Of a stretch of 64,000 nucleotides of DNA, positions 1 to 64,000 are shown one piece after another (within the stretch, counting starts at the first letter, position 1; each line of letters starts with the position of its first letter). The position numbers were made by a program, and so were the translations under genes. The notes beneath the pieces were generated by a model. The model was given only the letters and a program-made list of their open reading frames with translations, did not search any database and was not told where the DNA came from. Location of the stretch: positions 1,302,001 to 1,366,000 of the forward strand of contig NZ_CP010836.1 in the NCBI RefSeq assembly GCF_000935025.1, read 5' to 3'. The DNA comes from Sphingomonas hengshuiensis (GTDB taxonomy: Bacteria > Pseudomonadota > Alphaproteobacteria > Sphingomonadales > Sphingomonadaceae).

Positions 1-179
1 TCGACCTGAACCTGCAACAGCGGATCACCGCCGGGGGGACGGAGTTTACTGTGTTCGGCCTGGTCGAGAACCTGTTCGACAAGGCGCCACCCACTTTCGC
101 CGCGACCGGCATCCTGACGGGCAATCCCTATGACCTGATCGGGCGGCGCTACAAGCTCGGCGCGCGGGTGCAGTTCTGA
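1..179 (+). CDS. TonB-dependent receptor, C-terminal end (partial)
   Basis: This is the last 58 or so codons of an outer-membrane receptor whose start lies left of the window. The reading frame begins at base 3 and ends with TGA at 177-179. The tail has the usual TBDR layout: an ENLFDK motif in the penultimate strand, a short loop, then a final strand (RRYKLGARVQF) ending in phenylalanine, the signal for insertion into the outer membrane. The stop overlaps the start of the serine hydrolase by one base (TGATG), so the two genes are co-translated. With the following MFS transporter and ligW it probably takes up an aromatic lignin-derived acid across the outer membrane; the substrate is inferred from context only. 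Confidence 0.8.
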   Translation, partial: DLNLQQRITAGGTEFTVFGLVENLFDKAPPTFAATGILTGNPYDLIGRRYKLGARVQF

Positions 180-1459
180 TGCATGCGGCAGGGTGCGGGC
201 AGGGGGGGCAGACGCGCCGGCTGCGCGGGATCGTGGCGGTGTCCGCGCTGATCGCGACCACCGCCGTCCCCGCAGCGGCGCAGACGCCGCCTGCGGCGTA
301 CACCGACGACGGACAGGTGCCGTCGGCGGTGCAACAGCTACGGCGGCACCGGGTCGATGCGACGCTCAACGCGCTGACCTTCCGCAACATGGACGAAATC
401 TTCGACACCCGCGTCGTCCCGCGCAGCGGCCCGGTATGGGCGTTGCCACGCCGCGACGCGGCGGCGCTTCCCGGCTACAGCTTTGGGGGCGAGCGCCGTG
501 CGGGCGAGGCGTTCATCGACCGCACCTTCACCAACGCACTGCTGATCATGAAGGACGGCAGGATCGTTTTCGAACGCCATTATAACAATGGCGGCGATGG
601 CGATCACTACATCGCCTATTCGATGTCCAAGACGATCACTGCGATGCTGGTCGGCATCGCACTCGACAAGCGCCTGATCCGGTCGATCGACGACCTCGCG
701 TCCGCCTATGTCCCCGAGCTCAAGAACACCGCCTATGACGGCGTGACCATCCGCCAGCTTCTCCAGATGCGGTCGGGCGCCGACGTGCGCGAGAGCCGCG
801 GTACCGTGGACGGGCGCAAGACCGAGGGACAGCGCGTGTTCGACGACGTCGTAGTCGCCGGCCGGATGCGCTTCGCCGAGGTCGCGCTGGGCGCCCCGCG
901 CGCGGCCCCGCCGGGATCGCGCTTCAACTATTCGACCTTCGACACCGCGATGCTAGGCTGGGTCCTGGAACGCGCGACGCGCCAGCCGGTCGCGACATTC
1001 ATGACGACATGGCTGTGGGAGCCCGCCGGCATGGAATCCTATGGCTATTTCCTCGCCGACGGCCCGCCGGGCGTCGGTCGCGAGATGAACGGCATGGGGT
1101 TCAACGCAACGCTTCGCGACTATGCGCGGCTTGGCCAATTGATGCTGAGCAAGGGCATCGGGCCGGGCGGGCGGCGCATCCTGCCGGCAGGATGGGTGGA
1201 GCAGATGACCACCATCATCCCCTTCGCGCCCGACGCCAGCCGCACGTTCGGTACCGGCTATGGCCTGCAGCTTTGGCGGCTGGACGACAGCACCGCCTAT
1301 GCCGCGGTCGGCCAGCAGGGACAGTATATCTATGTCGATCCGGAGACCCGCACGGTGGTCGTCAAGCTGAGCTATTATCCCCCCGATGCCGGGCCGGAGG
1401 TTGCCGCCGAAGCGGTCGCCTTTTTCCGCGCCGCCGCGCAGTGGACGCCGGCGCCATGA
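179..1459 (+). CDS. Secreted serine hydrolase, beta-lactamase (class C/esterase) family
   Basis: A 426-residue protein with an N-terminal signal peptide (hydrophobic stretch ending in an Ala-rich site near residue 34). It has the fold motifs of the class C beta-lactamase/DD-peptidase/esterase family: S-M-S-K with the nucleophile at about Ser148 and Lys151, then Y-S-T at about Tyr251. Near the C-terminus the usual K/H-T-G motif is replaced by a G-Q-Q-G sequence, which is common in family esterases and 6-aminohexanoate-dimer-hydrolase-like members rather than true beta-lactamases. The gene overlaps its neighbours on both sides (TGATG upstream, ATGA downstream). Its place between a receptor and an aromatic acid transporter suggests a periplasmic esterase or amidase acting on the imported substrate. 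That is inference; antibiotic hydrolysis is not supported. Confidence 0.82.
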   Translation: MHAAGCGQGGQTRRLRGIVAVSALIATTAVPAAAQTPPAAYTDDGQVPSAVQQLRRHRVDATLNALTFRNMDEIFDTRVVPRSGPVWALPRRDAAALPGYSFGGERRAGEAFIDRTFTNALLIMKDGRIVFERHYNNGGDGDHYIAYSMSKTITAMLVGIALDKRLIRSIDDLASAYVPELKNTAYDGVTIRQLLQMRSGADVRESRGTVDGRKTEGQRVFDDVVVAGRMRFAEVALGAPRAAPPGSRFNYSTFDTAMLGWVLERATRQPVATFMTTWLWEPAGMESYGYFLADGPPGVGREMNGMGFNATLRDYARLGQLMLSKGIGPGGRRILPAGWVEQMTTIIPFAPDASRTFGTGYGLQLWRLDDSTAYAAVGQQGQYIYVDPETRTVVVKLSYYPPDAGPEVAAEAVAFFRAAAQWTPAP

Positions 1460-2829
1460 GCGCCGCCGTGCGACCCGCCGCCGATCTCGACGCACTCGTC
1501 GACGGCCAGCGCTTCGGCGCGTTCAATCTCGGCCTGCTGTTCTGGTCGTTCGCCGCGCTGTTCGCGGACGGGTTCGAGATCTCTTCGCTCGGGCTCGCGA
1601 CGCCGCACCTCATCCGCGAATGGGGCGTCCCCGCGAGCAGCCTTGGCCCGATGCTGAGCGCGAGCCTGGTCGGCATCTTTGTCGGCGCGCCGCTGCTCGG
1701 CACGCTCGGCGACCGCTATGGCCGGCGCCTGGCGATCATCGTCGGATGCGTGTTGTTCGGCATCACCACCCTGGCCGTCGCCTTTGCGGACGGCGTGACA
1801 CAGGTCACCATCCTGCGCTTCCTGACCGGAGTCGGGATGGGCGGCGTCATGCCCAATGCGATCGCGCTCAATTCGGAACTCAGTCCGAAGCGGCTGCGGG
1901 CGGCGCTCGTCACGCTGATGTTCCTGGGGATCAGCGCGGGCAGCGCCACCCCACCGCTGGTCGCGCTATGGGGCATGGCCGAATATGGATGGCGGCTCAT
2001 CTTCGTCGTCGGCGGCGGCGTCGCCCTGGTCGCGGCGCTGGGGCTGTTCTTCTTCCTGCCGGAATCGGTGAAGTATCTGCACCGGCGGGGGGCACGCGAT
2101 GCGGAGATTTTGCGCGTGCTGCGCCGCATGCGCCGCGACGTCGCGCTGCCCGAGGGCACCCGCTTCGCGCCGCCGCCCGAGCAGCGCGCCGGCGAAGCCT
2201 CGATCGGCGCGCTGTTTCGCGGCGGGCTGGCGCCGATCACTTTGCTCCTCTGGCTGTGCTTCGCAACCGCGCTGTTGGCGAACTATTTCCTCAACAGTTG
2301 GCTGCCGCTGCTGCTGGAGATGAAGGGCGTGACCGATCGCGACGCGGCGTTGGTCGTCACCTGCTTCCATGTGGGCGGAACGCTCGGCGGCATTGCCATG
2401 GCGGCGCTGCTCGGACGGCTCGGAATGCTGGCGGTTGCGGCGTTGCTGCTGCTCGCGGCACCCGCGGTGGTCGCGTTCGACCTGCCGCAGCTCCCGGCAT
2501 TCTGGCTCGGCCTGCTCGCCGGCTTTGCGGGCTTCGCGATCCTCGGCGCGCAGTTTGGCTGCAACGTCACGGCGGGTATGGTCTATCCCACCGCGTGCCG
2601 CGCCAAGGGGGTGGGCACCGCGCTTGCCGTCGGGCGGATCGGCTCGGTGCTCGGGCCGCTGTTCGGGGCGCAGATGCTGGCGCTGAAGGTGCCGTTGACC
2701 GTGCTGCTGCTCGCGCTGGCGGGACCGATGCTGCTTGGTGGTCTTGGCGCACTGGCGATCGGCGTCATCACCCGGCGTCGCTCCGGCAGCTTTCGGATCA
2801 CGGAGGCCGCGGAACCCGCCGCCGGATAG
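1456..2829 (+). CDS. MFS transporter, aromatic acid:H+ symporter (AAHS) type
   Basis: A 457-residue inner-membrane protein with about 12 hydrophobic segments. It carries the AAHS-type acidic motif in TM1 (D38-G-F-E) and the MFS loop 2-3 signature G-D-R-Y-G-R-R (about residues 85-91). The ATG overlaps the serine hydrolase stop (ATGA), so I take this start rather than the longer open frame running back through the hydrolase gene. Family members (PcaK, MhpT, and DdvK of Sphingobium) import aromatic acids with protons. Directly upstream of ligW, the likely cargo is a lignin-derived aromatic acid such as 5,5'-dehydrodivanillate or 5-carboxyvanillate. The family is clear; the substrate is inferred. 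Confidence 0.87.
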   Translation: MSAAVRPAADLDALVDGQRFGAFNLGLLFWSFAALFADGFEISSLGLATPHLIREWGVPASSLGPMLSASLVGIFVGAPLLGTLGDRYGRRLAIIVGCVLFGITTLAVAFADGVTQVTILRFLTGVGMGGVMPNAIALNSELSPKRLRAALVTLMFLGISAGSATPPLVALWGMAEYGWRLIFVVGGGVALVAALGLFFFLPESVKYLHRRGARDAEILRVLRRMRRDVALPEGTRFAPPPEQRAGEASIGALFRGGLAPITLLLWLCFATALLANYFLNSWLPLLLEMKGVTDRDAALVVTCFHVGGTLGGIAMAALLGRLGMLAVAALLLLAAPAVVAFDLPQLPAFWLGLLAGFAGFAILGAQFGCNVTAGMVYPTACRAKGVGTALAVGRIGSVLGPLFGAQMLALKVPLTVLLLALAGPMLLGGLGALAIGVITRRRSGSFRITEAAEPAAG

Positions 2830-2906
2830 CCCGCCAGACCACACAAGATGAGCCCGTCTTCAGGAAGACCGGGCCGACAACCCACAGGAAAGCAGAAGGA
2901 ACGAGC

Positions 2907-3962
2907 ATGTCGCATGAACTGAAGACCGGCGGCGATCGAGGCTATCTCCGGATCGCGACCGAGGAGACTTTCGCAACCCGGGGCCAGGTCGATACCATCC
3001 TGCGCAGCGTGCGCGACGGCACCGCGGACAAGGGTATTCGCTCGCTATGGGGCTTCTACGGCACGAGCCAGTCGCAGCGTGCGACCGAAGTTCTTGATCG
3101 CCTGCTCGATCTGGGTGCGCAGCGGATCGCGCATATGGACGAGGCGGGGATCGATCGCGCGATCCTCGGGCTGACTGCGCCGGGCGTCCAGCCCTTTCCC
3201 GACGTGGCGGAGGCGTGCGCGCTGGCGCGCGACGCCAATGACCAGCTCGCCGCCGCCGTCCAGGCGCATCCCGACCGCTTCGTCGGCCTGACCGCCGTCG
3301 CCCCGCAGGACCCCGAATGGTCGGCCACTGAGATCCTGCGCGGCGCCCGCGACCTGGGGTTCAAGGGCGCGATCATCAACAGCCACACGCAGGGGCATTA
3401 TCTCGACGAGCCGCAGTTCGATCCCATCTTCCGCGCGCTCGTGGAGGCCGATCAGCCGCTGTACCTGCATCCCTCGACGCCACCGGACAACATGATCGAT
3501 CCGATGCTCGAGGCGGGGCTCGACGGTGCCGTGTTCGGCTTCGGGGTCGAAACCGGCCTGCACCTGCTGCGACTGATCACGATCGGCATCTTCGATCGCT
3601 ACCCCACGCTGCAGATCATGGTCGGCCATATGGGAGAAGCGCTGCCCTATTGGCTCTACCGCCTGGACTGGATGCATCAGGCGGGCGTGCGCGGTAAGCG
3701 GTACGAACGCATGAAGCCGCTCAACAAGACGATCCAGGGCTATTTCCAGTCGAACATCCTGGTGACGTCGAGCGGCATGGCATGGGAGCCTGCGATCAAA
3801 TTCTGCCAGCAGGTGATCGGCGAGGACCGCGTGATGTACGCCATGGACTATCCCTATCAATATGAACTGGCCGAGGTCCGCGCGATGGACGCCATGGACA
3901 TGCCGATCGAGACCAAGCGCAAGTTCATGCAAACGAACGCGGAACGCTGGTTCAAACTATGA
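2907..3962 (+). CDS. ligW: 5-carboxyvanillate decarboxylase (amidohydrolase family)
   Basis: A 351-residue TIM-barrel amidohydrolase of the ACMSD/LigW group. It would remove CO2 from 5-carboxyvanillate to give vanillate, a late step in breakdown of the lignin biphenyl 5,5'-dehydrodivanillate. From memory of the characterised sphingomonad LigW proteins the resemblance is strong along the whole length. The four metal ligands fall at the expected numbers: Glu19 in A-T-E-E, His188 in L-H-P, His241 in V-G-H-M-G-E and Asp314 in A-M-D-Y-P. The start at 2907 has an AGAAGGA ribosome site. The gap to the MFS gene is 77 bases. A gamma-resorcylate decarboxylase is the main alternative within the superfamily and is less likely. 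Confidence 0.87.
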   Translation: MSHELKTGGDRGYLRIATEETFATRGQVDTILRSVRDGTADKGIRSLWGFYGTSQSQRATEVLDRLLDLGAQRIAHMDEAGIDRAILGLTAPGVQPFPDVAEACALARDANDQLAAAVQAHPDRFVGLTAVAPQDPEWSATEILRGARDLGFKGAIINSHTQGHYLDEPQFDPIFRALVEADQPLYLHPSTPPDNMIDPMLEAGLDGAVFGFGVETGLHLLRLITIGIFDRYPTLQIMVGHMGEALPYWLYRLDWMHQAGVRGKRYERMKPLNKTIQGYFQSNILVTSSGMAWEPAIKFCQQVIGEDRVMYAMDYPYQYELAEVRAMDAMDMPIETKRKFMQTNAERWFKL

Positions 3963-4131
3963 GAACGGGCACCGCTTTTTCTGCGGGCTGACGGCGCTGG
4001 CGCTGGTTGGACGAACGTTGGCTGGCGCCCGCAGGTCTTCGCCATGGCGCGATATCTGCGAAATTCCTACGCGAACGCCATCGAAGAGTGGAACAGGATG
4101 GTGACTGCCGCATGCCGCACATCCTGGCGTG

Positions 4132-4671
4132 CTATTCGCGCAAATATTTGCCCATGCGAAGGAGCGGCACCGAGACCCCGTCCACGTCCACTGCGGCGGG
4201 TTCGATCACGCGGTATCCGCATGCCACATAGAGCGGCTGCCCGCTAAGTGTCGCCATTAGTTCCACGCGGGCGAAACCTTCGGCGGCAGCCGCCTTTTCG
4301 CACAGGTCAAGGATGCGCCTTCCTACGCCGCGCCGGACGAAATCCGGATGGGTGTACATCGCCCGGACTCGCGCTGCATCCCGAAGCGGATCAAGCAACG
4401 CCGCATCACGCGACGCGCTGTGGTCACCGCCATAGAGCGTCGCACGTCGGCTCCACCCGCCGCAGCCAGCAAGTACGCCGTCCTCCTCCACCATGAAATA
4501 GGTTTGATCGTGGATGAGCTGGGTATCGAGCCCCATGATCGCACGGCTGGCCAGCACCTGCTCGTGCGACAGGAAGCCGATTTGGAGTCGATCAATCGCC
4601 GCTGTCATGAGATCATGGAGCGCGACGAGGTCTGCCAGTGTGGCGAGCCTGGAGGTGACGTCGCCGATCAT
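4132..4671 (-). CDS. GNAT-family N-acetyltransferase
   Basis: A 179-residue acetyltransferase. The acetyl-CoA-binding motif A is recognisable in the run MYTHPDFVRRGVGRRIL (R-R-G-x-G-R), followed by a C-terminal Y-x-x-x-G-Y helix-strand typical of GNAT proteins. I start it at the ATG that overlaps the stop of the upstream MarR-GNAT gene by ATGA (4668-4671); a longer frame exists but lacks a better start. Translational coupling to a transcription factor that itself carries a GNAT domain suggests related substrates or control. No substrate can be named. The downstream gap of 169 bases to ligW lies between convergent genes; it contains an imperfect stem (3981-3988 with 4027-4034) but no convincing terminator. 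Confidence 0.8.
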   Translation of the reverse strand: MIGDVTSRLATLADLVALHDLMTAAIDRLQIGFLSHEQVLASRAIMGLDTQLIHDQTYFMVEEDGVLAGCGGWSRRATLYGGDHSASRDAALLDPLRDAARVRAMYTHPDFVRRGVGRRILDLCEKAAAAEGFARVELMATLSGQPLYVACGYRVIEPAAVDVDGVSVPLLRMGKYLRE

Positions 4672-5618
4672 ATTGCCAGGCCCTCTTGCGCGGTCTCGCG
4701 CTCCGACGGTGGCGCGAGGCGAAGCTGCCACCGTTCCCCGGTGACCGCTTCGCCGAAATCATGATGGACGGCGGTTTCGATCCGCTCGAACCCGTGCCGG
4801 GTATAAAGCCTGCGCGCGGTCTCCAGCACCGCCTGCGTCCAGAGCGTCAGCATCGCGTAGCCCGTGTCCCGCGCGAAGCCGATGCAGGTCCCGACCAACG
4901 CATCGCCGATGCGTCGTCCGCGCGCGAACGGCTCGACATAGAGAAGGCGCAGCCGCGCGATACCGCCACCTTCGTCGGTCAGGAAGATTGATCCGGCCAT
5001 GACGCCGTCAACTTCCGCGACCCAGCATTGCTCGCGTCCTGGCTTGAAATCACGCAGGAACGCAGTCGTCACCTCGCTTTCCACCACCTCCAGGCCGCGT
5101 CCCCAGCCATGACTGTCGGCGTAGAGAATCGACTGCCGAGCGGCGATCCGGCCCATGTCACCGGTCCGGAACGGGCGGATGGTGAAGCCCGATGGGGGCG
5201 TAGCGTCGAGCAGGAGGCGGGCTCTTGCCAGCGCCTCGACCAAGTCGGCCTGTGCGACGGGATCGAGCCGCGCGATCATGCCCGCCACGGCATCGCGCTG
5301 GCGCGCATCAAGCAGCGCGAATGTCTCTCGCCCCGCCTCGGTCAACCGGATCGGACGAGTCCGGGCGTCGGTGCCGCGATCCCGGATGATCCAGCCACGC
5401 TTCTCGAAACGCGTGAGGATGCGACTGACATAGCCGGCATCCATTCCCAGGCTCGCCTGCAGCGCATTGGCGCTTCCCGGTTCATTCACGGCAATCTCGA
5501 ACAGCAGCCGCGCCTCGGGAAGCGTCGCCTCGCTGCCCAGGAACCGCGCATCCAGCGCGCCGGCCAGTTGCGTATAGAAGCGGTTGAAACTGCGAATGGA
5601 GGCAATGGCGTCGGTCAT
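4668..5618 (-). CDS. MarR-GNAT fusion: winged-helix regulator with acetyltransferase domain
   Basis: A 316-residue protein in two parts. Residues about 1-140 form a MarR-type winged helix (R-x-L-F-E-I helix, the G-Y-V-S-R-I-L-T-R-F recognition helix, and a D-x-R wing with R-P-I-R-L-T-E-A-G). Residues about 150-300 are a GNAT acetyltransferase with the R-G-R-R-I-G acetyl-CoA loop. MarR-GNAT fusions are a known family, often annotated as bifunctional regulators. I use the ATG at 5618. A further in-frame ATG at 5657 would translate through a perfect TTGAC-GGA-GTCAA palindrome (5641-5653) that looks like an operator and has no ribosome site in front of it. It is transcribed away from the ECF sigma gene. 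Confidence 0.83.
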   Translation of the reverse strand: MTDAIASIRSFNRFYTQLAGALDARFLGSEATLPEARLLFEIAVNEPGSANALQASLGMDAGYVSRILTRFEKRGWIIRDRGTDARTRPIRLTEAGRETFALLDARQRDAVAGMIARLDPVAQADLVEALARARLLLDATPPSGFTIRPFRTGDMGRIAARQSILYADSHGWGRGLEVVESEVTTAFLRDFKPGREQCWVAEVDGVMAGSIFLTDEGGGIARLRLLYVEPFARGRRIGDALVGTCIGFARDTGYAMLTLWTQAVLETARRLYTRHGFERIETAVHHDFGEAVTGERWQLRLAPPSERETAQEGLAI

Positions 5619-5640
5619 GCAATCAACTGCACCAGAATAC

Positions 5641-5653
5641 TTGACGGAGTCAA
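5641..5653. promoter_or_regulatory. Candidate operator: perfect 5-bp inverted repeat upstream of marR-GNAT
   Basis: TTGAC-GGA-GTCAA, two 5-base arms with a 3-base spacer, lies 23-35 bases upstream of the chosen MarR-GNAT start. Position and symmetry fit an autoregulatory MarR site; binding is inferred. Confidence 0.4.
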
Positions 5654-5743
5654 TCATTTCATGCTGCCCGGGCAGGACGCGGAAACGTCGGCTCGTGAGA
5701 AAGAGCTGATGGAGGACCGACCTTGTCGGCGAAAGAGGTCTAT

Positions 5744-5758
5744 TGCGAGTGACTCGCA
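5744..5758. promoter_or_regulatory. Fur-box-like palindrome upstream of the first ECF sigma gene
   Basis: The sequence TGCGAGT-G-ACTCGCA is a perfect 7-1-7 palindrome and resembles the TGC...GCA Fur boxes described for alphaproteobacteria. It lies 73 bases upstream of the GTG start of the ECF sigma gene at 5831 and heads a set of iron-uptake genes. Repression by Fur with iron is the natural reading, though not shown by sequence alone. Confidence 0.6.
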
Positions 5759-5830
5759 GTTATGCAACTGGAGATCCGGTATGCGCCTGCCCGATTGGTG
5801 GAGAGGCAGGGACAGGAGGCCTCAAGAATC

Positions 5831-6343
5831 GTGTCGCAGGAAGGCGCCGCATTGAAGCTATTCCAGTCGCATCGTGCGTCGCTGGTTGACTATGCGCGCA
5901 CAATTACGGGCAACGAGAGCGCAGCGGAAGATGTGGTGCAGGACGCATGGCTGCGCTTCCGGAACGCCTGCAATGCGGTGACGCTGCGCGAGCCGCTGCA
6001 TTACCTATATCGTATCGTCCGGAATCTCGCGGTGGATGAAAATCGTCGTACTGCCCTCGAAGTGTCGCGTTGTCCGGTGGATGTGGAGGCAATCACCCAT
6101 TCGATCGCCAGCGACGCGCCTTCGCCTGAAGACATCGCGATTGCGCGCAATGAACTGAGGCTTGTCCGCGCCGCGCTCGGCGAATTGCCGGAACGCACGC
6201 GGATCGCTGTGGAAATGCACAGGTTCGGCGGGCACACGCTCGCGCAAATAGCCGGCTCCCTGGGGATTTCGGTCGGGCTCGCCCACACGCTCGTTGCCGA
6301 TGGCATCAAGCATTGCCATTATCGCCGCAAGCGCAGCAAATAA
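5831..6343 (+). CDS. ECF RNA polymerase sigma factor, FecI type (system A)
   Basis: A 170-residue ECF sigma factor. Region 2 is visible as L-V-D-Y-A-R-T-I-T-G-N with the following E-D-V-V-Q-D-A-W-L-R-F helix. Region 4 is visible as the L-P-E-R-T-R...L-A-Q-I-A-G-S-L-G-I-S helix-turn-helix. I choose the GTG at 5831, which has an AGGAGG about 11 bases upstream and gives the usual FecI N-terminus. An in-frame ATG at 5762 would add 23 residues and would begin right after the Fur-like palindrome. The next gene encodes a FecR-type regulator and the one after a receptor with an STN domain, so this is a cell-surface signalling system for iron uptake. Confidence 0.85.
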   Translation: MSQEGAALKLFQSHRASLVDYARTITGNESAAEDVVQDAWLRFRNACNAVTLREPLHYLYRIVRNLAVDENRRTALEVSRCPVDVEAITHSIASDAPSPEDIAIARNELRLVRAALGELPERTRIAVEMHRFGGHTLAQIAGSLGISVGLAHTLVADGIKHCHYRRKRSK

Positions 6344-6481
6344 CATCATGGGCTTTATTCTGAAAATCCAGGCGGGCAGACCTGTCTATAGGGCATGGGC
6401 GACAGTCCTCCTCCAAGGCGATCTGCACGATGGCGCGCGCGGCTACGGCTTGTCGCGGGCCGGGATTGCACCTTGCCGGTA

Positions 6482-7477
6482 ATGGACGAAGCCGAGCGTA
6501 TCCTCGATGAAGCGACCGACTGGCTGCTGGCACTGACCGAAAAGCCGGGTGACCGGCTGATACAGGTACGTTTCCAGCAATGGTTGGCGGCAGACAGGCG
6601 GCATGGCGAAGTTTGGGAAAGCCTCAACCATAGCTATGATCTGATCGGCAAGACGCAGCCGCAAAGGGCGCGGCGACCGGAAGACGGCGCGCGCGCGCCG
6701 TCGCGGCGCTGGTTCCGGCAGCGGGAGCGGGGCGGGCGAGGATCTGGGCATCCGCTCCAGGCTCTCCGCAAGCGGCGCGTATTGGCGGTTGCCGCTTCGG
6801 TTGCGCTGGCAGTCTGGTTGGCGCCGGAAGCCGTGCTTGCCCTGCAGGCCGATCACCGCACGGGTACGGGCGAACTGCAGGTCGCCAAGTTGGAGGACGG
6901 CTCTATCGCGCAGCTTGGGCCGGGGTCAGCAATCCGGGTCCGCTATGCCGGAGGCGAGCGCAGGATAGACCTGCTGGCAGGTCAGGCGCTTTTCGAAGTG
7001 AAGCCCGACAAATCCCGCCCGTTCCGGGTCCATGCCGATGACGTTACTGTTACGGTTCTGGGAACCGGCTTCGATGTTCGCCGCTTGCCGTCCAGGACCG
7101 AAGTGGGTGTGCGGCATGGGCGCGTGCGAGTGGATCGGTCCGCCTATGCGGCAAGCCCCGTGTTTCTCTCGGCCGGCGACTTTGTGGCGATTGGCGAGGA
7201 GGGCAAGGCCGTGACCGACCATGTCGCACCGCAACTCATCGCATCCTGGGCCCTGCGCGAGGTGAACGCGCGGGACCGGGCGGTATCCGATGTGATCGAC
7301 GATATCCGGCCCTGGTATCGGGGCAAGATCATAGTGGCGAGCACGGCGCTGGGCAGACGCCGGGTCAATGGCGTCTATGATCCGCGCGACCCGTCCAAGG
7401 CAATCCGTTCGATGATCCTGCCGCTGGGCGGCGCGGTCACCCAGATTACCCCGTGGGTTATCGTCGTCCATGAGTAA
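6482..7477 (+). CDS. FecR-type anti-sigma/sigma regulator (system A)
   Basis: A 331-residue inner-membrane protein. The N-terminal cytoplasmic domain (D-E-A...W-L-x-A-D-R-R-H) is the DUF4880/FecR N-domain that binds the sigma factor. One transmembrane helix spans about residues 99-120. The periplasmic FecR domain follows, with the L-x-D-G-S...G-S-A-I-R-V pattern and F-R-V-H-A-D-D-V-T-V-T-V-L-G-T-G-F-D strand. The C-terminal part (about 270-331) matches the DUF4974/STN-like domain that meets the receptor N-domain. It sits 138 bases after the sigma gene. It should relay occupancy of the receptor at 7640 to the sigma factor. Confidence 0.87.
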   Translation: MDEAERILDEATDWLLALTEKPGDRLIQVRFQQWLAADRRHGEVWESLNHSYDLIGKTQPQRARRPEDGARAPSRRWFRQRERGGRGSGHPLQALRKRRVLAVAASVALAVWLAPEAVLALQADHRTGTGELQVAKLEDGSIAQLGPGSAIRVRYAGGERRIDLLAGQALFEVKPDKSRPFRVHADDVTVTVLGTGFDVRRLPSRTEVGVRHGRVRVDRSAYAASPVFLSAGDFVAIGEEGKAVTDHVAPQLIASWALREVNARDRAVSDVIDDIRPWYRGKIIVASTALGRRRVNGVYDPRDPSKAIRSMILPLGGAVTQITPWVIVVHE

Positions 7478-7532
7478 AATCGCATAAATTCAAGGAGATG
7501 GGTTCCGTCTCCGAAAAAATCGCAAAAAATCT

Positions 7533-7561
7533 GAAAATTGGTTGGCTTCACAGAGTCCTTG
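7533..7561 (+). promoter_or_regulatory. Candidate FecI-type promoter for the siderophore receptor
   Basis: GAAAAT (7533-7538), a 17-base spacer, then TCCTTG (7556-7561) resembles the FecI-dependent fecA promoter of E. coli (GGAAAT - 17 - TCCTTT). It lies in an AT-rich gap between fecR and the receptor, about 80 bases before the ATG. Confidence 0.42.
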
Positions 7562-7578
7562 TAGCGAGGGTTGTGCGG

Positions 7579-7605
7579 ATGCGAATCATTATCAATTGAT
7601 CGCAT
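7579..7605. promoter_or_regulatory. Fur-box-like site upstream of the siderophore receptor
   Basis: The site has outer arms ATGCGA (7579-7584) and TCGCAT (7600-7605) around an AT-rich core containing AATCATTATCA, which resembles half of the classical Fur box. It is placed between the candidate promoter and the receptor ATG at 7640. Confidence 0.45.
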
Positions 7606-7639
7606 GCCGGCCCGATCTGGATGATTCAGGGATATCGGA

Positions 7640-10138
7640 ATGCGACTGATGAATGGACGATGGAATACACGGCGCCGCTCGATGGGGATGGCGTTCCTTC
7701 TGGCGACCGGGTCCGGTGTGGCGGCATTCGCCCCGGCGCTTGCGATGGCCCAGGAATCGGCCTCTGCCCAGTCGTTCGACATTCCCGCACAGTCGCTGCC
7801 CGATGCGCTGATCCTGTTCGGACGCCAGGCCGGGATCGAGGTGACGGCCGAGAGCGTCAATACGCGCGGGCGATCCACCCAAGGCGTGTCAGGCACGTTC
7901 GCGCCCGCCGACGCGCTTTCGCAACTCCTCGCGGGCACAGGCCTCACCTTCCGCTGGCAATCGGCTCGGTCGGTCGTGGTCGAACCTGTCCCGCAGGCAG
8001 CCGGAGGCGCAATCCAGCTTGGCCCTGTGCGCGTGGAGGGAAGTGGCGGCTCGGGCGCGGTGGCGCTCGCCTCGCCGATCAGGACGAGCGATCTGGGCGC
8101 CACGGAGGGCACGGGAAGCTATCGCTCGCCGGTGACAACCACGGCGCTGCGCATGCCGCTGACCCTGCGCGAGACGCCGCAAAGCGTGACGGTCATCACG
8201 CGCCAGCGGATCGAGGACCAGAACATTACCGAGATCGCCCAGGCCTTGGCGCAGACGGTGGGCATCAATTACAATCTCGGCGGCTCACCGGACTCCGATC
8301 AGAGCGGGCTTTATTCGCGCGGTTTCGAAGTCAATAACTGGCAGGTAGACGGCATTGCCCGGCCCACGGCCTATGGTTTTGGCGATGGCTATGCGGACAT
8401 GGCCATTTATGACCGCGTCGAGGTGATCCGTGGCGCATCCGGCCTGCTCAATGGTTCGGGCAATCCCTCTGCCACCGTCAATCTGGTTCGCAAGCGTGCG
8501 CCGGGCGACTGGCAGGTGCAGCTGGAAGCGCAGGGTGGCAGCTGGGATTATGTCCGCGGCCAGGTCGATGTAGGTGGTCCGCTCGACAAGGATGGGCGCG
8601 TCCGTGCGCGCGCCGTCGCCGCCTATCAGGATGGCGGGCTTAACATCGATCGCGCCACGTCGCGCCGGAGCATCTTCTACGGCACGGTGGAAGCCGATCT
8701 GACCGAGACCACGCTGCTGCGCGCGGGCGTCGATTATCTCAATCGCAGCGCCGACGATGCCAACATGGCCGGCGTGCCGATCGTCACCACCGACGGTACG
8801 CCGACGGATTTTTCCCGTTCGCGCAACACCGTCACGGACTGGACGCGCTATGATCGCGATTCGCTCAGCGCATTCGCCTCGATCGAGCAGAAGCTGGGCG
8901 AATGGTCGCTGCGCGCCGATCTCGACTGGACGCGCAAGACCTATGACATGGTCTTTGGCTATGCCTTGCGGGGGGCTTTGAATGCGGACGGCACTGGCGT
9001 GGGCATCTGGCCCGGCCGCTGGGCTGACAAGCAGCGCATGACCAGCCTGGTCAGCACCGCCTCCGGGCCGTTACGGATCTTCAGCGACGACGATCTGCTG
9101 ATGGTCGGCGCGAGCCATTACGCCACCAAGGAAGGCGGCGACGACTATCAGATCTGGTATTTCGACGGCTATGATCCGTCGATTCCCAACTATTATGATT
9201 GGCAGGGCGGTGGCTTGCCCGAGCCGGATTGGCCCTATCTTGGCCAGTTCGGCAATAATGAGAAGCAGACGGCCGCCTTCGCTACCCTGCGGGTCAAGCC
9301 CTTGCCGATGCTCTCGGTCATCGCGGGCGGGCGCCTGACCGACTGGCGCCGCGAATATTGGAACCAGCCGACGGGCGAAGATCGCACCGTCAGCCCGACA
9401 TCGGTGAAGGGCGAGTTCACGCCCTATGCGGGCGTGATCCTGGACGTGACGTCCAATGTGTCGCTCTACGCCAGCTATACCAGCATCTTCTCGCCCCAAT
9501 CCTATCGGGACGCCAATGGCGAGTATCTCGATCCGCTGACCGGCAAGAATTACGAGATCGGCGCCAAGGCGGAATTGATGGACGGGCGGCTCGCCCTGTC
9601 GGGGGCGTGGTTCAATATCCGGCAATCGAACTTCCCGGTCTATGTGCCCGATGCCGTGGGGCCGACGGGAGATTATGTCTATGAGGCTGTGGACGGCACC
9701 CGATCGGAAGGCTTTGAACTGGAGGCGACGGGCGAGCCGCTGCCGGGCTGGAAGATCAGTGGCGGGTTCAACCATGTGAAGGTCGAGGATCGCGACGGCG
9801 CGGCGCTCAATACGCAAGTGCCGCGCGACAGCCTGCGCTTCCTGACCAGCTATGACCTGACGGGCGCGGGCGTGCGCGGGCTCACGGTGGGCGGCAATGT
9901 GCTGTGGAACAGCCGGACCTATTCCGACATCAGCTATGTGGCCGATGGCCTGACCATCGCGGAGCAGAAGGCCTATGCGGTGGTGGACGCCTTCGCCCGC
10001 TACGCGCTGACGCCCAACCTGTCGCTGTCGGTCAATGCCAGCAACCTCTTGGACAAGCGCTATTATTCCAGCGTCGCCTATTTCGCGACGTTCGGGGAGG
10101 CGCGCCGCATCGTCGGCACCTTGCGCGCGAAGTTCTGA
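7640..10138 (+). CDS. TonB-dependent siderophore receptor with N-terminal STN signalling domain (system A)
   Basis: An 832-residue outer-membrane receptor of the FpvA/FhuE/FecA group. A signal peptide (about 1-37, ending A-M-A-Q) precedes an STN domain (about 45-115) that reports occupancy to FecR. The plug domain begins with the family signature R-E-T-P-Q-S-V-T-V-I-T. The beta barrel ends in R-I-V-G-T-L-R-A-K-F with terminal phenylalanine. The spacing from fecR, a FecI-like promoter and a Fur-like site upstream all support iron-siderophore import with surface signalling. The siderophore itself cannot be told. The stop is 25 bases from the next start, so the downstream genes are likely in the same transcript. 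Confidence 0.9.
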   Translation: MRLMNGRWNTRRRSMGMAFLLATGSGVAAFAPALAMAQESASAQSFDIPAQSLPDALILFGRQAGIEVTAESVNTRGRSTQGVSGTFAPADALSQLLAGTGLTFRWQSARSVVVEPVPQAAGGAIQLGPVRVEGSGGSGAVALASPIRTSDLGATEGTGSYRSPVTTTALRMPLTLRETPQSVTVITRQRIEDQNITEIAQALAQTVGINYNLGGSPDSDQSGLYSRGFEVNNWQVDGIARPTAYGFGDGYADMAIYDRVEVIRGASGLLNGSGNPSATVNLVRKRAPGDWQVQLEAQGGSWDYVRGQVDVGGPLDKDGRVRARAVAAYQDGGLNIDRATSRRSIFYGTVEADLTETTLLRAGVDYLNRSADDANMAGVPIVTTDGTPTDFSRSRNTVTDWTRYDRDSLSAFASIEQKLGEWSLRADLDWTRKTYDMVFGYALRGALNADGTGVGIWPGRWADKQRMTSLVSTASGPLRIFSDDDLLMVGASHYATKEGGDDYQIWYFDGYDPSIPNYYDWQGGGLPEPDWPYLGQFGNNEKQTAAFATLRVKPLPMLSVIAGGRLTDWRREYWNQPTGEDRTVSPTSVKGEFTPYAGVILDVTSNVSLYASYTSIFSPQSYRDANGEYLDPLTGKNYEIGAKAELMDGRLALSGAWFNIRQSNFPVYVPDAVGPTGDYVYEAVDGTRSEGFELEATGEPLPGWKISGGFNHVKVEDRDGAALNTQVPRDSLRFLTSYDLTGAGVRGLTVGGNVLWNSRTYSDISYVADGLTIAEQKAYAVVDAFARYALTPNLSLSVNASNLLDKRYYSSVAYFATFGEARRIVGTLRAKF

Positions 10139-10163
10139 AGGTGGGTGTGACCGGAGCCGCGCT

Positions 10164-11732
10164 GTGAAGGAAACGCTTCGCCAGTCGATGGCATGGCTGC
10201 ACACTTGGGCGGGGCTGCTGCCCGGGTGGCTGCTGTTCGTGATCTTTCTGTTCGGCACCACGGCCTTTTTCCAGATCGAGATCGACGGCTGGATGCATCC
10301 CGAATTGAAGCGGGCGCCGGTCACCGGACAGGCGCTCGACCGGGCGGATGCCCTGTTCCGCGCGCGTGCATCGGGTGCGGAAAGCTGGAGCGTGTCGCTG
10401 CCGAGCGGGCGGAGCAACGAGGCCCTGGTGCTGTCCTGGACGCCCAGCGGCGGCGGGTGGGAAGATCGCGCGGAAGTGAAGCTCGATCCCGCGACGGGCC
10501 GCGAGGTAGCCGTGCGCGAAAGCGCTGGCGGCTTCTTCCTCTACCGAATGCATTTCGACCTGCACTATTTGCCGGTGATATGGGCGCGCTACCTCGTCTG
10601 CATCGCCGCGCTCGCGATGCTGGTCGCGATCCTTTCGGGTATCGTGACGCACAAGAAGATCTTCGCGGACTTCTTCATGCTGCGCTTCGGCAAGGGGCAG
10701 CGAAGCTGGCTCGATGCGCACAATGTGACGGCGGTGCTCGCGCTGCCGTTCCATCTGATGATCACCTATACCGGGCTGGTCGCCTTGTTGTTCACGCTTA
10801 TGCCCTGGGGCGCCAACGCCAGCTTCGGCAGCATGGAGGCCTTTTACGAGAAGGCCTTTCCGCCAGCGCCGACGATAGCGTCGACGCGCGCATCACCTCC
10901 CTCCGCGCCGCGGCAACTTCCACTCCGCGAGATCATCGCGCGCGCCGAGGCAAACTGGGCCGGGCAGAGGGCCAGTTACATCAGCATCGAACAGCCCGGC
11001 ACGCCCGACATGGTTGCCGGCATCTGGCCGGGGCAGGAGATGCTGGGCGGTGGTCGCCAGCCTGTCTATCTGAATGCTGCCACCGGCGACATGCTCGGCA
11101 CGGGCGATAAGCCCGGCGCTGCGCGCGCGACGCAGCGGGTCATGATCGACCTCCATGCGGGCCGCTTTTCCGGCGCGATGCTGCGCTGGCTCTATTTCCT
11201 GTCGGGCGCGGCCGGCACGATCATGGTGGCCAGCGGCCTCGTCCTGTGGACGGTCAAGCGCCGCGCCAAGCTGCCCGATCCATCCCGCCCGCATGTCGGT
11301 TTCCGGCTCGTGGAGCGCCTCAACATTGGCGTGATCGCCGGGTCGTTCGCGGGGATCGCGGTGTATTTCCTCGCGAACCGGTTGCTGCCCGTCGGGCTGC
11401 CGCATCGCGCCGACTGGGAAATCCACAGCCTGTTCATCGCCTGGGGCGCGATTTTCACCTGGAGCATCGCGCGCCCGGTCAAGCGGGCCTGGGTCGAGGC
11501 GCTGGCGGCCTGCGCAGTACTTTATGCTCTGGTGCCGATGGTGAACGCGCTCACCACGCAGCGCGGCCTGGTTCCCAGCCTGATCGCTGGCGACTGGATT
11601 TTCGCCGGCTTTGACCTCGCCATGCTGGCCACGGCTGCTGCCTGCGGCTTCACGGCGTGGAAGGTCGCCACGCGAAAGCCAAAGACTGCGCCCCGCCGCA
11701 AGACGCGCGAGCTGGAGGCGATGGCGGCATGA
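10164..11732 (+). CDS. PepSY-associated TM helix protein (iron-uptake membrane protein, PiuB-like)
   Basis: A 522-residue inner-membrane protein of the PepSY_TM family. It opens with the L-H-T-W-A-G-L-L-P-G-W helix that marks this group, has a large periplasmic loop, and returns with D-L-H-A-G-R-F before further helices (about four core TM segments plus C-terminal ones). The start is GTG at 10164 with GGAG eight bases upstream; the longer frame runs back into the receptor gene. Such proteins are regularly found beside siderophore receptors and are thought to help release or reduce iron in the periplasm. The 3' end overlaps the DUF3325 gene by ATGA. Confidence 0.84.
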   Translation: MKETLRQSMAWLHTWAGLLPGWLLFVIFLFGTTAFFQIEIDGWMHPELKRAPVTGQALDRADALFRARASGAESWSVSLPSGRSNEALVLSWTPSGGGWEDRAEVKLDPATGREVAVRESAGGFFLYRMHFDLHYLPVIWARYLVCIAALAMLVAILSGIVTHKKIFADFFMLRFGKGQRSWLDAHNVTAVLALPFHLMITYTGLVALLFTLMPWGANASFGSMEAFYEKAFPPAPTIASTRASPPSAPRQLPLREIIARAEANWAGQRASYISIEQPGTPDMVAGIWPGQEMLGGGRQPVYLNAATGDMLGTGDKPGAARATQRVMIDLHAGRFSGAMLRWLYFLSGAAGTIMVASGLVLWTVKRRAKLPDPSRPHVGFRLVERLNIGVIAGSFAGIAVYFLANRLLPVGLPHRADWEIHSLFIAWGAIFTWSIARPVKRAWVEALAACAVLYALVPMVNALTTQRGLVPSLIAGDWIFAGFDLAMLATAAACGFTAWKVATRKPKTAPRRKTRELEAMAA

Positions 11733-12019
11733 TCCACGCGGCAATCTTCCTCCTGTCGCTGGCAGGCTTCGCCCTGCTGCTGCTCGCGATGGGCCGTCAC
11801 CAGCAGGACTGGCTGCGCCGCAAGCTGCCAGCGGGCGGGAGCAGAGCCCTGCACCTGTCCGGCCTCCTGATGCTGGCACTCGCCTTCGTCATTGCCGGTG
11901 CCGGTCTTGGCTGGGGTTACGGCGCGGTTGCGTGGTTCGGTTGGATGACCGCCGCAGCAGCCCTGATCGTCGCCGCCAACCTCAATCGGGACCGCATCCT
12001 GCGCAGGGTGCGGCCCTGA
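11729..12019 (+). CDS. DUF3325 family small membrane protein
   Basis: A 96-residue protein with three hydrophobic segments and a short Arg-rich C-terminus. Its size, topology and position directly after a PepSY gene match the DUF3325 family found in iron-uptake operons. The ATG overlaps the stop of the previous gene (ATGA). The function is unknown; co-translation suggests it works with the PepSY protein in the inner membrane. Confidence 0.75.
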   Translation: MIHAAIFLLSLAGFALLLLAMGRHQQDWLRRKLPAGGSRALHLSGLLMLALAFVIAGAGLGWGYGAVAWFGWMTAAAALIVAANLNRDRILRRVRP

Positions 12020-12057
12020 TGCCCGCCATTTCCACGCTGATGTTTTCGGAGATTGCC

Positions 12058-12699
12058 ATGTTCAAGACGCTTATTGCCGCCGCACTCCTCGCTGGCACTG
12101 CCGCCAGTGCATCCGCGCATGAAATCTGGATCGAACGGGATGGCGCGACGGCACGGGTCCATGTCGGGGACGCGGCAGGCGAGCGCGACAAGGGCGAGGA
12201 TATCGCCAAGCTGGTCGCAACCTCCCGCCTGTTTGAAACGCGGCCGGATCGGGCCTTCGCCATGACTGCGCAGCCCGATCATCTGGTGGCTGATGTCGGC
12301 GGCGCCGGGGATCTGCGTTATTATAACGATCAGGTCTGGGAGCCGTGGAAGACGGAGGAAGGCAGCTATCAGGCAGCCGCCTTCCAGGCGAAGGCAGGCC
12401 GCGACAGCACGCGGGCGGTCCATGCGTTCGAACTGGTGCCGGTCGCGCCGGGCAGCGACAGCTTCATCCTGACCTTCAAGGGGCAGCCGCTTGCCGACAC
12501 CGGCATCACTGTCATCAATCCCGATCTTTGGGAAAAGACCTTCAAGACGGATGGGGAAGGGCGCTTCACCGTGCCGGTCGCCGCGAAAGGCCGCTATATC
12601 CTCGTCGCCCGCCACACCGCCCCCGCCGATGTCGAGATTGCCGGGCAGAGGGTTGCAAGCCTTCAGCACATCGCGTCGCTGAGCTTCGTCGCACACTGA
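12058..12699 (+). CDS. DUF4198-type periplasmic protein
   Basis: A 213-residue protein with a clear signal peptide (cleavage after A-S-A near residue 20, then H-E-I-W-I-E). The H-E-x-W start of the mature chain and the C-terminal beta-sandwich (V-I-N-P-D-L-W-E-K...T-D-G-E-G-R-F-T-V-P) are typical of DUF4198/NikM-like proteins, which often lie beside metal-uptake genes and may bind metal through the N-terminal His. I use the ATG at 12058 because it gives the signal peptide. An in-frame ATG at 12019 overlaps the previous stop (TGATG) and may also be used for coupling. Confidence 0.78.
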   Translation: MFKTLIAAALLAGTAASASAHEIWIERDGATARVHVGDAAGERDKGEDIAKLVATSRLFETRPDRAFAMTAQPDHLVADVGGAGDLRYYNDQVWEPWKTEEGSYQAAAFQAKAGRDSTRAVHAFELVPVAPGSDSFILTFKGQPLADTGITVINPDLWEKTFKTDGEGRFTVPVAAKGRYILVARHTAPADVEIAGQRVASLQHIASLSFVAH

Positions 12700-13016
12700 T
12701 GGCGAGCGCGATCGCCATGAGCAAGCGGGCGCGCAATCGCTGGTCGGTGGTTGCGCGCAGCCTTGCCGGAACGCTGGGCGCTTACGGCGTGACGTCGCTC
12801 TTCACGGCGGCACTTTCGCTGGTGCTGGCACGGATCGGCGTTGACCGGGTCGAGGCGGTGACGGCAGCCACCTTGCTGAGCTTCGCGGTCTTCGCCCCGA
12901 TCGCCATGGCGGTGTTCCATGCCCGCAGCGCGGCGCGCGCATGGACATGGCTGATCATCGTGTCGGTTCCCCTGGGATTTGCCGTTCTCGCCTTGCTGCC
13001 CGGTGCGGAAGGATGA
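12699..13016 (+). CDS. DUF3649-type small iron-uptake membrane protein
   Basis: A 105-residue membrane protein with a basic N-terminus and three hydrophobic segments, resembling the DUF3649 proteins that accompany PepSY and DUF3325 genes in iron operons. The start overlaps the previous stop (TGATG) and the stop overlaps the TonB gene (ATGA), so it is tightly built into the operon. No biochemical role is known. Confidence 0.72.
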   Translation: MASAIAMSKRARNRWSVVARSLAGTLGAYGVTSLFTAALSLVLARIGVDRVEAVTAATLLSFAVFAPIAMAVFHARSAARAWTWLIIVSVPLGFAVLALLPGAEG

Positions 13017-13825
13017 TCGCCACCATGTTGGATGTAATGCAGGGCGAAGAGCCTATGGCGCAGGGAGGCGGGGAGGCCTTGGGGCACGCGATCGGGCCGG
13101 CAATGCCCTCCGGGACGATGGGCCGTTGGGAGCCGTCGACGCGCTACTCGGATCAACCGGTGAGCCTCACGACGCGCCTGTTCGGCATGGCCGGTACCGT
13201 GGGGGTCGCATTGCTGGTCGCCGGGGCCACCCTGTTCACCTGGACCACCTATCAGGCCGCTCAGAAGCCCGCGACGTTGAGCGTGTTCGATGTGGCACCT
13301 CCTGCCGCTCCGCCGGAGCCTGCGCGGGAAATCCCTCCCGGGCCGGAAGCGGTGGAGAAGGAAAAGGATCTGCCTGACGTCGTTCCTCCAGAGATCGAGG
13401 CGCCGGAAATCCGGATACCGAGCATCAATCCCTTGCCGCTTCCCGTCGCGAAGCCGGTCCCCGATCCGGGACCGCCGGCAAAGGAGACGACGGCGCCCGA
13501 GACACCGCCGGCGCCGCCTGCGCCGCAGGCGTCCAGCGGCAAGCCGACATGGGAGGGGCTCGTGCTGGGCGCGCTCAACAAGGTGAAGCGCTATCCCCGC
13601 GAAGCCTCTTTCCGCCGCCAGCAGGGCGTGCCCTATATCCGTTTCGTGATGAACCGGAATGGCGAGGTGCTCTCCGTTCGTCTTGAGCGGTCGTCCGGTG
13701 TCCGGGCGCTCGACAATGAAGCACTCGCTTTGCCCAAGCGCGCGGCCCCGCTGCCCACGCCACCCAAGGCGATGGCAGGCGATACCATTGAACTGGTCGT
13801 ACCGGTCGAGTTCTTCATGCGATGA
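13013..13825 (+). CDS. tonB: TonB-family energy transducer
   Basis: A 270-residue protein with the TonB plan: a cytoplasmic N-terminus, one transmembrane helix at about residues 53-76, a long Pro/Glu-rich periplasmic spacer (about 90-175), and a C-terminal TonB domain with the pattern Y-P-R-E-A-S...G-V-P-Y-I-R-F-V...S-S-G. The N-terminal extension of about 50 residues before the helix is longer than in classical TonB. The gene lies between two receptors and is coupled to both neighbours by ATGA overlaps, so it probably energises these receptors specifically. No ExbB/ExbD genes are in this operon. Confidence 0.87.
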   Translation: MIATMLDVMQGEEPMAQGGGEALGHAIGPAMPSGTMGRWEPSTRYSDQPVSLTTRLFGMAGTVGVALLVAGATLFTWTTYQAAQKPATLSVFDVAPPAAPPEPAREIPPGPEAVEKEKDLPDVVPPEIEAPEIRIPSINPLPLPVAKPVPDPGPPAKETTAPETPPAPPAPQASSGKPTWEGLVLGALNKVKRYPREASFRRQQGVPYIRFVMNRNGEVLSVRLERSSGVRALDNEALALPKRAAPLPTPPKAMAGDTIELVVPVEFFMR

Positions 13826-15882
13826 GCTCGCTTGCAACGCTGCTTGCCAGCCTCGCCGCCATGGCGGGGACGATGGAAGATTGCCCGGAGCAGTCCTCTC
13901 CCAAATGTGAAGAACCGCCCCGATCTGTGACGTCTGCCGGGTCCGACCCAGCCTATCCGGCGGAATTCTATACCCCGTTCCAGCCCCAGACCGCCTTGGA
14001 GATGCTGGAGCGCACGCCCGGTTTCCCCATTTCCGATGGGAGCGGTGTCCGCGGCTTTGGCGGGGCGGCGGGCAATGTGCTGATCGATGGCCAGCGTCCC
14101 ACGGTCAAGGCTGGCGGCATCAGCGAAGTGCTGCGGCGCATTCCCTCCGCGCGGGTGGCGCGCATCGTGCTGCTGCGTGGATCGGATGCGGCCGAAGCGC
14201 AGGGGCAGACGCTGGTCGCCAATGTCATCCTCAAAACCGATGCACGCGGCGCAGGGACAGCGACGTTGACGCTGGCGCGTGCGGCCGATGGCGGGCTCTC
14301 ACCCACTGCCAAGGCCAGCTATGCCAAGGCAATCGGCGCGTGGCAGACCAGTGTGGAACTGATGGCGGGCGAGGCACGCTACCCTTCCAACGCGCAATTC
14401 CACAATCTCGATGCGGCAGGCGCGTTGACGTTGGGGCGGCTTCAGGAATCGCTGGGCAAGGCGCCGGAATATGGGGTGGCAGCGTCTGCCTCCCGACCGC
14501 TGGGCGGCGGAACACTGACGGTGAACCTGCGGCTCAACCACGACATATACAGTTCCGCGACCGATATAGGCCTCTATGCCGGAGAGATAGCGGGTGCACC
14601 TTATGCCAACCGCTTTATCGCGTATCGCGAGGAGAGCAGCAGCGGCGAGCTCGGCCTCGACTGGACGCGCGGGCTGGGCACAGGCTGGACGCTCAAACTC
14701 GTCGGGCTGGGCCAGATGGCGACGAGCCGCGTCGGCGAGGAGTATCAGGAGCCGGCGTATCGCGGCGTTTCCGACCAGCGGCAAAAGCCGCTCGAACTGA
14801 TCGGGCGCGTCACGCTCGCGCGCCAGGGCGATCATGCCATTCGCCCGGAACTGGGGGTGGAAATGGTCTATAACCGTCTGATCAGCCATCTGGATTATGC
14901 CGAGGACACCGGACAGGGCATGATGCCGGTCGCGTTGAGCAACGCGAATACGCGCGTCTCCGAACAGCGCGGCGAAGCCTTCGCGAATGTCGCGGTAAGG
15001 CTGGCACGCCGCCTCGAACTGGAAGCAGGCGGCGCGTTCGAACTCTCCCGCCTCACGGTGAAAGGCGACAGCGATCACGCGCAGAGCCTGTCCTATTTCA
15101 AGCCGTCCGCCGCGCTGGTCTGGTCGCCACGGGACAGTACGCAGCTTCGCCTAGCGATGCGACGCACGGTCGATCAGCTCGATTTCGGGGATTTCGCGGC
15201 CTCGGTCGATCAGGCCGACGGCCGGCCCATGGGCGGGAATTCCGGGCTGCGTCCGGCAAGGGTCACGCGCGTTTTCCTGCGCCTCGACCATCGCTGGGGC
15301 AAGGGCGCGGCGCTGGCGCTCGAGACCTACCACCAATGGCACAAGGGATTGCTCGGTTATCTCGTGCTCGACACGGGCGACGAGGCGCTCGGTACGATCG
15401 GCGATGCGCGGCAATGGGGCCTCACCGGCAATGCGACCCTTCCGTTGCACAGCCTGCTCAAGGGCGCACGGATCACCGTGTCAGGCACGCTTCGCGATTC
15501 GCGCTTCCGCGATCCCCTGACGGGCGAGTTCCGGGCGATGGACGATCTGCCCTCGACCAGTTTCGAGGCCGAGTTTCGCCATGACCTGCCGCGCCTGCGG
15601 TCGTCATGGGGCTTCAGCTATACGTCCGCGCAAGAGGCCGAGATCTTCTATACGGGCGAGCGCCTGTTCTGGCGCGAGAGACCAGTGTGGAATGCGTTTG
15701 TCGAGACGACGGCTGTGCCGGGGTTCAAGACGACCCTGCGCGCCAGCGCGATCACCGGGGAAGACAGCGATCGCTTGCGGCGCTTCTTCAGTCCGAACCG
15801 GGCCGGCGACTATTCAGGAAAGGAAACCCGCAAGCAGACCCAAGGCGCAACAATCTCGCTTACCTTGTCGCGGGCCTTGTAA
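13822..15882 (+). CDS. TonB-dependent receptor, operon-terminal
   Basis: A 686-residue outer-membrane receptor without an STN domain. The signal peptide is short and weak (about 1-17). The plug domain is recognised from the stretch around V-L-I-D-G-Q-R-P, R-I-P-S-A-R-V-A-R-I and L-L-R-G-S-D-A, and a beta barrel follows. The start overlaps tonB by ATGA, which puts it under the same control. The mature N-terminus holds two Cys (about 21 and 29). A second receptor in one iron operon could take another form of the same siderophore; the substrate is unknown. Confidence 0.84.
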   Translation: MSSLATLLASLAAMAGTMEDCPEQSSPKCEEPPRSVTSAGSDPAYPAEFYTPFQPQTALEMLERTPGFPISDGSGVRGFGGAAGNVLIDGQRPTVKAGGISEVLRRIPSARVARIVLLRGSDAAEAQGQTLVANVILKTDARGAGTATLTLARAADGGLSPTAKASYAKAIGAWQTSVELMAGEARYPSNAQFHNLDAAGALTLGRLQESLGKAPEYGVAASASRPLGGGTLTVNLRLNHDIYSSATDIGLYAGEIAGAPYANRFIAYREESSSGELGLDWTRGLGTGWTLKLVGLGQMATSRVGEEYQEPAYRGVSDQRQKPLELIGRVTLARQGDHAIRPELGVEMVYNRLISHLDYAEDTGQGMMPVALSNANTRVSEQRGEAFANVAVRLARRLELEAGGAFELSRLTVKGDSDHAQSLSYFKPSAALVWSPRDSTQLRLAMRRTVDQLDFGDFAASVDQADGRPMGGNSGLRPARVTRVFLRLDHRWGKGAALALETYHQWHKGLLGYLVLDTGDEALGTIGDARQWGLTGNATLPLHSLLKGARITVSGTLRDSRFRDPLTGEFRAMDDLPSTSFEAEFRHDLPRLRSSWGFSYTSAQEAEIFYTGERLFWRERPVWNAFVETTAVPGFKTTLRASAITGEDSDRLRRFFSPNRAGDYSGKETRKQTQGATISLTLSRAL

Positions 15883-15978
15883 GCGAGGAACTCGCGAATA
15901 CAGAATCGGAGCCCGACGTTCAGGACCGCTAAAAAAATGTGCGGTCACCACGGTGCGGCACCTGATCGAATCGCGGTG

Positions 15979-16047
15979 CCGTACGCATCGCCAGCAAACG
16001 CTCGGCCTCGCGGCGCGTGCGATATCGCTTGCGAGCGATGCGTACGG
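15979..16047. repeat. 13-bp inverted repeat between convergent genes
   Basis: CCGTACGCATCGC (15979-15991) and its exact reverse complement (16035-16047) are separated by 43 bases, in the gap between the + strand receptor and the - strand PhoD gene. This could fold as a large stem. There is no T-run at either side, so a terminator role is uncertain. Confidence 0.45.
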
Positions 16048-16060
16048 TTCTGCCTGAGGC

Positions 16061-17671
16061 TCAGACAGGCTTCAGGCCCGGTTCGCCATGTTCGGCGACA
16101 TAGCTGGCAAAGATCGTGGCGGGCAGATTGGGCTGCGTCACCTTGTCGATGATCTTCAGGTCGCCGCGCCACAAATCGCGCGTCACGTCGCACAGCAGAT
16201 AGCCGCGCTTGTTGCACATCGTCTTGAGGTGCGGGTTCTGCGAGCGCAGCGCGTCGAGCGTCGGCGCATCGGGCAGTTCGCCGTCGCCGCCCGAGGTGAT
16301 CGAGGTGGCGACGAATTCCGAGCTGATGATCTTGCCGTCGCCATTGTCCTGGATCAGATCGCCCGCGAAGTGGCGGTGGATATCGCCGCTGATCGTGATG
16401 ACGTTGCCGGGCCGGTGCTTCTCGATATGCGACAAAAGCCGCCGGCGGCTGCCCATATAGCCCGACCACACGTCCATCCCCGCCATCGGCGCGGCCTCGG
16501 GCGTGTCGCGACGCAGCAGGTTGAGCAGCATCACCTGCTGCGCGATCAGGTTCCACCGCGTCGGCGATTGCTTGAGCCCGTCGAACAGCCACGCCTCCTG
16601 CTCGAAGCCGGTGATCGTGCGGTTGGGCGCGAACACTTCGGGCGTCTGGGGCGAGCGCAGGTCGAAATTGGCCTGGTTCGAGCGATATTGCCGCGTGTCG
16701 AGGACGAAGGTGTTGAGCAGGTCGCCATGCCGCGCGCTGCGGTACATCTGCATCGTGCCGTTCTTCGGGAAGGCGCTCAGCCGCAGCGGCATATTCTCGT
16801 AATAGGCCTGGAGCGCACCGGCGCGGCGCAGCGCGAAGATCTCCGGCGGCATCTCGTTCTCGTCGGTATAGCTCGCCCAGTTATTGTCGATCTCGTGATC
16901 GTCGAAGCTCATGAAGAACGGATGCGCGGCGTGCGCCGCCTGCAAGTCGGGGTCGCTCTTGTAGAGCGCGTAGCGGGCGCGATAATCGTCGATCGAATAG
17001 ATTTCGGGGCCGTTGTGGAAGCGGAACCGCGTGCTCGGCACCGGCTTGCCGGGGTTCTGGATGCGCCAGTCGGGGCCCTCGTAGATATAGTCGCCATAAT
17101 GGAAGACGAAGTCGATCTGCTCCTCGGCGATCCGGCGCCAGGCAGTGAAATGGCCTTCCTCATAATATTGGCAGCCGGCGGCGACGAAGCGCACCCGGTC
17201 GAGCGCAGTAGCAGCCAGCGGCAGTGTGCGGGAGCGGCCGACCATGCTCTGATGGCCGGCGATCTGGAAGCGGTACCAGTAATGGCGATCGGGCTGCAGC
17301 CCCTCCAGTTCGACGTGCACCGCATGGGCCAGTTCGGGCACCGCCATCTTCTGCCCCTTGCGCACCACGCGCTGGAAGCGTTCGTCCTCGGCGACTTCCC
17401 AGTTCACGCGCATCTGCTTGCGGATCACCCCGCCATGCGGATCGAGCGGCTGCGGCGCGAGCCGGGTCCAGATCACGAAGCCGTCGGGCGCCGGATCGCC
17501 CGATGCGACGCCCAGCGCGAACGGCGTGGTCGCGAATTTGGGATTCTCCTCGATATTGTACGGCGGCGGCACGTCCCAGGCGAAGGCGCTGGAGAGCAAT
17601 GCGCCCGCGCCGAGGCAGGCGGTGGAGGAACCGAGCAGGAGCAGCAACTGGCGGCGATCGAAACCGGTCAT
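16061..17671 (-). CDS. phoD: Alkaline phosphatase D (PhoD) family protein, Tat-exported
   Basis: A 536-residue PhoD-like metallophosphatase. The N-terminus has the twin-arginine signal F-D-R-R-Q-L-L-L-L-L-G and a hydrophobic core, so the folded enzyme would be exported by Tat. An N-terminal PhoD_N beta domain (A-L-G-V-A-S-G-D-P near residue 50) precedes the catalytic domain with A-A-G-C-Q-Y, H-Y-G-D-Y-I-Y-E, S-F-D-D-H-E-I-D-N-N-W, V-L-D-T-R-Q-Y-R and I-S-G-D-I-H. Family members are Ca/Fe phosphodiesterases and phosphomonoesterases. The start is ATG 17671; the longer frame begins with TTG. It follows a surface-signalling receptor by 94 bases, suggesting that the receptor and this enzyme handle one organophosphate substrate (inference). 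Confidence 0.87.
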   Translation of the reverse strand: MTGFDRRQLLLLLGSSTACLGAGALLSSAFAWDVPPPYNIEENPKFATTPFALGVASGDPAPDGFVIWTRLAPQPLDPHGGVIRKQMRVNWEVAEDERFQRVVRKGQKMAVPELAHAVHVELEGLQPDRHYWYRFQIAGHQSMVGRSRTLPLAATALDRVRFVAAGCQYYEEGHFTAWRRIAEEQIDFVFHYGDYIYEGPDWRIQNPGKPVPSTRFRFHNGPEIYSIDDYRARYALYKSDPDLQAAHAAHPFFMSFDDHEIDNNWASYTDENEMPPEIFALRRAGALQAYYENMPLRLSAFPKNGTMQMYRSARHGDLLNTFVLDTRQYRSNQANFDLRSPQTPEVFAPNRTITGFEQEAWLFDGLKQSPTRWNLIAQQVMLLNLLRRDTPEAAPMAGMDVWSGYMGSRRRLLSHIEKHRPGNVITISGDIHRHFAGDLIQDNGDGKIISSEFVATSITSGGDGELPDAPTLDALRSQNPHLKTMCNKRGYLLCDVTRDLWRGDLKIIDKVTQPNLPATIFASYVAEHGEPGLKPV

Positions 17672-17765
17672 AGGAAAAGCCCTTCGCAAAGAAATGGCCG
17701 TGCGGCAGGCGCACGAAGGAAGGCGCGGGGCACGGCGCGCGCGGCGCCGTGCCCCGGCCGATGCG

Positions 17766-20762
17766 TCAGAAGGAGAGATTCATCCCCAGGAACACCGTGG
17801 TCCCGCTGCGGGTGACGTTGTGCAGCCGATCATAGATGCTGTTGATCTGCACTTCGGGCTGGTTGGTGATGTTGATCGCGTCCAGCGTCAGCCGCAGCCC
17901 TTTGGCGACGTTCACGAACGCTGCGGCATCGACATAGATCGAGTCCTTGAACCCGTCCTCGCTGATCGCGCTCACGCCGTTGTAGCGCTGGCGCAGATAG
18001 CCCGAGCGATAGTTGGCCGAGCCGCGAATGCCCCACAGCTTGTTCTCATAATAAAGCGTGCCGTTGGCGTTGATGTCCGACAGGCCGGTGATCGGCCCGT
18101 CGAGGCCGTTCTCGCGGCTGTTCGAATCGATCAGCGTGACGTTGCCCAGCACGCCGAGTCCGTTGAAGGGCGCCGGCAGGAACGCGAAGTCGGTCTGCGC
18201 CGCCATTTCCACCCCCGTCAGACGTGCCTTGGCGAGGTTCACCGACTGGGTGAACTGCGCGATATTGGTGTCGGGCGTCAGCCCGGGCGCCAGGCTGGTG
18301 GGCAGGCCGGTGGCCGAAAACGGTATGTCGCGCAGCGTGACGGTGGTGATCAGGTCGTTGATATTCTTGTGGAACACCCCCACCGACACCATGCCGATCC
18401 GCCCGAAATACCATTCCGCGGCGATGTCCAGATCGGTGCTCTTGTACGGCTTCAGGTCCGGGTTGCCGTTGCTGATCGTGTAGACGCCGTTGTTCACCGT
18501 CACGCTGCCGGTGAGCTTCATCGATGCGAGCGCCGGGCGATTGATGTTCTGCGCCGCTGCCAGCCGGATCTGGAGCGAAGGCGTCAGTTCCAGCGTGGCG
18601 TTGAGCGCGGGGAGTACGCCCGAATAATCGGTCTTCACCGTGGTCGGCACGCGCGCGCCGGCCGCGTTGGCGACCAGCCCGTTGTTCACGACATTGGTGC
18701 GATAGGCGCGTCCGCCGACATTGCCGCGAAAGCCCATGCCGCCCAGTTCGCCGTTCCAGTTGAGCTGGAGAAAGCCGGCGTGCGTCGCTTCCGAGATATC
18801 GAAGCTGTTGAGCGTCCGGCTGGTCGGCCCGGTCAGCGTGTGGCTCTTGCCATAGGTGGCGAACATCTTGTCCCAGTCGCCGACGACGAACGACTGGTCC
18901 TTGTGCCCGTCATAGACGACGGCATAGGGCGTTACGGCATCATAGCCGGGCTTGCTGCGGAACTCGGCGGCGTACAGCCCGTCGTTGAACCAGTCCCATG
19001 CCTCGGTCGCGTATTTGCGATAGGCATAGCCGGTGTTCAGGCGAAACACCGGGCTCAACTGGTAGCGCGCGTTGAGAACGCCTTCGCGCAGGCTGGTCTC
19101 CTGGCCGTTCTCGCGGAAATACAGCTCGCGGATCGAATATTTGCTGGGGTCGGTGGTGTCCCACTTATAGCTGTTGTGCGCCGACCCGCCATCGGCCGCA
19201 TAGCTGGTGACCATGCCGCCCTGCGCCTGCAGGTACAGCTTGTCGTCGATCGGCGTCTCATAGCTCGACTTCTCATAGCCGACATGCCCGTCGAGGGTCA
19301 GCGCGTCGCTGGGCTTCCACTCGCCGGTCAGCGCGATCTGGCGGAAGCGATTCTTGTTGATCTGGCGGCGATGCTCGCTGCCATAGGTGGAATTGTCGAC
19401 ATCGGCATAGTTCACGAAGTTGCTCGAATCCCAGCGGATCGCATTGATCTTCGATGCCGCGATCGGCTTGCCGAAATCGGTATAGGCGCCGTTGAAGATG
19501 ATCTCCGATCCGGTCGGGCGGCTCGCGAGATGATATTCGTTACGATCGGTGCGGAATTCGCCGTAGAGGCCGTCGAGCGTCAGCTTGAGCGTGTCGCTGG
19601 GCTGCCACTGGGTCGCCAGCGTCGCGCCCAGCCGCTCCTGCTTGGCGTCCCACACCGACAGGCGGTTTCCCGACGCGAACACCAGATCGCCGGAGAGGAA
19701 CTTCGCCTGGGTCGCCGTGTCGAGCGCGGAGATATCGACGCCGTTCTTCACATAGGTCTGCATCTGCGCGGCAGTGGGCTGGACGGGGTTGTAGGTGTCG
19801 TACCCCTGTTCCTGCGTCTTGCGCTTCGACCAGGCGACCGAGACGAGCACGCCCAGCCGGTTGTCATGGTTGTAGCCGAGCATCGCCGCCAGCCGCGGCT
19901 GGAAATCCTCGGAATAGGTGTTGGTGCCCGCCTTCGCCGACAGCGCGCCGCTCAGCCCCTGCTTGCGCTCCAGCGGCTTGGCGGTGAACAGGCCGATCGT
20001 GCCGGCCATGCCGCCTTCGTTCTGCGTCGCCTGAAAGCTTTTCTCGACTTCGACGCGCGAAAACAGCTCGGAGGCGAAGATGTTGAAATCGAACGCGCGG
20101 TCGCGCGAGCGCTGGCCACGACTGTCCATCGCCGAATCGACGTTGCCCAGCACTTCCATGCCGTTCAGCTGAACGCGGGTGAAATCGGGGCCGAGCCCGC
20201 GCAGCGTCACGCGCCGCCCTTCGCCCGCCTCGCGGTTGATCGCGACGCCCGGGATGCGCTGGAGCGATTCGGCGAGGTTCAGCTCGGGAAATTTGGCCAT
20301 ATCCTCCGCGACAATCACGTCGCGGATCGTGTCGGACTTTCGCTTCAGCGTGCGCGCGGCGCTGACGCTGCGCGCAAAGCCGGTTACGACGATCGTGTCA
20401 CGATCCTCGGCGACGACGGTGTCGCCGCTCTGGTCCTGTGCCGAGGCATCGAGGCCGCGGCCGAGCGTGACGACATTGCCTTCCCAGCTCACGATGCGCA
20501 GCCCGGTGCCCCGCAGCAATTGATCGAGCGCCGCACGCGGTGCGAGCGTGCCCGTCACGCTGCTGGTCCGCACGCCACGCAGTGCTTCCGCCGAAACCAG
20601 GATCTGCAGATTGGTGCGGCGCGCGAAGAGCGGTATCGCGCTGCTCGCGGGCTGGGCAGGAATGGAAAAGACCTGCATCTGCATCGCAGCCGCAGCGGAA
20701 GGCGCGCAAAGACCAGCACCCAGGCCGATCATCGACCCGGTGAACAGCAATTTCCGAAACAT
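17766..20762 (-). CDS. TonB-dependent receptor with STN domain (system B)
   Basis: A 998-residue receptor. A signal peptide (about 1-27) is followed by an STN domain (about 30-105, pattern F-S-I-P-A-Q-P...V-T-G-T-L), then a plug that includes R-K-S-D-T-I-R-D-V-I-V-A-E-D-M-A-K-F-P-E-x-N and L-A-E-S-L-Q-R-I-P-G-V. That version of the plug belongs to the large TBDRs often linked to sugars and complex organic substrates in sphingomonads and Caulobacter. The barrel ends in L-G-M-N-L-S-F. I take ATG 20762 with GGGGGT upstream; an ATG five codons earlier has no good ribosome site. It sits after sigma/fecR on the same strand and before phoD, so its ligand is probably phosphate-containing. Confidence 0.87.
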   Translation of the reverse strand: MFRKLLFTGSMIGLGAGLCAPSAAAAMQMQVFSIPAQPASSAIPLFARRTNLQILVSAEALRGVRTSSVTGTLAPRAALDQLLRGTGLRIVSWEGNVVTLGRGLDASAQDQSGDTVVAEDRDTIVVTGFARSVSAARTLKRKSDTIRDVIVAEDMAKFPELNLAESLQRIPGVAINREAGEGRRVTLRGLGPDFTRVQLNGMEVLGNVDSAMDSRGQRSRDRAFDFNIFASELFSRVEVEKSFQATQNEGGMAGTIGLFTAKPLERKQGLSGALSAKAGTNTYSEDFQPRLAAMLGYNHDNRLGVLVSVAWSKRKTQEQGYDTYNPVQPTAAQMQTYVKNGVDISALDTATQAKFLSGDLVFASGNRLSVWDAKQERLGATLATQWQPSDTLKLTLDGLYGEFRTDRNEYHLASRPTGSEIIFNGAYTDFGKPIAASKINAIRWDSSNFVNYADVDNSTYGSEHRRQINKNRFRQIALTGEWKPSDALTLDGHVGYEKSSYETPIDDKLYLQAQGGMVTSYAADGGSAHNSYKWDTTDPSKYSIRELYFRENGQETSLREGVLNARYQLSPVFRLNTGYAYRKYATEAWDWFNDGLYAAEFRSKPGYDAVTPYAVVYDGHKDQSFVVGDWDKMFATYGKSHTLTGPTSRTLNSFDISEATHAGFLQLNWNGELGGMGFRGNVGGRAYRTNVVNNGLVANAAGARVPTTVKTDYSGVLPALNATLELTPSLQIRLAAAQNINRPALASMKLTGSVTVNNGVYTISNGNPDLKPYKSTDLDIAAEWYFGRIGMVSVGVFHKNINDLITTVTLRDIPFSATGLPTSLAPGLTPDTNIAQFTQSVNLAKARLTGVEMAAQTDFAFLPAPFNGLGVLGNVTLIDSNSRENGLDGPITGLSDINANGTLYYENKLWGIRGSANYRSGYLRQRYNGVSAISEDGFKDSIYVDAAAFVNVAKGLRLTLDAINITNQPEVQINSIYDRLHNVTRSGTTVFLGMNLSF

Positions 20763-20854
20763 TGGTACGACCCCCATTAGGTTTTCGACCTAAGGATGCG
20801 CCAGCTTCGAAAATCCCTCACGACACTTTAAATAAAGTTCCGTTTCAGTCGGAA

Positions 20855-21826
20855 TTACTTTCCGATGAAGATTTCATTTCTATTTCGTGACACATGCGCG
20901 CCGGTGATCCGCGCCACCGCGTCGGCAAACTGCGCCGGCTTCGCCACTTCGAAATAGCCCGTGATTCGATAGCGGGCGATCGCCGGATCGGCGACGTGCA
21001 GCGTCACCTGGTTGTAGCGGTTCAGTTCGGCAGCGGCGTCCTCCACAGAGGTTTCGTTGAACGCTACGCCCCCTTCACGCCACGCCGGCGCCTCGCCCGC
21101 GGCGACCTGCTCGATTCGCGGCGGCGCGTTCGTGGCGGTGGCGGGCAGCGGCTGGCCGGGCGTTGCAACCGGCAGCGATGCCATGGTTCCCGCTCGAAGC
21201 GTCACACGGCGTCCGGCGCGATCACCGCGCCACACCTCCACGCTACCCTCGGTCACGGCGACCACCACCGCCCCCTCGCGCTCGCGAACCGAGAACGCGG
21301 TGCCGGTGGCGCGGACCAGCACGCCGTCCGCCTCGACGATGAACGGGCGGGCGGCGTTGTGCGCGACCTTGAACCACGCCTCGCCGCGTCCCAGCGCGAT
21401 TCGGCGCGTGGCGATGCCGTAGTCGACCTCGACGCGGCTGTCGGTGTTGAGCACCGCGATCGATCCGTCGCTGAGCGCGACTTCGCGAATCTGCCCCTTC
21501 ACGGTTTGATAGGCGGAGGGCGTCGTTAGCAGCCATGGCAGCGCGAGCACCGCCGCGCACGCCGCGGCGACCCCGGCCAGCACAGGTGCGCGCCGCCGCT
21601 GCGGGGCCGCCGAAACCTTGGCAGTCGCGGATGGGATCGCGTCCTGCGCCGTATCGTCGCCATTCTCCAGCAGGGTCAGCGCGGCGCGGGCGCGAAACAG
21701 CGCGCCGCGGTGCCGGGGATCGCGCGCGAGCCATGCATCCATCGCGCTGCGTTCGGCACCATCCAAGCTATTCGCATCGACCCGCAGCGCCCAATGCACT
21801 GCCACATCATCAATATCGGACGACAT
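20855..21826 (-). CDS. FecR-type regulator (system B)
   Basis: A 323-residue FecR protein. It has a cytoplasmic N-domain (V-H-W-A-L-R-V-D...W-L-A-R-D-P-R-H-R), one transmembrane helix near residues 97-114, the FecR domain (V-A-L-S-D-G-S-I-A-V-L-N-T-D-S and F-I-V-E-A-D-G-V-L-V-R-A-T-G-T-A-F) and a C-terminal DUF4974-like part. The start ATG at 21826 lies inside the last codons of the sigma gene, an overlap of 17 bases. The receptor at 17766-20762 follows after 92 bases. Confidence 0.86.
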   Translation of the reverse strand: MSSDIDDVAVHWALRVDANSLDGAERSAMDAWLARDPRHRGALFRARAALTLLENGDDTAQDAIPSATAKVSAAPQRRRAPVLAGVAAACAAVLALPWLLTTPSAYQTVKGQIREVALSDGSIAVLNTDSRVEVDYGIATRRIALGRGEAWFKVAHNAARPFIVEADGVLVRATGTAFSVREREGAVVVAVTEGSVEVWRGDRAGRRVTLRAGTMASLPVATPGQPLPATATNAPPRIEQVAAGEAPAWREGGVAFNETSVEDAAAELNRYNQVTLHVADPAIARYRITGYFEVAKPAQFADAVARITGAHVSRNRNEIFIGK

Positions 21827-22394
21827 GGCACTCCTCACGCACCGGCTCCTCTTCCCGCGGGCTGTAATAATCACTGCCTTGCGCGATACTATGGAGCACA
21901 GCCTTTAGACCGCGGGCAAGGCTGTTCTCGACGACTTTTTCCGATACGCCCATTCGGGCCGCAGTTTCTTTTTGCGACAGGCCCTCCAGCCGGCGCAACT
22001 CGATCGCTTCACGATAGCGCGGTGGGAGATTGGCGATGGCATGGTTGACCATCCTGAGATCCCATCGGTCGCTGGCGATACGCTCGGGCGTGGGCCCTTC
22101 GTCCGCCAGCATATCGAGGTGATCGGACGCCGCCTGGATCTGAACCACCTTTTCGCGCCGGACATGCTGGAGCACGAACGAACGCGCCGTGGTGAAGAAA
22201 TAGGCGCGCGGATCGCGGATATGCGCGACCGAGCCGAGTTCGCTCAGCTTGCAATAGGTTTGCTGGATGACGTCGTCCACGTCGCTGGGCTGCAACCCCG
22301 CGCGTGCCAGCCAACGGCGGAGCGCCGGCTCGTGCGGCAGAATCCGCGTGGCCACCCAACGGAGCGGCTCGCGATTGCCGACCTTCTGCACCAC
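21810..22394 (-). CDS. ECF sigma factor, FecI type (system B)
   Basis: A 194-residue ECF sigma factor with region 2 (D-V-D-D-V-I-Q-Q-T-Y-C-K-L, and A-Y-F-F-T-T-A-R) and region 4 (L-P-P-R-Y-R-E-A-I-E-L-R-R-L-E-G-L-S-Q-K-E-T-A-A-R-M-G-V-S). No ATG is available. I choose GTG at 22394 with GGGGG about nine bases before it; GTG 22391 or the upstream TTG at 22442 are alternatives. It overlaps fecR by 17 bases. It should drive the system B receptor gene. Confidence 0.83.
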   Translation of the reverse strand: MVQKVGNREPLRWVATRILPHEPALRRWLARAGLQPSDVDDVIQQTYCKLSELGSVAHIRDPRAYFFTTARSFVLQHVRREKVVQIQAASDHLDMLADEGPTPERIASDRWDLRMVNHAIANLPPRYREAIELRRLEGLSQKETAARMGVSEKVVENSLARGLKAVLHSIAQGSDYYSPREEEPVREECHVVRY

Positions 22395-22603
22395 GTAAAT
22401 TACCCCCGACGTCAGCGCGACTAGCCAGCCTTGATGACGCAAGCGTTACAGGATGGCGGGCGCGGGGAGAGGGGGCTCGTATATCTGCACGGGCTCGCGG
22501 CCCGGAGAAGGGGATCGCCGTCGGATGGTCATGCCGCTGCGAGAAGCGGCTGGCTGGGGCATATCTGGCCTTCAGTCCGACAGCCAAAGCGCGCTCGCCG
22601 CGT

Positions 22604-23566
22604 TCAACGCTTCCAGCGGCCGATATCGCCCCAGGTTGGCGCCTTCGTGCTCTCGCCCTCGGTAAGGAGGCCGCTTGCAGGCTTTGGCGGATCGAACAGC
22701 TGGCAGGCGGGAAGCGTGTCAGGATCGAGCCCCGCGACTTCCGCCCAAAGCTCTGGACTGGGCTGGGTCGCGCTGAACTTGCGGTAATTCTGGCTGACAT
22801 AGGGCGCGTCGGCCGGGGGCAGCGGATAGCCCGAGAAATAGAAGGATTGCGGCATCATCTCACCCGCCGCATTGGCCTGGAAACCATAGCCGAACATGAT
22901 GCCGCCATCCTTGGTCCGGTCGGGCGTCACGCCGACCTGCATCACCTTACCATCGTCGGCGCTCACCCAGAAGGAATAGCCCTGGCCGCCCGGTCCGATC
23001 CGAGCGCTGTCCTGCGCGCTATAGGGCAGGTGCTTGATGAAGTCGGGGCGGGGCGGATGATTGAGCGGCGAGAACAGGCAGATTGGCGGCATCCATTTGG
23101 GCCTCCCCTTGCCGGCGACGAAATAGGCGATGTTGCCAAGCGAGATGAACTTGCACGAATAGTTGTTGCGGAGCGGAAAGATGGGGAGGCAGAAACTGTC
23201 GTATCGCTCCATCATCGCCCCTTCGCCCGATTTCCCGCGCCAGGTCGAGTCGTAGAAGGTCGCGCCGGAAGAGGTCTGATAGGTCGCGCCCTTGGGGGGC
23301 TTGCCGGCATAGGGCGGCGGATATTTCGCATAATCGGGGCCGTAGACCCGGTACATCGTCCAGGTCGATTGCCACCAGTCCGGCCATTTCGGGTTGGGCG
23401 GCTCGCCTTCCTTGCGTGGATAGACGCAGTCCTGGGTCTGGCACGGGCTGGCGCCGGGCGGATTGTGTGCGCCATAGGTCTGATAGACCTGTGCCGCGGC
23501 AGGAGCGGCGAAGAGGCCGCCCGTTCCTGCGAGAATGGAAATCCATGCGGCCGGCGATCTTGTCAC
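22604..23566 (-). CDS. Secreted Cys-containing protein of unknown function
   Basis: A 320-residue protein that I do not recognise. It has a signal peptide (about 1-25, ending A-A-A-Q). The mature chain is rich in Tyr, Trp, Pro and Gly, and it carries six Cys spread along the chain (two in S-P-C-Q-T-Q-D-C, then in S-F-C-L, Y-S-C-K, P-I-C-L and P-A-C-Q), which fits disulfide bonds in the periplasm or outside. There are no transmembrane segments after the signal. It is divergent from the VioB-like operon across a 311-base gap and lies 209 bases upstream of the system B sigma gene on the same strand. The shared control region suggests a link to the VioB-like genes. Confidence 0.72.
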   Translation of the reverse strand: MTRSPAAWISILAGTGGLFAAPAAAQVYQTYGAHNPPGASPCQTQDCVYPRKEGEPPNPKWPDWWQSTWTMYRVYGPDYAKYPPPYAGKPPKGATYQTSSGATFYDSTWRGKSGEGAMMERYDSFCLPIFPLRNNYSCKFISLGNIAYFVAGKGRPKWMPPICLFSPLNHPPRPDFIKHLPYSAQDSARIGPGGQGYSFWVSADDGKVMQVGVTPDRTKDGGIMFGYGFQANAAGEMMPQSFYFSGYPLPPADAPYVSQNYRKFSATQPSPELWAEVAGLDPDTLPACQLFDPPKPASGLLTEGESTKAPTWGDIGRWKR

Positions 23567-23877
23567 GGGTCCCTCCTAAGGCAGCCTTGCGGGCGCAATC
23601 AATTATATCCCGGATGATTGTCGCGCGGGCTAAGCGCGAATCGCGTATACTATGGTCGATGATCAAGGCAACGGCTATACTTGATTCTGTAAGATTGCGT
23701 CGTTATCATTGCTCAATGTGATTGAAGGCTTGGTTGAAAGAATAGTGAGGAATCACTGTTTCTTGCAGGCGAAGTATTGCGTCCAGATTGGACTTAATTC
23801 GGGATTAACTGAAAATAAGGGCTTATTGTTCGGAAGCAGATGCTCGGAGCATCCGCGCTGCGACAAGGGGGGGAAGA
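23567..23877. other. Divergent intergenic control region, AT-richer than surroundings
   Basis: These 311 bases separate the secreted protein gene (minus) from the VioB-like operon (plus). Base composition is clearly less GC-rich than in the flanking genes between about 23600 and 23830. I see no ORF with coding character. It ends with a strong GGGGGGGAAG ribosome site before ATG 23878 and contains the palindrome at 23839-23853. Confidence 0.6.
23839..23853. promoter_or_regulatory. Candidate operator: 6-bp-arm palindrome before the VioB-like operon
   Basis: GATGCT-CGG-AGCATC, perfect arms with a 3-base centre, ends 25 bases before the ATG at 23878. Either a repressor site or a small leader hairpin is possible. 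Confidence 0.35.
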
Positions 23878-24951
23878 ATGGAGACGCCCGAGGGACCCGA
23901 TATCGGCGAGGTGAGGCTGGCCTGGATCGAACCGGCCAGCGTCCTCGGCGTGCGCAAGCTGGTGCAGGGCGCGATCGACATCGAGTTCGCGACTCTGCCG
24001 CCCTATCTCTACGCGTCGATGACGATCCTGCCCGAGACGAACGCAGCGGCGAAGGCGCGGCTGCAATCGATCATTATGCAGGAGATGATCCACATGTGCC
24101 TCGCCTGCAACATCATGAATGCGATCGGCGGGACGGTGCGGGTCAACGCGCCCAGCTATCCGGGGCATCTCCCCGGCGATGTCGGCGGCAAGCTCGTCAT
24201 CCACCTCTATCCCTTCTCGCCGGAGGCGATGGCGCAGGGCATGGCGATCGAAAAGCCGCTCGATCCGGTGCAGCCAAAGCTGCTCAGGTCAGGCGCGAAG
24301 TCGCCGGTCACGATCGGCGAATATTATGAGCGGCTGAAGGCCGCGTTGTGCAAGCTGCCCGCCTCGGCATGGAAGCCCAACCGCAACCAGGTGAATGACG
24401 GCCAGTTCTTCCAGGGGCAGGTATTCGCGGTCCATAATTGCGATGATGCCTGCCGCGCGATCGACCAGATCGTCTCGGAAGGGGAGGGCACGCCGGTGAC
24501 GCCCGAGAACAAGGGCAGCCCGCTCGATTTCCAGAACGAGCTGGCCCATTTCTACCGCTTCTGGGAGGTCTATCGCAACCAGGTGATCGAGAAGGATGTG
24601 GCGGCGGGCCCGGATGATTCGGGCTATAAATGGGGCGGCACGCTCGGCGTCGATTATGCCCAATCCTATCCGGCGATCGTCGATCCCGAGGAGCATAAAT
24701 TCAAGGGCGAATCCGCGGCAGTGCGCGCTGCGCAGGACAAGTGCAACGCGGCCTATGCGGCGATGATCGCCGCGCTCGCCGCCGCGTTTTCGGGCAAGAA
24801 CGGCCAACTCGGCGTCGGGGTGCGGGCGATGTTCGATCTGCGCATGGCCGCGATCCAGGCGCTCAACACCCCGATGAAGAATGGCAAGGTCGCCGGACCC
24901 GCCTTTCTTCCGCCCAAGCGTAGCGGCGCCAGCAAGGGAGCGGCGGCATGA
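23878..24951 (+). CDS. Ferritin-like protein resembling the C-terminal half of VioB/RebD
   Basis: A 357-residue cytoplasmic protein with the PF12902-type ferritin-like four-helix domain of VioB and RebD/StaD, which couple two imine molecules in violacein and indolocarbazole synthesis. Candidate di-metal ligands are Glu36 (D-I-E-F-A-T-L-P-P-Y-L-Y-A), Glu69 and His72 (Q-E-M-I-H-M) followed by a helix N-I-M-N-A-I-G-G like that of VioB, and Glu221/His224 (N-E-L-A-H-F-Y-R-F). VioB carries this domain after a large N-terminal region; here it is a free-standing first gene. ATG 23878 has a strong ribosome site. The stop overlaps the next gene (ATGA). The chemistry in this organism is unknown. Confidence 0.76.
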   Translation: METPEGPDIGEVRLAWIEPASVLGVRKLVQGAIDIEFATLPPYLYASMTILPETNAAAKARLQSIIMQEMIHMCLACNIMNAIGGTVRVNAPSYPGHLPGDVGGKLVIHLYPFSPEAMAQGMAIEKPLDPVQPKLLRSGAKSPVTIGEYYERLKAALCKLPASAWKPNRNQVNDGQFFQGQVFAVHNCDDACRAIDQIVSEGEGTPVTPENKGSPLDFQNELAHFYRFWEVYRNQVIEKDVAAGPDDSGYKWGGTLGVDYAQSYPAIVDPEEHKFKGESAAVRAAQDKCNAAYAAMIAALAAAFSGKNGQLGVGVRAMFDLRMAAIQALNTPMKNGKVAGPAFLPPKRSGASKGAAA

Positions 24952-26816
24952 GCATCCTCGAATTCCCGCGGGTCTATTTCGGCGGCCAGGTCAGCTGGGA
25001 CCCGATCACGACCAACAACAACACCATGCCGACCTGGGTGGCGGCCTATGACGAGGCCAATGCCGATCCGAAACTGGGCCGCGACCCGGTCACCACAAAG
25101 CTGGTCGGCGACTATCGCAAGGCGGCGGTCGCGCAGATTCCGCAGCAGAATTGGGACCCGGACGGCACCCACCGCTCGATCTTCTATAACTGCTGCGTTT
25201 CGGGGGTGGACCTGGGGAAGGGCCTCGACACCAAGGACCCGTTCGTCAAGGCGCCCGTCAATCTCGCGGGCATGCTCGTCGATGCCGAACCTTATGGGCC
25301 CTATACGTCGCAGCTCTTCTTCGACGCGCTCGGCCTAGGCATCAATGGCGGTTGTCGCATCCTTGGCGTGCCGGTGCGGCGGTCGAGCGACCGTTACATC
25401 AATTTCTTCGCCAACCAATCGAACAACATGATCGCCGGCGTCGCCTCGGTGCTGTGGCAGAGCTGCTACCAATGGGAGGGCGAACTGGACGCCGCCCATC
25501 CGACGCTGCGCATCGATCCCTATGATTCACCTGTCCTGCAGGCGCTCAGGCGCCAGATGGGTCAGCCTGGGGTGAAGGGTCTGATGGTCCGCTTCGTCAC
25601 CTACGACACGGTCTATTACAACGACCCCGCGCTATCGAATTCCTCGCCCGACGTCGCCAAACACGCTGCGGACCTTTTGGCCAAGTTCGCGGCCGGAGGC
25701 TTCCAGCCCAACCCTGCGCGCAGCCCGATGGTGGGGACGGTGGGCATCTGGCGCGATGGCGATCCGATGCACGAGCCGGGCGACCGCGCGCTGCTGACGA
25801 GCCAGACCCCCGTGCCGGTGGGCGGCGGCGCACCGCCCGTCCCGTTCGGGAGCGGCTGGGCGAGAATCGATGTGGAGAATAACCGTATCGCGCTCGATCT
25901 CAGCAACTGCGTCCCCTGGATCAACCGCACGCCGGACAAGGCGGATGTCGGCGAGATCTCGCTCGAGGCCGGGGGGAAGACGATCGCCGCGCTGTCTCCC
26001 GCGGACTATGCGCAGGCCAGCTATGAGGCGACATCGGGGATCGTCGATATCCCGATCCCGCCCGCGTCGCTGCCGCTGCTCGACGGCGATCTCTCGCTGG
26101 TCGCCAAGGTCGACGGGAATCCGGTGACCTTGTTGGCAGAAAAGGCCCTGCGCGCGATCCCGCTCGAGCCCAATCTCTATGTCGACCAGGATGATCCCGC
26201 CACGGCCGAGGTGCAGGTCTATGATCGCGGCAAGCCGGCCGGGAAGGGCATCACCGTGACCATGTCCGAGGTCGGCTCGCTTGAGAATGATCCGCTGGTC
26301 GCAATGACCGACGACCATGGCATCGCGCGCTTCCCGCTCAAGACCAGCGTGCCGACCGTGACCCAATTGGTGTTCCAGCCCGGGCCCGATCCGATGCTGC
26401 CGGTCACATCGAACAGCTTCGATCCGCAGGTTTTCACCTATATGTATCTGCGCGTGCTGCCGGCGGACGACGATGTCGCCGCGCTGCCGCCGACCTGGGC
26501 GAACGTCCATGACAAAGTGCTCTCCTATTGGGAGGCGCTGGCGCCGTGCATGGATAATTGGCTCCCGCTCGGCGACGAGAAGCAGGTGCGCGCCTATGCC
26601 GCCGTGCTGCGCAAGCTGACCGCGACGGACTATTTCGAGCGCTTCCGCTATATGCCGGTGACGCGCGACCTGACCCGGGGACAGCGGACCCTGCTCTACA
26701 ACTTCCTCGACAGTCCGGCCACCGCGCCGCCGTCCGACGGGGCCAAGCTGAAGGCGGGCGCGCCCGAAGCCGGGGACACAAGCGACTTCGGCAAGCTCGC
26801 GCGCGCGATGCGCTGA
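24948..26816 (+). CDS. Protein resembling the N-terminal half of VioB
   Basis: A 622-residue protein without signal peptide. Its first residues M-S-I-L-E-F-P-R-V-Y-F-G-G closely follow the opening of VioB (M-S-I-L-D-F-P-R-I-H-F-R-G), and later parts have the same flavour: a V-G-T-V-G-I-W-R-D-G-D segment like V-V-G-L-W-R-R-G in VioB, and a D-L-S-N-C-V-P-W strand. The ferritin-like half of VioB is absent here and is encoded by the preceding gene, overlapping by ATGA. The two products therefore probably assemble into a VioB-like complex. None of VioA, VioE, VioC/D or an amino-acid oxidase is in the window. The assignment rests on recalled similarity; the reaction is unknown. Confidence 0.68.
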   Translation: MSILEFPRVYFGGQVSWDPITTNNNTMPTWVAAYDEANADPKLGRDPVTTKLVGDYRKAAVAQIPQQNWDPDGTHRSIFYNCCVSGVDLGKGLDTKDPFVKAPVNLAGMLVDAEPYGPYTSQLFFDALGLGINGGCRILGVPVRRSSDRYINFFANQSNNMIAGVASVLWQSCYQWEGELDAAHPTLRIDPYDSPVLQALRRQMGQPGVKGLMVRFVTYDTVYYNDPALSNSSPDVAKHAADLLAKFAAGGFQPNPARSPMVGTVGIWRDGDPMHEPGDRALLTSQTPVPVGGGAPPVPFGSGWARIDVENNRIALDLSNCVPWINRTPDKADVGEISLEAGGKTIAALSPADYAQASYEATSGIVDIPIPPASLPLLDGDLSLVAKVDGNPVTLLAEKALRAIPLEPNLYVDQDDPATAEVQVYDRGKPAGKGITVTMSEVGSLENDPLVAMTDDHGIARFPLKTSVPTVTQLVFQPGPDPMLPVTSNSFDPQVFTYMYLRVLPADDDVAALPPTWANVHDKVLSYWEALAPCMDNWLPLGDEKQVRAYAAVLRKLTATDYFERFRYMPVTRDLTRGQRTLLYNFLDSPATAPPSDGAKLKAGAPEAGDTSDFGKLARAMR

Positions 26817-26819
26817 CCG

Positions 26820-28670
26820 TTGCGGGCAAGCCTGTCCCTGGCGGCGCTCGCCGGCGCCGTGGCCGCTGCGCCCTGTGCGCAGGCCCAGGAGGCGGGCGAT
26901 GGCAGCATTGTGGTCACGGCGTCGCGCACCGGCGCGGACGCGCAGGTCGCCGTGGCCGACCGCGCGGCGATCGCGCGCCGCCAGCCCGCTTCGCTGCTGG
27001 AGGTGCTCGACGCGCTGCCCGGCGTCCGCGCCTTCCCGACCGGCGGCCCCGCGGGGGGCAGCTTCCTCTCGATCCGCGGCGGCGAACCCAATTTTACGGC
27101 GGTGATGCTCGACGGGGTTCGGCTCAACGATCCCACCAACAGCGCGGGCGGCGCCTTCGACTTCGCGCTGCTCGATCCGCTGCTCGTCGAGCGGGTCGAA
27201 GTGTCGCGCGTCGCCGCCTCCCCCATCCACGGGTCGGACGCGCTGTCGGGCGTGGTCCATATCGTCACCCGCGATCCCGCCGGCCCCGGCGTCCGGGTCG
27301 GCGGGCAGGGCTGGCTCGACAGCCGCTATGGCGGCGCGGCCTCGGCCAGCGTTTCGGGCGGTTGGGAAGGCGGTGGGCTGACCGTCGCCGGCGCCGGGTA
27401 TCGCAGCGGCGATGGCGATCCTGCGGGGGCGCTCGATCGCACCCAGGCCTTTGCCCGTGCGCGCCAGTCGATCGGCAGTTTCCGCCTGTCCGCGCTTGGA
27501 CTGCACGCCGAGACGCGCGGCACCGGCTTTCCCGAGGACAGCGGCGGCCCGCTGCTCGCGTCGATCCGCACCCGCGAAGCCCGCAAGGGCTACCTCACGC
27601 TCGCGGCGCTCTCGCTGACGCGCGCGCCGGGCGCGGCAGTCCGGCCGAGCCTGTCGCTCGCCTGGTCGCGCCAGCGTGCCGAGAGCAGTGCGCCCGCGAT
27701 TGCGCCGGGCGTACTCGATGGCGTCCCCGCAACCACCTCCGACACGCGGTTCACGCGGATCGAGGCGATCGGTTCGCTCGCCGCGGATCTCGGCCCGCTC
27801 ACCCTCTCTGCGGGTGGGACGGTGCTGCGCGAGGACGGGCGGAGCCGGGGCACGCTCGATTTCGGCTTTCCCGTGCCCGTGGCGTTCGCGCTCAGGCGCG
27901 TGACCTATAGCGGGTTCGGTGAAGCAACGCTTCGCATCGCGGGCGGCGTCACGCTGACCGGCGCGGCGCGCTACGACACGCTCGACGCAGGCAGCGGCAA
28001 CTGGACCGGCGGAGGCCATTTGCGGTGGGAGGTGGTTCCTGGCGGCCCGCGCCTGTTCGCGCATGTCGCCAGCGGGTATAAACGCCCCAGCCTCTACGCG
28101 CTCAGCCATCCGCTGATCGGTAACCCCGCGCTCGCGTCCGAGACCGGGCGCAGCGTGGATGTCGGCGTCGAGCTGCCGCTTCCCGGTGGGCAGGCGAGCG
28201 TCGCCCTGTTCGACAATCGCTTCCGCAACCTGATCGATTTCGATCCCGTCGAGTTTCGCCTCGTCAACCGCGATACTGTCGGCACGCGGGGAGGGGAGGG
28301 GGCGCTGCTCCTCGCGCTTGGCGGCGGCTGGTCGGGCGCGGGGACGATCACCTATCTGGCGCTCGATAGCGCGACGCCGCTGCGGGGGCGCCCCCGCTGG
28401 AACGGGAGTTTGCGCCTCACCTGGGAGAGCGGGCCATGGCGCGCCGAGGCGGCGCTGCGCGGCAATAGTGGTTTCGACGACAGCGCGATCCCGACCGGTG
28501 CGCGGATCACCCCGGGCCATGCCGAGGCCGATGCGGGCCTGCGCTACAGGCTCCGCGACCGCCTCGCGCTCCGGCTGATGCTGCGCAATCTGGGAGACAA
28601 CCGCAGTTGGAACGCGGTGGGCACGCCGCGGCCCGGTCGCAGCCTGCGGCTGTCACTGGTGCTCGATTGA
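26820..28670 (+). CDS. TonB-dependent receptor (BtuB-like size)
   Basis: A 616-residue outer-membrane receptor with a signal peptide (about 1-23, ending A-Q-A-Q) and a plug with S-I-V-V-T-A-S-R-T-G (TonB box region), L-L-E-V-L-D-A-L-P-G-V and V-M-L-D-G-V-R-L-N-D-P. The barrel ends in L-R-L-S-L-V-L-D, so the last residue is Asp rather than Phe, which is unusual. The start must be TTG at 26820: the upstream gene stops at 26814-26816 in the same frame and no ATG or GTG before the signal peptide exists. Position directly after the VioB-like pair suggests uptake of its substrate or of a metal or cofactor; this is inference. Confidence 0.8.
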   Translation: MRASLSLAALAGAVAAAPCAQAQEAGDGSIVVTASRTGADAQVAVADRAAIARRQPASLLEVLDALPGVRAFPTGGPAGGSFLSIRGGEPNFTAVMLDGVRLNDPTNSAGGAFDFALLDPLLVERVEVSRVAASPIHGSDALSGVVHIVTRDPAGPGVRVGGQGWLDSRYGGAASASVSGGWEGGGLTVAGAGYRSGDGDPAGALDRTQAFARARQSIGSFRLSALGLHAETRGTGFPEDSGGPLLASIRTREARKGYLTLAALSLTRAPGAAVRPSLSLAWSRQRAESSAPAIAPGVLDGVPATTSDTRFTRIEAIGSLAADLGPLTLSAGGTVLREDGRSRGTLDFGFPVPVAFALRRVTYSGFGEATLRIAGGVTLTGAARYDTLDAGSGNWTGGGHLRWEVVPGGPRLFAHVASGYKRPSLYALSHPLIGNPALASETGRSVDVGVELPLPGGQASVALFDNRFRNLIDFDPVEFRLVNRDTVGTRGGEGALLLALGGGWSGAGTITYLALDSATPLRGRPRWNGSLRLTWESGPWRAEAALRGNSGFDDSAIPTGARITPGHAEADAGLRYRLRDRLALRLMLRNLGDNRSWNAVGTPRPGRSLRLSLVLD

Positions 28671-28703
28671 CCGCCGTGCGGCACGTGGCTGCGCGCGCCG
28701 CCG

Positions 28704-29372
28704 ATGCCAGAGGATGCGCCCGTGCAGGCTAGCCTCCAGTCCGCGCTTCGAATCGCCGCCGCCATCCTCCTTCTGGCGATGTTTGTCCTTGTGCCTTTCT
28801 TCCTGTTCGGCCCCACGCTCGAAGCGCGGATGGCGGGCAGCATCGGCGTGCCGGGGGTGGCGACCGCCATGGCGGGGGGGACGCTGCTCGCCCTGGACAT
28901 CGTCCTGCCGGTGCCGTCGAGCCTGGTCGCCACCGCCATGGGCGCAGCGCTTGGCGGCTGGCCTGGCGCGTTGGTCAACACGCTCGGACTGACTGCCGGT
29001 TGCTTGTTGGGGCTGGTGATCGGCCGCTCGGGATCCCCGCTTGCCGGGCGTATCCTGGGGCCGGCCCTTTATGCACGATTCGTCCTGTGGATCGAGCGGA
29101 ACGGCGTGGCTGCGGTGCTGCTGTGCAGGGCGGTGCCTGTGCTCGCCGAGGCGTCGATCGTCGCCGCCGGCACCGCGAAGGGCAGGACAGGTCCGCTCCT
29201 GGCGGCCGCAGGCTTCGCCGATCTTTGCCTTGGCGTCCTTTATGCCGTTGCCGGCGCCGCCCAGGGACCGGCCGCCGCGCCATCGGCACCGGCCTTCGCC
29301 GCGGCGGTGGGCATTCCGGTACTCGCCGCGATTGTGTCTCTATCGTGGATAAGGCGGCGGCCTCGCTCGTAA
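28704..29372 (+). CDS. VTT-domain (TVP38/DedA-like) membrane protein
   Basis: A 222-residue inner-membrane protein with about five hydrophobic segments and the VTT/SNARE-associated pattern: D-I-V-L-P-V-P-S-S-L-V-A-T-A-M-G-A-A-L-G-G-W...G-C-L-L-G-L-V-I-G-R, and later L-C-R-A-V-P-V-L-A-E. DedA/TVP38 proteins are lipid scramblase-like or transport proteins. It starts 33 bases after the receptor stop and may share its transcript. It is followed by a hairpin at 29453-29479. Its role beside the VioB-like genes is not known. Confidence 0.74.
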   Translation: MPEDAPVQASLQSALRIAAAILLLAMFVLVPFFLFGPTLEARMAGSIGVPGVATAMAGGTLLALDIVLPVPSSLVATAMGAALGGWPGALVNTLGLTAGCLLGLVIGRSGSPLAGRILGPALYARFVLWIERNGVAAVLLCRAVPVLAEASIVAAGTAKGRTGPLLAAAGFADLCLGVLYAVAGAAQGPAAAPSAPAFAAAVGIPVLAAIVSLSWIRRRPRS

Positions 29373-29798
29373 TGGGCGGCGAGTCAATCGCAGACTCGCT
29401 CCCGCGTTTCACGCGTCCGATCGCATGCATCGCCCCGCCACATTTTCGCTGTCTCCGAGGGTCCTCAGCAACCTCGGAGTGCCCGTTGAATATTTGTGCG
29501 AGCGTGCGGGCATTGCGGCGACCAGTGCACGGCCAGCAGCGGCCGTACAATGAATATGTGCACCGCAGAGCGCAGCCGGCTTAAAGCCCGGCCAGTCGGT
29601 GCGGCCGAATGCAGCACCGCAGGAGGCCGGTACCTGATCTCGGGGCAAGCCCGGCCCTCGACCGCATCACCGCGTCGGCGTCGCCCATATCGAGTATCGT
29701 TTCATAATTCTGTCATCGGACGCGTCTCAACGCCTGGTGTCCATCGCGCCGGATGCGGGCGAGGACCCAACTCATGAGGACGACGGCTCGCTATCCGG
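29373..29798. other. Intergenic region before system C, no gene seen
   Basis: These 426 bases between the VTT gene and the third ECF sigma gene contain no convincing ORF, tRNA or repeat family member. The one structure I see is the hairpin at 29453-29479. The last 100 bases presumably hold the promoter of the sigma gene. Confidence 0.5.
29453..29479 (+). terminator. Hairpin after the VTT gene, possible terminator
   Basis: CTCCGAGG (29453-29460) and CCTCGGAG (29472-29479) form an 8-bp perfect stem with an 11-base loop, 80 bases after the VTT stop. No T-run follows, so it may be only a structural or transcript-end element. Confidence 0.35.
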
Positions 29799-30383
29799 AT
29801 GCAACGCGATCACGACATTGTTGCCCGCTGGGTCGCGCGTGAAATTCTGCCCCACGAAGGCAGGGTCCGCGCATGGCTGGCCAGCCGATGGCGTGGTGCC
29901 GTCGATGTCGACGACATCATTCAGGAAGCCTATTGTCGACTGTCGGCGCTGACCTCGGTCGGGCATATCGAGAACCCGCTCGCCTATTTTCGCCGGACTG
30001 CCCATGCCTCGGCGGTCGACATCCTTCGCCAGACAACCGCAAAAAATATTCTTTCGATGACGGGAAACGACTGGTTCGACGTCCTTGATGAGAGCCCAGC
30101 CGTCGACAGGGCGATGGAAGCCACGGAGGAATTGAGTCGAGTGAACGACGCGCTGGCCAAATTGTCGGACACGTGCCGCCAGGTGATCGAGTTGCGGCGG
30201 ATCGAGGGCTTGTCGCAGCGCGACACGGCCGAGCGGCTGGGCGTAAGCGAGAACGTCGTGGAGAACAGCATCGTTCGCGGCATCAGACGGGTGCTGGCCG
30301 TCATGGCCCACCAGGACGTCGAGACTGGTGGGGATGAGGACAAGCGAGAGGTGGAGCGGATTGGCAAGCACGGTTCTCAGTGA
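29799..30383 (+). CDS. ECF sigma factor, FecI type (system C)
   Basis: A 194-residue ECF sigma factor with region 2 (V-D-V-D-D-I-I-Q-E-A-Y-C-R-L, Y-F-R-R-T-A-H) and region 4 (L-S-D-T-C-R-Q-V-I-E-L-R-R-I-E-G-L-S-Q-R-D-T-A-E-R-L-G-V-S-E-N-V-V-E-N). It is close in type to the system B sigma. ATG 29799 is used; the C-terminal 25 residues are a charged tail. The FecR gene starts four bases after its stop. Confidence 0.86.
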   Translation: MQRDHDIVARWVAREILPHEGRVRAWLASRWRGAVDVDDIIQEAYCRLSALTSVGHIENPLAYFRRTAHASAVDILRQTTAKNILSMTGNDWFDVLDESPAVDRAMEATEELSRVNDALAKLSDTCRQVIELRRIEGLSQRDTAERLGVSENVVENSIVRGIRRVLAVMAHQDVETGGDEDKREVERIGKHGSQ

Positions 30384-30387
30384 CGAC

Positions 30388-31392
30388 ATGAACGAGCAGG
30401 CGGCTCACTGGGCTGCGCGCGCGCTGGATGGCGAGATCCCGGCCGCGATGGCGGGCGACTTCGGCGCGTGGATGGCGGCGGATCGCCGCCACCGCGGTGC
30501 TTATCTGCGCGCGCGCGCCGCGCTGTACGCGATCGAGGACACGGTCCTGGAACATCGCGATGCCGCGAGAGGGGATAGGCGCCCGGCGATTGTCGCAGTC
30601 GCCCGCAAGGAGGACGACGCGCCCGTTGATGCGTCCCGCCCGCTTGGCCGGGGCTGGAGCCAGCGGATCATGGTCGGTGGCACGCTGGCGGCGTCGCTGG
30701 CGCTGGCGGTGGGGCTGGGCGTGCCGGCGCTGTCGCCAACGCGCGTGCCGCCGCGCCCAGCCGTCGGGCGCGCGCTGACGCTGGCCGATGGCTCGGTCGC
30801 CACGCTGGGCGACGGCGCCCGGATCGACTTCGCGATGCGCGACGGCGTGCGGAAGGTGGTGCTGCTCCAGGGCGAAGCGACGTTCGATGTCGCCAAGGAT
30901 CGCCAGCATCCGTTCGTGGTGCAGTCCGGCGACGTCTATGCGCAGGCGACTGGCACGCACTATTCGGTGCGGCGTGTCGGCGCTGCCGGCGGTGCGGTGC
31001 GCGTGAAGGAAGGCAGCGTATTGGTATGGGGCAGGGACGAGCGCGACCAGGCGGTGGTGCTCCGCGCGGGCGACGCGCTGACGCTGGAGCCCGGAACCGG
31101 CCACCCCGACAGGACGGAAGCGGCGCGACCGGCATCCCCGCCACCGCCACCGCCACCGCCGCCGGAACTGGCGCAGATCTCGCTCGACAACGTCACGATC
31201 GAGGCGGCTGCGCGACGCTTCAACCGGATCAACCGCGCCCAGATCGTCATCGCCGATCCCGCCGTTGGCCAGGTCCGCATCGTCGGGCTGTTCCGTGCGA
31301 ACGACCCAGAGCGGTTCGCCGAAGCGGCTGCGGCAGTTGCGGGCGCCATCGTCGAAGTCAGAGGCGACAGAATTGAAGTAAAAATGAAATAA
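30388..31392 (+). CDS. FecR-type regulator (system C)
   Basis: A 334-residue FecR protein. The N-terminal domain (A-A-H-W-A-A-R-A-L-D-G...W-M-A-A-D-R-R-H-R-G-A-Y) binds sigma. One transmembrane helix lies near residues 95-113. The FecR domain follows (L-A-D-G-S-V-A-T-L-G-D-G-A-R-I-D-F and F-V-V-Q-S-G-D-V-Y-A-Q-A-T-G-T). A run of nine prolines near residue 253 links it to the C-terminal DUF4974-like domain. The poly-proline linker is a distinctive feature of this copy. It lies between sigma C and receptor C. Confidence 0.86.
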   Translation: MNEQAAHWAARALDGEIPAAMAGDFGAWMAADRRHRGAYLRARAALYAIEDTVLEHRDAARGDRRPAIVAVARKEDDAPVDASRPLGRGWSQRIMVGGTLAASLALAVGLGVPALSPTRVPPRPAVGRALTLADGSVATLGDGARIDFAMRDGVRKVVLLQGEATFDVAKDRQHPFVVQSGDVYAQATGTHYSVRRVGAAGGAVRVKEGSVLVWGRDERDQAVVLRAGDALTLEPGTGHPDRTEAARPASPPPPPPPPPELAQISLDNVTIEAAARRFNRINRAQIVIADPAVGQVRIVGLFRANDPERFAEAAAAVAGAIVEVRGDRIEVKMK

Positions 31393-31485
31393 TAATGACG
31401 CGTTAAATTAATATTTCCGGCGGTGACGGAAATATATCTGCGGCCCTGTCTTTAGTCGTGAAAACACCAAAGTGGGGACGCATTC

Positions 31486-34400
31486 ATGATTTCGAAACAT
31501 CTTCGGGCGAGCGCGGCGATTGTCGTGGTCGCAAGTGCAATTTGCGCGCCTGTCGCAGCCCAGGCTCAGGCCCGGGTCCAAGTGTTCGAGGTGGCCGCCC
31601 AGCCGGCTTCGACAGGGGTCAAGGCACTCGCCCGGCAGGCGGGCATCCAGGTCATCGTTGCCGGGGCCGATGTCGACGGGCGCACCACGAATCGTGTGAC
31701 GGGCAAGCTGGACACGCGCGAGGCGCTGGAGGCGCTGATCGCCAATACCGGCCTGATCATCCGCTCCTTCGACGGGCGGACCGCCGTGCTGGGCCTGGAG
31801 ACCGCCGACGCCGCCTCCGAGCTGGTCGTCACCGGATCGCGCGTCGTCCGTAATGGCTATCAGGCGCCGACGCCGCTGACCGTGCTGAGCGGCGACGAGA
31901 TCGCCCGCTCCGCGCAGGTCAACATCGCCGAGCAGATCAATCGCCTGCCTGCGCTGGCCGGCAGCAACAATCCGCGCAACACCGCGAGCAACATCAGCGG
32001 CGGCTTCATGGGCATCAGCACGCTGAACCTGCGCAATCTGGGCGCGACGCGCACGCTGGTGTTGCTCGACAGCCAGCGGTTGCCCGCCGCTTCGCTCAAC
32101 GGCCTGGTCGACGCCAATTCGATCCCAAGCGCGCTGGTGAAGCGCGTCGACATCGTCACCGGCGGCGCGTCGGCCGCCTGGGGCTCCGATGCCGTAGCCG
32201 GCGTCGTCAACTTCGTCCTCGATCGCGACTTCACCGGGGTGAAAGGCAGCGTCCAGGGCGGCGTCACCACCTATGGCGACGACAAGAATTACCGGGTGTC
32301 GCTCAGCGCCGGCACCGGCTTCGCCGACGGCCGCGGCCATTTCCTGATCAGCGCCGAGAACTGGTATAGCGAGGGCATCGAAGGCATGCCGCGCGACTGG
32401 TATCGTGGGCGCAAGACGCTGTTCAACCCCAATTACACCGCCACCAACGGCCAGCCCGAATATCTGGTGCGCGACGGAGTCGGCTATACGACGGTGGCGC
32501 CGGGCGGAATCGTGACGACCGGCCCGTTGCGGGGCTTGTACTTCGGGCCGGGCGGCACGCCGGGACAGCTCAACTTCGGTTCGATCGTCAACAACCCGTT
32601 CATGGTCGGCGGCGACTGGCGCTACACCGATTTCGGCAACGGCCCGCAGAATCTGGATCCCGAAGTCTCGCACAAGAGCGTCTTCTCGCGCCTGAGCTAC
32701 GGCATTACCGACAGCGTCGAGCTGTTCGGCGAATTCTCGTACGTCCAGGCGAAGACCAAAACCACCGGCACGCCGATGTTCAACTTTGGCGGCCTGATCA
32801 TCCAGCGCGACAATGCGTTCCTGCCCGATGCGGTGCGCCAGCGGATGGTCGATCTGGGCGAGAGCACGCTGAATGTCGGGAGCTGGAACGCGGCGATCGG
32901 CGGCATCGTCACCGAAACCCGCCACGACCTGTATCGCTATGTTCTGGGCGCCGAGGGCCGTTTCAACGGCTTCGGCACGGACTGGCGCTGGAACATCCGC
33001 GCCAACCGCAACGTCAGCAAGTTCTTCAACGGCACCACCCTGCCGATCACGGCGAATTACAGAGCGGCGATCGACGCGGTGCGCGCGCCCAGCGGCGCGA
33101 TCGTGTGCCGCTCCACCCTGACCGACCCCGGCAATGGCTGCGTGCCCCTGAACATCCTCGGCACCGGCGTGGCCTCGTCGGCCGGGCTCGATTATGTGAT
33201 GGGTCATTCCTATCTCAACGCCACGATCACCCAGGACATCGTCTCGGCGACGGTGCGCGGCGAGCCGATGTCCACCTGGGCCGGGCCGGTCTCGATGGCC
33301 TTCGGCGTCGAGCATCGCCGCGAGGAGGAATCGGGCCAGAGCGATCCGCTATCGCTGAAGAACAGCTATTGGGCTGGCAACTACAAGCCGATCCATGGCG
33401 CCTACACGGTCAGGGAAGCGTTCCTCGAAGTCGTCGTGCCGCTGGCGGCGAATACCAGCTGGGCGCGGTCGCTCGACCTTAACGCGGCGATCCGCGCGAC
33501 CGACTACAGCACTTCGGGCTATGTCACGACCTGGAAGGCGGGCCTCACCTATGCGCCGGTGCCCGACATCCGGTTTCGCGTAACCCGTTCGCGCGATATC
33601 CGCGCCGGCAACCTGTCCGAGCTCTTCCAGGCGGGCCAGACCAACACCACGACCCTGGTCGATCCGTTCAAGGACAACCAGTCCTATACCGTCTTCCAGA
33701 CGACCGTCGGCAACCCGGTGGTGCGCCCGGAAAAGGCCGACACGCTCAATCTTGGCGCGGTGTTCCAGCCCGGCTTCCTTCCCGGCCTCTCGGCTTCGGT
33801 CGATTATTTCGATATCCAGGTGAAAGACGCGATCGCCACGCTGGGATCGAGCACGATCATCAACCAGTGCTTCCAGGGCAATGCGTCGCTTTGCTCGCTG
33901 ATCGAGCGCGACTCGGCGGGGTTCATGACCGAGATATTCCTGCGGCCGATCAACCTCGCCCGCCAGACGGTGCGCGGGCTGGATTTCGAGCTGGGCTATC
34001 GCATGCCGGTACTGGGGGACGGCGTGCTGTCGTTCCGTGGCCTCGGCACGCGCTATCTCGAAAGCAGTTCGGACAACGGCATCAATCCGCCAACCTCCAA
34101 CCTTGGCGAGAACACCGGGGTGCCGACCTGGCGCTATCTGGCCGAGATCGCGCTCGACAAGGGGCCGGCGTCGCTTTCGGTCACCGGTCGCGGCTTCAGC
34201 GACGGCGTGATCTCGAACAGCTTCATCGAATGCACGACCAACTGCCCGACCTCGACCAGCCTTAATCGCACGATCGACAACAACCATGTCGACGGCGCCT
34301 TCTATATCGACCTGTCGGCCAGCTATGCGATCAACGATGGCGTGAAATTCTACATCGCGGTGGACAATGTCGCGAACAAGGCGCCAGCGCCTTACGCCCC

Positions 34401-34500
34401 ATCGGGCACCGGCATCGGCAGCGCGCAGATCGGCATCTCGCAGACCTATTACGATGTGATCGGCCGGTCCTTCCGCGGCGGCGTGCGGTTCCAGTTCTGA
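31486..34500 (+). CDS. TonB-dependent receptor with STN domain (system C)
   Basis: A 1004-residue receptor with signal peptide (about 1-28), STN domain (about 30-105, V-F-E-V-A-A-Q-P-A...V-T-G-K-L), then T-G-S-R-V and a plug of the type L-N-L-R-N-L-G-A-T-R-T-L-V-L-L-D and I-V-T-G-G-A-S-A-A-W-G-S-D-A-V-A-G-V-V-N-F. This class, with its long loops, is the large TBDR group common in sphingomonads and Caulobacter and linked to carbohydrates and other organics rather than simple siderophores. The end is R-G-G-V-R-F-Q-F. The 93-base gap after fecR contains GGAAAT and, 15 bases on, TCTTTA, a weak FecI-like match. A beta-propeller protein follows after 28 bases. Confidence 0.88.
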   Translation: MISKHLRASAAIVVVASAICAPVAAQAQARVQVFEVAAQPASTGVKALARQAGIQVIVAGADVDGRTTNRVTGKLDTREALEALIANTGLIIRSFDGRTAVLGLETADAASELVVTGSRVVRNGYQAPTPLTVLSGDEIARSAQVNIAEQINRLPALAGSNNPRNTASNISGGFMGISTLNLRNLGATRTLVLLDSQRLPAASLNGLVDANSIPSALVKRVDIVTGGASAAWGSDAVAGVVNFVLDRDFTGVKGSVQGGVTTYGDDKNYRVSLSAGTGFADGRGHFLISAENWYSEGIEGMPRDWYRGRKTLFNPNYTATNGQPEYLVRDGVGYTTVAPGGIVTTGPLRGLYFGPGGTPGQLNFGSIVNNPFMVGGDWRYTDFGNGPQNLDPEVSHKSVFSRLSYGITDSVELFGEFSYVQAKTKTTGTPMFNFGGLIIQRDNAFLPDAVRQRMVDLGESTLNVGSWNAAIGGIVTETRHDLYRYVLGAEGRFNGFGTDWRWNIRANRNVSKFFNGTTLPITANYRAAIDAVRAPSGAIVCRSTLTDPGNGCVPLNILGTGVASSAGLDYVMGHSYLNATITQDIVSATVRGEPMSTWAGPVSMAFGVEHRREEESGQSDPLSLKNSYWAGNYKPIHGAYTVREAFLEVVVPLAANTSWARSLDLNAAIRATDYSTSGYVTTWKAGLTYAPVPDIRFRVTRSRDIRAGNLSELFQAGQTNTTTLVDPFKDNQSYTVFQTTVGNPVVRPEKADTLNLGAVFQPGFLPGLSASVDYFDIQVKDAIATLGSSTIINQCFQGNASLCSLIERDSAGFMTEIFLRPINLARQTVRGLDFELGYRMPVLGDGVLSFRGLGTRYLESSSDNGINPPTSNLGENTGVPTWRYLAEIALDKGPASLSVTGRGFSDGVISNSFIECTTNCPTSTSLNRTIDNNHVDGAFYIDLSASYAINDGVKFYIAVDNVANKAPAPYAPSGTGIGSAQIGISQTYYDVIGRSFRGGVRFQF

Positions 34501-34528
34501 TAGCCCTCCGGACGGGAAAGCAACGCCA

Positions 34529-35815
34529 ATGACCATCGCGACCACCATGGCCATCCTCCTCGCCGGGCTGGCGCACCTATCCGGACCCGCCCTGCGCGAG
34601 AAAGGGGACCGGTGGTCGCAATGGAATGTCGCCGGCGCCGCGCAGGATGCCGTCGTCCTGCCGGTGTGCACCGGTCCCTATCAAGTCTCGTCGGGCGACC
34701 TGAATGGCGACGGCCTGCCCGACTTGATCGTCCCCTGTCGCGGGGAGCTTCTATCCCCCAAGCTGGCGCGGCCCGCGAACGACCAACTGACCGTCTATCT
34801 CAACCCGGGAAAGAAGGGCGCGTGGAGGCGCCGAGACTTCACCGTCGGCTTCGGCCCCTATCACTCGGCCACCGGCGATCTGGACGGCGACGGGCTTCCC
34901 GACATCGTCGTCCCCAACTACCAGTCCAATGACGACCGCGACCTGGTGATCCTCTATGGCGCGAAGGATCGGGAAAGGCTTTTTGAGCCAACCACGTACC
35001 TGGGTTTCGACACGCGCGACCTGGTCAACGAATATGGCCTCGATGCCGAAGGCCAGCCGCGCTATTCCACGCCGGGCCTGACCTCGGCGATCATCGCCGA
35101 TGTGAATAGCGATGGCCGGCCGGACATCGTCGCGGCCTCGTATCAGTCCAACGTCTTCTACGTCCTGCTGAACGAGGGCGGGCGGCGCTTCCGCACCATC
35201 CGCTATCCACAACAGGCCGCGCCCTATGATCAGATGCTCGGTGGCCCGCGCGACATCGCGCCTGCCGATTTCGACGGCGATGGCGTGCTCGACCTGGCCT
35301 TCTCAATGTATGAATCGAACCTGGTCGAAGTGTGGCGGGGTGACGGGAAGGGCGGCTTTGCGCCGTGGCGGCGCGCGCCCTCGTTCGGGCGGATTCCCTA
35401 TCACCTCAAGGCCGGCGATCTCGACGGCGACGGCCGCGCCGACATCGTCGTGGGCAACCGCAGCACTAGCGACAATGTGGTGGTATTGCGCAATCGGAGC
35501 GATCGCTTCGTCTATGACGGGTCGTTCGGCCCACAGACTGCCCGGCGCGGCGAAACCACTGCGGACGAGATACGCGACGTGGTGCTCGCCGACCTCGATG
35601 GAGACGGCATCCTCGACCTGATCGCCGCCGCTCGCGAATCCGGCAAGCTCGTCTTCTGGCGCGGCACCGGCAGGACAGGGTTCAACCAGGCATTCGCCGA
35701 CCGCCGCGTAGCCGAATTTCCCGGCAAGGGGCCTCGGGGCATCGCAGTGCTTCCCGGCGCGGTCGCCGTGATCTTCTATAACAGCAGCGAGATCGCGATT
35801 CTGAAAGGGCCATAG
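34529..35815 (+). CDS. Secreted FG-GAP/VCBS-repeat beta-propeller protein
   Basis: A 428-residue exported protein (hydrophobic N-terminus to about residue 20). It holds six clear calcium-binding repeats of the type D-x-D-G-D-G-x-x-D-I-V: G-D-L-N-G-D-G, G-D-L-D-G-D-G (twice), A-D-V-N-S-D-G, A-D-F-D-G-D-G and A-D-L-D-G-D-G. With a degenerate last repeat this fits a seven-bladed propeller like integrin-alpha FG-GAP domains. No catalytic domain or lipobox is visible. It starts 28 bases after the system C receptor, so it may be the surface or periplasmic partner that binds the receptor's substrate. That role is inferred. Confidence 0.82.
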   Translation: MTIATTMAILLAGLAHLSGPALREKGDRWSQWNVAGAAQDAVVLPVCTGPYQVSSGDLNGDGLPDLIVPCRGELLSPKLARPANDQLTVYLNPGKKGAWRRRDFTVGFGPYHSATGDLDGDGLPDIVVPNYQSNDDRDLVILYGAKDRERLFEPTTYLGFDTRDLVNEYGLDAEGQPRYSTPGLTSAIIADVNSDGRPDIVAASYQSNVFYVLLNEGGRRFRTIRYPQQAAPYDQMLGGPRDIAPADFDGDGVLDLAFSMYESNLVEVWRGDGKGGFAPWRRAPSFGRIPYHLKAGDLDGDGRADIVVGNRSTSDNVVVLRNRSDRFVYDGSFGPQTARRGETTADEIRDVVLADLDGDGILDLIAAARESGKLVFWRGTGRTGFNQAFADRRVAEFPGKGPRGIAVLPGAVAVIFYNSSEIAILKGP

Positions 35816-36033
35816 CTTCGCGCCGTATTGACCGGACGACAGGAAGTTCTGACATTTTTCAGCCGACGCGCGCCTTAGCCAGGTATCGCGTTGGCAGCGT
35901 CGCGTTCGAAACCCTACCCACGTTTGCGGTCGATTTGCGTCATCCCGGACGAGGGAGAGGAGTCCGCAAATCGCGTCCCACAAGTTCCAATCCCTCCGCC
36001 GCAAAGCCCAGGTCAGGCCGGAAATCCGAAGCG
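35816..36033. other. Intergenic region left of the recombinase remnant
   Basis: No intact gene is visible in this 218-base stretch. Its right end (from about 35995) reads in the frame of the recombinase remnant but with poor similarity. Nothing in it matches the 3' end of the neighbouring tRNA, so no clear attachment-site duplicate is seen. Confidence 0.45.
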
Positions 36034-36168
36034 ATGGTGCGCCGCTACGCGCACATGTCGGTGACGCATTTGCAGCCTTACGCAGACCAGCTGATTTTGA
36101 GGGCAAATCGAGTCACACTGCCCCGAGAGAGAAAAGCCCGGTCAGGGTCACAAAAATGGTCACAGTGA
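36034..36168 (+). pseudogene. Remnant of a tyrosine recombinase (phage/island integrase), C-terminus
   Basis: The frame encodes M-V-R-R-Y-A-H-M-S-V-T-H-L-Q-P-Y-A-D-Q-L, the C-terminal box of tyrosine recombinases in which the Tyr of R-Y-A-H is the nucleophile. In intact relatives this follows a G-W-K-S-E-A helix; here the preceding bases read G-R-K-S-E-A. The catalytic Arg and His-x-x-Arg boxes and the rest of the protein are missing. It lies 65 bases from the 3' end of tRNA-Lys, the standard integration point, so it is the scar of a lost element. Confidence 0.68.
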
Positions 36169-36233
36169 GAGAGCATTTCGGCTCAAGCTCGTGGCTGATA
36201 CTGGCCTAAGTAACTGATATATAATGAAAGAAA

Positions 36234-36309
<76 letters not shown>

Positions 36310-36410
36310 GTACCGGCGTTTCCGGTGCCTTTGGAGGGGGCACCGCCGCGTTTGGAGGTGCGCCTTTAGCGTCCGGTTTCGCGTATTGTAAACCCCAAAA
36401 GCCAGATTTT

Positions 36411-37529
36411 TTACCAGCGGGAGACCTGGCGGCTCTCGCGGTCGATCGAGAGGAGGATGCCGAAGCAGATCATGATCGTCATCACCGCCGTCCCGCCAAA
36501 GCTGATCAGCGGCAGTGGCACGCCCACTACGGGCGCCAGGCCCATCACCATCGCCATGTTGATCGACGCATAGAGGAAGATCGTGCCCGACAGGCCCGCG
36601 GCGGTCAGCCGCCCAAAACGGCTCTTGGCGCGCAGGCTGACGCTGATTCCCCAGCCGATCAGCAGGCTGAAGGCGATAATCAGGAACAGCCCGCCCATCA
36701 GCCCCCATTCCTCCATCATCGTCGCCAGCGCGAAGTCGGTGTGCCCCTCGGGCAGATAGTCGAGATGGCTCTGGGTGCCGTTGAGGAAGCCCTTGCCGAA
36801 AATGCCGCCCGATCCGATCGCGATCTTGGACTGGCTGATGTGATAGCCGGTGCCGAGCGGATCGCTCTCGGGATCGAGGAAGGTCAGCACGCGGTTGCGC
36901 TGATACTCGTGGAGCAGGAAATTGACGGCGAGGGGAATCGATACCGCCAGCGCCAGCGCACCGCCGATGAACAGCCGCAGCGGCACGCCGGCCAGGAACA
37001 CCACCATCACGCCGCACCCGGTGATCATCAGCGCGGTGCCGAGATCGGGCTGGAGCATCACGAGCCCCGCAGGAACGCCGATCAGCACCGCCGCCGGCCA
37101 GATCGCGCCGAACTTCCGGATCTCCCCCACCGGGAGCAACTCATAGAATCGCGCCGCCGCGAGCACGATCACCGGCTTCATCAGTTCCGAAGGCTGGAGC
37201 CGGATGATCCCCAGATCGAGCCATCGCTGCGACCCGCCGGCGACCGCGCCCAGCAATTCGACTCCCACCAGCATCAGCACGATGACGAGGTACATCGGGA
37301 AGGCGCCGAGCGCCCAGAAACTCTCGGGCACCCGCGACAGCAGGATCGCCATTGCGAGGAAGGCGAACAGCTTGATGCCTTGCAGCGAGGCCCAGGGCTG
37401 GAGGTTTCCGCCGGCGGCCGAATAGAGCACGACCAGCCCGAACATCCCGATCGCGATGACCAGAAGGATGACCTTCCACGGCAGCTGCGCCAGCGGCCGG
37501 GGAATGATGCCGGGACCGAGCGTGCTCAT
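36411..37529 (-). CDS. rodA: Rod-shape peptidoglycan polymerase RodA (SEDS family)
   Basis: A 372-residue SEDS glycosyltransferase with about ten transmembrane helices. It polymerises lipid II into glycan strands in the elongasome. Family marks include G-G-S-Q-R-W-L-D-L-G, Q-P-S-E-L-M-K-P, Q-P-D-L-G-T-A-L and the catalytic-loop region with G-T-Q-S-H-L-D-Y-L-P-E-G-H-T-D-F, ending with G-V-P-L-P-L-I-S-F-G-G-T. ATG 37529 overlaps the PBP2 stop by one base (TGATG). It is the last gene of the mreBCD-mrdA-rodA operon. Confidence 0.96.
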   Translation of the reverse strand: MSTLGPGIIPRPLAQLPWKVILLVIAIGMFGLVVLYSAAGGNLQPWASLQGIKLFAFLAMAILLSRVPESFWALGAFPMYLVIVLMLVGVELLGAVAGGSQRWLDLGIIRLQPSELMKPVIVLAAARFYELLPVGEIRKFGAIWPAAVLIGVPAGLVMLQPDLGTALMITGCGVMVVFLAGVPLRLFIGGALALAVSIPLAVNFLLHEYQRNRVLTFLDPESDPLGTGYHISQSKIAIGSGGIFGKGFLNGTQSHLDYLPEGHTDFALATMMEEWGLMGGLFLIIAFSLLIGWGISVSLRAKSRFGRLTAAGLSGTIFLYASINMAMVMGLAPVVGVPLPLISFGGTAVMTIMICFGILLSIDRESRQVSRW

Positions 37530-39562
37530 CAATCGCCTTCCACGCTGCCGCGCGCGGCAGCCTCGCTGTCTATCGTGTTGCTGGTCGTGGCGTTCGCCGC
37601 CGCGGAGGCGACATGGCTCGCCGCTTCCTCGGCATCCTCGGGCGCGGGCGGCGGCGGAGCGGCCTGGGCGGCCTTGAACGCCTTGGCCTGGGCCTCGGCG
37701 CGCTGATTATAGTCGCCGCCCCAGGTCGGCTCGACTTCGCGCAGCGACTTGATCGCGCGATCGCGGTCGAACAGGAAGGTCATGATGTCGCGCCCGATCA
37801 TCGGCGTGTCGAGGTTGCGGACGGTGTGGCCGTTATGCTCGAGCACGATTCCCGCCGCATATTTGGGGTTGTCGGCGGGCGCGAAGCACACGAACAGCGC
37901 GTGATCGCGCAGCTTGAACGGCAGCGACGCGTTGCCGAGAACGCCCGAGCGCCGCTCGGCCATCGTGATTCGCCGGACCTGCGCGGTGCCGGTCTTGGCG
38001 GCAAGCGTGACGCCCGGCACCTGGATCCGGCTCGCGCCGCCGGTGCCGCCGCTGTTGACCACCCCGAACATCGCGTCGCGGATGATCGCAAGCTGTTCGG
38101 GCGTCGACCCGAGCGCCGCCGCCTCCTGACGCGGTGCATCGGCCAGCAGGCGCGGGATCAGCGCGCGCCCCGATGCCAGCCGGCTCGCCATCACCGCCAG
38201 CTGGAGCGGGTTCGTCAGCACATAGCCCTGGCCGATCGACGCGTTGAGCGAATCCGCGACCGTCCATTTCTCCTTGTAGCGTTTGAGCTTCCATTCGCTG
38301 TCGGGGACGGTGCCGTAGCGCTGGGTGGAGAAGGGCAGGTCGAACTTCTGGCCGAGCCCCAGATTGCGCGCCACGGGTGCGATCGCGTCATAGCCGACGC
38401 GGCGGACCATCTCGTAGAAATAGATGTCGCAGCTCTGCATGATCGCGTTTTTCAGGTCGAGCGGCCCATGCCCGCGCCGCCGGTGGCAATGGAACACGCC
38501 ATTGCCGACGCGCAGCGCGCCCGAGCAGTTGATCCGCATATTGGGGTCCACCCCAGCCTGCATCAATGCGAGCCCGTTCATCGGCTTCACCGTCGATCCC
38601 GGCGGATACAGGCCCTGGAGCACCTTGTTCATCAGGGGGACGTGATCGTCCTCCGACAGCATCTTCCACTCGCTCTGGCTGATGCCGTCGGAAAAGCTGT
38701 TGGGGTCATAGGCGGGCATCGACACCATAGCGAGGATGTCGCCGGTGGTGCAGTCGATCACCGTCGCCGATCCCGAATTGGTGCCGAGCCGCCGCGCGAC
38801 ATATTCCTGGAGCAGCGCGTCGATCGTCAGCTTGACGTTCTTGCCGGGCTCGTCGGGGCGGGTTGCGAGTTCGCGGACCAGCCGACCGTGCGCGGTCACC
38901 TCGACGCGCTTTGCCCCCGGGGTGCCGCGCAAGTCATCTTCCAGCATCTTCTCGATGCCGTCCTTGCCCAGCTTGAAGCCGGGGGTGACGAGCAGCGGGT
39001 CCTTGTCCTTCTTGAACTGTTCGGCGGACGCGGTGCCGACATAGCCGACGAGATGGCCGACGCCTGCGCCCAGCGGATAGTTGCGCGCGAACCCCCGCGT
39101 CGGGGCGACGCCCGGGAGCTCGGGCAGCCGCACGCTGACCGCCGCAAACCGGTCCCAGTCGAGATTCTCGATCACCTGCACCGGCTGGAAGCCCGCCGCG
39201 CGCTTCAGGTCGACCTGGATGCGCGCCATGTCCTCTGGCGTCAGCCGCAGGATCTGCTGGAGCGTTGCCAGCACCTGCTCGCGATTCTCCAGTCGATCGG
39301 GGATGATGTCGACGCGGAAATCGGTGCGGTTGTTCGCAATGGGGATATTGTTGCGGTCTACGATCCAGCCGCGGCGCGGCGGCGTGAGCGTCAGGTTGAC
39401 GCGGTTGCTCTCCGCCATCAGCCGGTAGCGCTCGTTCTCGAACACCGACAGCCACGCCATCCGGCCCGCGAGGACCAGCGCGACGCCGCCCTGCATCGCG
39501 CCGAGCACGATCGCGCGCCTGGAAAAGCTGTATGCCTGCGAAGCTTCGGTAATCCGGACCAT
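37529..39562 (-). CDS. mrdA: Penicillin-binding protein 2, elongation transpeptidase
   Basis: A 677-residue class B PBP. An N-terminal membrane anchor (about 18-40) is followed by the pedestal (dimer) domain and the transpeptidase domain. Active-site motifs are Ser323-T-V-K (S-x-x-K), Ser377-C-D and Lys523-T-G-T. It cross-links peptidoglycan with RodA during side-wall growth. The start ATG overlaps the mreD stop and the stop overlaps the rodA start, both TGATG, so it is made in fixed ratio with its partners. The C-terminal 50 residues are Ala/Pro/Glu-rich and probably disordered. Confidence 0.96.
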   Translation of the reverse strand: MVRITEASQAYSFSRRAIVLGAMQGGVALVLAGRMAWLSVFENERYRLMAESNRVNLTLTPPRRGWIVDRNNIPIANNRTDFRVDIIPDRLENREQVLATLQQILRLTPEDMARIQVDLKRAAGFQPVQVIENLDWDRFAAVSVRLPELPGVAPTRGFARNYPLGAGVGHLVGYVGTASAEQFKKDKDPLLVTPGFKLGKDGIEKMLEDDLRGTPGAKRVEVTAHGRLVRELATRPDEPGKNVKLTIDALLQEYVARRLGTNSGSATVIDCTTGDILAMVSMPAYDPNSFSDGISQSEWKMLSEDDHVPLMNKVLQGLYPPGSTVKPMNGLALMQAGVDPNMRINCSGALRVGNGVFHCHRRRGHGPLDLKNAIMQSCDIYFYEMVRRVGYDAIAPVARNLGLGQKFDLPFSTQRYGTVPDSEWKLKRYKEKWTVADSLNASIGQGYVLTNPLQLAVMASRLASGRALIPRLLADAPRQEAAALGSTPEQLAIIRDAMFGVVNSGGTGGASRIQVPGVTLAAKTGTAQVRRITMAERRSGVLGNASLPFKLRDHALFVCFAPADNPKYAAGIVLEHNGHTVRNLDTPMIGRDIMTFLFDRDRAIKSLREVEPTWGGDYNQRAEAQAKAFKAAQAAPPPPAPEDAEEAASHVASAAANATTSNTIDSEAAARGSVEGD

Positions 39563-40071
39563 CAACTCTTCTTAACGTCGCTGTCGAGCCACGAACAGAA
39601 GCGCGAGATCACGGGGAAAAGCGACACCGAAATGACGATCTGGAGCAATAAGGCGGTGTCGACATGCGCGCTGAAGGGCAGGGCGATCAGCCGTCCCGCG
39701 ATGAGCGCGAACGCCATGCCCCCCGCGGCGATCAGCCAGTCCTGCCAGAAGTCGCGCCACACCAGCCGCGTGTCGAGCACATCGATCACCAGGATGCACA
39801 TTGGCCATAGCAGCATCGCCGATCCCAGCGGCTGGCCGCTGAGTATGTCGTCGAAGAAACCAAGCGGCACCGACGCCCATACCGGCATCGAATCGCCCCG
39901 CGTCAGCCGCCAGCCGAGCAACAGCATCAGCCCGAAGGGCGGCAGGAACGGCACCACCGACACGATCGGCAGCAGCGTCATCATCGATCCCAGCACGATC
40001 GAAAGCGGTGCGAGCCACCGCGCGCGGGGGGGCCGTTCGGCCCTGCCCAGCGGGATGAAGTCGCTCGTCAT
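39562..40071 (-). CDS. mreD: Rod-shape-determining protein MreD
   Basis: A 169-residue inner-membrane protein with about five hydrophobic helices and the MreD pattern P-L-G-F-F-D-D-I-L-S-G-Q-P-L-G. It links MreC and the cell-wall synthases. Both ends overlap neighbours by one base (TGATG with mreC and with mrdA). Confidence 0.92.
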   Translation of the reverse strand: MTSDFIPLGRAERPPRARWLAPLSIVLGSMMTLLPIVSVVPFLPPFGLMLLLGWRLTRGDSMPVWASVPLGFFDDILSGQPLGSAMLLWPMCILVIDVLDTRLVWRDFWQDWLIAAGGMAFALIAGRLIALPFSAHVDTALLLQIVISVSLFPVISRFCSWLDSDVKKS

Positions 40072-40961
40072 CAGGGGGCCGTCGAAGCGCTGGGCGAGGG
40101 TGTGGGGGAGGGCGCAGGCGGCGGCAGGAAGGTCTGCTGCACCAGCGCAAAGTCGAGCGCGTCGGGGTTGGCGGTCGGCTGGCCGATCGCGACGTCGCGC
40201 TGGGTGCGGATCACGCGCGCCACTGGAATATTGGGCGCAAACACCCCGCCGGTGCCCGACGTGACAAAGGTGTCGCCGGGCCGGAAGGTCAGCGTCGCCA
40301 CGCTCGCCGATCGGATGTCGAGCAGCCCGTCGCCGCGTCCCGATGCGATTGCCGGCATCCCGTCGCTGGTGCGGCGGACGGGCACGATGCTTTCCGCGTC
40401 GACGATCAGCAGCACGCGCGCGGTATTGGGGCTGGTCTCGATCACCTGGCCGATCAGCCCCGCGGCCTGACGCACCGGCTGGCCATGCCGCACGCCCTGC
40501 CACGCGCCGGCGTTGAGCGTCGCGTAGCGCCGCGTGCTGGAGATCGACGAATTGACCAGCCTGGCGGCAACGACGGACTCCGGGGTCGCATCGCGCAGCT
40601 TGAGCAATTCGCGCAGGCTGCGATTCTCCTGGTTGAGCGTCCGCGCGCGCGACACGAGGATGTCGTTGTCGGCAAGCTGCTTTTTCAGCCGCGCATTCTC
40701 ATTCCGTACGTTGAAATAGCTGCCGACTCCCTCGGGCACCCCGGCGATCCCCGATCGCACCCAGGCGAAGCCCGAGGAGATCGGCGTAGTCACCTCCGCA
40801 AACGCGCCGCGCACCGCGGCGAAGGCGGGGGGATTGAAGGTCGATAGCAGCAGCAATGCCGTCGCGATCAGCGCACCGCCGACCAGGCCGACATAACCGA
40901 GGAAAAGCCCGTACTGCGCCCGCCGCGAAAACCCCGGGCGCCGATTTCGTGGCGGCGCCAT
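40071..40961 (-). CDS. mreC: Cell-shape protein MreC
   Basis: A 296-residue bitopic membrane protein. It has one N-terminal transmembrane helix (about 20-42), then a coiled coil (N-E-N-A-R-L-K-K-Q-L...E-N-R-S-L-R-E-L-L) and the two beta domains of MreC (pattern R-R-Y-A-T-L-N-A-G...V-R-H-G-Q-P-V, V-V-x-G-x-G-G-V-F with T-S-G-T-G-G-V-F). It binds PBP2 in the periplasm. The last 30 residues are Pro/Ser-rich. mreB lies 20 bases upstream of its start. Confidence 0.94.
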   Translation of the reverse strand: MAPPRNRRPGFSRRAQYGLFLGYVGLVGGALIATALLLLSTFNPPAFAAVRGAFAEVTTPISSGFAWVRSGIAGVPEGVGSYFNVRNENARLKKQLADNDILVSRARTLNQENRSLRELLKLRDATPESVVAARLVNSSISSTRRYATLNAGAWQGVRHGQPVRQAAGLIGQVIETSPNTARVLLIVDAESIVPVRRTSDGMPAIASGRGDGLLDIRSASVATLTFRPGDTFVTSGTGGVFAPNIPVARVIRTQRDVAIGQPTANPDALDFALVQQTFLPPPAPSPTPSPSASTAP

Positions 40962-40981
40962 GTCCCCCTAGCCCCCTTGCT

Positions 40982-42157
<1,176 letters not shown>

Positions 42158-42171
42158 CTACAGCGATTGCC

Positions 42172-43962
42172 ATGTCAATACGCCGCCTCCCCGAGCATCT
42201 TGTCAATCGCATTGCCGCCGGTGAAGTGGTCGAACGCCCCGCCAGCGCGTTGAAGGAACTGGTTGAAAACGCCATCGACGCCGGGGCGACCCGCGTCTCG
42301 GTGCGGCTTGCCGCGGGTGGCACCGAACTGGTCGAGGTGATCGACGACGGATGCGGCATGGCGCCCGCCGAAATGGCGCTGGCGCTGGAGCGGCATGCGA
42401 CGTCGAAGCTGCCCGACGACGCGATCGATCAGGTCACTACGTTGGGTTTTCGGGGCGAAGCGTTGCCCTCGATCGCCAGCGTCGCGCGGCTCACGCTCGA
42501 GAGTCGCGCCAGGGGCGGGGCGGACGGCTGGGCGCTGACGATCGACAATGGCGACCGCGTCGCCGAGGGACCCGCCGCGCTCCCCCCGGGCACGCGCGTC
42601 CGGGTCGAGCAGTTGTTCGCCCGCGTCCCCGCCCGCCGCAAATTCCTGCGCTCGCCGCGCGCCGAATATGCCGCGTGCCTCGACGTGGTGAAGCGGCTGG
42701 CGATGGCGCGTCCCGATATCGGATTCTCGGTCGAGCATGACGGGCGGCGCGTGCTGTCGGTCCAGCCGGGAGAGACGCGGCCCGAGCGGGTGGCGGGGCT
42801 CACCGATCGCGACCTGCGCGAGAACAGCGTCGCCATCGATTTCGAGCGCGAGGGGCTGGTGCTGGGCGGAGTCGCCGGGCTGCCGACCTTCAATCGCGGC
42901 GTGGCGGACCATCAATATCTGTTCGTGAACGGGCGCCCCGTGAAGGACCGGCTGCTCGCGGGCGCAGTGCGCGGCGCCTATGCCGAGATGCTGGCGCGCG
43001 ACCGGCACCCGGTGGTGGCGCTGTTCCTCGACGTGCCCGCCGACGCCGTCGACGTGAACGTCCATCCGGCCAAGACCGAAGTGCGCTTCCGCGACCCCGC
43101 GCTCGCCCGCGGCCTGATCGTCAGCGGGCTGCGGCGCGCGCTCGACGAAGCCGGGCACCGCAGCGTCCAGCGCCCGAGCGAAGCGGCGCTGGGGATGTGG
43201 CAGCAGGAGGGGGCAGGGCCGCCCCCGACCCCGCAGCTATGGGACGCGAGCCCGCGCGCACCCGGCGTGCTTCCCGAAATGACACGCCATTATGGCGGCG
43301 TCAGCGATCGCCGCGCCACCTTCCTCGCCCCGCCCCAGGCACGCGCCGAACCGGCCTATGCGGCGGTGCCCGAGACCACCAGCTTCCCGATGGGCGTGGC
43401 GCGGGGGCAGGTCGCCAAGACCTATATCGTCGCCGAGGCCGAGGACGGCCTGGTGCTGGTCGACCAGCATGCCGCGCACGAACGGCTGGTGCTCGAGCGG
43501 ATGCGGCGCGGGGTACTGGGCAATGGCGTGGCGAGCCAGGCGCTGTTGCTGCCCGAAGTGGTCGAGCTGGACGAACCCGCCTGTGACCGGCTGGAGGCGC
43601 GGATTCCCGAATTGGCGCAGTTCGGGCTGGAGCTGGAGCGGTTCGGCCCCCAGGCGATGCTGGTCCGCGCGATGCCCGCCGCGTTGGGGCAGGGCGACGT
43701 CCACGGCCTCGTCACCGATCTGGCCGACGAACTGGCGAGCTTCGACGAGGCGCTGAGCCTCAAGGAGCGGCTCGACGCAGTGATGGGGACGATGGCGTGC
43801 CACGGATCGGTGCGCGCTGGGCGTATCCTGTCGGTCGCGGAGATGAACGCGCTGCTCCGCGAAATGGAGGCGACGCCGCATTCCGGGCAATGCAACCATG
43901 GTCGCCCGACCTGGGTGAAGCTGGCGCATGGCGATATCGAGAAGCTGTTCGGGCGGAAGTGA
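42172..43962 (+). CDS. mutL: DNA mismatch repair protein MutL
   Basis: A 596-residue protein. The N-terminal GHKL ATPase has E-L-V-E-N-A-I-D-A-G, D-D-G-C-G-M and T-L-G-F-R-G-E-A-L; the transducer domain includes F-V-N-G-R and N-V-H-P-A-K-T-E-V-R-F. The C-terminal dimer domain carries the nicking endonuclease motif D431-Q-H-A-x2-E437-x4-E442, together with A-C-H-G-S-V-R-A-G and C-N-H-G-R-P-T. MutL is therefore predicted to be the strand-nicking enzyme, as expected in bacteria without MutH. Confidence 0.96.
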   Translation: MSIRRLPEHLVNRIAAGEVVERPASALKELVENAIDAGATRVSVRLAAGGTELVEVIDDGCGMAPAEMALALERHATSKLPDDAIDQVTTLGFRGEALPSIASVARLTLESRARGGADGWALTIDNGDRVAEGPAALPPGTRVRVEQLFARVPARRKFLRSPRAEYAACLDVVKRLAMARPDIGFSVEHDGRRVLSVQPGETRPERVAGLTDRDLRENSVAIDFEREGLVLGGVAGLPTFNRGVADHQYLFVNGRPVKDRLLAGAVRGAYAEMLARDRHPVVALFLDVPADAVDVNVHPAKTEVRFRDPALARGLIVSGLRRALDEAGHRSVQRPSEAALGMWQQEGAGPPPTPQLWDASPRAPGVLPEMTRHYGGVSDRRATFLAPPQARAEPAYAAVPETTSFPMGVARGQVAKTYIVAEAEDGLVLVDQHAAHERLVLERMRRGVLGNGVASQALLLPEVVELDEPACDRLEARIPELAQFGLELERFGPQAMLVRAMPAALGQGDVHGLVTDLADELASFDEALSLKERLDAVMGTMACHGSVRAGRILSVAEMNALLREMEATPHSGQCNHGRPTWVKLAHGDIEKLFGRK

Positions 43963-44328
43963 GTGGCTCTACGACAGGGCGCAGGGGGGGCGCCGTGGCT
44001 TGAGCGCCGGTGATTGGACGAAGGGCTGCTAGCGCACAAACGCGGTCTTTCCAATCCTCCCCCGCCATGGCAGGGCTATCGCATATGGAGCGGGGGGCTT
44101 CTCCCACTTTCCGTCATGCTGAACTTGTTTCAGCATCCAACCCTCCGCCAGCATTGCCGTCGCTTGTTGCGCCATGGATGCTGAAACAAGTTCAGCATGA
44201 CAGCGGTGATAAAGGGCGTCCGCATCCAAAATGCGATCGCGCCAAGGTCAGTCGTTCATTGTGCGGCGTCGCTTGCCCAGAACCGGGCTTTCGTTCAGCC
44301 TCGCGACGACAAATCAGCGGGAGACAGT
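43963..44328. other. Intergenic region with REP-like palindrome
   Basis: This 366-base gap between mutL and the next gene holds the 27-bp-arm inverted repeat at 44113-44201. Apart from this I see no gene. Two short Gly/Pro-coding frames are compositional noise. Confidence 0.55.
44113..44201. repeat. REP-like palindrome, 27-bp perfect arms
   Basis: The left arm (44113-44139, beginning GTCATGCTGAACTTG) and right arm (44175-44201) are exact reverse complements separated by 35 bases. I recall this sequence as a common dispersed intergenic repeat in sphingomonads and some other proteobacteria. Each arm also contains an inner short palindrome (GCTGAA...TTCAGC), so a two-level stem can form. No transposase lies beside it. 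Confidence 0.8.
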
Positions 44329-44733
44329 GTGGCGAAAATAATGATCCGTGATTTGGACAATGGCATCCTCGCATTTGATCTGCGTCACTTACTTCGTGTG
44401 CTCGCGCCGCACTCGCTCGCAGCCGTTTGGACGATCTCATCTCCCGACGAATCCCGCTTTGAGGCGACAGGCGCCGGAGGCATCCGCCTTGAGGAGCTTG
44501 CTGAGTCATCGTCTGCGATTGGCGGTGACGAGCTTCTCGTCCTTGCCGATGACACCGTGCAGGTGATCTGGGGTAACTTCGTGGGCAAGCTGCCCCAAAA
44601 TCCACACGAGGAATGGCTCACCATCCGGGCGTTCGATAGTTCGTTTTATGAGGTCGAGTCGTCAGATGAGGCTTCGATTGCCCACGTCGTTTCGCACTTC
44701 TGCGACGTCCGGTTTGTAGAGGGCACGCGCTGA
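44329..44733 (+). CDS. Hypothetical protein, small acidic, unknown family
   Basis: A 134-residue protein from GTG 44329, which has GGGAGA just upstream; ATG 44344 would give a protein five residues shorter. It is acidic, soluble and without signal peptide or membrane helices. The pattern (I-R-D-L-D-N-G-I-L-A-F-D-L start, alternating strands and helices, C-terminal D-V-R-F-V) looks like a small alpha/beta protein. Base use is less GC-extreme than in its neighbours and it directly follows a dispersed palindrome, so it may be acquired. I do not recognise the family. Confidence 0.55.
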   Translation: MAKIMIRDLDNGILAFDLRHLLRVLAPHSLAAVWTISSPDESRFEATGAGGIRLEELAESSSAIGGDELLVLADDTVQVIWGNFVGKLPQNPHEEWLTIRAFDSSFYEVESSDEASIAHVVSHFCDVRFVEGTR

Positions 44734-45184
44734 AAGCTGCCCGACCGCTCCCCACCAATTCCGGGCACTCGCGGCGAGCTTCGCCCGTACCGTCCGACGC
44801 AGCAGCCCCCCTTGCAATCGCGGCGATGTTCGCCATATGTACCAAACTTGTCGCCTTCCGGCGACCGCTCTTTGATTCCGTAAGATACCCCCTCACGCGC
44901 ACGAAGCGGCGCGCTTCGCGGGCTCGACCCATGTTCCGGCTGGCGGTTCCCGCCAACCCTCCACGAGCCTAAACTTCCTAAACTTCGCATCCCCTCGCCA
45001 GCCCGTGGCGAGGCCTGCCGAGAAACGCGCATACGCCTAAACTTCCTAAACTTCGCTCGGTGGCCACCACCCCGGCGCGGTGGTTCTCCACCAACTTCCG
45101 CCATCCCTCGCTTCGCGTTTTTTACAGGCTCACCTTGGCCAAACCGGCACCTCTCGCCATCGCGAAGCGGTTCGGGCGGAAGGC
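44734..45184. other. Intergenic region with direct repeats
   Basis: This 451-base gap separates the hypothetical gene (plus) and map (minus), which converge here. It contains two copies of a 21-base repeat (44968-44988, 45036-45056) and several GC-rich imperfect stems, for example around 45060-45095. No coding frame is convincing. Confidence 0.55.
44968..45056. repeat. Pair of 21-bp direct repeats built from a 9-mer
   Basis: The 21-mer reading GCGAAGTTTAGGAAGTTTAGG on the minus strand minus its first bases is present at 44968-44988 and 45036-45056, 68 bases apart. Each copy contains the 9-mer AAGTTTAGG twice in tandem, so four copies occur within 89 bases. Confidence 0.75.
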
Positions 45185-46012
45185 TCAACGATAGGGCGGG
45201 CGGTCCAGCCCCTTGGGGCTCAGCGTGAAAATCTCGTGCCCCTGTTCGGTAATCCCGATCGAATGCTCGAACTGTGCCGAGAGCGAGCGATCGCGCGTCA
45301 CTGCGGTCCAGTCGTCGTCGAGGATCTTCACCTCGGGCTTGCCGATGTTGATCATCGGTTCGATCGTGAAGATCATGCCGGGCCGCAATTCGGGGCCGGT
45401 GCCGGGGCGGCCATAATGGAGCACGTCGGGCTGGTCGTGATAGACGAGCCCCACGCCGTGCCCGACGAAATCGCGGACCACGGCATAGCGGTGCTTCTCG
45501 GCATGGCGCTGGATCGCATGGCCGATATCGCCGAGATGGTTGCCGGGCACCGCCTGCTCGATCCCGCGCATCATGCATTCATAGGTGACATCGACCAGCC
45601 GCCGCGCCTTGAGCGGGACGTCGCCGACCAGGAACATGCGGCTGGTATCACCATGCCATCCGTCGACGACCGCGGTCAGATCGATGTTGAGGATATCGCC
45701 TTCGCTCAGCGTCTTGGCGCCGGGGATGCCGTGGCAGACGACATGATTGACCGAGATGCAGGTCGCATGGGCATAGCCCTTATAGCCGATGTTGATCGGA
45801 ATCGCGCCGGCGGCAACGATCGCGTCGCGCACAAAGTCGTCGAGCGCGGCGGTGCTCACTCCCGGCACGACCAGCGGCACGAGCGCGTCGAGCGTCTCCG
45901 CGGCGATCCGGCCCGCGCGGCGCATCCCTTCAAATGCGTCCGGCCCGTATAATTTGATCGCGTTGGTGCGCGAGCGCGGCGTGTCCGCAGTGACTTCGGT
46001 GTAGAGGGTCAT
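45185..46012 (-). CDS. map: Methionine aminopeptidase, type I
   Basis: A 275-residue enzyme that removes the initiator methionine from nascent proteins. It has the pita-bread fold motifs and metal ligands: V-N-H-V-V-C-H-G-I-P, I-L-N-I-D-L-T (Asp), G-D-T-S-R-M-F (Asp), G-H-G-V-G (His), F-T-I-E-P-M (Glu) and a final Q-F-E-H (Glu). ATG 46012 is preceded by a TAGGTGGGGG ribosome site; the longer frame upstream overlaps the next gene's end without family similarity. Confidence 0.95.
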   Translation of the reverse strand: MTLYTEVTADTPRSRTNAIKLYGPDAFEGMRRAGRIAAETLDALVPLVVPGVSTAALDDFVRDAIVAAGAIPINIGYKGYAHATCISVNHVVCHGIPGAKTLSEGDILNIDLTAVVDGWHGDTSRMFLVGDVPLKARRLVDVTYECMMRGIEQAVPGNHLGDIGHAIQRHAEKHRYAVVRDFVGHGVGLVYHDQPDVLHYGRPGTGPELRPGMIFTIEPMINIGKPEVKILDDDWTAVTRDRSLSAQFEHSIGITEQGHEIFTLSPKGLDRPPYR

Positions 46013-46065
46013 GCCCCCACCTAGATAGATCGCGCCGGTTTTCCAATGCTCTAGGCAAACACGGG

Positions 46066-46716
46066 CTATCGAGGAGCAGCGGGGAGCACCGGCTGTCCGT
46101 TCACCGTCGCGCTGAAATCGACCACGCACATATAGCGATAGCCGCGGTGCGGCCCGCAGCCGACTCCGGCGAAGCGATAGCCGGGCTGGAACACCAGCGC
46201 GCGGTGCCCCCGCCCGCGCACGCCGTCGTCGATAATGAGCTGTCGCACCACCATGTCGGGATCGGCAAAGCCATAGGCGATGCCCTCGCCGACATAGATG
46301 CCGCCGCCGCGCCGCCGCATCCGCTCGCCGGGCGTGCTGCCTGCTGCCGAGGCGTGGCCCACGGCGCCGGTTTCGCCCTGCGCATCGGCATGGTCGCGCG
46401 CCGCCAGCGTCAGCAGATCGGCCCGTGTCAGCGGCGGCAGCGGCGGCTGGCGCTCGAGAAAGGCGATCGCCTCGTCCACCGCACTGCGTCCCTCGATCGT
46501 CGCGACGTCATGCTCCTCGCCGGGCAGGCGGACGATGCGCCCGTCGAACCAGCGCGCATAGTCGCGCAGTTGCTCGGCATAGGCCCGCGGCTGGGTGCGC
46601 GCGAAGTTGATCCGGTCGAGAACGGCCCGCTCGATATCGGCGCGATCGGCGGTGGCGGCGGCGAGCAGCGGCGTGCAGCCCAGCAAGGCTGCGATGGCGA
46701 TCCGGCATATGTGCAT
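46066..46716 (-). CDS. CAP-domain (SCP/PR-1 family) secreted protein
   Basis: A 216-residue protein with a signal peptide (about 1-21) and a bacterial CAP/YkwD-like domain: L-D-R-I-N-F-A-R-T-Q-P-R-A-Y-A near the start, L-L-T-L-A-A-R-D-H-A-D-A-Q, G-H-A-S-A-A-G...G-E-R-M-R-R-R-G, and R-G-H-R-A-L-V-F-Q-P-G-Y. These hold the family His and Glu residues. Start ATG 46716 has GGGGAG eight bases upstream. The function of bacterial CAP proteins is mostly unknown (cell-wall or protease-like roles are proposed). It precedes map by 53 bases on the same strand. Confidence 0.82.
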   Translation of the reverse strand: MHICRIAIAALLGCTPLLAAATADRADIERAVLDRINFARTQPRAYAEQLRDYARWFDGRIVRLPGEEHDVATIEGRSAVDEAIAFLERQPPLPPLTRADLLTLAARDHADAQGETGAVGHASAAGSTPGERMRRRGGGIYVGEGIAYGFADPDMVVRQLIIDDGVRGRGHRALVFQPGYRFAGVGCGPHRGYRYMCVVDFSATVNGQPVLPAAPR

Positions 46717-46846
46717 GGCAAGAGCTCCCCGCCGCTTCGCTATAGCGCGCACCTGAACCGCCGCCGAACCGCAGCGTCGCGCCCGCGCAACCTAAGCCCG
46801 ATTGCCTCGTTTAACCGACGAACCCCACGCACAAGGCCGCTCCCCC

Positions 46847-46924
46847 ATGACCAAGTTCTTCCCCGTCGTGATGGCGTTGATCCCGCTTGCCGCAATGATC
46901 GGCGCCTGCGTGACCTGCCCCTGA
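46847..46924 (+). CDS. 25-residue lipoprotein-like peptide
   Basis: A tiny ORF, ATG 46847 to TGA 46924. It has a Lys near the start, a hydrophobic core and a lipobox-like I-G-A-C at residues 18-21, then ends V-T-C-P. If processed, only five residues (C-V-T-C-P) would remain on the lipid anchor. It is followed within 30 bases by a strong bidirectional terminator and sits in a gap between divergent CAP and convergent rplI, which supports it as a transcribed unit. No family is recognised. Confidence 0.5.
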   Translation: MTKFFPVVMALIPLAAMIGACVTCP

Positions 46925-46951
46925 AGGCCGTCCGCCCGGCAACCCCAAACG

Positions 46952-46986
46952 AAAAGCGCCGCCGCAGTCTCCTGCGGCGGCGCTTT
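46952..46986. terminator. Bidirectional intrinsic terminator
   Basis: Arms GCGCCGCCGCAG (46956-46967) and CTGCGGCGGCGC (46972-46983) make a perfect 12-bp stem with a 4-base loop, flanked by AAAA on the left and TTT on the right. It can end the small + strand ORF and the - strand rpsF-rpsR-rplI operon. Confidence 0.85.
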
Positions 46987-47009
46987 CGCATTCGGGTCGG
47001 CGAAGGGGT

Positions 47010-47609
47010 TTAGCCCTGCGCTTCGTCCTCGGCGGGAGCGGACTGGACCTCGGCGGTCGCGCCCGGCTCGGCGTTCGGATCGTAATCCTCGATGAAGCCG
47101 GCTTCGTCCTTCTCGAACATCGCGGACATCACGTCGACGCCCTGCGACTGCATCTCGGCCTCTTCCGGCGAGCGAGCGACGTTGACCTTGACGGTCACCG
47201 ACACTTCGGGGTGCAGCGCGACGCGGACTTCGTACACGCCGATCGCCTTGATCGGACGGTCGAGCACGACCTGCGCCTTGGTCACCTTGTGGCCGTCGGC
47301 GACGAGCGCATCGACCAGGTCGCGCGCGGCGACCGAGCCATAGAGCTGGCCGGTGTTCGACGCCTGGCGGATCAGCGTGACCGCTGCGTCCTTGAAGCTG
47401 TCGGCATCCTTTTCGGCGACCGAACGACGCGCCGCATTGTCCGATTCGATCCGCGCGCGGTTCGCTTCGAAGACCTTGCGGTTGGCTGCGTTCGAACGCA
47501 GCGCCTTCTTGTTGGGAAGGAGGAAGTTGCGGGCGAACCCGTCCTTCACCTTCACGACATCGCCAATGGCGCCGAGCTTCTCGACGCGCTCAAGCAGAAT
47601 GACTTCCAT
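47010..47609 (-). CDS. rplI: 50S ribosomal protein L9
   Basis: A 199-residue L9. The N-domain M-E-V-I-L-L-E-R-V-E-K-L-G and G-F-A-R-N-F-L-L-P-N-K-K-A binds 23S rRNA; a long connecting helix leads to the C-domain (G-Q-L-Y-G-S-V, I-G-V-Y-E-V-R-V-A-L-H-P-E-V). A 45-residue acidic tail extends beyond the roughly 150 residues of E. coli L9, as in many alphaproteobacteria. Last gene of the rpsF operon. Confidence 0.97.
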   Translation of the reverse strand: MEVILLERVEKLGAIGDVVKVKDGFARNFLLPNKKALRSNAANRKVFEANRARIESDNAARRSVAEKDADSFKDAAVTLIRQASNTGQLYGSVAARDLVDALVADGHKVTKAQVVLDRPIKAIGVYEVRVALHPEVSVTVKVNVARSPEEAEMQSQGVDVMSAMFEKDEAGFIEDYDPNAEPGATAEVQSAPAEDEAQG

Positions 47610-47621
47610 GTCCCGCGCTCC

Positions 47622-47846
47622 TTACTTGACGATGTAGGGCAGCAGGCCCAGGTGACGGGCGCGCTTGATGGCCTGGGCCAGTTCGCGCTGCTTCTTCGCG
47701 CTCACCGAAGTGATACGCGACGGGACGATCTTGCCGCGCTCCGAGACGAAGCCCTGGAGCAGCCGGACGTCCTTATAGTCGATCCGGGGAGCATCCTTCG
47801 CGGAGAAGGGGCAGCTCTTGCGACGGCGGAAAAAGGGGCGTGCCAT
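47622..47846 (-). CDS. rpsR: 30S ribosomal protein S18
   Basis: A 74-residue basic protein of the usual size, with [23 protein letters not shown] and A-R-H-L-G-L-L-P-Y. It binds S6 in the small subunit. It is placed 14 bases after rpsF and 12 before rplI, the conserved order. Confidence 0.97.
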
Positions 47847-47860
47847 GTCTCGATAACTCC

Positions 47861-48241
47861 TTATTCGCCGCCGAAGCCGGCATCGTCGCGATCACGACGG
47901 CCGCGACGCTCGCGGTCGGCGCCCTTGCGCATCATCACGGTCGGACCTTCTTCCAGCGTATCGACCTTGACGGTCATGTAGCGGATGACGTCTTCGTTGA
48001 TCTGCGTCTGGCGCTCCAACTCGGCGACCACGCCTGCGGGCGCGTCGATTTCGAGCATCACGTAATGCGCCTTGCGGTTCTTCGCGATGCGATAGGCGAG
48101 GCTGCGAAGACCCCAGGTCTCGGTCTTTACGACCTTGCCGTTATTGTCTTCGACGATCTTGGTGGCGGTTTCCGCCAGTGCGTCCACTTGCGCCTGTGCC
48201 AGGTCCTGGCGCGCAAGGAACACGTGCTCGTACAGAGCCAT
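47861..48241 (-). CDS. rpsF: 30S ribosomal protein S6
   Basis: A 126-residue S6 starting [11 protein letters not shown], with [18 protein letters not shown] and an Arg/Asp/Gly-rich tail. I use ATG 48241; longer frames run into the upstream leader, which has no coding character. First gene of the operon; its promoter should lie in the 151-base gap to 48392. Confidence 0.97.
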
Positions 48242-48392
48242 GCGTTTCTTCTCACTGTTGGCCGATCGCTGACGCCGCACCCTGCGGACGCCCCTCCGGC
48301 TGTCGTCTTCCAATGCAACACGAGCGGAAAGCCAAAGCCTCCGCTCGCGAAGTGAGGGCCTATAGCGAAACCCCGGGCGATTGGCAAGCCGG

Positions 48393-49331
48393 TCAGGGTG
48401 CCTTTGCCGGCTCGGCGGCGCGCAGGTCGGTGATGACGCGCCCGTCCGCAGTGAACCAGCCCTCGGGATCGTCCTCGCTCGCGATGTCGAACGGCAGCGG
48501 CTCGCGAATCGGGCCGCAGCTACGGCGCGGCGTCGCGACGCACTCCACATCGCGCCCCCGGAAGCGCACCATTACCCAGCCAGTGCCCCCGCCCGCCAGC
48601 GGATATTCGCTGCGCAGGTCGTACTGCCGGTTCTTCTTGAACTTGCGCGGCCATTCGGGCGGGCCGAAGCGATCGCCGGGGATGCCTGCGGGGGTCCAGG
48701 AAAAGGATTCCAGCTCGGCCGCGGCGAAGAACTTCTCTTCCGGGGTGCCCGAGCGCAGCTTCGAGTCGAGCGTGCGCAGCCGTTGGTCGCGGCGGCTGGC
48801 TTCCCAACGCTGCTGCCGAATCCAGCCCAGGTCGCGCATATGCATCGCGAGCGTGTTGAAATGGACGTCGAACGCATTGGGAATGCCCGCATCGGTCGAG
48901 ATATCGCCGACAAACTCCTTCGAGCCGCAGATCCCGGTCCAGCGGCTGCCGTCGGCCTGGAACAGCTCGCAACTGCCGTCGCCTTTGCGCCGTCCGGTCA
49001 GCGAACCGATCTTCAACCCCTCCGGACCGCGAAACCCGTCCACGGCGTAGAAAAAGCCGATCACGCGCTCGCCATGAAATTCGAGCACGATCTTCACGCC
49101 GCCGCCCACCGTCGCCTTGCGGCAGCGATTGTCGCGATAGGGGCAGGGGATGTCGCGCGCGCCGGCAGGTTGCGACGCGAGCACCGAAGAAATGCCGGTG
49201 TAATTGCCGAAATAGGCGACCTTGCCTTCAAAATCCGGCGCCAGTGCGCTTGGCTCGGGGTCGGGCGCGGCATGGCTGGCCGACGGCGCAAGTGCCAGTG
49301 CGAGCGCGGCTAACAGGATCGCGCGGATCAT
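48393..49331 (-). CDS. Exported protein of unknown function
   Basis: A 312-residue protein with a signal peptide (about 1-22, ending S-H-A-A). The mature part has six Cys, including C-P-Y-R-D-N-R-C and C-G-P; a central stretch rich in Arg/Glu helices (about 165-205); and Trp/Gly-rich C-terminal strands. I do not recognise a family. It stands alone between the rpsF leader and the RcnB-like gene on the same strand. Confidence 0.7.
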
Positions 49332-49411
49332 CAGTCGGTTCCTCCGGGTCGGTCGCGTTAACTATAATCCTTAACGCATGCGAAACGAAGAATCGAATCC
49401 GCAAACGCAAA

Positions 49412-49433
49412 CGGCGGAGCCTAAGCCCCGCCG
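49412..49433 (-). terminator. Hairpin terminator after the RcnB-like gene
   Basis: A 9-bp stem with one G-U pair (49412-49420 with 49425-49433) and a 4-base loop, 28 bases after the stop at 49461. On the minus strand it is followed by TTTGCGTTTGCG, a weak T-tract. Confidence 0.6.
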
Positions 49434-49460
49434 CGCGTCGTTTCGTTGTATTGAAGCGTG

Positions 49461-49829
49461 TTACCGGATCATGTTCGCGAACACTGCGGAGATGATCCCG
49501 CTCGTGACGCCGACCAGCACCGCGTCATTGCCCGACTGGACATAGCGATAGCCGCGCGGCGGCGCCTTCAGGCCGCGATACTTGCGATAATCGATCTGGC
49601 GATAGTTGCGCGCCTGGCGGCTGTCGAAACGCTCGCCGCGCTTCCAGTTGCGATACTGGTTCTGCTGCGGTCCGCGCTGCACCGTGCGCTGCTTGACGAC
49701 GGTGGTGCCGTTGGGGCGCTGCTTGACCACGGTCCGCTGGGTTTCCTGCCGCTGCTGCTGCGGCGCGGCGGCGAGCGCGGGGGTGGCGACCAGCGTTGCG
49801 GCGACAATGCCCAGGATGAACTTCTTCAT
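49461..49829 (-). CDS. RcnB-family periplasmic protein
   Basis: A 122-residue protein with signal peptide (cleavage near residue 21 after A-L-A-A). A Gln/Arg-rich linker is followed by the RcnB signature: W-K-R-G-E-R-F, Y-R-K-Y-R-G-L, P-P-R-G-Y-R-Y-V and G-N-D-A-V-L-V, with a hydrophobic end. E. coli RcnB helps nickel/cobalt homeostasis, but the large alphaproteobacterial group is uncharacterised, so a metal role here is not proven. Confidence 0.78.
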   Translation of the reverse strand: MKKFILGIVAATLVATPALAAAPQQQRQETQRTVVKQRPNGTTVVKQRTVQRGPQQNQYRNWKRGERFDSRQARNYRQIDYRKYRGLKAPPRGYRYVQSGNDAVLVGVTSGIISAVFANMIR

Positions 49830-50021
49830 GACGATACTCCTCGTTTCGTAAAACCGAACGCCGTCTCTGGCGTTGAACCCTAATTAGGGGCCCGATGTCG
49901 CAGCCATATGCCGTACGCGACCCTGAATGGTCGCAAAGTGTCGCACGCGGGTCGGGCTTGCATCCGGTGGTGCGATGGTCCTAACGCGCGGCCCCACATT
50001 AGGGTGCGTCGAGGAGAGCAT

Positions 50022-50957
50022 ATGCGCGCGTTCATCTTTCCCGGTCAGGGAAGCCAGGCCGTCGGCATGGGCAGCGCGCTGGCCGCGGCGAGCCCGCATG
50101 CCCGCGAAGTCTTTCAGGAAGTCGACGAGGCGCTGGGGCAGAGCCTGTCCAAGCTCATGGCGGAAGGGCCGGAGGACCAGCTGATGCTGACCGCCAATGC
50201 CCAGCCGGCGATCATGGCGAATGCGATTGCGGTGCTGCGCGTGCTGGAGCGCGAGGGCGGCATCCGGCTGGCCGAGGTCGCCGATTTCGTCGCCGGGCAC
50301 AGCCTGGGCGAATATACCGCGCTATGCGCAGCGGGCAGCCTCGACCTGAGCACCACGGCGCGGCTGTTGCGGATTCGCGGCGAGGCGATGCAGGCGGCGG
50401 TGCCGGTGGGGATCGGCGCGATGGCCGCGCTGCTCGGCGCCGACCTGACCAAGGCGCAGGCCATTGCGGATGCGGCGGCCGAGGGGCAGGTGTGCACCGT
50501 CGCCAACGACAATGATCCGACGCAGGTCGTGATTTCGGGCCACCGCGAGGCGATCGAGCGCGCCATCGCCATCGCCAAGGATCATGGCGCCAAGCGCGGG
50601 ATTTTGCTGCCGGTCTCGGCGCCGTTCCACTGCCCACTGATGCAGCCTGCCGCCGAGGCGATGGCGGAAGCGCTGGCCGCCGTCGCGATCCAAGCGCCGT
50701 TGGTCCCGCTCTACGCCAACGTCACCGCCGCGCCCGTCGCCGACCCGGACACGATCCGCACGCTGCTGGTCGAGCAGGTGACGGGCATGGTCCGCTGGCG
50801 CGAATCGGTGCTGGCGATGCATGCCGCCGGCGTGGAGAGCTTCGTCGAGCTGGGCGGCAAGGTGCTCGGCGGCATGGTCAAGCGCATCGCCCCGGACGCG
50901 GCACCGGTCAGCGTGGTCTCGATGGATGATATCGAGGGGCTGCTGAAGGGGCTTTGA
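50022..50957 (+). CDS. fabD: Malonyl-CoA:ACP transacylase
   Basis: A 311-residue FabD that loads malonate on acyl carrier protein. It has F-P-G-Q-G-S-Q at the start, the nucleophile Ser94 in G-H-S-L-G-E, and P-V-S-A-P-F-H-C with the catalytic His, then Q-V. ATG 50022 has GAGGAGA just upstream, and a longer frame (from 49908) lacks family similarity. It opens the fabD-fabG-acpP-fabF fatty-acid cluster. Confidence 0.96.
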   Translation: MRAFIFPGQGSQAVGMGSALAAASPHAREVFQEVDEALGQSLSKLMAEGPEDQLMLTANAQPAIMANAIAVLRVLEREGGIRLAEVADFVAGHSLGEYTALCAAGSLDLSTTARLLRIRGEAMQAAVPVGIGAMAALLGADLTKAQAIADAAAEGQVCTVANDNDPTQVVISGHREAIERAIAIAKDHGAKRGILLPVSAPFHCPLMQPAAEAMAEALAAVAIQAPLVPLYANVTAAPVADPDTIRTLLVEQVTGMVRWRESVLAMHAAGVESFVELGGKVLGGMVKRIAPDAAPVSVVSMDDIEGLLKGL

Positions 50958-51010
50958 TTTTTTCACGCGAAGGCGCGAACCCCTAACTTCTTTTTCTACT
51001 GGAGATTTCC

Positions 51011-51748
51011 ATGTTCGACCTCACAGGCATGACCGCCCTCGTCACCGGCGCTTCGGGCGGGATCGGTTCGGCGATTGCGAAGGCGCTCGCGGCGCAGGGG
51101 GCGCGGCTGGCGGTTTCGGGGTCCAATGCTGAGAAGCTGGAGGCGTTTCGCGCCGAGTTGGGTGGCGAGACGGTCGCGCTGCCGTGCAATCTCTCGGACG
51201 GCGCCGCAGTCGATTCGCTGGTGCCTCAGGCCGTCGCCGCGCTCGGCAAGCTGGATATCCTCGTCAACAATGCCGGTGTCACCCGCGACAACCTCGCGAT
51301 GCGGATGAAGGATGAGGAGTGGGACGCGGTGATCCGCGTCAACCTCGAGGCCGCCTTCCGGCTGATGCGCGCTGCTGCCAAGCCGATGATGAAGGCGCGG
51401 TTCGGGCGGATGATCTCGATCACCTCGGTCGTCGGTGCGACCGGCAATCCGGGCCAGGCCAATTATGCCGCGTCGAAGGCGGGGCTGGTCGGCATGTCCA
51501 AGGCGATGGCGCAGGAGCTCGCCAGCCGCAACATCACGGTGAACTGCGTCGCCCCGGGCTTCATCCGCTCGGCGATGACCGACGTGCTGCCCGAGGCGCA
51601 GAAGACCGCGCTGCTGACGCGAATCCCCGCGGGCGACCTGGGCAGCGGCGACGATATCGGTGCGGCGGTAGTGTATCTCGCCAGCCGCGAAGCCGGCTAT
51701 GTCACCGGCCAGACCTTGCATGTGAACGGCGGGATGGCGATGCTGTGA
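51011..51748 (+). CDS. fabG: 3-oxoacyl-ACP reductase
   Basis: A 245-residue short-chain dehydrogenase that reduces beta-ketoacyl-ACP with NADPH. Motifs: T-G-A-S-G-G-I-G cofactor loop, N-N-A-G, and the catalytic Ser139, Tyr152 and Lys156 (Y-A-A-S-K). The C-terminal G-Q-T-L-H-V-N-G-G-M is typical of FabG. It follows fabD after 53 bases; ribosome site TGGAGA. Confidence 0.96.
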   Translation: MFDLTGMTALVTGASGGIGSAIAKALAAQGARLAVSGSNAEKLEAFRAELGGETVALPCNLSDGAAVDSLVPQAVAALGKLDILVNNAGVTRDNLAMRMKDEEWDAVIRVNLEAAFRLMRAAAKPMMKARFGRMISITSVVGATGNPGQANYAASKAGLVGMSKAMAQELASRNITVNCVAPGFIRSAMTDVLPEAQKTALLTRIPAGDLGSGDDIGAAVVYLASREAGYVTGQTLHVNGGMAML

Positions 51749-51777
51749 TCTGGCCCTGGGGGCAGGAGTCTCAGCAT

Positions 51778-52311
51778 ATGCATATCCTTCCGATCGCCGC
51801 ACTCGCCCTTGCGGCGACAGCGCTCCCGGCGCACGCCGCCGACCTCGCGACGCTCGATTGCGTCGTGAGCAAGCTCGATGCGGCGGCACGTTCCCAAATC
51901 GAAGCCGATGTCGTGCGCAACATGGCCGAAACCGGCAAGCGCCCGACCTATGCGCCCGCCGTCAAGACCGCGCTCAAGGAAGCCGCCACGGCCTGCGCGA
52001 CCGAGCATCAATGGAGCAACCCTGCTGCCGGGGCTGCCGCCATCTATGCCCTCGCCAAGGTTGGCCTGCCGATCGCGCAGCGGGTGGTGGGCGAGCGTGG
52101 CTTCGACGCCGCCGCGCTGGAGGACCAGTTCCAGGCGCTGCCCGAGGAAACGCGCAACCGCGTGCTGACCGCGGAGGAGAACCAGGCGCTGGTGCGCGGC
52201 GCAGTCACCGAGGAAGCCCAGCAGACGCGCGAGAACGCCGAACTGCTCAACGAATATTTTGCGTTCCTGAGCACCGTCCAATATGCTGCGCAGGAATTTT
52301 CGCAGGGGTGA
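51778..52311 (+). CDS. Exported small protein, unknown function
   Basis: A 177-residue protein with a signal peptide (M-H-I-L-P-I-A...A-H-A-A, about 20 residues) and a mostly helical mature part with two Cys (L-D-C-V, T-A-C-A). GGCAGGAG precedes ATG 51778. It sits between fabG and acpP on the same strand, 29 bases after fabG. I do not recognise the family; its conservation between fab genes in related genomes is worth testing. Confidence 0.7.
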   Translation: MHILPIAALALAATALPAHAADLATLDCVVSKLDAAARSQIEADVVRNMAETGKRPTYAPAVKTALKEAATACATEHQWSNPAAGAAAIYALAKVGLPIAQRVVGERGFDAAALEDQFQALPEETRNRVLTAEENQALVRGAVTEEAQQTRENAELLNEYFAFLSTVQYAAQEFSQG

Positions 52312-52413
52312 TGCCCCGAGCGCGGCGTGCGTCGCGCCCTCTTGCAACGGCACCCCCGGCATTCTAGGTGCGTTGATCAAATCGAGCCCCAGTCACAAAG
52401 GAAAACAGGGACC

Positions 52414-52650
52414 ATGTCAGAGATTGAGAGCAAGGTCGTGTCGCTGGTCGTCGACCACCTCGGCGTCGACCAGAAGGACGTCACGCTGGAGGCGAGCTTC
52501 ATCGACGACCTCGGCGCGGACAGCCTCGACATCGTCGAGCTGGTCATGGCGTTCGAGGAAGAATTCGGCGTCGAGATCCCCGACGAAGCCGCGGAAAAGA
52601 TCGGGACGGTCCGCGACGCCGTCGACTATATCACGGCCAACAAGGCCTGA
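52414..52650 (+). CDS. acpP: Acyl carrier protein
   Basis: A 78-residue acidic four-helix carrier of fatty-acid synthesis. The phosphopantetheine attachment site is Ser37 in G-A-D-S-L-D-I-V-E. Length and sequence are standard. It is followed by a strong hairpin with T-run before fabF. Confidence 0.98.
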
Positions 52651-52694
52651 CGGCAGCCGGCGGAACCCGCCTGGACGGGACCGGTACGGTAATC

Positions 52695-52749
52695 AACGGC
52701 TTCCCGTCCCCGGGTATATCAGGAGGGACGGGGAGCCGTTCTGTTTTTT
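52695..52749 (+). terminator. Intrinsic terminator between acpP and fabF
   Basis: A 16-bp stem with one G-U pair (52695-52710 with 52725-52740), a 14-base loop, and six T (52744-52749) form a classical terminator 45 bases after acpP. The fabF start is 22 bases after the T-run, so this may allow high acpP expression with partial read-through into fabF. Confidence 0.82.
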
Positions 52750-52770
52750 GAGAATGACGGAGAGAACGCC

Positions 52771-54030
52771 ATGCGCCGTGTAGTGGTCACCGGCCTTGGG
52801 CTCGTCACCCCCCTGGGTGCCGATGTCGAGACTGCCTGGAGGAACATCCTCGCCGCCAAGTCCGGCGCGGGGGTTATCCAGCGATTCGATGCGACCGAAT
52901 TTCACACCAACTATGCGTGTGAAGTGAAGCCGGCGGGGCATGAATATGGCTTCGACCCGAATCTGCGCGTCGACCACAAGGTCCAGCGCCAGGTCGATCC
53001 CTTCATCATCTTCGGCATCGATGCGGCCGGACAGGCGATCGAGGACGCCGGCTTGCTCGACATGACCGACGAGCAGCGCTTTCGCGCAGGCTGTTCGATC
53101 GGCGCGGGCATTGGCGGTCTGCCGGGAATCGAGAGCGAATCGCTCGTCCTCGCCGCCAAGGGGCCGAAGCGGGTTTCGCCGCATTTCGTCCATGGCCGGC
53201 TGATCAACCTGATCTCGGGCCAGGTTTCGATCAAATACGGGCTGATGGGGCCGAATCACGCCGTCGTCACGGCGTGCTCGACCGGCGCGCATTCGATCGG
53301 CGACGCCGCGCGGATGATCGCGATGGACGATGCCGACGTCATGCTGGCGGGCGGCGCCGAGGGCGCGATCTGCCCGATCGGCATCGCCGGCTTCGGCCAG
53401 GCGCGCGCGCTGTCGACCAATTTCCGCGATGAGCCGTGGCGGGGCAGCCGCCCCTGGGACCAGGACCGCGATGGCTTCGTCATGGGCGAGGGCGCGGGCG
53501 TTGTGGTGCTCGAGGAATATGAGCACGCCAAGGCGCGCGGCGCGAAAATTTACGCCGAAGTCATCGGTTATGGCCTGTCGGGCGACGCCTATCACGTGAC
53601 GGCGCCGCACCCCGAGGGTTCGGGCGCGTTCCGTTCGATGCAGATGGCGATGCGCAAGTCGGGCCTCGCGCTGTCGGACATCGATTATATCAACGCGCAT
53701 GGCACTTCGACGCCGATGGGCGACGAACTGGAACTGGGCGCGGTCCGCCGGCTGTTCGGAAGCGACCTGGACGGCGTGTCGATGAGCTCGACCAAGTCGG
53801 CGATCGGGCATCTGCTGGGCGGCGCGGGCGCAGTCGAGAGCATCTTCTGCATCCTCGCGCTGCGCGACCAGATCGTGCCGCCGACGCTCAACCTCGACAA
53901 TCCGAGCGAGAATTGCGCGGGCGTCGACCTGGTCCCGCACAAGGCCAAGGAGCGCAAGGTCAAGGCCGTGCTCAACAATTCGTTCGGCTTTGGCGGCACC
54001 AATGCCAGCCTGGTGATGCGCGCTGTCTGA
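52771..54030 (+). CDS. fabF: 3-oxoacyl-ACP synthase II
   Basis: A 419-residue condensing enzyme that elongates acyl-ACP with malonyl-ACP. Catalytic residues: Cys169 in A-C-S-T-G-A, His in N-A-H-G-T-S-T and His in I-G-H-L-L-G-G-A-G. The end is N-S-F-G-F-G-G-T-N. ATG 52771 with a GGAGAG site. Directly after the terminator at 52695-52749. Confidence 0.97.
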   Translation: MRRVVVTGLGLVTPLGADVETAWRNILAAKSGAGVIQRFDATEFHTNYACEVKPAGHEYGFDPNLRVDHKVQRQVDPFIIFGIDAAGQAIEDAGLLDMTDEQRFRAGCSIGAGIGGLPGIESESLVLAAKGPKRVSPHFVHGRLINLISGQVSIKYGLMGPNHAVVTACSTGAHSIGDAARMIAMDDADVMLAGGAEGAICPIGIAGFGQARALSTNFRDEPWRGSRPWDQDRDGFVMGEGAGVVVLEEYEHAKARGAKIYAEVIGYGLSGDAYHVTAPHPEGSGAFRSMQMAMRKSGLALSDIDYINAHGTSTPMGDELELGAVRRLFGSDLDGVSMSSTKSAIGHLLGGAGAVESIFCILALRDQIVPPTLNLDNPSENCAGVDLVPHKAKERKVKAVLNNSFGFGGTNASLVMRAV

Positions 54031-54094
54031 AGACCCGCCCCGGCGCGGTCCGCGCCGGCGGGCCGGTGGCTGCGCGATCCTGATCGCTGTTCTG

Positions 54095-55024
54095 GTGGTG
54101 ATCGCGCTCGGGCTGGGGGTGCTCCAATATTGGGGCGGCCCCGGCCCGGCGCGCAGCAATGTTTCGGTGGAAGTGCCCGACGGCGCGACGCTGACCCGCG
54201 CCGCGGCCGAGCTGGAAAAGGCCGGCGCGATCCGCTCCGCGCGCCCATTCGTGCTGCTGGCGCGCGTGCTGGGCGGCGGCGAGGCGATCAAGGCGGGCGA
54301 ATATCGCATCCCCGCGCGGCTGAGCGAGGCCGACATCCTCAAGCTGCTCCAGGGCGGGCGCACGCTCCAGCGTTTCGTGACGATCCCGGAGGGTACGCCC
54401 TCCATCCTGGTCTATGAGACGCTGATGAAGGCGCCGCAGCTCAGCGGGACGATCGCGGTGCCCGAGGAGGGCAGCGTGCTGCCCGACAGCTATGCCTATA
54501 ATCGCGGCGACACGCGGCAGGCGATGCTGGAGCGGATGCAGAAGGCGATGACCGACTATCTCGCCAAGGCATGGGAAGCGCGCAAGCCCGGCATCGCCGT
54601 GAAGACCCCGCAGGAAGCGCTGATCCTCGCCTCGATCGTCGAGAAGGAGACCGGCAAGCCGGAGGAGCGCCGGACGGTCGCCGCGGTCTATTCGAACCGG
54701 CTGCGGCAGAATATGATGCTCCAGGCCGACCCGACGATCATCTATCCGATCACCAAGGGCAAGCCGCTGGGCCGCCGCATCCTCCAGTCCGAAGTGCGCG
54801 CGGTGAATGCCTATAACACCTATGCGATGACCGGCCTGCCCGCCGGGCCGATCGCCAATCCGGGGCGGGCGAGCATCGACGCAGTGCTCGACCCGGCGCA
54901 ATCGACCGCGCTCTATTTCGTCGCGGACGGCAGCGGCGGGCACGTGTTCGCCGACACGCTGGAACAGCATAATGCGAACGTGCAGAAATGGTACGCGCTG
55001 CGGCGGGCTAGGGGTGAGATGTAG
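54095..55024 (+). CDS. mltG: Endolytic murein transglycosylase MltG
   Basis: A protein of about 309 residues (YceG family) that cuts nascent glycan strands near the membrane. It has an N-terminal membrane helix (V-I-A-L-G-L-G-V-L) followed by a LysM-like region (G-A-T-L-T-R-A-A-A-E-L) and the catalytic part with L-A-S-I-V-E-K-E-T-G, whose Glu is the catalytic acid, then L-Q-A-D-P-T-I-I-Y, Y-N-T-Y and G-L-P-A-G-P-I-A-N-P-G. GTG 54095 is the first standard start but cuts the membrane helix short; the frame stays open to 54017 and a CTG at 54023, overlapping the fabF end, would give the full helix. The true start is uncertain. Confidence 0.9.
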   Translation: MVIALGLGVLQYWGGPGPARSNVSVEVPDGATLTRAAAELEKAGAIRSARPFVLLARVLGGGEAIKAGEYRIPARLSEADILKLLQGGRTLQRFVTIPEGTPSILVYETLMKAPQLSGTIAVPEEGSVLPDSYAYNRGDTRQAMLERMQKAMTDYLAKAWEARKPGIAVKTPQEALILASIVEKETGKPEERRTVAAVYSNRLRQNMMLQADPTIIYPITKGKPLGRRILQSEVRAVNAYNTYAMTGLPAGPIANPGRASIDAVLDPAQSTALYFVADGSGGHVFADTLEQHNANVQKWYALRRARGEM

Positions 55025-55033
55025 GCTTAATCG

Positions 55034-55102
55034 CCTGAGGTCCCGGCTTTCGCCGGGATGACGGGCGGGGGGCGTCATCCCGGCGAAAGCCGGGACCTCA
55101 GG
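55034..55102. repeat. 30-bp-arm palindrome, copy 1
   Basis: Left arm 55034-55063, right arm 55073-55102, exact reverse complements with a 9-base loop. Each arm contains a further inner palindrome (CCCGGCTTTCGCCGGG region). The flank AGGAAGG (55105-55111) doubles as the ribosome site of the nuclease gene. Confidence 0.9.
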
Positions 55103-55118
55103 AGAGGAAGGACCGCAC

Positions 55119-55406
55119 TTGCCCGGCTGGACCTACATCATGACCAACAAGCCGCGCGGGGTGCTCTACATCGGCGTCACCGCGGCGCTCAACCAGCGCG
55201 TGCAGCAGCATCGCGAGGGCAAGGGCTCCAGCTTCTGCGCCCGGTACAATCTCACCCGGCTCGTACTCGCCGAGCCGCATGACTCGATCGACGACGCGAT
55301 TGTTCGTGAGAAGCGGCTCAAGGAGTGGCGGCGCGCGTGGAAGATCGCGCTGATCGAGGAGACCAATCCGGAGTGGCGGGATTTGTTTGGGGAGGTTTGG
55401 GAGTAG
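55119..55406 (+). CDS. GIY-YIG nuclease family protein
   Basis: A 95-residue single-domain GIY-YIG protein (UPF0213/YhbQ-like). Visible motifs: the GIY-like G-V-L-Y-I-G-V-T at residues 14-21, an Arg/His helix (R-V-Q-Q-H-R-E-G), the Y-N-L-T-R-L-V strand, and the conserved E-K-R-L-K-E-W-R-R-x-W-K with catalytic Glu, then N-P-E-W-R-D-L. The start is TTG 55119 with AGGAAGG about eight bases upstream, supplied by the flank of palindrome copy 1. The gene is enclosed by the two palindromes and looks like the active part of a small mobile unit. Alternatively it is a domesticated repair nuclease. Confidence 0.88.
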   Translation: MPGWTYIMTNKPRGVLYIGVTAALNQRVQQHREGKGSSFCARYNLTRLVLAEPHDSIDDAIVREKRLKEWRRAWKIALIEETNPEWRDLFGEVWE

Positions 55407-55411
55407 AGTCG

Positions 55412-55482
55412 CCTGAGGTCCCGGCTTTCGCCGGGATGACGCATCCACAAACCGTCATCCCGGCGAAAGCCGGGACCTCAGG
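55412..55482. repeat. 30-bp-arm palindrome, copy 2
   Basis: Left arm 55412-55441, right arm 55453-55482, identical to copy 1 in both arms, with an 11-base loop of different sequence. It lies five bases after the nuclease stop and ends 13 bases before the eda stop; it can act as terminator for both converging genes. Confidence 0.9.
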
Positions 55483-55494
55483 CAAGGAAGGACT

Positions 55495-56100
55495 TTACGC
55501 CCCCAGCCCAGCCGCAGCCCGAGCCTTCGCCTCCACCTCGTCCATCGACCCCGTAGCGATCCAGCTTCCGCCAACGCACAGCACCGGCCCGAAGCTCAGC
55601 CACTCCGGCGCGCTCGCCAGCGTGATGCCGCCGGTGGGGCAGAATTTCGCCTGGTAGAAGGGCGCGGCGAGGGCCTTGAGCGCCTTCAACCCGCCCGAGG
55701 TCTCGGCGGGGAAGAATTTGAAATATTCGAGGCCCAGGTCGAGCCCGCGCATGATGTCGCCCGCGGTCGCGGTGCCGGGGAGGAACGGGACGCCGCTGGC
55801 GATGATCGGGTCGGCCAGCCGCTCGGTCAGCCCCGGCGAGACGATGAACTCGGCGCCGGCGTCCATCACCTGCTTGAACTGCGCGCCGTTGACGACGGTG
55901 CCCGCGCCGACGATCGCGCCGGGGACCTTCTGCATCTCGGCCATCGCCTCCAGCGCGGCGCCGGTGCGCATCGTGACTTCGAGCACACGCAGGCCGCCCT
56001 TGACCAGCGCCTCGGCCAGCGGGCGCGCGGTGGCGGCGTCCTCGATCACCAGCACGGGGATCACCGGGCTGGTGCGCATGATCGTCTCGATGGTCGTCAC
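55495..56100 (-). CDS. eda: 2-dehydro-3-deoxyphosphogluconate (KDPG) aldolase
   Basis: A 201-residue class I aldolase that splits KDPG to pyruvate and glyceraldehyde-3-phosphate, the last Entner-Doudoroff step. Motifs: V-I-P-V-L-V-I, E-V-T-M-R-T (Glu), G-A-G-T-V, and the Schiff-base Lys in F-K-F-F-P-A-E, then P-T-G-G-I. Start GTG 56100 follows the glk stop with no gap. Last gene of zwf-pgl-edd-glk-eda. Confidence 0.96.
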   Translation of the reverse strand: MTTIETIMRTSPVIPVLVIEDAATARPLAEALVKGGLRVLEVTMRTGAALEAMAEMQKVPGAIVGAGTVVNGAQFKQVMDAGAEFIVSPGLTERLADPIIASGVPFLPGTATAGDIMRGLDLGLEYFKFFPAETSGGLKALKALAAPFYQAKFCPTGGITLASAPEWLSFGPVLCVGGSWIATGSMDEVEAKARAAAGLGA

Positions 56101-57075
56101 TTAGGCCTCCTGGGCATGTTCCTGCGCGAACGCGGCGGCGGCGCCATAGAGCCCCGGCTGCGGATGCGTGATGAGCTTGACGGGAATCGATGCCATCAGG
56201 TTCCGGAACCGGCCCTTGGCAACGAAACGCTCGCCAAATCCCGATTGCAGCAGATGGTCCTTCAAGCGCAACCCCAGACCGCCGGCAATCACCACGCCGG
56301 TGGGCCCATGGGTCAGCGCCAGGTCGCCCGCGATCGCGCCGAGGCTGAGGCAGAACCGGTCCATCGCCGCGACGGCGAGGCTGTCGGTGCCCTCCAGCGC
56401 GAGCTGCCACACCTGCTTGTCGTCCAGCCGCGGGATGGCGCGCTTCTCAAGCTCGGCCAGCGTCTCATAGATCGCGACGATCGCCGGACCCGCGGCGATC
56501 CGCTCGGTCGAGACGCGGTTGAACGTCTTGCGCAGCCGCCGGACGAATGCGTCCTCGATCGGATCAAGCGGCGCGAAATCGACATGCCCGCCCTCGGTCG
56601 CGATGATGTCATAGCCGTGGCGGTGGCGGAAAACCTGCGCGACGCCCAGCCCGGTGCCGGGGCCGCAGACGGTGATCGACCCGCGATCCGGCAGCGGCGT
56701 GTCGGGCCCGCACAGATGGACGAAGGAATCTTCCTCAAGCTGGGCGACGGCATGGCCGATCGCCGCGAAATCATTGACGAGCGTCCAGGTATCGGCGCCC
56801 AGCCGCTGCGGGATCAGTGGCGGGCGGATGATCCAGGGGTTGTTGGTCAGCTTGATCAGCTCGCCGTTGATCGGCGACGCCAGCGCGATCGCCGCCGCGC
56901 GCGGCAGCGGCCGGTCGAGCGACGCGCCGAACGCCTGCCAGGCGAGCTGGAGGCTCGGATGGTCGGCGACCTTCTGGGTCATGGGCTCGGCCATCGAAAC
57001 GACGCGGCCCTTGGCCACTTCCGCAATTGCGAAGCGAGCGTGGGTTCCGCCGATGTCGACTGCGACAACTTCCAT
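56101..57075 (-). CDS. glk: Glucokinase
   Basis: A 324-residue ROK-independent bacterial glucokinase (Glk type). ATP and sugar motifs: V-A-V-D-I-G-G-T-H-A-R-F at the N-terminus, N-D-F-A-A-I-G, G-P-G-T-G-L-G-V, E-G-G-H-V-D-F-A-P and G-G-L-G-L-R near the end. It phosphorylates glucose to feed zwf. ATG 57075 is used; the longer frame runs into the gap upstream. Confidence 0.95.
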   Translation of the reverse strand: MEVVAVDIGGTHARFAIAEVAKGRVVSMAEPMTQKVADHPSLQLAWQAFGASLDRPLPRAAAIALASPINGELIKLTNNPWIIRPPLIPQRLGADTWTLVNDFAAIGHAVAQLEEDSFVHLCGPDTPLPDRGSITVCGPGTGLGVAQVFRHRHGYDIIATEGGHVDFAPLDPIEDAFVRRLRKTFNRVSTERIAAGPAIVAIYETLAELEKRAIPRLDDKQVWQLALEGTDSLAVAAMDRFCLSLGAIAGDLALTHGPTGVVIAGGLGLRLKDHLLQSGFGERFVAKGRFRNLMASIPVKLITHPQPGLYGAAAAFAQEHAQEA

Positions 57076-57236
57076 GCGTTCTACGTGTCCTCTCCCGCCG
57101 GGCTGGCTGTCAACGCTGACAGTCCGGCCCCGCTCTTCTTCCCGCCCAACGCGGCGTTGTAAAGGACCCACTGCCGGTCCTGCGGCGAAACCTGCCGCAA
57201 ACGCTTTGCAATCCGTCCCGCCGCGACCGGCGGCGG

Positions 57237-59057
57237 TTACAGCCCCGCTTCGGCCAGCATCGCCGATCCGCCGAGTTCGGCTTCGCTGGCATGGTTGCGC
57301 AGCATCGCGAACAGCTCGCGCCCGGTGCCGATCGCCGCGGGTGGCGCCACGGCGAGGTCGCGTGCGGCCCATTCGGCGGGGTCGACCAGTGCCTCCAGCA
57401 CCCCGGCCTCGGCATCGAGCCGGACGATATCGCCGTCGCGCAGCTTGCCGATCGGGCCGCCGCCCAGCGCCTCGGGCGAGAGATGGATCGCCGCGGGCAC
57501 CTTGCCGCTGGCCCCCGACATCCGCCCATCGGTGACGAGCGCGACGCGGAAGCCCTTGTTCTGGAGCACGCCCAGCGGCGGGGTCAGCTTGTGCAATTCG
57601 GGCATGCCGTTGGCGCGCGGCCCCTGGAACCGCACGACGACCACGACGTCGCGGTCGAGCTCACCCGCCTTGAATGCGTCCTGCACCGCCTGCTGGTCCG
57701 AAAACACGCGCGCGGGCGCTTCGATCACCCAGCGATCGGGGTCGACCGCGGACACCTTGATGCACGCGCGGCCCATATTGCCATGGACCATGCGGAAGCC
57801 GCCTTCGGGCGAGAAGGGGTTGGCGACGGTGCGGACGATGCTGTCGTCGCCGCTCTGTTCGGGATGGTCGTGCCACACCAGCGCGTCGCCCTCGATCGCC
57901 GGCTTGCGGCCATAGGCGGCCATACCTTCCTTGGCGAAGGTCAGCGTGTCGCCGTGCATCAGCCCGGCGCCGAGCAATTCGCGGATCACGAAGCCGGGGC
58001 CGCCGGCATCCTCGAACCCGTTCACGTCCGCCGATCCGTTCGGATAGACGCGGGTGAGCAGCGGCACGGCGCGCGACAGCCGGTCGAAATCCTCCCAGTC
58101 GATGATGATCCCAGCCGACCGCGCGATCGCGGGCAAGTGGATCAAATGGTTGGTCGATCCGCCCGTCGACAGCAACGCGATCGCGGCATTCACCACCGCG
58201 CGCTCGTCGACGATATGCCCGATCGGGCGGTAATCGTCGCCGTTCCAGCCGATCTCGGTCAGCCGGTGGACCGCGGTGCGCGTCAGCTCCTGGCGCAGCT
58301 TGGTCCCCGGATTGGCGAAGGCGGCACCGGGGACGTGGAGGCCCATCGCCTCCATCATCATCTGGTTCGAATTGGCGGTGCCGTAGAAGGTGCAGGTGCC
58401 CTTGCCGTGATAGGCGGCGATCTCGGCCTCGAGCAGTTCCTCGCGGCTCGCCTTGCCCTCGGCATAGCGTTCGCGAACCGCGGCTTTTTCCTTGTTGGGC
58501 AGGCCGGAGCGCATCGGCCCGCCGGGCACCAGCACCATCGGCAGATGGCCGAAACGCAGCGCGCCCATCAGCAGCCCCGGCACGATCTTGTCGCAAATGC
58601 CGAGCAGCGCCGCGCCTTCGAACACGCGGTGGCTGAGCGAGACGGCGGTGGACAGCGCGATCGTGTCGCGGCTGAACAGCGACAGCTCCATCCCCTGGTA
58701 TCCCTGTGTCACGCCGTCGCACATCGCGGGGACGCCGCCCGCCACCTGTGCCGTCGCGCCGACTTCGAGCGCCCAGACCTTCATCTGCTCGGGGTAGCGA
58801 TAATAGGTCGCGTGCGCCGACAGCATGTCGTTGTACGCGGTGACGATGCCGATGTTCATCGCGCGCCCGTCCTTCATCCGGTCACGCTGCTCGTCGGTGC
58901 CGGCATAGGCATGCGCCAGATTGGCGCAGCCCAGCTTGGGCCGGTCGTTGCCCGATTCCAGCTCGCGACGGATCAGGTCGAGATAGGCGGCGCGGCGCGC
59001 CTTCGACCGTTCGAGGATGCGATCGGTGACGGCGGCGATTTCGGGATGCAGGGCCAT
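57237..59057 (-). CDS. edd: 6-phosphogluconate dehydratase
   Basis: A 606-residue [4Fe-4S] dehydratase of the IlvD/Edd family that makes KDPG. It has [29 protein letters not shown] and [13 protein letters not shown]; the three cluster Cys lie in the last three. The end contains [10 protein letters not shown]. Size and motifs fit Edd rather than IlvD. It is flanked by glk and pgl. Confidence 0.97.
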
Positions 59058-59126
59058 GTCTTTAACTCTTGTAGCGGTGGCGACCCTCACCTTTCCGACG
59101 CGATGGGAAGGATGAGGGTGACGGGC

Positions 59127-59834
59127 TCATGCCGCCCAGTGAATGTCGATCGGCAGCTCGACATCGGCAAGGATGCGGCCGACGGGGTAGGGGGAGGAAG
59201 CGCCCTGTTCGATGGCGGCCTCAAGCACGTCGCGCTTGGCCTGGCCGGTGACGGCGATCATCAGCGCGCGGGCGCTGACGATTGCGGCGCGGCTCAGCGT
59301 CACGCGCGCGACCGGCGCCTCGGGCGGGAGCGGATCGGGCATCACGCCCAGCGCGCGGCGCTCCTTGGGGCCGTTGAGCGCCTCGTCATAATCGGGGCCG
59401 GGGAAGATCGACGCGGCATGGCCGTCGCCGCCTACGCCCAGCAGGCAAAGGTCGAGCGGCCAGTGCATGTCCTGGAGCAGCGCGTCGGCGGAGCGGCCCG
59501 CCGCCTTGTAATCGGCGATCGTCGCGCTGACCAACGGGATCACCCGCGCGCCCTTGGGGATGAAGATCTTGCCGATCGCGGTCACGTTCGACAGCGGATC
59601 GCCCAGCGGGACCATGCGATCGTCGCCGGGGACGATCGTCACCCTCTTCCAGTCGAGCTTCGCCTTGGCGAGCTTCTCGTAGATCGGCAGCGGGGTCTTG
59701 CCCCCCGCCAGCGCGACGACTGCCGCGCCGCGCGCATCGAGTGCGCTTTCGATGATGAACTGAACGTCACCTGCGACGGCCGCTGCCATCTCGTCGGCAT
59801 CGTCATAGTCCCACCATTCGATTTCGGTCGTCAT
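59127..59834 (-). CDS. pgl: 6-phosphogluconolactonase
   Basis: A 235-residue DevB-type lactonase that opens 6-phosphogluconolactone. Motifs: V-A-L-A-G-G-K-T-P-L-P-I-Y, V-P-G-D-D-R-M-V-P, D-L-C-L-L-G-V-G-G-D-G-H-A-A-S-I-F-P. It lies between zwf and edd with short gaps (54 and 69 bases). Confidence 0.96.
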   Translation of the reverse strand: MTTEIEWWDYDDADEMAAAVAGDVQFIIESALDARGAAVVALAGGKTPLPIYEKLAKAKLDWKRVTIVPGDDRMVPLGDPLSNVTAIGKIFIPKGARVIPLVSATIADYKAAGRSADALLQDMHWPLDLCLLGVGGDGHAASIFPGPDYDEALNGPKERRALGVMPDPLPPEAPVARVTLSRAAIVSARALMIAVTGQAKRDVLEAAIEQGASSPYPVGRILADVELPIDIHWAA

Positions 59835-59888
59835 TCTAGCTCCTTGGAAATTCGGCAGGGTATATGGGGGATATATGGGCGGGCGCCG

Positions 59889-61346
59889 CTATTCGTTCCA
59901 CGTCACGCCGTCGCGTTCGGTCAGCGCGACCGATGCGGACGGCCCCCAGCTTCCCGAGGCATAGGGCTTGGGCTTGGTGTCCTGGGTTTCCCATCCCTTG
60001 CGGATGCCGTCGACCCATTCCCACTGCGCCTCGACTTCGTCGCGGCGGACGAACAGCGTGGGATCGCCTTCGATCAAATCGAGCAGCAGCCGCTCATAGG
60101 CGATGCGGCGGCGCGTCCCGGCGAACTCGTTCTCGAGGCTGAGGTTCAGCGGCACTTCGCGCAGCCGCACGCCTTCGCGATCGAGCCCGGGCTGCTTGGC
60201 CATCACCAGCAGCCGGACATATTCCTCGGGCTGGAGGCGGATCACCAGCGTATTGGGCTTCAGCGAACCGCCGCGCTCGGCGAAGATCGAATGCGGCACC
60301 GGCTTGAACTGGACCACGATCTCCGACCGCCGCTCGGCCAGCCTTTTGCCGGTGCGCAGGTAGAAGGGGACGCCGTGCCAGCGCCAATTGTCGACATGCG
60401 CCTTGATCGCGACGAACGTCTCGGTGTTCGACGGCTTTTCCAGGTCGGTGGCATAATCGCGCACGATCTGGCCCTTCACCGCGCCGCCGCCATATTGGCC
60501 GGTGACGGTGAGTTGCGCGGTGTCCGCCCCTTCGATCTTGCGCAGCGACCGCAGCACCTTGACCTTCTCGTCGCGAATCGCGGTGCCGTCGAAGCGGGCG
60601 GGGGGCTCCATCGCGATCAGCGCGACGAGCTGGAGCATATGGTTCTGCACCATGTCGCGCAGCGCGCCGGTATCGTTGTAGAATCCCGCGCGCCCCTCCA
60701 ACCCGACCGTCTCGGAGACGGTGATCTGGACATGGTCGATCCCCTGCGCGTTCCATACCGGTTCGAACAGCGAATTGCCGAAACGCAGCGCCAGGATGTT
60801 CTGGACGGTTTCCTTGCCCAGATAATGGTCGATGCGGAAGGTGCGGTCCTCGGGAAAGGCCGCGGCGACGAGGTCGTTGATCTCGCGGCTGGAGTCGAGG
60901 TCGCGGCCCAGCGGCTTCTCCAGCCCGATGCGGACATTCTCGCCGGCCAGCCCCGCCGATTGCAGGCCCTGGATCGTCGGGCCGAACAGCCACGGCGCGG
61001 TCGACAGGAATATCGCCATCCCGTTCGAAATATCGCCGAGCTTCTGCTTCAGCGCGTCGAACCCTTCCAGCGTCGATGCGTCGAGCGGCTGATAGTCGAG
61101 CCGTTGCAGAAAGCTTTCGACAACGCTGTCGTCCTTCAGGTCGTCCGGAAGGAACTCTTCCAGCGAGTGCCGGGCAAAGGCGCGAAATCCGGAATCGTCA
61201 TGGTCCGAACGCGCGGTGCCGGTGATCGTCAGTCCCTTGGGAAGCAGTCCGTCTGCATGGAGCGCGAACAGCGACGGCAACAGCATCCGCTGCGCGAGAT
61301 CGCCGGTGGCTCCGAACAAAAGCAGTTTGCCGACGGGTTGGAGCAT
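59889..61346 (-). CDS. zwf: Glucose-6-phosphate 1-dehydrogenase
   Basis: A 485-residue enzyme that oxidises glucose-6-phosphate. It has the N-terminal dinucleotide loop G-A-T-G-D-L-A-Q-R, E-K-P-L-G, and the substrate motif R171-I-D-H-Y-L-G-K178. ATG 61346 has a GAGGAAAGG site upstream. First gene of the Entner-Doudoroff operon; argC ends 79 bases upstream on the same strand, so the promoter lies in that gap or reads through from argC. Confidence 0.97.
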   Translation of the reverse strand: MLQPVGKLLLFGATGDLAQRMLLPSLFALHADGLLPKGLTITGTARSDHDDSGFRAFARHSLEEFLPDDLKDDSVVESFLQRLDYQPLDASTLEGFDALKQKLGDISNGMAIFLSTAPWLFGPTIQGLQSAGLAGENVRIGLEKPLGRDLDSSREINDLVAAAFPEDRTFRIDHYLGKETVQNILALRFGNSLFEPVWNAQGIDHVQITVSETVGLEGRAGFYNDTGALRDMVQNHMLQLVALIAMEPPARFDGTAIRDEKVKVLRSLRKIEGADTAQLTVTGQYGGGAVKGQIVRDYATDLEKPSNTETFVAIKAHVDNWRWHGVPFYLRTGKRLAERRSEIVVQFKPVPHSIFAERGGSLKPNTLVIRLQPEEYVRLLVMAKQPGLDREGVRLREVPLNLSLENEFAGTRRRIAYERLLLDLIEGDPTLFVRRDEVEAQWEWVDGIRKGWETQDTKPKPYASGSWGPSASVALTERDGVTWNE

Positions 61347-61424
61347 CGTTCGCCTTTCCTCTGGTGCGCGCACGCTCGACACCATCGGGCGACAAAGATC
61401 AAGCGCCCGCCGTCCTCGGCTGGG

Positions 61425-62366
61425 CTAAAGCACCAGCCCCGCGACGGGATCGAGCCCGGCCATGATGTTCAGATTCTGGACCGCCGCGCCCGCCGCGCCC
61501 TTGCCCAGATTATCGAGCGTCGCGACCAGCCGCGCCTGGCCACGCTCGGCATTGCCGAACACGCGCAGGCTCAGCCGGTCGGTGCCGGCATCTTCCTCGA
61601 TCGACACCGCGGACACGTCGGCGGGCAGGACGCGCACCAGCGGGCTGTCCTTATACGCATCGCGCAGCGCGTTCTCGATCGCCTCGATCGACGGGCGGCG
61701 CGTGAAGCTGTGGAGGGGCAGGGGCACCTCGACGACCATCCCGCGATAAGTGCGGACGACCGCGGGCATGAAGATCGGCGGATGCTCGATCCGGGCATGC
61801 TTCTGCATCTCGGGCACATGCTTGTGGGCAAGGCCGAGGCCATAGCCGCGAAACGCCGTCTGGGTGAAATCGGCGGCGTCGCTGTCCTCGAACTCGGCGA
61901 TCATCGACTTGCCGCCGCCCGAATAGCCCGAGACGGCGTTGACGCTGAACGGAAAGTCGTGCGGCACCAGCCCGGCACGGACGAGCGGGCGGACCAGCGC
62001 GAGGAAGCCGGTGGGGTAGCAGCCGGGGTTGCTGACGCGCGCAGCGTCGGCGATCGCCGCCGCCTGGCCGGGCTCCAGCTCGGCAAAGCCATAGACCCAG
62101 TCGGGCGCGACGCGGTGCGCGGTCGATGCGTCGATCACGCGGACATGGCTGTTGCGGATCATCGCCACGGCTTCGCGTGCCGCATCGTCGGGTAGGCACA
62201 GGATCACGAAATCGGAGGAATTGAGCGCATCCTCGCGCTTGCGCGGGTCCTTGCGGTCCGAATCGGCCAGAATGATCGGCTCGATCCCCGGCCGTCCTTC
62301 CAGCCGTTCGCGAATCTCAAGCCCGGTGGTGCCGACGGCACCGTCGATGAACACCCGTGCGGTCAT
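61425..62366 (-). CDS. argC: N-acetyl-gamma-glutamyl-phosphate reductase (short type)
   Basis: A 313-residue arginine-biosynthesis enzyme of the shorter AGPR type. It has the NADP loop I-D-G-A-V-G-T-T-G-L, the active-site Cys116 in N-P-G-C-Y-P-T-G and G-Y-S-G-G-G-K-S. ATG 62366 overlaps the stop of the SH3 gene (ATGA). Confidence 0.95.
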   Translation of the reverse strand: MTARVFIDGAVGTTGLEIRERLEGRPGIEPIILADSDRKDPRKREDALNSSDFVILCLPDDAAREAVAMIRNSHVRVIDASTAHRVAPDWVYGFAELEPGQAAAIADAARVSNPGCYPTGFLALVRPLVRAGLVPHDFPFSVNAVSGYSGGGKSMIAEFEDSDAADFTQTAFRGYGLGLAHKHVPEMQKHARIEHPPIFMPAVVRTYRGMVVEVPLPLHSFTRRPSIEAIENALRDAYKDSPLVRVLPADVSAVSIEEDAGTDRLSLRVFGNAERGQARLVATLDNLGKGAAGAAVQNLNIMAGLDPVAGLVL

Positions 62367-62644
62367 GCCGACGTCCCCAACGCGCCGGCGTCGATATAGC
62401 CGACCAGGCCCGGGCCGGGCGCGACGCCCCAGGCATGGGTACCGGCGAGTTCGAGCACTTCGAATACATCGCCGATTACGAGGTCGGTCAGCCCGGCCGA
62501 ATCGCGCTGCGGACCCGCGCGCAGCACGGTTTGTGCAGTCACCACGCGCGGCATCGGCGCGGCGTAATGCGGCGCGAACACGCGGTCGGCGAGGCGGACA
62601 TCGGCGAGGTCGCGCCGCACCGCATCGCGCCGCGGGTCGATCAC
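62363..62644 (-). CDS. Small SH3-domain protein, N-terminal module of NlpC/P60 enzymes
   Basis: About 93 residues from GTG 62644. The sequence I-D-P-R-R-D-A-V-R-R-D-L-A-D-V-R-L-A and R-V-F-A-P-H-Y-A-A-P matches the N-terminal SH3-like region of NlpC/P60 dipeptidyl-peptidase VI-type cell-wall enzymes, but the catalytic Cys/His domain is absent: the gene stops after the SH3 domain and argC starts in the same four bases. The start is uncertain, because the frame stays open into the marR gene and no ATG lies near. It is either a decayed peptidase or a stand-alone ligand-binding domain. Confidence 0.62.
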   Translation of the reverse strand: MIDPRRDAVRRDLADVRLADRVFAPHYAAPMPRVVTAQTVLRAGPQRDSAGLTDLVIGDVFEVLELAGTHAWGVAPGPGLVGYIDAGALGTSA

Positions 62645-62672
62645 GGGCGAGCGGCCCGACAGGGCAAAGCGC

Positions 62673-63050
62673 TTACGCGCTGGCCCGTTGCCGATGGGGC
62701 TCGCCGATGGATTCGCCAGCGAGGAAATGCCCGAACTCTGCAAGAAACTCTGCCCCTTCTGCGGTGCGCGCGACGAAGATGTTACGCTTGTCCGTGTCAT
62801 CGCGCTGCCGGCGCAGATAGCCGAGCGTGCCTAGCCTATTCAAGGCGCGGGTTACTACAGGTTTGGAAACGTTCAATGCGCGCGCCAATCCGCGCACCGT
62901 ATGAGGGCCCGGTTCCAGATATACCAGCATCAAAAGCGCCATCTGGCGGTTCGTAAGATCGGGCTCTCCTGACCGTACATAATCAATAAGCGTTTGCTTC
63001 CAAGAGGATAGCGATGGGTCAGGTATCGCGTTCACGGCAAATTTACTCAT
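62673..63050 (-). CDS. MarR-family transcriptional regulator
   Basis: A 125-residue winged-helix protein: Q-M-A-L-L-M-L-V-Y-L-E, T-V-R-G-L-A-R-A-L-N-V-S-K-P-V-V-T-R-A-L (recognition helix), G-Y-L-R-R-Q-R-D-D-T-D-K-R (wing). It is shorter than typical MarR proteins (about 140-150). It faces secG across 184 bases and lies 28 bases upstream of the SH3 gene on the same strand. Confidence 0.84.
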   Translation of the reverse strand: MSKFAVNAIPDPSLSSWKQTLIDYVRSGEPDLTNRQMALLMLVYLEPGPHTVRGLARALNVSKPVVTRALNRLGTLGYLRRQRDDTDKRNIFVARTAEGAEFLAEFGHFLAGESIGEPHRQRASA

Positions 63051-63234
63051 CCGTTACGACCCCGGCACGGGCCGGTTGTAGATCAAAACGCAGCCGAGGG
63101 CCGCGGGTTTCAGTGCGTTGGCGAAATGTTTCAGTTTTGTTTGAAGGGCGCCGGGGCGTCCCGGGGCGGCTTGCCGGTTGATCCGGGGGCGCCGGTCGCC
63201 TATGTCGCCGCTTTCCCAAACAGGTCGGGTGTTG

Positions 63235-63627
63235 ATGTTCACTTTTCTGCTCGTCGTCCACGCTATCATCGCAGGCCTTCTGGTCGTGGTGATTCTCATG
63301 CAGCGCTCGGAAGGCGGCGGCCTCACCACTGGCGGCAGCCCGTCGGGGCTGATGTCGGCGCGGGGGGCGGCGGATTTCCTCACTCGGCTGACCTCGATCC
63401 TCGCGGCGATGTTCATCGGGATGAGTATCCTGCTCGCGGTGATCGCGGCGACGCGCCACTCGACGACGATCGACACCTCGCTTCAGCGCGCGCCCGTGGC
63501 GCCGGTGACCTCGCCCACGTCCGCGCCCGCGGTGCCCTTCGCGGTCGGCAACAGCGCCGCACCCGCTGCACCGGCTGCCGCGGCTCCCGCCGAAACGGGT
63601 AACGGCGCGGTTCCGCTCGCGCAGTAA
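63235..63627 (+). CDS. secG: Protein translocase subunit SecG
   Basis: A 130-residue SecG: two transmembrane helices (about 3-21 and 52-72) around the conserved loop V-V-V-I-L-M-Q-R-S-E-G-G-G-L. The Ala/Pro-rich C-terminal tail of 50 residues is typical of alphaproteobacteria. ATG 63235 gives the usual start M-F-T-F-L-L-V-V-H; longer frames lack similarity. A terminator follows. Confidence 0.94.
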   Translation: MFTFLLVVHAIIAGLLVVVILMQRSEGGGLTTGGSPSGLMSARGAADFLTRLTSILAAMFIGMSILLAVIAATRHSTTIDTSLQRAPVAPVTSPTSAPAVPFAVGNSAAPAAPAAAAPAETGNGAVPLAQ

Positions 63628-63647
63628 TCGCGCGAAGCCCTCGCTTC

Positions 63648-63668
63648 CGCCCGGTCAACGGGCGTTTT
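63648..63668 (+). terminator. Intrinsic terminator after secG
   Basis: CGCCCG (63648-63653) and CGGGCG (63659-63664) with a 5-base loop and TTTT (63665-63668), 21 bases after the secG stop. Confidence 0.68.
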
Positions 63669-63730
63669 ACCATTAATTTGGATTCGCGCGCTTGTCGGCG
63701 CGCGCATTCTCACGCTAGGCGTTTTCTCCC

Positions 63731-64000
63731 ATGGCGCGGTATATTTTCATCACCGGCGGCGTGGTCTCCTCGCTGGGCAAGGGTCTGATGGCGGCAAGCC
63801 TCGCGGCGTTGCTCCAGGCCCGAGGCTATCGAGTCCGCATCCGCAAGTTCGATCCCTATCTCAACGTCGACCCCGGCACGATGTCGCCGCACCAACATGG
63901 TGAGGTCTATGTCACAGATGACGGCGCCGAGACCGATCTCGACCTCGGCCATTATGAGCGGTTCACCGGAGTCGCGTCGCGCCAGTCGGACAACGTCACC
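63731..64000 (+). CDS. pyrG: CTP synthase, N-terminal part (runs off the window)
   Basis: The first 90 residues of CTP synthase, the enzyme that aminates UTP. The start [18 protein letters not shown] is the synthetase-domain P-loop; [15 protein letters not shown] and [23 protein letters not shown] follow. The gene continues beyond base 64000. The order secG-pyrG is conserved in alphaproteobacteria. Confidence 0.98.

Follow-up and report, generated by a model that had tools for sequence, protein, structure and literature searches.

A nuclease gene between two long palindromes

The locus studied here raises the question of what a small GIY-YIG nuclease gene is doing between two long palindromes, and whether gene and palindromes together make up a mobile unit, as an earlier note on this DNA had proposed. 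The window, i.e., the whole stretch of 64,000 nucleotides that was analysed, comes from Sphingomonas hengshuiensis. Repeat comparison within the window gave a 33-nt direct repeat (55031-55063 and 55409-55441, 100% identical), a 41-nt direct repeat (55073-55113 and 55453-55493, 95%) and inverted arms of 31 nt (55411-55441 and 55453-55483, 100%). These coordinates agree with the two long palindromes described in the note, which are near-identical double palindromes, and its outer flanks, TCGCC and AGGAAGGAC, were both recovered. Folded as single-stranded DNA, the first palindrome reached -45.1 kcal/mol (z -13.0) and the second -45.8 kcal/mol (z -14.1), and none of 200 shuffles folded as well as either of them.

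The open reading frame at 55119-55406 matched PF01541 (GIY-YIG) at E 8.5e-13 in a profile search and matched no other domain, confirming that a small GIY-YIG gene is enclosed by the palindromes. The neighbours were identified by profile as PF02618, YceG (MltG), and PF01081, KDPG/KHG aldolase (Eda), which places the gene in the mltG-eda gap. Convergent stop codons at 55022-55024 and 55495-55497 bracket the unit; i.e., the window gene is intergenic, and the unit fits between convergent stops as had been claimed. The further proposal that the flank of the first palindrome supplies the ribosome site is plausible from the sequence, in which AGAGGAAGGA precedes a TTG start at 55119. The AlphaFold model of the nuclease (mean pLDDT 95.7) has the GIY-YIG fold. 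Its closest solved folds were 1zg2 (UPF0213) and then the branched-DNA nuclease Slx1, none at E 0.001 or better; the likeness to UPF0213 lies in the shared fold (profile E 3.9e-8), with 26% identity in the fold comparison.

Both double palindromes consist of two CGTC REPs placed tail to tail. The features are as follows.

55031..55063, - strand: REP a, outer member of the left tail-to-tail pair, with its tag end (GACG) to the right
55073..55102, + strand: REP b, CGTCATCCCGGCGAAAGCCGGGACCTCAGG, left end of the inner unit
55073..55441, + strand: inner unit (CGTCA-hairpin, gene, hairpin-TGACG), 369 bp, with bounds by analogy with relocated homologues
55103..55112, + strand: AGAGGAAGGA, probable ribosome-binding site, from the flank of the first palindrome
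55119..55406, + strand: GIY-YIG nuclease of 95 aa (PF01541), TTG start at 55119
55409..55441, - strand: REP c, right end of the inner unit, with its tag end (GACG) to the right
55453..55483, + strand: REP d, outer member of the right tail-to-tail pair
55485..55493, + strand: AGGAAGGAC, which repeats the flank 3' of REP b
44112..44201: second CGTC REP pair, of the type flanking paralogue L003, with no nuclease match (one member at 44112-44138; both members on the contig at 1346113-1346138, +, and 1346176-1346201, -)

One further REP lies beyond each end of the inner unit. The bounds 55073-55441 are probable ones, taken from the relocated units described below.

The palindromes are CGTC REPs

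The window palindromes are members of a superfamily of CGTC-tagged REPs that was described in 2013, apparently without a dedicated transposase (Di Nocera et al., PMC3733652), and they are not new in kind. According to that paper, these repeats have a CGTC tag and a hairpin, are dispersed and found in inverted pairs, are mostly alphaproteobacterial and include dRS3 of Neisseria; their published form has a stem of 8-9 bp, a loop of 4-5 and a short unpaired tail, mostly CCA. It also reports tagged hairpin repeats from over 80 species in 8 phyla, and a preference of REPs for convergent and unidirectional gaps. The tag, the hairpin, the dispersed copies and the inverted pairing are the same in the host genome studied here. 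The difference is that the paper reports no association with transposase genes and has neither "GIY-YIG" nor "COG2827" in its main text, whereas the repeats studied here enclose a nuclease gene.

All four single REPs that were folded showed an unpaired CGTC or CGTCA tag with the hairpin next to it. Stems were 8 bp long in the L003 and L004 types (loops of 5 and 4) and 7 bp long in the window and L002 types (loops of 4 and 5). The REP copies of the window run on as CCTCAGG, not as CCA, and the other types matched to TCC or CCC alone. With a stem of 7 bp and no CCA tail, the window copies depart slightly from the published form. A genome search for the arm, as the note had suggested, found 36 matches to the 24-base arm with at most 3 mismatches, the four of this locus included; the majority lie a long way from the five nuclease genes. 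The general CGTC-REP pattern gave 143 matches in the host genome and 1 in a reversed control. Among the 100 host REPs listed, 86 could be assigned to one of the five types that flank nuclease genes, with at most four edits; of the remaining 14, nine share a single covarying form of the L003 type, and the other five are apparently chance matches.

Most homologues are flanked by matched palindromes

The host genome contains five nuclease genes, the other four being 48-58% identical to that of the window. In four copies the gene is bracketed by matched palindromes, and L005 has an array on one side only; the five palindrome types all differ in sequence. We then compared the 350-bp flanks of homologous loci by ungapped alignment at a threshold of 18. 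The first set of 94 same-genus loci comprised the 5 own loci, the 29 best of other genomes and 60 chosen mostly from multi-copy genomes, and 44 further loci, some partial, came from the same search; two contig-edge matches and some weak or partial ones were left out, and L036, a copy of L003, was dropped. Both flanks carried a matched repeat at 99 of the 138 loci (74/94 and 25/44), and 39 failed. When flanks were swapped, 29/258 combinations within a genome and 159/1500 between genomes passed, and sliding positions in the window passed at 2/405.

The pattern extended beyond the genus. Among named genomes, which include Flavobacteriaceae, a Neisseria MAG, a Thermaceae MAG and a Sulfurovum MAG, 64/75 loci passed against 156/1000 swapped; this set is the best 80 of 531 relatives, with 5 dropped for short flanks, and many of its loci are alike. 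Class-wide, the repeat was matched at 18 of 28 loci from 22 families (27/756 swapped). The locus sets overlap because L138 and L049 are apparently one locus (100% over 591 bp). Regular flanking of the gene by the palindrome, which the note had put forward for checking, was thus found at all three levels. The note had named two outcomes that would speak against a mobile unit, namely homologues at a conserved mltG-eda position in all relatives with no palindromes, and dispersed palindromes with no association with GIY-YIG genes; neither was seen as worded.

Fifteen weaker GIY-YIG matches had been meant as a negative control, and 11 of them had matched palindromes of another kind. They led into a second GIY-YIG subfamily, flanked by CCGTTCG/CCCTGAGC-TTGTCGAAGGGC palindromes (L316-L360, same-genus and same-class loci). 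In this subfamily, the flanks matched at 17/30 loci against 119/870 swapped, or at 16/28 without L352 and L360, which lie at contig ends and are still in the swapped set. At several of these loci the open frame seems to continue into the palindrome.

Nuclease type and palindrome type go together

We compared 174 loci in 14,622 pairs that were non-syntenic in both DNA and protein. A common palindrome type was found in 156/7312 pairs (2.1%) at less than 50% amino acid identity, 223/5457 (4.1%) at 50-60%, 276/1421 (19%) at 60-70%, 214/306 (70%) at 70-80% and 119/126 (94%) at 80% or more. Many of the pairs at 80% or more trace to a single group of similar loci in other genera and are not independent. 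Just 8 of the 126 are same-genus pairs, of which 7 share the type; the others involve named genomes and are not independent. Same-genus pairs with at least 70% identity shared the type in 46/72 cases, compared with a null mean fraction of 0.10 and a maximum of 0.25 in 2000 permutations. Nuclease type and hairpin type are thus coupled wherever in the genome the gene lies, and the enzyme would be predicted to recognise its cognate hairpin.

In 61 genomes, L003-type palindromes became more numerous as identity to the L003 nuclease, taken from the best match in each genome, rose (rho 0.55, kinship ignored). For the L005, L004, L002 and L001 nucleases, rho was 0.38, 0.35, 0.16 and -0.04, respectively, the correlations with the two non-cognate paralogues L004 and L005 also being significant. 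A clade version of the test gave a weak contrast, with the clade chained to 41-50 of the 61 genomes.

The nuclease appears to be kept as a protein. Median dN/dS was 0.078 in the 121 of 126 non-syntenic pairs with finite dS, and a stop inside the match was present in 15/174 copies. Y6, G14, Y17, G19, R27, H31, E64 and N83, presumably the positions of the GIY-YIG motif, are kept in at least 97% of the 174. A phage or intron homing endonuclease was rejected, as none of 50,697 phage records matched at E 1e-5 and the window copy is intergenic.

The unit has usual ends

Boundaries were assessed in all 268 non-syntenic pairs with at least 75% identity. A unit was called in both members of 176 pairs, and in 92 none was called in at least one member. 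Homology stopped no more than 10 nt from the left outer tag in 159/176, from the right one in 142/176 and from both in 132/176, leaving 44 pairs in which it did not stop that close to both tags; within the genus, both ends fitted in 12/13 pairs. In a comparison of six pairs, three fitted. Well-fitting pairs are L040/L066 within one genome and L040/L052 and L002/L041 between genomes; L051/L057 and L005/L040 fit poorly. The 39 same-genus units with both tags, among which the window copy is not counted, had a median length of 406 bp (range 370-560), and the base just outside the CGTC tag was a pyrimidine at 68/77 ends. The unit thus has usual ends, from outer CGTC to outer GACG, and is about 400 bp long.

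L067 and L071 (genome G059), the sole pair within one genome above 90% identity (91%), remain similar for about 270 bp past the left tag and belong to a larger duplicated segment; that copy was therefore not made by moving the bare unit. As a separate observation, L078, L079, L088, L094, L100, L117 and L123, two of them in G054, have flanks that are about 90-98% identical over about 600 bp between species.

A REP dimer that may carry its own nuclease

Our preferred reading, held with moderate confidence, is that the unit represents a CGTC-REP dimer with a nuclease of its own, specific for its hairpin, and so an autonomous "REPtron" independent of RAYT. Its architecture, its pairing with hairpins type by type, its ends, its occurrence in different places, its presence and absence at one site and its gene-less copies were observed directly. 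The mobile unit proposed in the note is upheld in its structure and dispersal; mobilisation by the enzyme would be a further step, suggested by the dispersal of the unit and by the parallel with RAYT and REPINs.

In the REPtron or RAYT-REPIN system, as far as the cited sources describe it, hairpin repeats occur in inverted pairs, the gene lies near cognate repeats, gene-less copies are dispersed and several repeat-gene pairs exist; its enzyme, RAYT, is a tyrosine transposase of the HUH class, and its repeats are of the GTAG kind (PMC3116915, PMC8266576, PMC8049555). Inverted hairpin pairs, cognate repeats near the gene, multiple pairs and gene-less copies are common to both systems, and the REP/RAYT parallel that the note had drawn holds for the architecture. 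In contrast to that system, the enzyme here is of PF01541, with no Y1/HUH gene between the repeats, and the tag is CGTC rather than GTAG. The window unit is therefore like a REPtron without being one. A profile search of the host genome found no intact RAYT (PF01797), and a resident RAYT was rejected on that ground; a broken Y1 transposase fragment with an internal stop, a partial PF01797 match, is at G000:C1:4567200-4567382.

The most serious rival holds that the enzyme acts on its palindromes without mobilising them: it would cut cognate palindromes, e.g., in single-stranded incoming DNA, thereby tuning natural transformation or recombination; its gene would lie among its targets, and the palindromes would have spread by other means. 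Neisseria offers evidence for this reading. A homologue from Neisseria gonorrhoeae, in a chromosome-sized record of the plasmid collection, is 51% identical over 89 residues and is ringed on both sides by CGTCATTCCCGC-type, dRS3-like repeats. A 2025 study reportedly describes Ssn, a site-specific single-stranded nuclease that acts on Neisseria repeats and affects transformation; we take the gonococcal gene found here to be ssn and its flanking repeats to be like the Ssn targets. With the Ssn nucleases, the unit would share a small GIY-YIG enzyme, the gonococcal gene being the one with CGTCATTCCCGC-type repeats around it, and it would differ in the cognate pairing of multiple paralogues and the mobile-unit structure added here. 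The Ssn work is said to cover part of the nuclease-repeat finding; our literature search of open-licence papers found, among the matches listed, none joining GIY-YIG with REP repeats.

Genome counts bear on both readings. In favour of the REP dimer, the median net number of REPs in 241 alphaproteobacterial genomes was 7 with the nuclease (n=72) and 1 without it (n=169; p 7e-9, kinship ignored), where 7 of 79 genomes with weak nuclease matches alone were counted as without. Among genomes of 3.5-5.5 Mb, 17/33 with the nuclease and 2/48 without it had at least 15 REPs. REP-rich genomes lacking the nuclease do exist, which counts against the dimer and for a target-site enzyme: where the net count reached 25 REPs or more, 6 of 25 genomes had none at the threshold used. 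However, a nuclease that only cuts leaves unexplained that relocated copies mostly share the hairpin-to-hairpin unit alone, and that paralogues with different palindromes coexist. We regard this reading as unlikely, yet deserving of real weight.

Sites with and without the unit

On Sphingobium plasmids, the site between fnrL and a response regulator has the unit in seven cases and lacks it in four (19 records with any match). We aligned four plasmids with the unit and four without (L278-L281, L283-L286). Among those lacking the gene, TomTYG74 and TomTYG64 have at the site one palindrome that joins the two outer halves of the unit, and TomTYG72 and TomTYG65 have unrelated repeats; among the plasmids with the unit, TomTYG73 carries a frameshifted copy. 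A clean insertion with a resolved target, at which a target-site duplication might be read, did not turn up. Gain and loss are not polarised because the gene-less sites hold either the joined palindrome or unrelated repeats, and the single palindrome fits loss of the unit and an unfilled target alike.

The mltG-eda gap was also compared, since the note had suggested looking for empty sites there. In six relatives (G009, G064, G015, G003, G019 and G062), mltG and eda are adjacent without the gene; the gap contains a CGTC REP pair in G019, a degenerate pair in G062 and other palindromes in G003 and G015. The suggestion was borne out as to relatives without the gene, but their flanks are too diverged to give the exact junction of a clean empty site that would correspond to the window copy. 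No junction was obtained for the L066 locus in relatives either. The site of L087 is occupied by other palindrome pairs in G008, G060, G053 and G013, by another palindrome in G010, by something else in G045 and by a related gene in G005; filling by other palindrome types could reflect an insertion hot spot just as well as mobility. Separately, L207 (G004), near eda, shows a hairpin with a CGTC tag at both ends, like the single palindrome of Sphingobium.

These sites could also be read as homing, in which the nuclease would break palindromes already in place and repair would copy its gene into the break, the palindromes then being targets and not offspring. The joined palindromes of TomTYG74 and TomTYG64, and the gene-less palindrome pairs that fill the same gaps in some relatives, speak for this reading. 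However, deletion across a short repeat in the two ends of the unit would give the same palindrome, TomTYG72 and TomTYG65 are without a joined one, and the multi-copy families paired with each nuclease still need a source; homing into palindromes is accordingly, in our judgement, distinctly improbable. That the palindromes are transcription terminators near convergent 3' ends with the gene between them by chance has the convergent mltG-eda gap and the reported preference of REPs for such gaps (PMC3733652) in its favour, but we rejected it as almost certainly wrong, as 74/94 nuclease loci pass the flank test compared with 2/405 sliding positions and 11% of swapped flanks, and the identity of the nuclease predicts the palindrome sequence.

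Proposed mechanism and meaning

Under the preferred account of a REP dimer with its own nuclease, the enzyme would bind its cognate hairpin when the DNA is single-stranded, on the lagging strand or in incoming DNA, and would cut near the unpaired CGTC tag. The hairpin-bounded strand would thereby be freed or exposed and then copied or pasted elsewhere, and gene-less dimers would be its non-autonomous offspring. Single-strand cleavage by the enzyme would be expected by analogy with the reported Neisseria work, and transposition may follow from the dispersal of the unit and the likeness to RAYT and REPINs. To our knowledge, GIY-YIG enzymes do not join strands; joining would therefore probably be left to host polymerase and ligase.

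We propose more tentatively, as a possibility, that small GIY-YIG nucleases in general mobilise CGTC REPs, with several enzyme-hairpin pairs per genome, and that the second subfamily mobilises CCGTTCG/CCCTGAGC-TTGTCGAAGGGC palindromes. Penelope-like retroelements of eukaryotes carry a GIY-YIG endonuclease, and we know of no described bacterial DNA transposase that uses this fold. If this broader reading is true, it would amount to a DNA transposition system built on the GIY-YIG nuclease fold. The five natural enzyme-hairpin types in one genome presumably reflect diverged hairpin specificity. The GTAG class of REPs has a partner enzyme, RAYT, whereas the CGTC class was without one in 2013, and the gene described here is a possible partner; as the nuclease gene lies inside the repeats and is matched to them type by type, the question of the partner is directly testable.
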